Origin: Acidobacteriaceae bacterium
Lineage (GTDB): Bacteria; Acidobacteriota; Terriglobia; Terriglobales; Acidobacteriaceae
Assembly (NCBI GenBank): GCA_027452245.1
Contig: DAIDGW010000140.1
Coordinates: 1 to 32,005 of the forward strand
Direction of reading: 5' to 3'
Length of the DNA stretch: 32,005 bases
The position numbers and the translations under genes were made by a program. Below, one piece after another: positions 1 to 32,005 of this stretch (position 1 is its first letter; the number at the start of each line of letters is the position of its first letter). Below the pieces are notes generated by a model. It was given only the letters and a program-made list of their open reading frames with translations, was not told the origin of the DNA and did not search any database.

Positions 1-177
1 TATCACTATGATCCGGCGACAGGAAAGTATGGCGCGGTGATTGGCAATATTCTGAAGCTCGCCGGCGCCTTGACCATCGTGTTGCTCGGCGGGATGCTGC
101 TCATGCTGATGCGGCTGGACCGCTCCGTGACCAGCCGTGCAACTAACCCGGGGCTAACTTCGAGAAGGCATGCTTAA
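1..177 (+). CDS. SCO1/SenC-family copper chaperone, C-terminal end (5' partial)
   Basis: An open frame enters at base 1 and stops with TAA at 175-177, giving 58 residues. It starts YHYDPATGKYG, followed by a hydrophobic helix (about residues 16-37) and a short basic tail. A C-terminal HYDPxTGKY segment followed by one membrane anchor is what I recall from bacterial SCO proteins encoded beside caa3 oxidases; these deliver copper to the CuA site of subunit II. The thioredoxin-fold part with the CxxxC motif lies outside the window, so the identification rests on the tail and on position. The stop lies inside the first codons of coxB (8-base overlap), which suggests translational coupling. Confidence 0.65.
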   Translation, partial: YHYDPATGKYGAVIGNILKLAGALTIVLLGGMLLMLMRLDRSVTSRATNPGLTSRRHA

Positions 178-1177
178 CAATTTCCCATTGTGGCCGGCGC
201 GCGCTTCCAGCATTGCTGGAAATGTGGACGCTCTCTTTATTTTCTTGCTCATCGTCGCCGGCGTGATGTCTCTGCTGGTGTTCGTCGCCATTTGTGTCTT
301 CGCGACCAAATACCGCCACCGTCCAGGCGTGAATGCGGCAAAGATCGAGGGCTCGCTGCCCTTGGAGATTGCCTGGACCGTCATTCCTCTCGGTGTGTTC
401 ATGGCAATCTTCGTCTGGGGCGCAGTCATTTATTTCCAGGAACATACGCCTCCCCGCGATGCCGCTGAAGTGTACGTCGTCGCCAAGCAATGGATGTGGA
501 AGCTGGAGCACGCCGAAGGCCAGCGAGAGTTGAACGAACTGCACGTTCCTGTGGACCGCGATGTGCGTCTTATCATGACTTCGCAGGACGTCATCCACAG
601 CTTCTTCGTTCCCGCTTTCCGTATTAAGCAGGACGTCTTGCCCGGCCGCTATACCGTGATTTGGTTCCGGGCCACCAAGCCCGGTACCTATCACCTGTTC
701 TGCGCCGAGTATTGCGGAACGTTGCATTCCGGCATGGTGGGCAATATCGTCGTCATGAATCCGGCGGACTACGAAGCTTGGGTGAACAGCAACCCCGGTG
801 GGACCCTTTCCGCCAGTGGGGAGAAGGTTTTCAATGAACTCGGGTGCGCCACTTGTCATCGTATGAATGGCCAAGGCAGTGGTCCTGCCCTGCAAGGCGT
901 CTTTGGCAAGCCGGTCTTGCTCGAAGACGGCCGCTCCGTCGAAGCGGATGAGAATTATCTGCGCGAATCGATTGTCGATCCCGGTGCAAAGATTGTGAAC
1001 GGATATCGGCCCATCATGCCTACGTTCCAGGGACTGGTCAATGAAGAGCAGCTGAATGCTCTTGTCGCTTACGTCAAGTCGCTGTCTCCGGCCGCCCCCG
1101 GGGGGGCTGAAACGAAACCCTCCGAGGTCAAGGTCGCGCCCGGCAACAACAGCCCGGTAGGAAATCAGGTGCAATAG
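170..1177 (+). CDS. coxB: Cytochrome c oxidase subunit II with fused cytochrome c domain (caa3 type)
   Basis: Subunit II receives electrons and passes them through the binuclear CuA centre to subunit I. The 335-residue product has two N-terminal membrane helices (about residues 20-45 and 65-90), then a periplasmic cupredoxin domain. The CuA ligands are visible as C178-x3-C182, H186 and M189 ([12 protein letters not shown]), with an upstream HSF motif. A second domain follows, with the heme c site CATCH (C226, C229, H230) and a likely Met axial ligand in IMPTF. That fusion defines caa3 oxidases, so this enzyme oxidises cytochrome c or a similar carrier, not quinol. There is no clear lipobox. 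The tail after about residue 310 is Pro/Gly/Lys rich and probably disordered. It overlaps the SCO gene and ends two bases before coxA. Confidence 0.97.
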
Positions 1178-1179
1178 TT

Positions 1180-2826
1180 ATGTCTACGGTCAAAGCTCAA
1201 GTCACGGAGCGTACAAACTATCTGAATGCGGATTACGGCGTCCGCTCGTGGTTGCTTACCACCGACCACAAGCGCATTGCTTTGCTGTATCTCATTTCCA
1301 TTACCTTCTTCTTCTTCATCGGGGGCTTCTACGCGCTGCTCATCCGGCTGGAGCTGCTGACGCCCGCTGGGGACCTGGTTCAGGCTGACACTTACAACAA
1401 GCTTTTCACCATGCACGGCATGGTGATGGTTTTCTTTTTCCTGATCCCGTCCATTCCCGCTGTCCTGGGCAACTTCCTGATCCCCATGATGATCGGGGCC
1501 AAGGATCTGGCATTTCCCCGGATCAACCTGCTTAGCTGGTATCTCTACATCATCGGCGGCGCGCTGATGTGCCATTGCATGCTGACCGGCGGTGCTGATA
1601 CCGGCTGGACCTTCTACGTTCCATTTAGCGCCATCACCAACACGAAATTCGTCGAAGCCGGACTCGCAATTTTCGTCGCGGGATTCTCCTCCATCCTGAC
1701 CGGCCTCAATTTCGTCGTCACGGTCCACCGCATGCGTGCTCCGGGAATGACCTGGTCGCGCCTGCCTCTGTTCGTCTGGGCCCACTACGCCACCAGCATC
1801 ATCCAGCTTCTGGGCACGCCGGTCATCGCCATTACCATCCTGCTGGTAGCGGCCGAGCGCACCTTGCACCTGGGAATCTTTGATCCCAAGCTTGGCGGCG
1901 ATCCGCTGCTCTTCCAGCACCTGTTCTGGTTCTATTCTCACCCTGCCGTGTACATCATGATTCTTCCGGCGATGGGTGTGATCAGCGAAGTGATCGCCTG
2001 CTACGCGCGCAAGCGCATTTTCGGCTATAGCTTTGTCGCGTTTTCCTCCATCGCGATCGCCGTCTTCGGATTCCTCGTGTGGGCTCACCACATGTTCGTC
2101 GCCGGAATCTCGCTGTACTCGGCGCTGGTCTTTTCCATGTTGAGCTATGCCGTCGCCGTTCCTTCTGCAGTGAAGGTCTTCAACTGGACGGCAACGCTCT
2201 ACAAAGGATCCATCCACTACGATGCCCCGATGCTCTATGCCTTCGGATTCATCGGCCTGTTCACCGTGGGCGGACTCACCGGTCTCTTCCTCGCTGCGCT
2301 GGGCATCGACGTTCACGTCACCGACACCTACTTCGTCGTCGCGCACTTCCACTACATTATGGTCGGCGGTGCTGTCATGGGATATCTCGGCGGAATGCAT
2401 TTCTGGTGGCCGAAAATTTCTGGCAAGCTCTACCCCGAAGGCTGGGCTAAGCTCGCCGCTCTGATCGTATTCGTGGGATTCAACCTCACTTTCTTCCCGC
2501 AGTTCATCCTCGGATACCTTGGCATGCCCCGCCGCTACTGGGATTACAGCCACATGCCCGAGTTTCAGGTGCTGAACGTAGCCTCCACGGCTGGCGCCAC
2601 CATCCTGGGAATCGGTTATTTGCTGCCCATGGTTTACTTCCTCTGGTCGCTGCGCTACGGAGACCCTGCGCCCGACAATCCGTGGAACGCCGCCGGGCTG
2701 GAATGGAAGACCGCTTCTCCGCCACCCACGTTCAACTTTGATTCCGATCCCGTGGTGACCTGGGAAGCTTATAACTACGACGAAATCGATGCACCCCACA
2801 TTCAGGAGGCTCCCGTTGGCCGATAG
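1180..2826 (+). CDS. coxA: Cytochrome c oxidase subunit I, A2-type heme-copper oxidase
   Basis: This is the catalytic, proton-pumping subunit that reduces O2 to water at the heme a3-CuB site. The 548 residues hold about twelve membrane helices. Visible motifs are FTMHG (low-spin heme ligand), WFYSHPAVY with CuB ligand H254 and the cross-linking Tyr258, WAHHM (two further CuB histidines) and [12 protein letters not shown] (heme a3 and heme a ligands). Position 256 is Ala where A1 oxidases have the D-channel glutamate (HPEVY). The YSHPxV signature marks the A2 subfamily, in which the preceding Tyr-Ser is held to replace that glutamate. The ATG at 1180 follows the coxB stop by two bases. The gene sits in the SCO-coxB-coxA-coxC-coxD order. 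Confidence 0.98.
2804..2809 (+). promoter_or_regulatory. Shine-Dalgarno site that fixes the coxC start
   Basis: A perfect AGGAGG lies inside the 3' end of coxA, six bases before the TTG at 2816. The upstream in-frame ATG at 2789 has no such site. This supports TTG as the real coxC start. Confidence 0.75.
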
Positions 2827-3529
2827 TCCAATCGCGGTGCAAGGAACCTCTCACCAAGTTCATAACCCGGCACTGCTGCATCACTTTGCCCAGCCGGAGC
2901 AGCAGCGCAATGCTGCCAGTCTGGGCATGTGGTGGTTCCTCGCCACTGAAGTCATGTTCTTCGGCGGCCTGTTCTGCTCATACTTGGTTTACCGGTTGCT
3001 GTACTATCCCGAATTTGCCGCTTGCGCCAAGACCCTCGACTGGCGACTCGGCGCCACCAACACAGCCGTCCTCATCTGCAGCAGCTTGACCGTCGTGCTC
3101 GCCGTTTGGGCCGCGTCCATGGCGCGCCGCACCCTGCTGGTGGTCTGCCTGATCGCCACGATCATTCTGGGTTTTGTTTTCCTGGGCATTAAGGGCAAGG
3201 AGTACCACGACAAGTTCGTCGAGCACCATGTTCCCGGGCCGACATTCAGTTTCGAAAAGGTTCCGATCCCCGGCCATCCCGGCGAGTATGCCAATCCGCA
3301 ACGCGCGCAGATCTATTTCGCGCTCTACTTCATCATGACCGGCCTGCACGCCATCCACATGATCATCGGCATCGGCATTTTCACTTATCTGCTGATTATG
3401 GCGTGGAAAAGCCGCTACACGCCGAAATACTACACGCCCATCGAGATTGGCGGACTTTACTGGCACTTTGTTGACATCATCTGGATCTATCTATTCCCAT
3501 TGCTCTACCTGATCGATTTGCATAAGTGA
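2816..3529 (+). CDS. coxC: Cytochrome c oxidase subunit III
   Basis: Subunit III is a membrane protein that stabilises the catalytic core and supports sustained proton uptake by subunit I. The product (about 237 residues) begins ADSPIAVQG after the start and contains family marks: [18 protein letters not shown] in the first helix, and near the C-terminus [17 protein letters not shown] and [18 protein letters not shown]. It has roughly five to six hydrophobic helices. The TTG start is chosen for its ideal Shine-Dalgarno; an ATG at 2789 would add nine residues. The gene overlaps the end of coxA by 11 bases and ends six bases before the subunit IV gene. Confidence 0.95.
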
Positions 3530-3535
3530 GGCACA

Positions 3536-3823
3536 ATGGCGGGACACGCGACATCTCTCAAAACCTATTTCACCATCTGGATCGCCTTGCTGATCTTCAC
3601 AGGGCTGACTGTCTTCGCTGCCCGCATCGATCTCGGGGTCTATAACGCCGCCGTTGCGCTCACTATCGCCAGCGTCAAAGCCACCTTGGTCGCCCTCTTC
3701 TTTATGCACATCCGGGGAACCAGCGAGCGCCTCACCAAGCTTGTCGTCGTCTCCGCGCTCTTTTTCCTGTTCCTGCTGCTCGGCCTTTCCATGTCTGATT
3801 ACTTGACTCGCGCCTGGCACTAG
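3536..3823 (+). CDS. coxD: Cytochrome c oxidase subunit IV (prokaryotic COX4/CyoD-like)
   Basis: A 95-residue protein with three hydrophobic helices (about residues 10-28, 35-58 and 68-88). The segment SVKATLVALFFMHIRG between helices two and three is characteristic of the small subunit IV family of bacterial heme-copper oxidases. It has an assembly or stabilising role with no cofactor ligands. It follows coxC after six bases and is the last gene of the oxidase operon, since 135 bases without a gene and a small inverted repeat follow it. Confidence 0.9.
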   Translation: MAGHATSLKTYFTIWIALLIFTGLTVFAARIDLGVYNAAVALTIASVKATLVALFFMHIRGTSERLTKLVVVSALFFLFLLLGLSMSDYLTRAWH

Positions 3824-3849
3824 CACTCGGCTGAAAAGAAACCGGGAAG

Positions 3850-3869
3850 GGCACGGCTTCAGTCGTGCC
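3850..3869. repeat. Short inverted repeat after the oxidase operon
   Basis: GGCACG (3850-3855) pairs with CGTGCC (3864-3869) around an eight-base loop containing CTTCAG. No T-run follows, so it is a poor intrinsic terminator. From memory, GGCACGGCTTCAG-type palindromes recur between genes in acidobacterial genomes; only one copy is seen here, so the repeat status is inferred. Confidence 0.4.
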
Positions 3870-3958
3870 GCCCGACCGCCTGCCGTAGCAACCTCACAAT
3901 CTCAAGCCTCCTTCACGCGGACGCTTGAGCAGCGGTATCCTACTCTGGAAGTTCTCCC

Positions 3959-6900
3959 ATGCACGAAACCATCTCGGCAGTTCGTCCCATCTCCGAAAAT
4001 AATGTCGACGCGTCTGGATTAGAACAAGCTCTGCATAGGAACCTGCGCGGCGAAGTCCGCTTCGATAACGGCAGCCGCGCGCTTTACGCGACCGACGCCT
4101 CCAACTACCGCCAGGTTCCTATCGGAGTCGTGTTTCCCCGCGATACCGACGACGTGCTCGCCGCAGTTTCGCTCTGCCGCGAATTTGGCGCCCCCTTGCT
4201 CTGTCGCGGTGGAGGTACCTCGCTCGCCGGCCAGTGCTGCAATGTCGCCGTCGTTCTCGATTTTTCACGCCACATGAACCGGATTCTCGAAATCGATCCC
4301 GGCCGCCGCATCGCCCGCGTGCAGCCCGGAGTCGTGCTCGATGACCTGCGCAACGCCGCCGAAAAACACCATTTGACTTTCGGCCCCGATCCCGCCACCC
4401 ACGACCGTTGCACCATCGGAGGCATGATCGGCAACAACTCCTGCGGCGTGCACTCCGTGATGGCCGGTAAGACCGACGACAACATCGAGTCGCTCGACAT
4501 CCTGACTTACGACGGTCTCCGCATGAATGTCGGCCGCACCTCCGCCGATGAGGTCGAATCCATCATCAATGCCGGCGGACGCCTCGGCGAAATTTTCCGC
4601 ACCCTCCGCGATATCTCGACCCAGTATGCCGGGCTCATCCGCAATCGCTTTCCCAGGATTCCCCGCCGCGTCTCCGGATACAACCTCAACTATCTTCTTC
4701 CCGAGCATCGCTTCAACATCGCGCGCGCACTCGTGGGCTCCGAAGGAACCTGCGTCACCGTACTCGAAGCCACCTGCCAGCTTGTCGCAAGTCCTCCGCA
4801 ACGCGTGCTCCTGGTGGTCGCTTATCCCGACGTTTTCCAATGCGCCGACCATGTTCCCGAAATCCTCACTCACCAGCCCATTGGACTCGAAGGCTTCGAC
4901 GAACTTCTCGCCACTTATACCCGACGCAAGGGGATCAATTCGGAAGGCATGTCGCTGCTGCCCGAAGGTGGCGGCTGGCTGCTGGTGGAGTTCGGCGCCC
5001 AGACCGCCCGTGAAGCGGAATCGCAAGCGCGCGGGTTGATGGACGCCCTCTCCCGCGATTCCCATCCCCCCAATATGCGCCTGCTTACCGACAAGAAGCA
5101 GGCCCGCTTCGTCTGGGACGTCCGCGAGGCCAGCCTCGGCGTCACCTCCCACGTTACCGGCGAGTCTATGAATTGGGAAGGTTGGGAAGATGCCGCCGTC
5201 GCTCCCGAAAAATTGGGAGCTTACCTGCGCGATCTTCGTCAACTATTCGGTGAATTCGACTACAAAGGGTCTCTTTACGGGCATTTCGGCCACGGCTGCG
5301 TCCACACCCGCATCAATTTCGATCTCACCTCCCGCGACGGAATCGCAAAATTCCGCCGCTTCATGGAACAGGCCGCCGACCTGGTCGTCAGCTATGGCGG
5401 TTCACTCTCCGGAGAACATGGCGACGGACAGGCTCGCGCCGAGCTCCTGCCCAAAATGTTTGGCCCCGAACTCATGCGCGCCTTCGCCGAATTCAAGTCG
5501 GCCTGGGACCCCGCATGGAAGATGAATCCCGGCAAGGTGATCGACCCCTACCGCCTCGATGAAAATTTGCGTCTCGGCGCAAACTACACTCCCTGGGACC
5601 CGCAGACGCGCTTCCATTTCCCGGCCGACCACGGCAGTTTTCCCGAAGCGACTCTCCGTTGCGTTGGAGTCGGCAAATGCCGACGCGAAGAAGGCGGCGT
5701 GATGTGTCCGAGCTATCGCGCCACTCGCGAAGAAGAGCACTCGACCCGCGGTCGCGCCCATCTTCTCTGGGAGATGACCCAGGGCGAGGTCATCCGCGAC
5801 GGCTGGCAGAGCGAAGAGGTCAAGCACTCCCTCGACCTCTGCCTCGCCTGCAAGGGATGCAAGAGTGATTGCCCGGTCTCCGTCGATCTCGCCACCTACA
5901 AAGCAGAATTTCTCTCGCACTACTACGAAGGGAAGCTGCGCCCGCGCAGCGCCTATGCCTTCGGCAATATCGACCTGTGGGCGCGCATCGCCTGCACTGC
6001 GCCCGGGCTGGTGAATCTCACCACGCAACTCCCATTCCTGCGCGACATCGCAAAGCTGGTCTCCGGAATGCCTCCGCAGCGCCGCATTCCGGCCTTTGCG
6101 CCGCAGTCCTTCAAAACCTGGTTCCATCGCCGTCCCCGCAAACTCGATGGCCCGCCCGTGCTTCTCTGGGCCGACACCTTCAACAACTATTTCCTTCCCC
6201 ACACGGCGCAAGCCGCCGTCGATGTCCTCGAATCCGCCGGATTCCGCGTGGTGGTGCCGCGAGCCCCCCTCTGTTGCGGGCGCCCGCTCTACGACTTTGG
6301 CATGCTCGATCGCGCGGAGACGCTGCTCCTGCAGATCCTCGACGAACTCATGCCCGAGATCGAAGCCGGAGTTCCCATCGTCGGCCTCGAACCAAGCTGC
6401 ATCGCGGTCTTTCGCGATGAACTCGTCAATCTCTTTCCCCACGATGCGCGTGCGCGCGCGCTTTCCAGCCAGACTTTCCTGCTGAGCGAATTTCTCGAGA
6501 ATCACGCCAAGGATTTCTCCTGGCCCCGCCTCGATGCTAAGGCTTTGCTCCATGGACACTGTCATCACAAATCCGTCATGAAGATGACGGCCGAGGAGTC
6601 CGTCCTGCACCGCCTCGGCATCGACTTCCAGTCTCCCGCCCCCGGTTGCTGTGGCATGGCTGGCTCATTCGGATTCGAACACGATAAGTACGAGGTCTCG
6701 GCCGCCATCGGCGAGCTCGAATTGCTCCCCGCCGTCCGCAAGGCTCCGCCGGACTGGTTCATCATCGCCGACGGCTTCAGTTGCCGCGAACAGATCGCGC
6801 AGGGATCCCAGCGCCACGCTCTTCACCTCGCCGAAGTCCTGCAGATGGCGCTCCATAAAACCCTTCCGGATGGTTCTCCAGAGTCCTCCATCGTCAGGAA

Positions 6901-7003
6901 CCATGAGGAGGCCGTAGCCCGCTCAATGCAGCATGCCGGTCTCGGTCTCGCCGCCGCGGCCGTTACCGGAGCGCTTCTCTGGAGGGCTCGCCGAAGTCAT
7001 TGA
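3959..7003 (+). CDS. FAD-linked oxidase fused to Fe-S/CCG protein (D-lactate dehydrogenase or glycolate oxidase-like)
   Basis: The 1014-residue protein joins a GlcD-like flavin half to a GlcF-like iron-sulfur half. The FAD-binding PP-loop domain (about residues 50-280) shows CRGGGTSLAGQ and IGNNSCGVHS. The FAD-linked oxidase C-terminal domain (about 280-530) ends with SGEHGDGQARAELL. Next is a ferredoxin-like region with one full cluster motif, CLACKGCKSDCP, and a less complete CVGVGKCRR...MCPSY. Two CCG (heterodisulfide-reductase-type) domains end in PLCCGRP and GCCGMAGSFG. Such fusions oxidise D-2-hydroxy acids, typically D-lactate, and pass electrons to the respiratory chain. The last ~22 residues (LGLAAAAVTGALLW then RARR) look like a membrane tail, which would place it at the inner membrane. 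The exact substrate cannot be read from sequence. Confidence 0.9.
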   Translation: MHETISAVRPISENNVDASGLEQALHRNLRGEVRFDNGSRALYATDASNYRQVPIGVVFPRDTDDVLAAVSLCREFGAPLLCRGGGTSLAGQCCNVAVVLDFSRHMNRILEIDPGRRIARVQPGVVLDDLRNAAEKHHLTFGPDPATHDRCTIGGMIGNNSCGVHSVMAGKTDDNIESLDILTYDGLRMNVGRTSADEVESIINAGGRLGEIFRTLRDISTQYAGLIRNRFPRIPRRVSGYNLNYLLPEHRFNIARALVGSEGTCVTVLEATCQLVASPPQRVLLVVAYPDVFQCADHVPEILTHQPIGLEGFDELLATYTRRKGINSEGMSLLPEGGGWLLVEFGAQTAREAESQARGLMDALSRDSHPPNMRLLTDKKQARFVWDVREASLGVTSHVTGESMNWEGWEDAAVAPEKLGAYLRDLRQLFGEFDYKGSLYGHFGHGCVHTRINFDLTSRDGIAKFRRFMEQAADLVVSYGGSLSGEHGDGQARAELLPKMFGPELMRAFAEFKSAWDPAWKMNPGKVIDPYRLDENLRLGANYTPWDPQTRFHFPADHGSFPEATLRCVGVGKCRREEGGVMCPSYRATREEEHSTRGRAHLLWEMTQGEVIRDGWQSEEVKHSLDLCLACKGCKSDCPVSVDLATYKAEFLSHYYEGKLRPRSAYAFGNIDLWARIACTAPGLVNLTTQLPFLRDIAKLVSGMPPQRRIPAFAPQSFKTWFHRRPRKLDGPPVLLWADTFNNYFLPHTAQAAVDVLESAGFRVVVPRAPLCCGRPLYDFGMLDRAETLLLQILDELMPEIEAGVPIVGLEPSCIAVFRDELVNLFPHDARARALSSQTFLLSEFLENHAKDFSWPRLDAKALLHGHCHHKSVMKMTAEESVLHRLGIDFQSPAPGCCGMAGSFGFEHDKYEVSAAIGELELLPAVRKAPPDWFIIADGFSCREQIAQGSQRHALHLAEVLQMALHKTLPDGSPESSIVRNHEEAVARSMQHAGLGLAAAAVTGALLWRARRSH

Positions 7004-7140
7004 TCCGCCACAACTTGCGCTGCTAATAACTTACAGCTATTAGCCCGTCCTCGCCTGATTGCTGCTTTTCTGGGAAAATAGTCCAGTCGTCCTTTCTGGT
7101 GGCCGCTTCTGTCGGCCCTGAAGTCTCGGGTTTCGTTCTT

Positions 7141-8301
7141 ATGGACCGCGAAATCACAACCGAAATGCCCCTGGTTACCGGAGAAGTCGCCGAAAAGCTG
7201 ATCGGCCGCACTCCTGCCGGACCGCTGCGCGGCTCGGTTCTGGCCCTGATTCAGTTCGATGTCTGCGAGGAAATCCGCCTCGACGACCTGCGCCGCATCC
7301 TTGGCGCCCGAACCGCCGAAGCCAGCTTCAAGCATCAGGCCCCGGGATACGTCCGCTACCAGCGGCCTCCCGTCGAAGAGCGCCTCGAACCGCTCGTTCT
7401 GGAAAGCGGCGAGCGCCTGGAAGGCCAGATCAAATATTACGATTACGGCGTCGTCAGCCTGGTTTTCGAGCTGCCGTTTTCCGGCGATTGGGAAACCCTC
7501 GTGCAGCTTTCCAGCCGTTGGACTTCCGATACCAACTTCGAAAGTCTCGCCAGTAAGATCGTCAAGCAGAAGCTCGAGCGCGCCCTGCCCGCGCTGGTCA
7601 AGCCCTACACCGCGGAATGGTTGCAGGAAGACTACTTCATTTTCCACGTGCGCGAAGCTGCGGGAAATCCCGATGCCGCCGCTCTGCTCGCCAATCAACG
7701 AGACCAGATCGCGCAGATCGTTCGCGGAGAATCTGCCCCGCTCTCCGAGGGTGAGAAGCAGGAAATCCTCCAGTCGCGCATCTCTTACTACCCTACCGAT
7801 CTCGCGGTGATCGGCTGGAACACCGCCTTCATCTACGACACTCCTTCCGGCGCCGAGACCGCTATCCAGTTGCTGCAGTATGCCAACTCGCAGCTCCTCG
7901 AATTCCGCCACTACGACGACCTGCTGACCAAGGAACTCGAAGGCGTCTACGACTTCCTCGAAACCGGAGGCACCGGGCTCTGGTCGCGCTGGCGCACCGC
8001 CCGTGCCGCATCAAAATTGCACACCGTGCTGCTCGATGTCAGCGAACTCACCGAGCGTGCCGACAACGCCATCAAATTCCTTAGCGACATGTTCTCGGCG
8101 CGCCTCTACAAACTGGCGGCTTCGAAAGTCGGAGTCCCCGACTACAAGAACCTCGTCCAGCAAAAGCTGCAGACCGCCGAAGAGCTCTACCGCTTCATGG
8201 TCGACCAGTTCAACCAGAGCCGCGCCTTCGTTCTGGAACTGATGGTGGTCGTCATCCTGGTCATCGAACTGATCTGGCTCTTCCGCGGCAAGCCGCTGTA
8301 A
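7141..8301 (+). CDS. DUF155/RMD1-family protein with C-terminal membrane anchor
   Basis: I recognise the RMD1/YagE (DUF155) family from the central VIGWNTAFIYD block, the QYANSQLLEFRHYDDLL helix, the coiled-coil stretch (about residues 280-350) and the single C-terminal hydrophobic helix with the EL(M)VVVILVIELIWLF pattern. Eukaryotic members are membrane-anchored mitochondrial proteins such as yeast Rmd1 and human RMND1, linked to mitochondrial translation; the bacterial role is unknown. The ATG at 7141 is used. A GTG at 7099 would add 14 residues, and neither has a good Shine-Dalgarno. It starts 137 bases after the oxidoreductase on the same strand; no functional link is evident. Confidence 0.75.
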   Translation: MDREITTEMPLVTGEVAEKLIGRTPAGPLRGSVLALIQFDVCEEIRLDDLRRILGARTAEASFKHQAPGYVRYQRPPVEERLEPLVLESGERLEGQIKYYDYGVVSLVFELPFSGDWETLVQLSSRWTSDTNFESLASKIVKQKLERALPALVKPYTAEWLQEDYFIFHVREAAGNPDAAALLANQRDQIAQIVRGESAPLSEGEKQEILQSRISYYPTDLAVIGWNTAFIYDTPSGAETAIQLLQYANSQLLEFRHYDDLLTKELEGVYDFLETGGTGLWSRWRTARAASKLHTVLLDVSELTERADNAIKFLSDMFSARLYKLAASKVGVPDYKNLVQQKLQTAEELYRFMVDQFNQSRAFVLELMVVVILVIELIWLFRGKPL

Positions 8302-8454
8302 GTATCTGCTTGACCGACAAGGCAAGTCTCGCGCGAGCTTGGCAAGTGGTAGAGCAATACTAGCTTCTGTTCTTCTCGATGCTGCAAAGAAAGACCACGG
8401 CATCAGCCGATGGCTAGCTCCAGAACTCCTCACCCGTGCGTGCAGTGCGGAATC

Positions 8455-8468
8455 GCAGTGTATACTGC
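8455..8468 (+). promoter_or_regulatory. Possible promoter/operator before the M28 peptidase gene
   Basis: GCAGT-GTAT-ACTGC forms a five-base inverted repeat that covers a TATACT hexamer (8461-8466), a plausible -10 element. It lies about 20 bases before the ATG. No convincing -35 box is seen. The rest of the 185-base gap from 8302 shows only a CTCGCGCGAG palindrome at 8328-8337 and no gene. Confidence 0.3.
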
Positions 8469-8486
8469 CTGTACTGAAATCGCGCT

Positions 8487-9371
8487 ATGGACACCACTGT
8501 TCAGAAACCGCATCGCTTGGGTCTGCGGTGGCCTGTTCTTGCAATTCTGTTCGCGCTCGCCATTGTCCATTCTCAGGTGTTGGCCGATTCGGTTCGCTTT
8601 GATCTGGTCCCTCGTCAGATTGTCGAAAGCCGCCTTCGCGAATATGCAGGAAACGATCAGCAAAGACAGGAATCTCTAAAAGGCATGTTCACTGTGGCGG
8701 GTTGCCCCGATCAGGAGCTTTCCGAACAACCAGTGAAGGGATCAAAGCTGTCGAACGTGGTCTGTCGACTGCCAGGCAGCACGGATAAAGTGATCATCGT
8801 CGGTGCCCATTTCGACCACGTAAGCAGAGGCGACGGAGTCGTCGACAATTGGACTGGAGCTGCTCTGCTGCCATCTCTTTACCAAGCTGTGAAGATCCAG
8901 CCACGGAAACACACCTACATCTTCATCGGGTTTACGGATGAGGAGAAGGGCGAAGTGGGATCACATTATTACGTAAAGATGATGACCGCTGACCAGGTTG
9001 CGGCAACCGATGCCATGGTCAATATGGACACGCTGGGTTTGTCGTCAACAGAGATTTGGGGTAGCCACTCAGATAAGCACTTGGCTGTCGCTCTCATATA
9101 CCTGGGCAAAATAATGAAAATGCCCGTGAGTATCGTCAACGTAGACCAAGTGGGCAGCTCTGACTCTGTGCAGTTCGCCGCTCGTCAAATCCCCAGCATT
9201 ACAGTTCATTCTTTGACACAGCAGTCATGGGACGAGCACATCCTGCACACCTCGAAAGATGTTTTTTCCGCTGTGCGCCTCGACGACTACTATCGGTCGT
9301 ACCGCCTGCTATCTGCATACCTTGCCTTCCTGGACGGATATTCGGTTCGCGACCTCTCCCAGGTTCATTAA
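8487..9371 (+). CDS. Exported M28-family zinc aminopeptidase
   Basis: M28 peptidases are co-catalytic dizinc exopeptidases that remove N-terminal residues. The 294-residue product has a basic N-terminus and a hydrophobic helix (about residues 14-33), consistent with a signal peptide. The zinc and catalytic residues are in order: H108-F-D110 (AHFDH), bridging D120 (VDNWTGA), catalytic E152 and ligand E153 (DEEKGE), D181 (VNMDTLG) and H254 in LHTSKD. In many relatives the bridging motif reads DNASG; here it is DNWTGA. It is shorter than many M28 proteins and has no PA or PPC domain. It stands alone between genes of unrelated function, so it probably serves general peptide scavenging outside the cytoplasm. 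Confidence 0.9.
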   Translation: MDTTVQKPHRLGLRWPVLAILFALAIVHSQVLADSVRFDLVPRQIVESRLREYAGNDQQRQESLKGMFTVAGCPDQELSEQPVKGSKLSNVVCRLPGSTDKVIIVGAHFDHVSRGDGVVDNWTGAALLPSLYQAVKIQPRKHTYIFIGFTDEEKGEVGSHYYVKMMTADQVAATDAMVNMDTLGLSSTEIWGSHSDKHLAVALIYLGKIMKMPVSIVNVDQVGSSDSVQFAARQIPSITVHSLTQQSWDEHILHTSKDVFSAVRLDDYYRSYRLLSAYLAFLDGYSVRDLSQVH

Positions 9372-9470
9372 TCAATCCAAACGTCTCTTGGAGCAATATA
9401 GACACCGCATCAACGGCTACTCTCCGTTTACAATCATTTGTTTGGCCCGGCAGCACCCCTGATCCGTCGC

Positions 9471-10994
9471 ATGTTCAAAAAGATCCTCATCGCCAACCGC
9501 GGAGAAATTGCCGTACGCGTCATCCGCGCCTGTCACGAGATGGGCATCGCCGCCGTCGCCGTCTACTCCGAGGTCGATCGCGCCTCGCTGCACGTCCGCA
9601 AAGCCGATGAAGCCTATCCCATCGGCCCGGCCGCGGCGGCGCAGTCTTATCTCAATATCGAAAAGATCATCGACGTCGCCAAAAAATCCGGAGCCGATGC
9701 CATTCATCCCGGCTACGGATTCCTTTCCGAAAACGCGAAGTTCGCGCTGGCCTGCGTCGATGCCGGCGTGAAGTTCATCGGGCCGACTGCCGCCGCCATG
9801 GAAGCCATGGGCTCGAAGACCCGCGCCCGCCAGCGCATGGAAAAAGCCGGGGTCCCCTTCGTCCCCGGGATTTCCAAGGGACTGGAATCGCTCGCCCAGG
9901 CCGAAGAAGTCGCCGCTCGCATCGGATATCCGGTCATGCTGAAAGCCGCGGCCGGAGGCGGTGGCAAAGGCATGCGCCTGGTCGAGTCGCGCGAGCAACT
10001 GAAATCCTCTCTGGACTCCGCCCGCAGCGAGGCCCAGCGTGCCTTTGGCGACGACGAGGTTTACATCGAGAAAGCGATCATCAATCCCCGCCACATTGAA
10101 ATGCAGATTCTCGCCGACGAGCACGGGCATACCGTCTATCTTGGCGAGCGCGAATGCTCGCTCCAGCGCCGCCACCAGAAAGTTCTGGAGGAATGTCCCT
10201 CGCCGGTCGTTGATCCCGAAATGCGCCGCCGCATGGGCGAAGCCGCGGTCAAAGTCGCTCAGTCAGCCAATTACACCAATGCCGGCACCATCGAATTCCT
10301 CGTCGATCAGCAAAAAAATTTCTATTTCCTCGAGATGAATACGCGCCTGCAGGTCGAGCATCCCGTCACCGAACTCGTCACCGGACTCGATCTCGTCCAC
10401 CTGCAGATTCGCATCGCCGCCGGAGAAAAACTTCCGTTTTCCCAGGAAGACATTCGCCTTCGCGGGCACGCCATCGAGTGCCGCATCTACGCCGAAGATC
10501 CCGACAACAATTATTTTCCCAGCCCGGGCAAAATCACATTGCTGCTTGCGCCCTCCGGGCCGGGCATTCGCCGCGATAGCGGCATGTACGAAGGCTGGTT
10601 CGTTCCCGTCGATTACGACCCCTTGCTCGCAAAATTGATTGGCTACGGCACCGACCGCGAACAGGCCATCGGACGCCTCTCGCGCGCCCTGAACGAATAT
10701 TTCGTTGGTGGAATCAAGACCAACATCTCCTTTTTTCGCCGCATCCTCGCCGATCCCGAGTTCCACGCTGCCAAATTCGATACTGGATTTCTCGATCGCC
10801 TGCTGAGCCGCCACGCTGATAATCCCAAGCCCGATGCGGAAAGCCAGGCCGCCGCGGCCATCGCTGCGGGAATTTTCTCGGCGCTTGGCGCCGACGCGGC
10901 CGGACGCGACGAGCGCGCCGCTACCGATGGCGCCCGGAAATCGCCGCCAGCTTCGAATTGGAAATCCGCCGCTCGCCGGGAGGCGCTGAGTTGA
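9471..10994 (+). CDS. accC: Biotin carboxylase subunit (acetyl/propionyl-CoA carboxylase type)
   Basis: Biotin carboxylase uses ATP and bicarbonate to carboxylate biotin on a carrier protein. The product starts FKKILIANRGEIAVRVIRAC, the classic N-terminus. It has the ATP-grasp glycine loop AAAGGGGKGMR, the ECSLQRRHQKVLEE segment, EMNTRLQVEHPVTE, and the C-terminal domain ending with the GGIKTNISFFR pattern. The ATG at 9471 fits the family; an in-frame TTG at 9438 adds 11 residues unlike homologues. The core ends near residue 455. An extra Ala-rich tail of about 50 residues follows (507 total against about 450 for AccC), a remnant or linker resembling that in fused alpha subunits. The stop overlaps the carrier gene's TTG start. 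No carboxyltransferase gene is present, so the acyl-CoA substrate is open. Confidence 0.95.
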   Translation: MFKKILIANRGEIAVRVIRACHEMGIAAVAVYSEVDRASLHVRKADEAYPIGPAAAAQSYLNIEKIIDVAKKSGADAIHPGYGFLSENAKFALACVDAGVKFIGPTAAAMEAMGSKTRARQRMEKAGVPFVPGISKGLESLAQAEEVAARIGYPVMLKAAAGGGGKGMRLVESREQLKSSLDSARSEAQRAFGDDEVYIEKAIINPRHIEMQILADEHGHTVYLGERECSLQRRHQKVLEECPSPVVDPEMRRRMGEAAVKVAQSANYTNAGTIEFLVDQQKNFYFLEMNTRLQVEHPVTELVTGLDLVHLQIRIAAGEKLPFSQEDIRLRGHAIECRIYAEDPDNNYFPSPGKITLLLAPSGPGIRRDSGMYEGWFVPVDYDPLLAKLIGYGTDREQAIGRLSRALNEYFVGGIKTNISFFRRILADPEFHAAKFDTGFLDRLLSRHADNPKPDAESQAAAAIAAGIFSALGADAAGRDERAATDGARKSPPASNWKSAARREALS

Positions 10995-11485
10995 TCTACG
11001 ACGTCTCCATCGACGGCCACAGCTATCGCCTTGAACTCAACCGCTCCGACGGACAATGGACCTGCCGTCTTGACAATCAATCTGTCGAACTCGATGCCGT
11101 TCTCGCCCGTCCCGACGTCCTTTCGCTTCGCATCGGGAACAAAGCCTACGAAGTCAAATGCGAGCGCGTCGCCGACGATCTGCATTTGTGGGTCGGCAGC
11201 GTGCGCTATTCCGCCGAAGTTCGCGATCCCCGCTCGTTGCGCAGCCGCTCCCGCTCCGCCGACGATCACGGCCCCAGGAAACTCACCGCTCCCATGCCCG
11301 GCAAGGTCGTTCGCATTCTCACTCCCGAAGGCCAGTCCGTTGCTGCCGGAGGCGGCGTGCTCGTGGTCGAAGCCATGAAGATGCAAAATGAAGTCAAATC
11401 CCCCAAGCATGGCATCGTGCAGAAAATCATGGTCAAGGAAGGCGCCGCCGTAAATGCCGGCGACGTTCTCGCCGTCGTTGAATAA
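10991..11485 (+). CDS. Biotin carboxyl carrier (biotin/lipoyl-attachment) protein
   Basis: This 164-residue protein carries the biotin that the upstream AccC carboxylates. The C-terminal 75 residues form a biotinyl domain with APMPGKVV at the start and the biotin site AMKM (Lys130), ending in VNAGDVLAVVE. The N-terminal half (YDVSIDGHSYRLELNR onwards) resembles the BT-like domain of propionyl/methylcrotonyl-CoA carboxylase alpha subunits more than the Pro-rich linker of E. coli AccB. GGGAGG (10978-10983) lies seven bases before the TTG at 10991, which overlaps the accC stop as TTGA; an alternative TTG at 10958 adds 11 residues. Gene pair plus domain style suggest a split alpha subunit of an acyl-CoA carboxylase. 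Confidence 0.9.
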   Translation: MIYDVSIDGHSYRLELNRSDGQWTCRLDNQSVELDAVLARPDVLSLRIGNKAYEVKCERVADDLHLWVGSVRYSAEVRDPRSLRSRSRSADDHGPRKLTAPMPGKVVRILTPEGQSVAAGGGVLVVEAMKMQNEVKSPKHGIVQKIMVKEGAAVNAGDVLAVVE

Positions 11486-11493
11486 CCGGCCAA

Positions 11494-11522
11494 CAAAAAG
11501 CCTCGGCCCGAAGACCGAGGCT
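11494..11522 (-). terminator. Intrinsic terminator for the minus-strand cysteine-rich gene
   Basis: AGCCTCGG (11499-11506) and CCGAGGCT (11515-11522) form an eight-base GC-rich stem. Read on the minus strand the stem is followed directly by TTTTTG (complement of 11493-11498). It lies 18 bases past the stop of the gene at 11540. It may also stop plus-strand transcripts from the carboxylase genes, though less efficiently because only CTCT follows in that direction. Confidence 0.8.
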
Positions 11523-11539
11523 CTCTGCGCTCCGCGCAC

Positions 11540-11968
11540 TCACATTCCGGGTGTGGAACCTTTTTGCCGTGGGCATTTGTTTCCACAGCAGTTCATCGCT
11601 GTCTTGTCTGATTTGCTTCCGCAGCAATTCATCTTCTGATTCCGCATGCAGCTCATGCCATTCGCCATCGAGCCCTGGCCCATCTTGCCCCGCATGCAGC
11701 CCGCGCCCGCTTTCATTCCGCCTGCCATATTTTTGCCGCAGCAGGGCATAGCGGCGGTGCCGTCTTTCGCGCACATGCACTGGCTGCCGCAGTTCGGACA
11801 TCCCGTTTTACCGCAACATGGACAAGCCGGCGTCGCCTGCCCGGCTTGTGGCTGATCGGATTTTTGCGCCTGCGTCTGATCCGGTTTCGCCGAAGGCGCC
11901 GGAGCGGAAGTCTGCGTCCACCCTGCCAGCGAGAGCGCCATGATCATTGCGAATAATCTGTATTTCAT
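11540..11968 (-). CDS. Exported Cys- and Met-rich small protein, probable metal binder
   Basis: A 142-residue product with an N-terminal signal peptide (KYRLFAMIMALSLAGWTQT), a Pro/Ala/Gln-rich linker, and a mature region holding 16 cysteines and about a dozen methionines. Cysteines come as CPCCGK, CPNC, CMC, PCCGK, NCCG (twice) and single CM pairs, with many xCM and xM repeats. I do not recognise a named family. Mixed Cys/Met clusters in an exported protein suggest binding of soft metals such as Cu(I), but that is inference. GGAG five bases before the ATG at 11968 fixes the start; an upstream ATG at 12001 adds 11 residues without such a site. It lies 96 bases after another cysteine-bearing gene on the same strand and ends at a strong terminator. 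Confidence 0.7.
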   Translation of the reverse strand: MKYRLFAMIMALSLAGWTQTSAPAPSAKPDQTQAQKSDQPQAGQATPACPCCGKTGCPNCGSQCMCAKDGTAAMPCCGKNMAGGMKAGAGCMRGKMGQGSMANGMSCMRNQKMNCCGSKSDKTAMNCCGNKCPRQKGSTPGM

Positions 11969-12064
11969 AAAGTCTCCAGAAATTTTGTGTTTGAGAGCCA
12001 TCAGCCTGCGAAGCCGTCACCACTCGCTTTCGGCTTCAAGAAAAATCTTGCGCTGGCAACAATC

Positions 12065-12493
12065 TCAGATTCTCAGAACCGTACTCCGTACCGAATACGG
12101 CTCCACTATCCTCGCCAAGGGAGTTCTGCTCTGCGCCAGGTCTGTCTGCCCGAGCGAACTTACATTCCGAAGCAAGGCCGTGAATTGAAGAGGTTTTCCC
12201 CCGGAAGCCTCAGGCAGGTCCGCTGTCTGCGTTCCCTGCGGACTCATGCAGCACAAGTGTTCGTTGCGGCACGGCAGATTGGCCGGAGGAACTTTCGGTG
12301 TAACCTTCTCGGATTTGAGCCGTGGGCAACAGTCTTGTCCCGTCATACCGGCCTGATACATCGTATGTGCGGCGCGCATGGCGGCCAATTCAATGGAATA
12401 AACAGGCAGGGCAAAAATCGACATCTCCGCCAGCATGGCTACGACCAGCAGGCTGGCAATCCTCGCTCCCATTTTTGGGGCTGCAGATCTCAC
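12065..12493 (-). CDS. Exported/membrane-anchored hypothetical protein with CC motifs, possibly copper related
   Basis: The 142-residue product has one N-terminal hydrophobic helix (about residues 10-32) and then two cysteine-pair motifs, DCCPRL and PCRNEHLCC. I recall similar short acidobacterial proteins with the pattern DCCP...PCxxxHxCC, and they resemble CopL/DUF2946-type proteins found near copper genes, but the match is loose. The C-terminal third is without features. The GTG at 12493 is the longest start; an ATG at 12472 is also possible. It runs toward the Cys/Met-rich gene at 11968 and could be in one transcript with it. A metal-sensing or metal-buffering role is inference. Confidence 0.5.
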   Translation of the reverse strand: MRSAAPKMGARIASLLVVAMLAEMSIFALPVYSIELAAMRAAHTMYQAGMTGQDCCPRLKSEKVTPKVPPANLPCRNEHLCCMSPQGTQTADLPEASGGKPLQFTALLRNVSSLGQTDLAQSRTPLARIVEPYSVRSTVLRI

Positions 12494-12560
12494 AGGCGCC
12501 AGTCTGCCTCGATTTCTGCAGCTAAGATGTGATGCCGATCACGGAGGCCCGTGAAGCCTA

Positions 12561-13481
12561 TCAGCCCAGAACGTTTTTGAGCGAACTCCGCAACTCGCTG
12601 AATCGAAATGGATAGCCGCTCATGACCAACTTGGCGGGTTCCACGCGCTGGCTTGCCAGCAGCGCTTCCCTCCCCATCTGCCCAAAGATTGTCCGCACCA
12701 CAAATGCCGGCACGGGAAATATCGCCGGCCGCGAAAGTACACGCGCCAGCGTCTTCGTGAACTCTTCATTCGTTACCGGACGCGGCGCCACCATGTTCAC
12801 CGGCCCTTCCAAATCAGTTCCCAGTATGTGATGAACAGCCCCGACGAGATCATCGATATCGATCCAACTCATCCACTGCCGCCCATCGCCAACGCGCCCC
12901 CCAACGCCCAGCCTGAATGCAGGTAGCACCTTCGCCAACGCGCCACCCTGAGGACTCAGCACAATTCCCGTTCGGATCTGGACCGTCCGGATTCCGGCAT
13001 TCGCCGCCGCGCTCGTCGCCTGCTCCCATTCCTGGCACACCTCCGGCAGAAATCCTTGTCCCGGCGCACTCTCTTCTTTCAATATTTCGTCGCCGCGATC
13101 TCCGTAGTATCCCGTCGCTGAACTGCACACGAACACTTGCGGCTTCTGGCTTGCTCGCACCAAAGCCTCCGCCAGATTTCGCGTCCCATCGACCCGGCTC
13201 TTGCGGATCTTCGCCTTCTTCGCTGCCGTCCATCGTCCAACGATATTCTCGCCAGCCAGGTGAATCACCGCATCGAAGCCGGACAACGTTTCCGGAGCGA
13301 TCGGTCGCTCAGGATTCCACGGAATCTGCTGCTCTCCGCCGACGCTGCTGGCGGTTGAAGATCCATCTCTCGTTAGTCGCGTGATTTGCGCCCCGCTCGC
13401 TTTGAGAGAGGACACGAGCGCCGCCCCGATCAGCCCCGAAGCGCCGCTCACCAGAACCCGCAGTTTTCGCAATTCCCTCAT
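12561..13481 (-). CDS. TIGR01777-family epimerase (SDR39U1/YfcH-like)
   Basis: An NAD(P)-binding Rossmann-fold protein of the atypical short-chain dehydrogenase group, 306 residues. It begins with VLVSGASGLIGAALV (GxSGxIG nucleotide loop). Family signatures follow: DAVIHLAGENIVGRWT, RKSRVDGTRNLAEAL, SSATGYYGDRGDE with the YYGDRGD block typical of this family, RTGIVLSPQGGAL, WMSWIDIDDLVGA and a C-terminal DUF1731-like domain from about residue 250. E. coli YfcH and human SDR39U1 belong here; the physiological substrate is unknown. It is divergent from the (p)ppGpp synthetase gene, with 160 bases between them. Confidence 0.92.
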   Translation of the reverse strand: MRELRKLRVLVSGASGLIGAALVSSLKASGAQITRLTRDGSSTASSVGGEQQIPWNPERPIAPETLSGFDAVIHLAGENIVGRWTAAKKAKIRKSRVDGTRNLAEALVRASQKPQVFVCSSATGYYGDRGDEILKEESAPGQGFLPEVCQEWEQATSAAANAGIRTVQIRTGIVLSPQGGALAKVLPAFRLGVGGRVGDGRQWMSWIDIDDLVGAVHHILGTDLEGPVNMVAPRPVTNEEFTKTLARVLSRPAIFPVPAFVVRTIFGQMGREALLASQRVEPAKLVMSGYPFRFSELRSSLKNVLG

Positions 13482-13570
13482 TCAGCACGACTCTAGCAGA
13501 CAGGATCGAAACTCAGCCAACCTTCTGACCGCGGCCTTACTGCTCCTTCTTCAGATTCCGCTCGCAAAGC

Positions 13571-13636
13571 TATAATCGATACATAGTCCGGCCTCCCTGG
13601 ATACCCACAATTTCCGGCCAGTTCAGAGGCTATAAT
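13571..13636 (+). promoter_or_regulatory. Two TATAAT boxes before the (p)ppGpp enzyme gene
   Basis: Perfect TATAAT hexamers occur at 13571-13576 and 13631-13636, both as GCTATAATC, 60 bases apart. The upstream one suits a promoter giving a short leader, but its -35 region is weak (TCTTCA at 13548). The downstream one ends five bases before the ATG at 13642 and would give an almost leaderless transcript. Both are read from consensus only. Confidence 0.45.
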
Positions 13637-13641
13637 CCCTC

Positions 13642-15864
13642 ATGCCAAGTCTGCGGGAACAGATCAAGACGACTGCGCTGACGCTTACGAAATTTCGTGA
13701 GCTTATGAAGCGCATGCAGGAGAATCGTCCGCACGATGACTTGGCGATCATCAAGAAAGCCTACGATTACTCCCTGAAGCATCACGAAGGCCAGAGCCGC
13801 GCCTCCGGAGAGCCTTACCTCGTCCATCCCCTCGAAGTCGCGCTCGTACTCGCCGAGATGAAGATGGACCCGGTTGCCGTCGCTGCCGGCCTGCTCCACG
13901 ATTCGGTCGAAGACACCTCGGTTACCATCGGAGACATTCGCAAGGAATTCGGCGAACAGGTCGCGCACATCGTCGAAGGCGTCACCAAGATCAGCAAAAT
14001 CGACTTTGCCACCCGGGAAGAGCAGCAGGCCGAGAACCTGCGCAAGATGATGCTCGCCATGGTCGACGATATCCGCGTCGTCCTGATCAAGCTCGCCGAC
14101 CGCCTGCATAACATGCGCACGCTCGAGCACTTGCAGCCTGATCGCCAGCAGAAAATCGCACAGGAAACTCTCGAGATCTACGCTCCCATCGCGCACCGCC
14201 TCGGCATGGGAAAAATTCGCGGAGAACTCGAAGACCTCGGTTTCCGCTTCCTCGATCCCGACGCCTACCGCCAGGTCGAAGAAGCCGTCAACGCCCGCCG
14301 CAAGCAGGGCGAAGCCTTCCTTGCGAAAATGCAGCAGATCATCGGCGAGAAGCTCAAGGAAGCCGGCATTCAAGCTCACGTTGAAAGCCGCATCAAGCGC
14401 CTTTACAGCATCCACAAGAAATTGCAGCGCCAGCGCATCGGCGTCGATCAGGTCTACGATCTCTTCGCCATGCGCGTGATCACGCGCTCGCTGCAAGACT
14501 GTTACGCCGTCCTCGGTATCATTCACAACCTATGGCGTCCCGTCCCCGGTCGCATCAAGGACTTCATCGCCATGCCGCGGCCGAATTTCTATCAGTCGCT
14601 GCACACCTCCGTCATCACTGAAGACGGCACCCCCTGCGAAATCCAGATCCGCACCGAAGAGATGCACAAGATGGCGGAGGAAGGCATCGCCGCCCACTGG
14701 AAATATAAGGATGGCCCGGTCTCCGCTCAGGACGAACAGCGCCTCGCCTGGCTTCGTCAGGTTGTCGAATGGCAGCGCGACGTCAGCGATCCCAACGAAT
14801 TCCTCTCCACGCTGAAAGTCGATCTCTATCCCGAAGAGGTCTACACCTTCACCCCCAAGGGCAAAGTCGTGGTTCTTCCCCGCGACGCTACGCCGATCGA
14901 CTTCGCCTACACCATTCACACCGAAGTCGGACACACCTGCGTCGGCGCCAAGGTCAACGGCCGCATGGTTCCTCTCCGCCACAAGCTCCACTCCGGGGAT
15001 ATTGTCGAGATTATTACCCAGCCCGGACACAAGCCCAGCCGCGATTGGCTCGGACTGGTCAAGTCCTCGCGCTCCCGCAATAAGATCAAGCACTGGCTCA
15101 ACGTCCACCAGCGCGAGCGCGCCATCGAAATCGGGCGCAAGCTGATTGAAAAGGAAGCTCGCAAGTATCGCGTTCCGCTCAAAGACATCAAGGACGAGGA
15201 TTTCGTCCGCGTCGCCTCCGGCTACGGACTCGGGCGCGCCGACGATCTTATGGCCGGCATCGGATACGGCAAATATTCTGCCCGCCAGGTTCTCGCTCGT
15301 GTTCTGCCCGCCGGAACCGCCCAACAAATCCCCGGAGATCTCGAATCCGAAGTCGCCTCCGGCCCCCAGCCCAGCACCATCGCCAGCGTTGTCCGCCGCG
15401 TCTTCGGCGATCACAACGCCATCACCGTAAAGGGCCAGGGAGACATGCTGGTCTACCGCGCCCGCTGCTGCAATCCCATCCGCGGCGAAAGCATTGTCGG
15501 ATACGTCACCCGCGGCAAGGGAGTCGCGGTCCACGCCATCAACTGTGCCAACGTTACCAACTTGATGTACGAGCCCGAGCGCCGCATCGACGTCGAATGG
15601 GCCCACGATGACACCACCCCGACCTCCTACCCCGTGAAGCTCACCGTGTTCTGCGATGACCGTTTCGGAATGCTGAAAAGTATCACCGGGATCATCGGCG
15701 ACGCGAAAAGCAACATCCGCAACATCGCCGCCCACAGTTCCAACAGTCAGGCCAGCGTCGATATCGTTCTCGACATCATGGACCTGAAGCATCTGGAAAC
15801 CATCATCGCCGGCCTGCGCAAAATCCCCGGCGTCCACGAAGTCCAACGTCTGCAAAAAATCTGA
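13642..15864 (+). CDS. spoT: Bifunctional (p)ppGpp synthetase/hydrolase (Rel/SpoT)
   Basis: This long RSH enzyme makes and degrades the stringent-response alarmone (p)ppGpp. The 740 residues have the usual order. The HD hydrolase domain (about 45-200) has H62, H86-D87 and the following EDT, so the hydrolase looks intact. The synthetase domain (about 235-350) has SIHKKLQ and YQSLHTSV. The TGS domain (about 390-450) has VYTFTPKGKVVVLP and the DFAYxIHTxVG pattern, followed by helical and zinc-finger-like segments with CCNPIRGESIVGYVTRGKG, and a C-terminal ACT domain (about 665-740). As the only RSH seen here, it could be the single Rel enzyme of the genome, but other copies cannot be excluded. 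It is monocistronic by context. Confidence 0.97.
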   Translation: MPSLREQIKTTALTLTKFRELMKRMQENRPHDDLAIIKKAYDYSLKHHEGQSRASGEPYLVHPLEVALVLAEMKMDPVAVAAGLLHDSVEDTSVTIGDIRKEFGEQVAHIVEGVTKISKIDFATREEQQAENLRKMMLAMVDDIRVVLIKLADRLHNMRTLEHLQPDRQQKIAQETLEIYAPIAHRLGMGKIRGELEDLGFRFLDPDAYRQVEEAVNARRKQGEAFLAKMQQIIGEKLKEAGIQAHVESRIKRLYSIHKKLQRQRIGVDQVYDLFAMRVITRSLQDCYAVLGIIHNLWRPVPGRIKDFIAMPRPNFYQSLHTSVITEDGTPCEIQIRTEEMHKMAEEGIAAHWKYKDGPVSAQDEQRLAWLRQVVEWQRDVSDPNEFLSTLKVDLYPEEVYTFTPKGKVVVLPRDATPIDFAYTIHTEVGHTCVGAKVNGRMVPLRHKLHSGDIVEIITQPGHKPSRDWLGLVKSSRSRNKIKHWLNVHQRERAIEIGRKLIEKEARKYRVPLKDIKDEDFVRVASGYGLGRADDLMAGIGYGKYSARQVLARVLPAGTAQQIPGDLESEVASGPQPSTIASVVRRVFGDHNAITVKGQGDMLVYRARCCNPIRGESIVGYVTRGKGVAVHAINCANVTNLMYEPERRIDVEWAHDDTTPTSYPVKLTVFCDDRFGMLKSITGIIGDAKSNIRNIAAHSSNSQASVDIVLDIMDLKHLETIIAGLRKIPGVHEVQRLQKI

Positions 15865-16145
15865 GTGAGGGCTGGCCTCGAAGTGAAGATGCCCAGTTCT
15901 CGCCGATGCTGGGTCCAATTCCATACGAGACTTAAAGTGCCCTGGGGCCCAGCGCTCGGGCAAGGGTGTAAAGGATCTCTGGGCACAAGTTTGTGGGCGT
16001 GATGAGACTTAACACAAAAGCGAGCGTGATCGGGTTCGGTTGATGCGGATCACCAGGATCCTTCGCTGCACAAAATCGGTCTGTTTCGGATAATAGCCAA
16101 ATTGCTTCGCCATCGGTTTTGCACGTTGGTTCACCTTTTCGGATC
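15865..16145. other. Non-coding stretch after spoT
   Basis: About 280 bases with no credible gene on either strand. A weak hairpin, CCCAG (15892-15896) with CTGGG (15909-15913), lies 28 bases after the spoT stop; no T-run follows, so terminator function is doubtful. The remainder carries AT-richer sequence toward 16146, where the moaA promoter begins. Confidence 0.5.
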
Positions 16146-16151
16146 TATAAT
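16146..16151 (+). promoter_or_regulatory. Probable moaA promoter -10 box
   Basis: A perfect TATAAT in a locally AT-rich stretch (CTATAATGAATATAG). TTG-containing -35 candidates at 16119 and 16126 have poor spacing (about 21 and 14 bases). Transcription from here would start near 16158 and give a leader of about 250 bases containing the folded element at 16165-16318. Confidence 0.45.
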
Positions 16152-16164
16152 GAATATAGTTTCC

Positions 16165-16318
16165 GACCGCTGTGGCCTGCGGGAATACTCATGGCGCAGC
16201 GGCGAGGGATGTCGAACGCGGGCGCGGGTTGCTCGTGTACTCCCGAGGGTGAGAGCAGAAATGCGATCACCTCCCGGTCCGATGAGGACCATTGGAAAGG
16301 AGACGGCCTGCGCGGGAT
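16165..16318 (+). promoter_or_regulatory. Structured moaA leader, probable Moco riboswitch
   Basis: The leader directly before moaA folds by eye into several stems: CCGCTG (16167-16172) with CAGCGG (16197-16202), and a nested element where CTCC (16271-16274) pairs with GGAG (16299-16302) and encloses GGTCC (16276-16280) with GGACC (16286-16290). The 3' part, CACCTCCCGG...CATTGGAAAGGAGACGGC, resembles what I remember of the Moco RNA motif, an aptamer found upstream of molybdenum-cofactor biosynthesis genes and thought to lower their expression when cofactor is plentiful. The boundaries are approximate. The family call is from memory and location, not from a covariance-model score. Confidence 0.6.
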
Positions 16319-16408
16319 CTTCTCGCCTGCTGGATTCCTTCCTGAAAAAGTCGTTTGTCGCTGGTTAGCCAGGTTCTCTGCCTCACCAACGATTACTCGC
16401 CGATACTC

Positions 16409-17398
16409 ATGCCTCTTCTCGACAAATTCGGCCGCGCGATTAGCGATCTCCGCATTTCCGTCACGGACCGTTGCAACTACAAGTGCGTCTATTGCCGGAC
16501 AGGGAACGAAGGTGCGCTGTACGGCGAGTTGGCTTTCGCCGACTACCTGCGCATGGCGCGGGTGCTGGTCGGGCTCGGCGTCACGAAGGTTCGATTAACC
16601 GGGGGCGAGCCGCTGCTGCGGAATGGCATCGTTGATTTTGTCCGCGAATTGGCGAAATTGAATACGAATTCGGATCATGCGATCGAGATTGCGCTGACGA
16701 CCAACGGGCACCTGCTCGCAGATTTGGCGCGTCCCTTAAAGGAAGCAGGACTGGGCCGAGTTACGGTTTCGATGGACGCGGTCGATCCTGACCGGTTTGC
16801 CCGCATCACGCGCGTGCCCTCGGGGTTCGATAATGTCCTCGCCGGGATTCGCGCCGCCCGCGATGCGGGACTCGGTCCCGTGAAGTTGAACTGCGTATTG
16901 ATGAGAGGATTCAATGAAGATCAGATCATTCCCTTCGGGCTGTTTGCCCGGGAAGAGGGCGTGATCGTTCGTTTCATCGAATTCATGCCGCTGGAAGAGG
17001 ATCGAGTCTGGTCCCGGTCAACCGTGGTTACGCTGGATGAGATTCTTGCGCGGATGAGCGAGTACCGTCCGCTGGTGGAGATTCCCCACGCGCGCTCGGA
17101 AACTGCGCGGCGTTATCGATTCGACGATGGCATCGGAGAGATCGGGATCATTGCTCCGGTTTCGCATCCCTTCTGCGGACACTGCAGCCGAATTCGTATT
17201 ACCTCTGACGGCAAGATTCGTACCTGCCTGTTCTCGGTGTGGGATCACGATTTGCACGCGCAGATGCGCCGCGGAGCAAGCGATGAAGAACTGGCCGAGT
17301 TCATTCGGGGCGTGGTGATGAAAAAAGAAGAACGTCATCACATTGGGGAACCTGATTTTGTTCCTGCCTCGCGAACCATGGTGCATATCGGCGGATAG
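16409..17398 (+). CDS. moaA: GTP 3',8-cyclase (molybdenum cofactor biosynthesis protein A)
   Basis: MoaA is a radical-SAM enzyme that converts GTP to 3',8-cyclo-GTP, the first step of molybdopterin synthesis. The 329-residue product has the SAM cluster C22-x3-C26-x2-C29 (CNYKCVYC), the GGEPLLR glycine motif, and the second cluster CGHCSRIRI...CLFS near the C-terminus, which binds GTP. It ends in the conserved Gly-Gly tail (HIGG) needed for activity. The ATG at 16409 matches the family start (PLLDKFGRAISDLRISVTDRC); a TTG at 16355 would add 18 unlikely residues. No other moa or moe genes are in the window, so control through its own leader fits a stand-alone gene. Confidence 0.97.
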   Translation: MPLLDKFGRAISDLRISVTDRCNYKCVYCRTGNEGALYGELAFADYLRMARVLVGLGVTKVRLTGGEPLLRNGIVDFVRELAKLNTNSDHAIEIALTTNGHLLADLARPLKEAGLGRVTVSMDAVDPDRFARITRVPSGFDNVLAGIRAARDAGLGPVKLNCVLMRGFNEDQIIPFGLFAREEGVIVRFIEFMPLEEDRVWSRSTVVTLDEILARMSEYRPLVEIPHARSETARRYRFDDGIGEIGIIAPVSHPFCGHCSRIRITSDGKIRTCLFSVWDHDLHAQMRRGASDEELAEFIRGVVMKKEERHHIGEPDFVPASRTMVHIGG

Positions 17399-17435
17399 CT
17401 GCTCGCAAGGGCGTTTCCGATAAGATATTCGCGCC

Positions 17436-17597
17436 GTGGTAAAGAAAAAGAAACCGAAGCGATTCCGTGCGGTAAATGCCGTGAAGGCGTTGGCGCGCGA
17501 GCGCGTAGGCTCGCCTCCTGCCGAGAAGATCGTTCCCAACAAGAAGAAACAGCCCCAAAAGCACAAGCCGACGCTTGATGAGTTACTGAACGAGTAG
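17436..17597 (+). CDS. Small lysine-rich conserved-looking protein
   Basis: A 53-residue frame starting at GTG 17436 and ending TAG at 17595-17597. The product is strongly basic: VKKKKPKRFRAVNAVKALAR near the start, then a Pro/Lys-rich stretch, and an acidic-ended HKPTLDELLNE tail. I recall very similar short proteins in other Acidobacteria, but cannot confirm this here. It could bind RNA or DNA. No good Shine-Dalgarno is visible. It lies 37 bases after moaA and ends seven bases from the convergent yceH stop, filling a space that would otherwise be empty. Confidence 0.55.
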   Translation: MVKKKKPKRFRAVNAVKALARERVGSPPAEKIVPNKKKQPQKHKPTLDELLNE

Positions 17598-17604
17598 CCG
17601 GGAT

Positions 17605-18258
17605 TTATTCGAACTTCTTGCGGAATTCAGCCAACTCGCGACGGAGCGCTGCGACTTCTTCTTCTAGCCGAGCGATGCGATCACTCTGAGATGAGCTGGT
17701 TTGCCCGGCTGGCGCCGCGGGAATTTGCGGCGCAAATTCTTGTACCGGCGGTTCTCCTGAGAACAAGTGCATATAGCGCGATTCTTTGGTGCCGGGCTGC
17801 CGGGGAAGAACGACCGCCAGAGGCGGCTCGCGCTGAGCAAGCCGATCGAGGGTGGAGATTACGTCGTCCAGCGCCTCGAAGTGGTACATCCGCTCGGTGC
17901 GTCCGCGGAGTTCGCCGGGAGTTTGCGGGCCTCGCAAGAACAGGACGCAGAGAATGGCAATCTCCCGCCGATCGAAGTTAAAGGCTTCCTGCAGGCGGTG
18001 CTCGTATTTGGCCACGCGGCTGTCGGCGGCGCTTGCAGGCCCGGCGAGCCGCTTCTCCTGCAACGTGGTCAAAGCCTGGAGGACATTGTCGTCGGTGAGA
18101 GTCATGATGGGATCGCGATTGTTCTTTTGATTGCAGGCGTTGACCAGAGCGTTCAGCGAGAGCGGATAGTAATCAGGCGTAGTGATGTCTTTCTCGATCA
18201 ACGAGCCAAGCACGCGGATTTCGATCTCAGTCAGGTTCAAAGCTGTTTCTTCAGGCAT
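17605..18258 (-). CDS. YceH-family (DUF480) protein
   Basis: A 217-residue protein of the YceH/DUF480 family, which folds as two winged-helix-like domains. Signature segments are LTEIEIRVLGSLIEKDITTPDYYPLSLNAL with NACNQKNNRDPIM, LRGPQTPGELRGRTERM, and the LxxLAQREPPLAVVLPRQPGTKESRYMHLF block. The last ~25 residues form a coiled coil (IARLEEEVAALRRELAEFRKKF), common in the family. Its function is not established; the fold suggests nucleic-acid binding. It is convergent with the small lysine-rich gene, and its start at 18258 is divergent from the holin-like membrane gene. Confidence 0.92.
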   Translation of the reverse strand: MPEETALNLTEIEIRVLGSLIEKDITTPDYYPLSLNALVNACNQKNNRDPIMTLTDDNVLQALTTLQEKRLAGPASAADSRVAKYEHRLQEAFNFDRREIAILCVLFLRGPQTPGELRGRTERMYHFEALDDVISTLDRLAQREPPLAVVLPRQPGTKESRYMHLFSGEPPVQEFAPQIPAAPAGQTSSSQSDRIARLEEEVAALRRELAEFRKKFE

Positions 18259-18364
18259 AAGTTAGTTGGCTTCGATTCTAAAGTATCCCTCGGCCAGCAG
18301 ATTGAATCAGACTTGTCACGCTGCGGTATAGTTGCGGTATACGGCAAGCGGTGCTGGAGTGCCT

Positions 18365-18724
18365 ATGCGGCTGCTGGTGAATTGGCTGTTGAGCGGTTTA
18401 GCAGTGTGGATCGTGGCCCATGTAGTTCCCGGCATTTATGTCACGGGAGCGATGGCGGCTTTGATCGCGGCGCTCGTCATCGGGTTCATTAATGCAACGA
18501 TCGGAATGCTTTTGAAGATTCTGACCTTTCCCCTGACTTTGCTGACGCTGGGGTTATTTTGGTTGGTGATCAATGCCGCCATGCTGAAGTTGGCGTCGGC
18601 GGTAGTACCCGGGTTTTACGTGCGCGGATTTTTCGCGGCGTTTATTGGCGCGATCCTGCTGAGCCTGGTCAATATGATGTTGCGCTGGCTGGTGCATCCC
18701 GCGCCCAGGCGAGAGCGCTTTTAA
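18365..18724 (+). CDS. Four-helix membrane protein (phage holin family 4/YvlD-like)
   Basis: A 119-residue integral membrane protein with four hydrophobic segments (about residues 2-20, 28-48, 52-75 and 85-110). The pattern GFINATIGMLLKILTFPLTLLTLGLFWLVINAAML is the hallmark of the mycobacterial-type/YvlD phage-holin-IV family, which is widespread on chromosomes and not evidence of a phage. Function is unclear. The ATG at 18365 is preferred over an upstream TTG at 18332. It ends 11 bases before the convergent reductase gene. Confidence 0.85.
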   Translation: MRLLVNWLLSGLAVWIVAHVVPGIYVTGAMAALIAALVIGFINATIGMLLKILTFPLTLLTLGLFWLVINAAMLKLASAVVPGFYVRGFFAAFIGAILLSLVNMMLRWLVHPAPRRERF

Positions 18725-18735
18725 CGAAAGTGGGC

Positions 18736-19587
18736 TCACGATTTCGCCGGCTTCTTTGGCCTAATGGCTTCCCAGTCTTCGTCGCGCAGAAGTTTTCCTA
18801 AACTACTGAACTCGCCCGCGCCTTGAAGGAATTCGCCGCCATCCATGCGGATGACCTCGCCATTGATGTAGCCCGACTGATCGCTCACCAGAAACGCCGC
18901 CAGATTAGCGAGCTCCGTAACGGTTCCGAAGCGATGTTGCGGGTTGCGCTCAAGCGCCAGCTTTTCCAGTCCGGGGTGAGGCAATACCCTTGAGAACGCA
19001 CCTTGCGTGGGAATCGGGCCGGGAGCGATGGCGTTCATGCGGATGCCGCGATCTCCCCATTCGACAGCGAGGCTGCGGGTGAGCGCCTCGACGCCGGCCT
19101 TGGACACAGCGGACGGAACTACATAGGCGGATCCGACGGGGGCGTAGGTTGCGGAGATGCTCAGGACGGTTCCGGGATGCTTGTCCGCGAGCCAGCGCCG
19201 TCCGCAGGCCATAGTCGCGTGCAGCGTTCCCATGAGCACAATCCCAATGACCGATTCAAAAGCACGTGGCGACAGTTCTTCCGTGCGGGCAATGAAATTT
19301 CCGGCGGCGTTGTTGACGAGAATGTCGAGCGGGCCGGAATTCCAGATGGTTGCGACCATCGCTTCTACTTTCTCGCGGTCGCGGACGTCGCAGGGAAATT
19401 CGTGAATCTTGCCTTTCGTCGCGGCAGCGAGTTCGGCGCCGGTATTTCGGAGGACATCCTCGCGGCGACCGCAGATGTAAACCTCCGCGGCAAGCTCCAG
19501 GAAGCGCTGCGCCATGCCTTTGCCGAGCCCGGTGCCTCCGCCGGTGATGAGAATGCGCCTGTTGTGCAGCAAGTCGGAACGAAACAT
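18736..19587 (-). CDS. 2,4-dienoyl-CoA reductase-like SDR (DECR1 type)
   Basis: A short-chain dehydrogenase, 283 residues. It has the nucleotide loop TGGGTGLGKGMA, CDVRD, NNAAGNFIARTEELSP, and the block SATYAPVGSAYVVPSAVSKAGVEAL in place of the usual YxxxK region. These match, nearly residue for residue, what I remember of mammalian mitochondrial DECR1 (including GTGLGKGM, NNAAGNFI, ATYA-TGS-VVPSA-KAGVEA, GPI-T-GAFSR and the INGxVIxxDGGE tail). The enzyme reduces 2,4-dienoyl-CoA with NADPH in beta-oxidation of polyunsaturated fatty acids. The active-site Tyr would be in SATYA, with Lys in SKAG. It is the most downstream gene of a same-strand group. Confidence 0.88.
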   Translation of the reverse strand: MFRSDLLHNRRILITGGGTGLGKGMAQRFLELAAEVYICGRREDVLRNTGAELAAATKGKIHEFPCDVRDREKVEAMVATIWNSGPLDILVNNAAGNFIARTEELSPRAFESVIGIVLMGTLHATMACGRRWLADKHPGTVLSISATYAPVGSAYVVPSAVSKAGVEALTRSLAVEWGDRGIRMNAIAPGPIPTQGAFSRVLPHPGLEKLALERNPQHRFGTVTELANLAAFLVSDQSGYINGEVIRMDGGEFLQGAGEFSSLGKLLRDEDWEAIRPKKPAKS

Positions 19588-19664
19588 AGAGATTCAATAA
19601 TCAATGGAAGAAACTGCTGTTAGTGTACTGATTTTCAATGGGAAAGGCAGTCGGATCGGGAAAG

Positions 19665-20390
19665 CTATGCGCAATCGCAGGCTACGCGGAATCCATAGTC
19701 AGCGTATTGAAAATCAGGAGGAATACTGGACCGGGCGGAGCACCGTGCCACTTTGATCTGATGGCGCCACGAGCCTCCGCGGGAAGCTTTGCGCTGGCCG
19801 CTCTCCGGCCCGGCTGGATTGCGTTCGGGAGATTTGGCGTAGTAGTTCGCATCGTACCAGTCACGGCACCACTCATGCACGTTATCGCAGATATTGAAAA
19901 GCCCGAAGGAATTGGGAGTGTAGCGTGCGACCGGTTCCGGACCGGTTTGCCATCGCGCAGCGTAATCCGGTAACGACTGTGGAGGCTCGTCGCCCCAGGG
20001 AAATTTTTTCTGTTCGGCACCGCCTCGCGCCGCGCGCTCCCACTCCGCCTCCGTGGGCAGGCGATAGTTGTGGCCCGTATACGATGCGAGCCAGTTGCAG
20101 TAACGCTGTGCCTCGAACCAGGAGACAGCAACCACAGGTTGTCGCGGATCAGACAAATTCGCGTCCTTCCAGAATGGCGGAGGAAGACTTCCTGTGCTGC
20201 GGAGGAAGCTTTCGTATTCTGCATTCGTGACCTGTGTGGTGGCCAGCAAGAAAGGGTCAACCCAGACGCGATGAACAGGGCGCTCGCAATCCTGTCCCAC
20301 ATCGGAACCCATCCAAAAGAAACCTTCCGGGATGCGAACGAGAGCAGGCTCGATTGCGACAGCTTCATTGACTTGCGGGATGGCTGACAT
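19665..20390 (-). CDS. Formylglycine-generating-enzyme-fold protein (SUMF1/FGE-sulfatase domain)
   Basis: A 241-residue single-domain protein. The fold is clear from RIPEGFFWMGSD, the ERPVHRVWVDPFLLATTQVTNAEYESFL segment, VSWFEAQRYCNWL, YRLPTEAEWERAARGG, FPWGDE, NVHEWCRDWY, ASRGGSW and YGFRVA. True FGEs oxidise a sulfatase cysteine to formylglycine using two cysteines five residues apart in the GGSxxx...CxxxxC block. Here only C217 (RCSARS) remains and the other position is Ile212, so sulfatase activation is unlikely. Many proteins with this domain have other or structural roles. There is no signal peptide and no sulfatase nearby. It sits 35 bases after thiE on the same strand. Confidence 0.88.
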   Translation of the reverse strand: MSAIPQVNEAVAIEPALVRIPEGFFWMGSDVGQDCERPVHRVWVDPFLLATTQVTNAEYESFLRSTGSLPPPFWKDANLSDPRQPVVAVSWFEAQRYCNWLASYTGHNYRLPTEAEWERAARGGAEQKKFPWGDEPPQSLPDYAARWQTGPEPVARYTPNSFGLFNICDNVHEWCRDWYDANYYAKSPERNPAGPESGQRKASRGGSWRHQIKVARCSARSSIPPDFQYADYGFRVACDCA

Positions 20391-20425
20391 AGTAATGCGA
20401 GGTTAAAAGACTTACGAAAGCGATT

Positions 20426-21091
20426 TTACTGCCGGAAGGCACTGATCACCTCGGGAATCGAATTCTCCTGAAAAAGGCGAATGGCGGCGATTCCGGCTGC
20501 TCTGGCATGCAGGCAGGAGCGGGCATTGTCCAGAGTAATACCGCCGAGGGCGAGCACGGGAATCTTGCTTTTGCATGCTTCTCGTAATTGCTGAAGCCCT
20601 GTGGGCTCGACCTGAGGAGTGTCCTTCTTACCGAAGATCGGACCGAAGACAACGAAATCGGCTCCATCCTCGGCGGCGCGAGCGACTTCCTCCGTTGAAT
20701 GACAGGAGATTCCGATTACGGGCTGCCCGCGCGAAACTTGAAGAGGGGTACAACCCGCTGCACGGCGCCAGATTTCCCGCACGTCTAGGGCGGAGATATC
20801 TTCTCCACGCAGGTGAACGCCATCCGCACCTGCTGCGAGCGCAACATCGCAGCGGGAATTTATCAGCAGGGACGTTGGGCTATGCTTTGCAGTTCCCCGG
20901 ATCGCTTGCAGCGCCTCGCGGGCCAGGGTTTCCAACTCCCGCGCGGAAAGATCTTTTTCCCGAAGCTGGATGTAATCGACGCCGCAACGCGCCGCTTCTC
21001 TGATTTTTTCCAGAAGCTGCTGGCGGCGGGACGATTCATCTCCGGGAAACGCATTGCGGTCGGTAATGTAGTAGAAACGGCAGGCCGACAT
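20426..21091 (-). CDS. thiE: Thiamine-phosphate synthase
   Basis: ThiE joins HMP-pyrophosphate and the thiazole phosphate to give thiamine phosphate. The 221-residue TIM-barrel protein shows the family marks: FYYITDRNAF at the first strand, GVDYIQLREKDLSARELE, LLINSRCDVALAAGADGVHLRGEDI, VIGISCHSTEEVARAAEDGADFVVFGPIFGKKDTP and PVLALGGIT. The final strand reads AAIRLFQEN where classical ThiE has GVAVVSAI, so a TenI-like variant cannot be fully excluded. The phosphate-binding pieces look intact. It lies 27 bases after the LOG gene and 35 before the FGE-like gene, so a common transcript is likely. No thiamine riboswitch was noticed upstream. Confidence 0.88.
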   Translation of the reverse strand: MSACRFYYITDRNAFPGDESSRRQQLLEKIREAARCGVDYIQLREKDLSARELETLAREALQAIRGTAKHSPTSLLINSRCDVALAAGADGVHLRGEDISALDVREIWRRAAGCTPLQVSRGQPVIGISCHSTEEVARAAEDGADFVVFGPIFGKKDTPQVEPTGLQQLREACKSKIPVLALGGITLDNARSCLHARAAGIAAIRLFQENSIPEVISAFRQ

Positions 21092-21118
21092 CCGATCAAG
21101 TGTACGGCGAATGCGTGC

Positions 21119-21991
21119 TTAAGGACGGGTTTTCGCAATTTCGGGCATGACTTCGCCCTTCTTCTTCGGCTGCTCGCCCAAGTGATATTTTGTCAACCCG
21201 TCGCGGAGAAATTCAAAGCCTTCCTCCGGCGAATCTACGAACTTCAACAGTTCCAGGTCTTCCTGCGAGACCGCGCCGGCATCGACGAAAGCCTGGAAGT
21301 TGATAATGCGATTCCAGTATTCGCTGCCGTAGATGAGGACAAGGATCTTTTTTGCCAGCTTGTCGGTTTGAGCAAGGGTGAGAATTTCGAAAAGCTCGTC
21401 CATGGTGCCGAATCCGCCGGGGAAAATGACGAGCGCCTTGGCCAGGTAGGCGAACCAGAACTTGCGCATAAAAAAGTAATGGAACTCGAAATTCAGCGAA
21501 GGCGTGATGTAGGGATTGGGACACTGCTCAAACGGCAGACGGATATTCAGTCCAATGGTCTTGCCTTTCGCCTCATGGGCCCCGAGGTTGGCGGCCTCCA
21601 TAATGCCTGGCCCCCCGCCAGTCGTGACCACGAAACGATGACGCCGGGCAGGAATTTGCACTGACCATTCCGTCAGCATGTAGGCAAGACGGCGCGCATC
21701 TTCGTAGTAGCGGGCCATATCGACTCCAGCGAGGGCGCGCTTAAGGTCTTTTTCCTGTTCCACGGAAGAGGCCGCATGATTGTTTTCCACGGTGCTGAGC
21801 GTACTTTCGGCAGCGGCTTTTCCCTTGAAACGCGCCGATCCGAAAAAGACCACGGTGTCTTGAATCTGCTCGCGGCGAAATCGAGCCAATGGCTCCTGGT
21901 ATTCGGAAAGGATGCGGAGAATGCGGCCGTCAGGACTGTCGAGGAAAGCTGCATTCTGATAGGCGAGAGGGGCTGGTTTCAGGTTGCTCAT
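21119..21991 (-). CDS. LOG-family protein (TIGR00730 Rossmann fold)
   Basis: A 290-residue protein with the LOG motifs GGGPGIMEAANLGA and PGGFGTMDELFE. In several members these form the nucleotide and ribose-phosphate-binding site of cytokinin-riboside 5'-monophosphate phosphoribohydrolase or related nucleotide 5'-monophosphate nucleosidases. It has an N-terminal extension of about 90 residues beyond the core (with VVFFGSARFKG at the first strand), as in the larger bacterial LOG types. The substrate cannot be read from sequence; nucleotide recycling is a reasonable guess. It heads a tight same-strand group with thiE and the FGE-like gene. Confidence 0.9.
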   Translation of the reverse strand: MSNLKPAPLAYQNAAFLDSPDGRILRILSEYQEPLARFRREQIQDTVVFFGSARFKGKAAAESTLSTVENNHAASSVEQEKDLKRALAGVDMARYYEDARRLAYMLTEWSVQIPARRHRFVVTTGGGPGIMEAANLGAHEAKGKTIGLNIRLPFEQCPNPYITPSLNFEFHYFFMRKFWFAYLAKALVIFPGGFGTMDELFEILTLAQTDKLAKKILVLIYGSEYWNRIINFQAFVDAGAVSQEDLELLKFVDSPEEGFEFLRDGLTKYHLGEQPKKKGEVMPEIAKTRP

Positions 21992-22076
21992 GAACGACTC
22001 ACGTACTCAGATTGGCCCGTTGAGGGGCAATTTTTCAGCATACCGGAGATAGGCGCGGCGGGAAAGTGACCTATGG

Positions 22077-22445
22077 TTACGGCTGTTCGTGATAATGCAG
22101 GGCTTCCCAGAAACCGATCCAAATATCAAGCACGCCCAAGCCGCTGCAGATGCCGCGAAAAAAACCGCTGGCCACAAAGGTGCGCAGACCGGGATAGGTG
22201 AGCAGCAGGTAATTATCCGTCCACTCGGGAGTCCACGGCAGAATGATCAAGAGAACTCCGGCGACAGCGCTGATCAAGACGAACAGGAAAACGGAAATAC
22301 GATGCATCCAGACCTGCACGGCGCTGTGCTGTCCGTGGGCGAACTCCTCCGGTGATTCGGCGAGCGCTGCGGGCGGGCGCGGACCCTGTTCTTCCTGGGG
22401 CGGCTTGATCGAAGAATTGGGAAAAGGATTCGGGGATGTGCTCAC
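22077..22445 (-). CDS. Small two-helix membrane protein, unknown function
   Basis: The 122-residue product has a Pro/Glu-rich cytoplasmic-looking N-terminus (about 40 residues), a long hydrophobic helix (WMHRISVFLFVLISAVAGVLL, about residues 46-68) and a second segment around residues 88-112. No family is recognised. The GTG at 22445 is preceded by GGAG with six-base spacing. It lies 89 bases after the TPR gene on the same strand and may be read with it. Confidence 0.65.
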   Translation of the reverse strand: MSTSPNPFPNSSIKPPQEEQGPRPPAALAESPEEFAHGQHSAVQVWMHRISVFLFVLISAVAGVLLIILPWTPEWTDNYLLLTYPGLRTFVASGFFRGICSGLGVLDIWIGFWEALHYHEQP

Positions 22446-22534
22446 GCAACGCTCCGCATCGAACAGTAATTCCCAGGATGCAGATGCGCGCGCTTGTCCC
22501 GATCACGAATGGAGAGAAAACCCATGCCGCTATT

Positions 22535-25500
22535 TTACGTCTTCAGCGCCCTGATGCGCTCAGAGACGTCGCGATAATCAATGTTGCTGCCATAGACGTC
22601 CATGAAGTGCTTAAGCGCGGAAGGCCTATCGCCGGCAGTTTCGTAGGCGGAGGCGATTTCGTAATGCAGGGCCGTGCGGGTCTCGCCGTCGATGCCGGGC
22701 ACCGCCAGAGCTTTGTCGTACCAGCGAACCGCAGCTTCCGGCACTCCCTTTTCCAGGAAGCACTGCGCCAGCCATGTGTACGCCTGCATGATCTGCGGAA
22801 AAGCGTGGCCCCGATCGACGGACTGGCAGGCTTTCTGCAGTTCTCCGATTGCTTCGTCGAGCAGGCCCATTTCGCGGAAGGCGATGCCGAGGTTGTAATG
22901 CGTCTCCGGATCCTCGTCGGCGGAGGCGGCGTCGGCCTCAAGGTCCTGCTTGAGTTCGCCGAACATTTCAGCGAGATCCACGCCGGCGTCCTCTCCGAAG
23001 ACGGCAGCTTTGGCGGCGGGAGGCGCTGGCGGCCGAGGAGTTTCGATATGCGGCGCTACTGCTGAAGACGCTGGTACAACGGGCGTGGTCGCAGTGGATG
23101 AAGCGGCCGCTGCCGCGCTCGCAGCCAAAGGAGGCGCGCTGGGAACCGCTGCGGGCACCGCAACATTGGCTTTTGCTGCCACATGAGCAGGCGTTTCAAC
23201 CACAGGAGCCGGCGGTGCTGCTGCGATGGCCTTTTCTATGGGAGCCGATTTCAGGAAATCCTCGCCAAGGGACTGTTCGATATCGGCAACGAACTCGCCG
23301 AGAACGGAACCCTGGGGCGGAGCAGGCTCTGGCGCCTTGCTGTGGGCTGCCGCGGGAGGCGCGGGAGTCTGCGCGACTGGTGCGGGTGCTGCCACCGGTT
23401 TTGCGGGCGCAACAACGCGCGGTGCTGCTTTGGCTTCTGCCGGAGCTGTTCCGGATACGAACCCGTCTCCGAGTTCGGATTCGAGGCCGGCGACAAAGTC
23501 CTTCAACGCCGCAGGTTTTTCTGCAGGAGAGTCCGGGGCCGCGGGAGCCGCGGCTACAGGCTGTGGAGGTTCGGGTTCGACAACGGGTTCCGGAACCGCA
23601 GCCACTTCATGGGGTTGTACTGCATCAGAAGCGGAAACTAACTCTTCGGCAGCAACAGGAGCAGCAGCCGCTTCCGGCTGAGTTTCTTCCTGGACCTGGA
23701 ATTCCTGGACTTCGAACTCGTCCGCCGGAGCTTCCTCGATGGTGATCTCTTCGACCGGTTCGGGCGTGACCGCCATCTCTTCGTCGCCAGGCGTCGTAGC
23801 GGCCTCGACTTCGGCGCGCATCTCAGCGATCTTGGCTTCATCGGTGGTGAGGGTTTGCAGCTTGGCCAATGCGGCCCAGGCTTGTCCCGGCACACCACGT
23901 CCCAGATAAAACCGGATTTCATCCACCGTCTGCTCGACGCGATGCGCATCGGCGGCTTTAACGTCCGCGACCGATTCGGCTTCGGGAGTCTCGGCCACAG
24001 GTGCGGCAGCCTCGCCCTCGACCGTTACGCTATCTTCCCACTCAGAAGAAAGATCGATCTCCTCGGGAACGGAAGCGTCCGCCGATTGCGTAGCAGCGTC
24101 TTCGACGACCGAGAACTCCGGCTGCTCTGCCCTGGCGGCCGATTTTGCAGCAGGCCAGGCAGGTGGCTGGACAGCGGCAGGGTCCTGCGCCGATGGAGTT
24201 TCTTCCTCGGGGAGTTCAATCGAGAATTCTTGCAGGGATTCCTGCTCAGGTTCTGCGGTGGAACCCACAGGTGAGCTCTGCGCCGGAGCAATGATGGCGT
24301 CAATCTTCGAAGAACGTTCTTCGTAGCGGTCCGCCAGCTCTCCATAACGCGTTGCTTCTTCCGGATGCTCCGCTTCCGAATAGATATGCTGCAGGGTGCG
24401 GCAGCAGACCGCGGCTTCGGCGAAGCGGCCGGCACGGGTATGCAATGCGGCGAGGCGCTGATTCAGTCGGAGGTCGTTCGGAGCCTGCGGCAGGGCCGCA
24501 ACCAGCGGTCCGAGCGCCTTGGCCGGCATGTTGTAAGAAATGAATAGTTCCGCGTCGGTGAGTGCGGAGCGCACTGCCATCGCAACTTCATCGGAGTAAT
24601 GCTGATGAATGGCGGGCGAGGTGGCTTCCAGTTCGTCGACAATCACGGCGGCCTCCTCTGCCGTGATCATATGGCCGCCTTGGCTGGAATCCCCAAGCTG
24701 GGCCACGACCTGCTGATAATTCTGCATGTGCAGCGTGTTCTGCGGTTCGAGTGCTGCCAGCTTCTGGTAAAGATCGCGGGCGCGCAGCAGGTCTCCGCTT
24801 TGCACGCTGGCATGGGCCAGCAGTTCTGTTACTTCGCTGATGTGCGTCGTCTCGCCGGCTTTCTGGAACAAATCGAGCAACTTCTCGAGCGAGGCGGGAT
24901 TTTCGCGCACATGACCGATGATCGTGTGCAGGTTTTCCAGGACCTTCTCGGAATTTTCTGCGAGCAAGCGCTCGGCATGCTGATCGTAGACCTGCAACGC
25001 ATTCTCGTACTGGCCCGCCTGCATCAGGGCGTCGGCCAATATCGAGATGGCTGTGAGATCGTTGTGTACCGTCAGCAGTTTGTTGGCGACGGTTCCCGCA
25101 TCGGAGAGACGTCCCACCTGCAGGTAAGCTTTTAAAAGGTCCTTCAGGCCTTCAGCATTCGAGTCCAGGTCGGCGATCTTTTCCAGGGAAGCGATTGCGG
25201 TTTCCGCATCTCCTGATTCCAAGAGATTGCGAGCCTGCATGCTGAGCGCATAAGTGTTTCCGGGATCGAGCGTCAGCATACGCTGTAAGACTTCTTCGGC
25301 GCCGTTGAGCGAGCCGCGCGAACGCATGCTCTCGGCTGCGGCAGTGAAAATTTCCCACGCTTCTTTCTTTTTGCCCAGCCGGACGTAAACTTCCGCCAGG
25401 CGAACTCGCATGTTCGTATTTTCCGGGTCCATTTCGAGGATCTTCTGGAAGATACGAACCGCGTTTTCCAACTCTCCGGCTTTTAGAAATTCCTCTGCGA

Positions 25501-25864
25501 CTTGCAGATATTGCGCGCGGGCGTCGTTGAACAGGCCTTGCTGGGTGTAGAGTTCCGCCAGTTTCAGCAGGTTCTCAAGTGAGGGCTTGAGCTTGCTGAT
25601 TTTTTTGTACATGGCGATGGCTTTGACGGTGAATCCCTGACTGGCGTAGGCGTCGCCGACATTCTTGAAGCAGTCCGTGGCCTTATCGTTGTCGCCGAGG
25701 CGAGCATAGAGATCACCCACGGTGTTGGTGACGGTCAGGTCCTTGGCATCGTTCTTGAGAATTTTTTCGTACTCAGAGATGGCGTTCTGCAGCTTACCCT
25801 GCTGCACATACTTCTCCGCCGCGCTGAGCACTTTTTGTTTGTTAAACCCGAAACCGAACGCCAT
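22535..25864 (-). CDS. Large tetratricopeptide-repeat protein with disordered Ala/Pro/Glu-rich middle
   Basis: An 1109-residue protein with no signal peptide. Residues about 10-400 and 430-530 are TPR helices (for example YVQQGKLQNAISEYEKILKND and the DPENTNMRVRLAEVYVRLGK pattern). Residues about 540-970 are rich in Ala, Pro, Glu and Val and probably disordered, interrupted by a TPR-like island near 650 (VDEIRFYLGRGVPGQAWAAL). A last TPR block follows (about 985-1109), beginning ETHYNLGIAFREMGLLDEAI. Two copies of an FVAxxExxLG-xxF motif occur near residues 788 and 850, with a looser third at about 960 (LAEMFGELKQDLE). TPRs mediate protein-protein contacts, so a cytoplasmic scaffold is likely. 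Similar proteins in Acidobacteria and Deltaproteobacteria are of unknown role. Confidence 0.9.
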   Translation of the reverse strand: MAFGFGFNKQKVLSAAEKYVQQGKLQNAISEYEKILKNDAKDLTVTNTVGDLYARLGDNDKATDCFKNVGDAYASQGFTVKAIAMYKKISKLKPSLENLLKLAELYTQQGLFNDARAQYLQVAEEFLKAGELENAVRIFQKILEMDPENTNMRVRLAEVYVRLGKKKEAWEIFTAAAESMRSRGSLNGAEEVLQRMLTLDPGNTYALSMQARNLLESGDAETAIASLEKIADLDSNAEGLKDLLKAYLQVGRLSDAGTVANKLLTVHNDLTAISILADALMQAGQYENALQVYDQHAERLLAENSEKVLENLHTIIGHVRENPASLEKLLDLFQKAGETTHISEVTELLAHASVQSGDLLRARDLYQKLAALEPQNTLHMQNYQQVVAQLGDSSQGGHMITAEEAAVIVDELEATSPAIHQHYSDEVAMAVRSALTDAELFISYNMPAKALGPLVAALPQAPNDLRLNQRLAALHTRAGRFAEAAVCCRTLQHIYSEAEHPEEATRYGELADRYEERSSKIDAIIAPAQSSPVGSTAEPEQESLQEFSIELPEEETPSAQDPAAVQPPAWPAAKSAARAEQPEFSVVEDAATQSADASVPEEIDLSSEWEDSVTVEGEAAAPVAETPEAESVADVKAADAHRVEQTVDEIRFYLGRGVPGQAWAALAKLQTLTTDEAKIAEMRAEVEAATTPGDEEMAVTPEPVEEITIEEAPADEFEVQEFQVQEETQPEAAAAPVAAEELVSASDAVQPHEVAAVPEPVVEPEPPQPVAAAPAAPDSPAEKPAALKDFVAGLESELGDGFVSGTAPAEAKAAPRVVAPAKPVAAPAPVAQTPAPPAAAHSKAPEPAPPQGSVLGEFVADIEQSLGEDFLKSAPIEKAIAAAPPAPVVETPAHVAAKANVAVPAAVPSAPPLAASAAAAASSTATTPVVPASSAVAPHIETPRPPAPPAAKAAVFGEDAGVDLAEMFGELKQDLEADAASADEDPETHYNLGIAFREMGLLDEAIGELQKACQSVDRGHAFPQIMQAYTWLAQCFLEKGVPEAAVRWYDKALAVPGIDGETRTALHYEIASAYETAGDRPSALKHFMDVYGSNIDYRDVSERIRALKT

Positions 25865-25983
25865 AGAAGTCCGAACTCCAGCCCTGTCTTTCTGCGAATC
25901 CGCGGCACCTCAGAACCTGAACGCGTTTGAGAATGGCCGTCGGAGTACATATCGGAGGCCAATCTCCAATCTTGAAGATGGCC

Positions 25984-26013
25984 GTCCGGACAAGGCTCAT
26001 TGTACGTCCGGAC
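25984..26013. promoter_or_regulatory. Paired GTCCGGAC palindromes, candidate operator
   Basis: The perfect palindrome GTCCGGAC occurs at 25984-25991 and again at 26006-26013, 22 bases centre to centre, close to two helical turns. Two equal sites on the same DNA face between divergent genes are what a dimeric regulator binding cooperatively would use. The regulator is unknown. Confidence 0.35.
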
Positions 26014-26111
26014 GTCATGGACCGCATGGTTACCAAGGATTACCAAAAGGGAGTGTACGAATGAGTTACCAACGGAACCGCGAGGCAACGGAAGCAGATT
26101 TCAGTGCCTTC

Positions 26112-26141
26112 CACCCGCGGATTTCGCGGCTTGAGCGGGTG
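26112..26141. other. GC-rich hairpin before the DinB-fold gene
   Basis: CACCCGC (26112-26118) pairs with GCGGGTG (26135-26141); the loop can form a competing CCGCG/CGCGG stem. No T-run follows on the plus strand. It sits 15 bases before the Shine-Dalgarno of the next gene, so it may shape the leader of that mRNA. Confidence 0.4.
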
Positions 26142-26171
26142 TAGATTCAAATAATTAAGGAGAAACGTTCC

Positions 26172-26657
26172 ATGTCGAATGATCCTCACCAGGCGCTCCG
26201 GAAGCACGTAGCCGATTTTCTCGCCGGCGGGAATGCCCACGTAACCTTCGAAGATGCGATCAAAGACTTGCCCGCGAAGCTGCGCGGCGTCAAGCCCGCC
26301 AATTTCCCGCACAGTCCGTGGATGCTGCTCGAGCATCTGCGCATCGCGCAATGGGACATCCTCGAATTCAGCCGGAACTCGAAGCATAAGTCTCCAGACT
26401 GGCCCGGCGGATACTGGCCGAAAACTGAGGCTCCGGCCAATGCGGAGGCATGGGAGAGGAGTGTCGAACAATTCCGCGACGATCTGGAGGCGATGCAGGA
26501 ACTGGTAAACAATCCGAAGACGGATTTGTTTGCGCGCATTCCCTGGGGTGAGGGGCAAACGATTCTGCGTGAGGCACTGCTTGTGGCCGACCACAACGCG
26601 TATCATGTCGCGCAATTGGTAGATGTTCGCCGACTGCTTGAGGCTTGGAAAGGATAG
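26172..26657 (+). CDS. DinB-superfamily (metal-dependent four-helix) protein
   Basis: A 161-residue four-helix-bundle protein of the DinB/YfiT superfamily. The three metal-ligand histidines are visible: H in [17 protein letters not shown], and the pair in [21 protein letters not shown]. Members are often thiol-dependent transferases or detoxification proteins, and some are DNA-damage induced; the reaction of this one is unknown. The start is well supported by AAGGAGA eight bases before the ATG. It is divergent from the TPR gene and ends seven bases from the convergent gene at 26665. Confidence 0.88.
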
Positions 26658-26664
26658 ACGGTAG

Positions 26665-28329
26665 CTAGCCCCCATGCGGCACTTGGTTCACGGGTGCTCT
26701 CCGGCTGCCTCTGGACTGCCCAGAGTAGCTGGAGTGCTTGCGAAAGATCACTTTTACTTCCTCGCGCCAGCGCTCGTCGATGCCGACGAACTCCCACTCG
26801 ATTTCGGGAGAGATATAGCGAAGCAGCGTGTCGGTCGCGGGATGTACATGCAGCGCCGGAGCGACGAGGACCAGCCGCGGCTTCTCGGGCGACAACTCGC
26901 GACCGGGAAAATAGGCGAAGCGGGAAAACTCTTCGCGGCTGTGATGCCACTCCACGCGCGCCCAGTAATCAATTCCCTGCAGCGGCAAGTGAATGTCTTC
27001 ATCCGCTTTCAGTTCGATCACGGCGAGCCGGCCATTGTGCGTGACGGCAAGCACGTCAATCATGGCCCGTTCAGCCGCCGAGAACGCCGGTACCTGGGAA
27101 TATACCTGCGATGGGACGAGTTGATCATCAATAACGCTAACGTCGGCAACTACGAGCGACTCCAGCCAGCGTTCGGGATGCATCCGCCACAAAGGATGCC
27201 GTTGCGGACCGCAGGGATGACGACAATCGCGCAACGTCTCCAGCAGCTGTTTGAATAGTGCCTGACTATATTCGTCAAGCGCCCGCCCTTCCGCGCCCAC
27301 TCCGAAGACAATTTCTGGACGGCTGCGAAACGTTCCCGGTTCCGCGACGAGCCGGGCACGCGCAAATTCCAGCCCGCGCCAGCGAAAGCTGATTTCCGTC
27401 GTGCAAGTCACGGCGACTTCGCACTCCGGCAACAGATCCTTGATCGATGCAATCGAATCGGCGAACCGCTCGCGTGCCCCAGTTTCATTGGGGGCATGAA
27501 CTAAGCGCGTCGCTATGTTACCGCGATCGGCGCAGTCGATTTCCATAAGGGAGTCGTCGCGCTCGTTAAGTTCGTACAGTTGCCACTTGGCTGCGGCCTG
27601 GTTCAGATTGGCCATGCGCTCGCGAACCAGCGCCGAGGTCCCCGCCGGAACAAACAACTTCAGTCCATTCACAAGAACTCGGCCGTTCTGTGCCTGGCGG
27701 CAAACGTCCAGCCACAGAATTCCGAACGTGAGAGCGGCATCAATGGAAGCCTGCGTCTCCTGCCGATTCACGCCGAGAACCGCGTACGCACTTTGCCCCT
27801 GCCTCAAGAGTCCGCGAGCGTAGATCGGTCCGAATGATTTCTCGAGATCGACGCCGGTGGTCAGGCGAGTGATGGCGAATCCGCCAAAGTGGCGTTGCAG
27901 AGTTCGCCGGAGGCACTGTTCATAGCTGGCGCGGCCGGCCCGCTTGGCGGACGGCGAGCGGCGGTCGCGCTCGCGGCAGATTTCCAGTTTACTCGGACGC
28001 GATTGCCCCAGCCGCTGCACGGCCAGCCGCAGCGTGCCTTGCTTGACTTCAGCTTCAAGTACGCGTCGAACGGCATTTCTTTCTGCGGACCACAGGTGCA
28101 ACAGGCATTTGTTGTATTCGCCGGATACCGAATATTTCGCGTGTGCCAAATCGAAAGCTACTCCTCCATCTTCGAGCACGACGGCGGCAGAGGCATCGCT
28201 GAGGAATTCTTGGATCTCCCGGGTGAGCGCTTCAGGGGTCATGCCCAGTATTTTCCACAGAAGGGGACCTGCTGTCTGTGACGAATGAACATTGCCTGTG
28301 GAAGACTGTGCGAACCGGTTCAGGTCCAC
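26665..28329 (-). CDS. Unfamiliar protein with C-terminal PD-(D/E)XK (RecB-like) nuclease motif
   Basis: I do not recognise the 554-residue protein as a whole. Its C-terminal region carries a PD-(D/E)XK nuclease pattern: D425 (MIDVLAV), a beta hairpin over NGR, then E439-L-K441 (AVIELKAD), and Q451-x3-Y455 (QGIDYW). The last is the QxxxY helix motif of RecB/Cas4-type nucleases. After it comes a strand-rich tail (PRLVLVAPALHVHP). The N-terminal ~420 residues lack a known motif. A basic segment (about 108-135, many Arg/Lys) could contact nucleic acid. The GTG at 28329 gives the longest form; an ATG at 28242 removes 29 residues. It is convergent with the DinB-fold gene and divergent from tldD. 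A DNA-processing or defence role is inference. Confidence 0.75.
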   Translation of the reverse strand: MDLNRFAQSSTGNVHSSQTAGPLLWKILGMTPEALTREIQEFLSDASAAVVLEDGGVAFDLAHAKYSVSGEYNKCLLHLWSAERNAVRRVLEAEVKQGTLRLAVQRLGQSRPSKLEICRERDRRSPSAKRAGRASYEQCLRRTLQRHFGGFAITRLTTGVDLEKSFGPIYARGLLRQGQSAYAVLGVNRQETQASIDAALTFGILWLDVCRQAQNGRVLVNGLKLFVPAGTSALVRERMANLNQAAAKWQLYELNERDDSLMEIDCADRGNIATRLVHAPNETGARERFADSIASIKDLLPECEVAVTCTTEISFRWRGLEFARARLVAEPGTFRSRPEIVFGVGAEGRALDEYSQALFKQLLETLRDCRHPCGPQRHPLWRMHPERWLESLVVADVSVIDDQLVPSQVYSQVPAFSAAERAMIDVLAVTHNGRLAVIELKADEDIHLPLQGIDYWARVEWHHSREEFSRFAYFPGRELSPEKPRLVLVAPALHVHPATDTLLRYISPEIEWEFVGIDERWREEVKVIFRKHSSYSGQSRGSRRAPVNQVPHGG

Positions 28330-28444
28330 GGAGCACCTGGCGCGGGAAGGGGGCCTGCGAAAGGGTCCGGGATAGGAAGTTACGGTATGGGATAATGAAG
28401 AAGCGCCTTTCGAGTCTTCTACAGCATTGGGGCATCATATTAAC

Positions 28445-29896
28445 GTGGATAAATCTCGTTTCTTCTTCGAACATTACGGCCTGAGCGAGCGCGATCTGGA
28501 GCGGTATCTGGCTGCGGCGCTCTCTGCCGGAGGCGATTACGCCGATCTTTATTTTGAATACCTTTCTTCGACTTCGCTGATGGTCGACGAGTCGATGGTG
28601 AAGTCTGCGTCGCAGGGCATTTCCGCGGGATGCGGCGTGCGGGTGGTGTCGGGCGAGCGCACGGGATATGCCTACACCGACGATCTTTCCTCTGAGCGAA
28701 TCCTGCATGCGGCGCGAACTGCGGCGCTGATTGCCAGCGCTCCGGCAAAGACGCCGGTTGCGGGGTTCCAGAAGTCCGCTGCGCGCAGCCTTTATCCGGT
28801 AGCATTGCCATCAGTCGATGCGGAGATCACGGCTAAGGTGGAACTGATCATGCGGGCGGACAAAGCGGCCCGAGCATACGATCCGCGCATCAAGGAAGTG
28901 CGCGCCAGCTATGCCGACGAGTTGCGGAACATCCTGGTTGTCGCTTCAGACGGCACCTACGCCGAAGATTCCCAGCCGCTCGCGCGCATGAATGTTTCCT
29001 GCATCGCGAAGACGGAGGGCAACTCGGCTCGCGGCAGCGCCGGCGGTGGCGGGCGAGTGGCTCTCGACTTCTTCTTCGGGGATAAGAATCCCGAGTTTTT
29101 TGCGAAAGAGGCCTCACGCCAGGCATTGTTGCAGCTCGATGCCCGCGAAGCTCCGGCGGGAGAGATGGAAGTTGTGCTCGGTCCGGGATGGCCGGGAGTT
29201 CTGCTGCACGAGGCCGTCGGTCACGGGCTAGAAGCCGATTTCAATCGTAAGAAGACTTCGGCGTTTGCCGGACTGGTGGGTAAACGCGTCGCCAGCGAGA
29301 GATGCACAGTGGTGGATAACGGCACGATGCCGTGGCGTCGCGGATCACTGAATGTTGATGATGAAGGCGAGCCAACACAGGAAACTGTGCTCATTGAGAA
29401 GGGCATCCTGAAGGGATATCTCAGTGACAAGCTTTCCGCGCGGCTCATGGGCATTGCTGACACGGGCAATGGTCGTCGCGAAAGTTACGAGCATATCCCC
29501 ATGCCGCGCATGACGAACACGTACATGTTGGCGGGCGAAGACAATCCCGAGGACATTATTCGCTCGGTGAAGCATGGCGTCTACGCTGTGAATTTTGGCG
29601 GAGGCCAGGTCGATATTACCAACGGCAAATTCGTTTTCTCGGCCAGCGAAGCCTACATGATTGAAGACGGAAAGGTGACCGCTCCAATCAAGGGCGCAAC
29701 TTTGATTGGTAACGGCCCGGACGTGCTCACGCGCGTGTCCATGGTCGGCAACGATCTGAAACTCGATGAAGGCGTTGGTACCTGCGGCAAAGATGGCCAG
29801 GCCGTCCCCGTGGGAGTGGGAATTCCGACCTTGAAAGTGGATCGTCTGACGGTCGGAGGCACAGCCAGAAAAGACACCGGCGGGTTCATGCAGTGA
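28445..29896 (+). CDS. tldD: Metalloprotease TldD
   Basis: TldD is the zinc-bearing partner of the TldD/TldE protease, which degrades unfolded peptides and matures certain peptides such as microcin B17. The product (about 483 residues) has the PmbA/TldD N-terminal domain (about 25-220) and the HExxxH zinc motif as HEAVGHGLEADF (H255, E256, H260). Other marks are NGTMPWRRGSLNVDDEG and IPMPRMTNTYMLAGE, plus a Cys-bearing C-terminal segment, VGTCGKDGQAVPVG. GTG 28445 is chosen because the protein then begins DKSRFFFEHYGLSERDLE, as in relatives; a TTG at 28427 would add six residues. The zinc motif is complete, so activity is expected with the partner gene downstream. Confidence 0.94.
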   Translation: MDKSRFFFEHYGLSERDLERYLAAALSAGGDYADLYFEYLSSTSLMVDESMVKSASQGISAGCGVRVVSGERTGYAYTDDLSSERILHAARTAALIASAPAKTPVAGFQKSAARSLYPVALPSVDAEITAKVELIMRADKAARAYDPRIKEVRASYADELRNILVVASDGTYAEDSQPLARMNVSCIAKTEGNSARGSAGGGGRVALDFFFGDKNPEFFAKEASRQALLQLDAREAPAGEMEVVLGPGWPGVLLHEAVGHGLEADFNRKKTSAFAGLVGKRVASERCTVVDNGTMPWRRGSLNVDDEGEPTQETVLIEKGILKGYLSDKLSARLMGIADTGNGRRESYEHIPMPRMTNTYMLAGEDNPEDIIRSVKHGVYAVNFGGGQVDITNGKFVFSASEAYMIEDGKVTAPIKGATLIGNGPDVLTRVSMVGNDLKLDEGVGTCGKDGQAVPVGVGIPTLKVDRLTVGGTARKDTGGFMQ

Positions 29897-29929
29897 GCGT
29901 CGATCCAGGTGTTCAGATTTTTCTGGGCG

Positions 29930-29958
29930 TGTCATCCTGAGCGGAGTCGAGGAGCCCC
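29930..29958. repeat. Possible dispersed intergenic repeat between tldD and tldE
   Basis: The start, TGTCATCCTGAGCGGAG, resembles a repeat I remember as very common between genes in acidobacterial genomes (GTCATCCTGAGCGAAGCGAAGGA-like). Only one copy is visible here. A similar word, AAGCGGAGTGACAG, occurs near 30010-30023 and could be the degenerate other end. Confidence 0.45.
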
Positions 29959-30034
29959 TTTCATCAGCGCAGCTTAGAGAGAATCCTTTACTGAGTTCCG
30001 CAATTCGACAAGCGGAGTGACAGCAATTCTGAAA

Positions 30035-31411
30035 ATGACTATAGTCACCGAAAACCAGACAGCAACCGACCTCAAATCCATCGCTCAGGATCTCGTTGCC
30101 CGTGCTATGAAGAGCGGCGCCACCGCCGCGGAGTGCGTCATTCGCGAAGGCGACGAATTCTCGACGCTTGTTCGCCTGGGACAGATCGAGACCTTAAAGG
30201 AATCGGGATCGAAATCCGTTGGAATTCGGGTCTTTTTTGGCAAGCGCGGCGCCAGCACATACTCCAGCGATTTTTCCCGCGAGGGGCTAGATCGGATGGT
30301 GAAGTCCGCGCTGGAACTGGCAAAGATCACCTCCGAAGATCCTTTTGCCGGAATTCCTGACGCCGATCAACTCGGTCAGCTCACCTGCAATCTCGATCTC
30401 TATCACGAAGATGTTTATTCTTTGCCTGGGCCCGAGCGCATCGACTATGCGCGCCGTGCCGAGAAAGCCGCGATGGATTTCGACGCGCGGATCAAGAATT
30501 CGGAAGGTGGATCGTTTGATGCCGCCACCGGTTGCAAGGTGCTGGCGAACTCACACGGATTCGTCGGCGAATATCGCCGGTCGTACTGCTCGGTGGCTGC
30601 CGTTCCTATCGCACAGAATGATGATGGCGCCATGCAGCGCGATTACTGGTACTCGGTGGCGCGCACCCTGAAGAAACTCGATCCACCGGAGAAAGTCGGC
30701 AAGATTGCGGCGGAACGGACATTGCGCCGACTCGGTGCTAAAAAGGCAAAGACTGCGCAAGTGCCGATTGTGTTCGATCCCATGGTGTCGAGTTCGATCC
30801 TGGAGCACATTTTTGAAGGAGTGAACGGCGACTCCGTTTATCGCGGTGCATCGTTTCTCGCCGGCAAACTAGGACAGAAAATTGCCGGCGACAATGTGAC
30901 CGTGATCGACGACGGCACCATGCCGGGCGGATTTGGTACCAGCCCATTTGACGGGGAAGGCATTCCGACACGCAGAACCATCGTGGTTGAAAATGGTGTG
31001 TTGAAATCTTATCTCCTGAACACCTACACCGCCAAAAAGCTGGGGATGCAGACCACCGGCAATGCTTCGCGCGGACTCGCTGGAACGCCCGGGATTGGCC
31101 CGGGAAATTACTTCTTGCAGCCTGGCCAGAAATCTCCGCAAGAACTGATCGGAGGGATCAAGGAAGGTCTATATGTGACCGAATTTCTCGGCCATGGCGT
31201 GAATCTTGTCACTGGAGATTATTCGCGTGGTGCTTCGGGCTTATGGATCTCGGGCGGAGAATTGACCTACCCGGTGGAAGAAATCACGGTCGCTGGAAAT
31301 CTGAAGCAGATTTTTTTTAATATCTCTGAAATCGCGAACGATCTCGAGTTCCGGGGTTCAGTGGCCGCGCCCACGATCCGCATCGACGGCCTGACCGTCG
31401 GCGGCGAGTAA
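30035..31411 (+). CDS. pmbA: TldE/PmbA-family protease partner
   Basis: The inactive-site partner of TldD in the same heterodimer. The product (458 residues) shares the fold: GVRVF-type strand as SVGIRVFFGKRGASTYSSDFS, a middle region with SYCSVAAVPIAQ, then IVFDPMVSSSILEHIFEGVNGDSVYRGASFLAGKLGQKIA, GTMPGGFGTSPFDGEGIPTRRT and GNASRGLAGTPGIGPGNYFL. No HExxxH is present; EHIFEG stands near where TldD has its zinc site. This is the expected state of TldE/PmbA. The ATG at 30035 is preferred over the GTG at 30017. It follows tldD after a 138-base gap that contains repeat-like sequence, so the two may or may not share a transcript. Confidence 0.93.
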   Translation: MTIVTENQTATDLKSIAQDLVARAMKSGATAAECVIREGDEFSTLVRLGQIETLKESGSKSVGIRVFFGKRGASTYSSDFSREGLDRMVKSALELAKITSEDPFAGIPDADQLGQLTCNLDLYHEDVYSLPGPERIDYARRAEKAAMDFDARIKNSEGGSFDAATGCKVLANSHGFVGEYRRSYCSVAAVPIAQNDDGAMQRDYWYSVARTLKKLDPPEKVGKIAAERTLRRLGAKKAKTAQVPIVFDPMVSSSILEHIFEGVNGDSVYRGASFLAGKLGQKIAGDNVTVIDDGTMPGGFGTSPFDGEGIPTRRTIVVENGVLKSYLLNTYTAKKLGMQTTGNASRGLAGTPGIGPGNYFLQPGQKSPQELIGGIKEGLYVTEFLGHGVNLVTGDYSRGASGLWISGGELTYPVEEITVAGNLKQIFFNISEIANDLEFRGSVAAPTIRIDGLTVGGE

Positions 31412-31465
31412 GTACTAGAAGAGCCATGCGGCGATCATGAAAAAACTACGCGGAGCGAGGCAAGG

Positions 31466-31867
31466 ATGAAGTTTGCCAAAGTCGTCTTTTGGATCGCCTT
31501 CATCTGGGGAATGCTGATCCTTACGCCGCTGTATTTTATGTTTGACGTAATCGGGCGCAACGGTCCTCCGGCCATCACACATCCGGGTTTTTACTATGGA
31601 TTCGTTAGCGCCGGGGTGGCTTGGCAATTTGTGTTTCTGGTGATTGCCAAGGATCCCGCACGCTTTCGGTTGTTGATGCTTCCTTCGGTTCTGGAGAAGT
31701 TCGGTTACGCTATTTCCTTCGCCGTGCTCTACATGCAATCTCGAATCAAAGCTCCCGACCTCGGTTTCGCCATGGTCGATTTTCTGCTCGGTATTCTTTT
31801 CCTGGTTGCATTTTTTAGTACGGCTGCGTCCGGGAAGAGGATGCGAGTTGAGACACTTCTGTCTTGA
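31466..31867 (+). CDS. Small multi-helix membrane protein, unknown function
   Basis: A 133-residue protein with about four hydrophobic helices (about residues 5-27, 43-60, 72-90 and 98-117), separated by short loops such as FDVIGRNGPPAITHPGFYY. I do not recognise a named family. GAGG lies a few bases before the ATG, which supports the start. It follows the TldE gene by 54 bases on the same strand, but nothing else links it to proteolysis. It is convergent with the OmpA/MotB-like gene. Confidence 0.75.
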   Translation: MKFAKVVFWIAFIWGMLILTPLYFMFDVIGRNGPPAITHPGFYYGFVSAGVAWQFVFLVIAKDPARFRLLMLPSVLEKFGYAISFAVLYMQSRIKAPDLGFAMVDFLLGILFLVAFFSTAASGKRMRVETLLS

Positions 31868-31888
31868 GCGGCATTGAACCTCCAGCGC

Positions 31889-32005
31889 TTATTTCAGGAT
31901 GACCAGGTCTACACGGCGATTAAGAGCTCGTCCTTCCCCGGTAGCGTTGTTGGCGAGCGGATGGTATTGCGCATAACCAGCGGCTGAGAGTCGTTCGGGC
32001 GCGAA
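31889..32005 (-). CDS. OmpA/MotB-type peptidoglycan-binding protein, C-terminal end (5' partial)
   Basis: The minus-strand frame runs in from the right edge and stops with TAA at 31889-31891. The 38 residues read [20 protein letters not shown] followed by [13 protein letters not shown]. This is the end of an OmpA-like domain: GxGxxxPxAxN, then the GRxxNRRV motif that contacts peptidoglycan. The ending (NRRVDLVIL) is most like MotB/OmpA family flagellar-stator or envelope proteins. Whether it is MotB cannot be decided without the N-terminal membrane helix. Confidence 0.85.

Follow-up and report, generated by a model that had tools for sequence, protein, structure and literature searches.

The locus considered here raises the question of what is encoded by a long reading frame that carries a nuclease-like motif and that, according to the original prediction, could be a lone repair or defence nuclease with a new targeting part. 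The window, i.e., the whole stretch of acidobacterial DNA that was analysed (32,005 nucleotides), contains at positions 26665..28329 an open reading frame of 554 amino acids from GTG, which had been reported without a strand and lies on the minus strand. The frame is real, but the gene is most likely shorter than the frame. Alignment with relatives revealed an ATG or GTG codon at the position of Met30 (window position 28242) in 41 of 42 cases, the remaining one having GTA, and an in-frame stop at most 28 codons upstream of the equivalent start in 24 of the 42. Because of these two observations the true start is most likely at 28242, 29 codons inside the frame as first read, which gives a probable coding sequence at 26668..28242 (minus strand), a stop codon at 26665-26667 (minus strand) and a protein of 525 amino acids (59.2 kDa). 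Residue numbers below refer to the 554-residue frame unless stated otherwise; the 525 numbering is obtained by subtracting 29. A Pfam search of the window protein returned no family at E ≤ 10, and the NADH-quinone oxidoreductase subunit C (NuoC), a candidate from NCBIfam with an E-value of 0.12, was rejected as a match at chance level. A search of one open-licence library of papers for an earlier description of the nuclease family yielded PMC10140301 as the sole possible case.

The residues named in the original prediction were located exactly as described: the putative catalytic D425 (D396 in the 525 numbering; 27055..27057), the E439-x-K441 motif (27007..27015) and the Q451-x3-Y455 motif (26965..26979, including the following W456), all on the minus strand. 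Comparison with 76 aligned relatives, the nearest of which belong to the genus of the window and the most distant to different classes of Acidobacteriota, revealed that D425, K441, Q451 and Y455 are invariant (76/76 each) and that E439 is retained in 75 of the 76 rows. A loss of D, E or K in homologues, which had been proposed as a check, was thus not seen overall. W456 as well as E386 and W388 of the first core helix (E386-x-W388, 27166..27174, minus strand) are also present in 76/76, as is G319. The sole row with Ala at the E439 position (L123, from genome G386) has the other motif residues intact; the change is either a sequencing error or natural variation. Sixteen of 506 alignment columns were kept in at least 75 rows, and the probability that five random columns all fall among them is 1.6e-8. 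The conservation count covered 76 of 174 loci, with near-duplicates left out and the partial locus L141 included. Alignments A1 and A3 comprised 42 of the 54 loci from a pattern scan, after exclusion of partial, frameshifted and over-long rows (L034, L039 and L041 among them), L141 was dropped from A2 and from the tree, and A4 comprised the 64 of 68 rows that were long enough. Identity to the window protein ranged from 22 to 75% across the relatives in A1 and A2. The conserved D ... E-x-K catalytic motif supports a place for the protein among the PD-(D/E)XK nucleases.

The window protein was modelled with AlphaFold2 together with 42 relatives, once at full length and once as an isolated C-half (residues 236-508 of 525). 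The full-length model reached a mean pLDDT of 71.9 and a pTM of 0.40, and its domain arrangement is therefore unsure; the C-half model reached 78.7 and 0.68, respectively. The predicted fold of the C-terminal part, the second check that had been proposed, contains an alpha-beta nuclease core in both models, with the elements in the order helix-strand-strand-strand-helix-strand, i.e., the alpha-beta-beta-beta-alpha-beta order of PD-(D/E)XK enzymes. In the C-half model the core is formed by H121-131, E140-147, E160-166, E171-176, H184-200 and E221-227; the Asp of the motif sits on the second strand, and the third ends with E-x-K. VIA-align of this model ranked EndoMS first (5gkj_B, Z 11.9, rmsd 2.3, 108 residues, 22% identity), followed by two further NucS/EndoMS structures (2vld_A, Z 9.9; 5gke_A, Z 9.7), the first other row having a Z of 8.3. 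Foldseek also returned EndoMS first, at E 2.9e-3, with zero rows at E ≤ 0.001. Rows for acetyl-CoA carboxylase, which also came up in the fold searches, were taken as a common alpha/beta arrangement. The C-terminal domain is predicted to be a NucS-type nuclease; structural and profile matches assign an active-type, NucS-like PD-(D/E)XK domain to residues 346-508 (525 numbering; 26719..27207, minus strand). It is preceded in the model by a linker domain with beta strands, which holds the invariant G319 (residues 241-345 in the 525 numbering; 27208..27522, minus strand).

Sequence profiles gave a related picture with a different first rank. The profile of the C-domain searched against the PDB matched Card1 (6wxw) at E 0.0014 ahead of NucS (2vld) at E 0.015, whereas the whole-protein profile gave E-values of 0.084 for 2vld and 0.8 for Card1. 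When 70 members were scanned singly, the NCBIfam NucS model matched 27 (best E 1.4e-4) and NCBIfam Rpn nucleases 14 (best E 8.6e-4); a Pfam scan of the 70 gave NucS_C in six (best 0.0043) and MmcB-like in two (best 0.0034). Judged by sequence, all of these profile matches indicate nuclease families of this kind, NucS being the commonest. Of the label first given to the protein, "RecB/Cas4-like PD-(D/E)XK", the superfamily core stands; the nearest known proteins are NucS/EndoMS by structure and Card1 by profile, not RecB/Cas4.

The 420 N-terminal residues had been said to match nothing. For sequence searches this holds: the profile of the N-half gave nothing credible in the PDB, the best row being TREM-1 at E 0.51. 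The predicted fold, however, suggests an EndoMS-like N-half. Its first part, residues 1-96 (525 numbering; 27955..28242, minus strand), is predicted to resemble the N-terminal domain of NucS; it was modelled with one helix and seven strands and with a pLDDT mostly of 78-88 in blocks of 10 residues. The NucS N-domain is described in PMC8228993 as a half-closed beta barrel of eight strands and one helix. Foldseek of the full model placed EndoMS 5gkj_B in the first row (E 2.4e-5, prob 1.0, TMq 0.16), and VIA-align with the same structure covered model residues 1-229 (Z 9.5, 174 residues, rmsd 16), an rmsd at which the two domains fit EndoMS at best separately. A conserved run of W80, R84, R88 and R89, retained in 60, 53, 57 and 61 of 76 relatives, respectively, recalls the Trp77/Arg44 contacts reported for EndoMS in PMC6829318, as a general likeness and not as a residue-by-residue alignment.

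The following middle domain, residues 97-240 (525 numbering; 27523..27954, minus strand), was modelled as a second PD-(D/E)XK-like fold. VIA-align over about 101-237 matched PaqCI (Z 9.5, rmsd 2.7), 2inb (Z 9.2), 2okf (Z 9.2) and NucS 2vld_B (Z 7.6). At position 186, the place on the third strand at which the Glu of E-x-K should stand, 72 of 76 relatives have G or A; the preceding strand shows Y170 (53/76) and R172 (68/76) with no conserved Asp. The equivalence of these positions was derived from predicted strands and a weak hhalign alignment, not from superposed coordinates. This middle nuclease fold is predicted to lack the catalytic residues and hence to be catalytically dead. An internal duplication detectable by sequence was rejected: hhalign of 92-240 against 345-505 gave a co-linear match of 125 columns with a score of 14.0 (E 0.13, probability 0.5%), and 16 of 60 column-shuffled controls scored at least as high. 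The repeat is therefore without sequence support, and the two predicted folds alone favour it. Taken together, the N-terminal 240 residues are predicted to form a whole NucS-like unit of a beta-rich domain and a dead nuclease fold. This reading of the N-half comes from predicted structure, because neither the duplication test nor the profile search of the N-half against the PDB supported it by sequence. A new targeting part of a wholly novel kind, as originally proposed, is consequently less supported than a NucS-like N-domain with a dead nuclease fold behind it.

A middle domain that already lacks catalytic residues could also be read as a sign that the whole protein is a degenerate or non-DNA enzyme, its fold being kept for a structural or RNA role. 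The near-invariance of D425, E439, K441, Q451 and Y455 speaks against this, as a dead domain would not need these residues, and we regard such a role as very improbable. More attention is due to the possibility that the targets are not base lesions or mismatches and that the enzyme, for example as a flap or ssDNA nuclease, serves another branch of DNA metabolism (recombination, end processing, competence or replication-fork structures). The matches to Rpn nucleases noted above are to recombination-promoting enzymes; NucS itself was, according to PMC8228993, first identified as an ssDNA-specific nuclease; and DV-NucS, a recombinant protein from Antarctic soil (Dry Valley metagenome), is reported in PMC10140301 to have degraded ssDNA after long incubation. 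Against these observations stands the N-half, which in its predicted form resembles, weakly, the architecture of mismatch-binding EndoMS, and with it we judge a role elsewhere in DNA metabolism to be rather unlikely.

The distribution of the gene was assessed in genome samples of increasing breadth. The genome of the window contains one match. In the family sample 277 of 300 genomes had matches (202 of the 208 of high quality), and in the class sample, which includes the own family, 173 of 200 (144 of the 162 of high quality). A gene that matched no Pfam family and remained nameless in our searches is thus near-universal in a large bacterial family and present in most of its class. In the phylum sample the single sequence as query matched 57 of 199 genomes, and the C-domain profile matched 106 of 297, of which 86 were strong (E < 1e-34) and 20 weak (E > 1e-8), the latter being probably other nucleases; 33 of the 86 strong matches belong to the own class, and in the wider phylum the gene is patchy. 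Two to five matches were found in 36 of the 277 matching family rows; those of G064 are pieces of one frame. In genus g64 (G064, G116 and others) one and the same frame gives two separate matches, such as an insertion in the C-domain ahead of the motif would leave. An absence was seen in genus g86 of family f8 (e.g., G306, G314, G328 and G340), where genomes rated complete do not have the gene, whereas other genera of f8 have it.

In a maximum-likelihood tree of 60 members, each of the 11 bacterial families with at least two rows lay on one side of a branch. The number of family changes on the tree was 10, which is the minimum possible, in comparison to an average of 32 in shuffles, none of 200 shuffles being as low. 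Eleven of the 60 rows belong to no group, f65 and f21 are without strong support, and three rows form long branches. The gene has been inherited vertically among Acidobacteriota. A pattern scan retrieved 54 loci, all with acidobacterial or Terriglobia titles, and zero copies were found in viral contigs (searched with one pattern), plasmids and phages.

Within the window the gene is located between a convergent DinB-like gene and a divergent pair of TldD/PmbA-like metallopeptidase genes (28427..31411, plus strand; Pfam PmbA_TldD domains). A relative of the first TldD-like gene was found within 9 kb, mostly adjoining the nuclease gene, at 48 of 54 close loci. The remaining loci of the family had it in 11 of 13 cases; none of the 27 class loci or the 20 phylum loci did. 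Since the association is limited to the family, it looks like inherited synteny rather than a functional partnership. In class and phylum loci the neighbours scanned were varied metabolic or cell-division genes. One neighbour was scanned in each of 10 relatives (eight upstream and two downstream of the nuclease gene), giving matches to a Rce1-like CAAX protease, a ferritin-like protein, DivIC, enoyl-CoA hydratase, DUF4139, thiolase (two) and TruB, and two without match. The gene had been called a lone one in no obvious restriction or CRISPR setting, and none is visible around it. The intergenic region towards the TldD-like gene (28243-28426) contains words that recur in many of 54 upstream regions, taken from the window and from 53 close loci: 34 regions have ATTATCCCA and 32 have GTCACAGAC. 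These words are possible promoter or operator elements of the divergent genes. SOS sites of the forms GAACN4GTTC or GTTCN7GTTC occurred in none of these 54 regions, with the reservation that acidobacterial LexA sites may differ. Elsewhere in the window, a 1109-aa protein with many TPR repeats is encoded at 22535-25864 (minus strand).

These data bear on the defence option of the original prediction, i.e., a single-gene anti-phage nuclease which would cut invading DNA and whose N-half would sense the invader. As many as 66 of 70 members are matched by PADLOC models of the defence candidate PDC-S11, with a best E of 6.9e-9, and the fold matches include Shedu, Card1, Can2 and Avs3. In the window protein, however, the PDC-S11 matches are limited to the nuclease core (24-99 of 379, 15-95 of 358 and 36-98 of 347 positions), and none extends over most of the profile. 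Defence genes are typically mobile, patchily distributed and gathered in defence islands. The gene studied here has instead a tree that follows bacterial families, a family-wide presence, no copy among the viral contigs, plasmids and phages searched, and metabolic and housekeeping neighbours where these were scanned. Vertical and near-universal presence in the family favours housekeeping, and the defence option is in consequence less supported; we consider it quite unlikely, and the protein probably serves DNA maintenance, not phage defence.

The reading we favour, with moderate confidence, is that of a stand-alone, vertically inherited acidobacterial DNA-maintenance endonuclease, predicted to act like NucS/EndoMS. 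Following the chemistry of the superfamily, the N-half would recognise distorted or damaged duplex DNA (a mismatch, a deaminated base or an abasic site), the dead nuclease fold may help structurally or by clamping the DNA, and the live C-terminal site, using K441 and a metal bound by D425 and E439, would cut near the lesion for excision repair. The genome encodes MutS-family proteins (three MutS_V matches; a 933-aa frame gave the best, E 9.6e-89), and hence the role of mismatch repair is not clearly unfilled; because of these proteins the nuclease would be an addition to MutS and not a substitute for it. Should the nuclease indeed be a repair enzyme of the NucS kind, then NucS-type repair also exists in lineages that have MutS.

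A bolder form of the proposal can be drawn from the models. Since each chain is predicted to have a live nuclease fold and a dead one, the simplest bold picture is that of a single-chain NucS pseudo-dimer made of tandem units, the first lesion-binding with a dead nuclease and the second live. At mismatched or deaminated bases such a protein would nick just one of the strands and so provide NucS-type nick-directed repair in Acidobacteriota beside MutS. Dimeric EndoMS cuts both strands, in contrast to the one strand of this picture, and the chain could equally dimerise and cut both. We hold the pseudo-dimer as a tentative and rather doubtful proposal. If true, a natural form with a single chain and a single active site would show a route from a double-strand-cutting mismatch endonuclease to a nickase.

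Among the known systems, DV-NucS is the one that PMC10140301 brings into question. This paper reports that the 58.8 kDa protein (59.2 kDa in the window) cut duplexes at uracil and abasic sites, and that the authors call for active-site mutants. It also describes a "Cluster 2" to which the present family can be likened: some members exceed 500 aa, with an N-terminal extension and a C-terminal NucS-type domain, and are annotated as hypothetical. As described there, Cluster 2 held no UniRef50 node, whereas the family studied here is common in public acidobacterial genomes; the NucS match of DV-NucS (3.5e-6) is stronger than the best PF01939 match of the family (0.0043); and all four DV-NucS loci examined in that paper had a lysophospholipase gene upstream. 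No lysophospholipase gene was found among the eight upstream genes scanned (one per relative), nor among the two downstream genes scanned likewise, which neither shows nor excludes kinship. DV-NucS may be a relative of the nuclease family, likened to it by size and by architecture as described rather than by sequence comparison.

The CRISPR ancillary nucleases Card1 and Can2 share the nuclease superfamily; 6wxw is the best PDB match of the C-domain profile, Card1, which has an N-terminal CARF domain, aligns in the fold searches through its nuclease part, and D425 falls opposite D294 of Card1, which is the position altered in entry 6xl1. They differ from the window protein by their CRISPR setting, and the structural match to 6wxw (Z 6.3) is weaker than that to NucS. 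Shedu SduA has in common the PD-(D/E)XK core (8ps5, Z 6.9), although a Z so low may reflect merely a common arrangement. Unlike Shedu, the gene studied here is vertical, family-wide and outside a defence setting.

The closest likeness is to NucS/EndoMS. The C-terminal RecB-like nuclease domain is of the NucS type (see 5gkj_B above), the spacing of the catalytic residues (D-14-E-2-K) is the same in both, followed by 10 residues to Q in comparison to 11 in 2vld and by 4 to Y in both, and the N-half is predicted from the model to be co-linear with the whole of EndoMS. By membership the window protein is nevertheless NucS-like yet outside the NucS family. None of 149 phylum genomes was over the curated NucS cut-off (NF003270, 216 bits), in comparison to 4 of 14 control genomes, and the C-terminal clamp motif, given in its actinobacterial form as [E/K][L/Y][T/R]LF in PMC8228993, was found in 0 of 76 relatives anywhere in the protein, with looser clamp-like patterns in 3 of 76. 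In PMC10140301, Acidobacteria are named as one of the phyla represented in the large NucS cluster 1, which the count of 0 in 149 does not mirror; models and cut-offs differ between that study and ours. A true NucS in the own genome (G000) was sought with PF01939 and rejected, none matching; 20 of 101 class genomes match PF01939, and the frames listed for these loci do not resemble NucS in length. Such loci (L175-L184) encode NucS_C-domain proteins that do not resemble NucS and illustrate varied NucS-like nucleases in Acidobacteriota. Further differences are the length (525 aa, in comparison to the 250 positions of the NucS model), the co-occurrence of the family with MutS-family proteins, and the two predicted nuclease folds, the first dead and the live one further on, where NucS has a single catalytic nuclease domain after its DNA-binding domain. 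The protein is thus not categorically new: it is built on a NucS-type nuclease, its unusual feature is the predicted architecture, and it is encoded by a core gene of its bacterial family.
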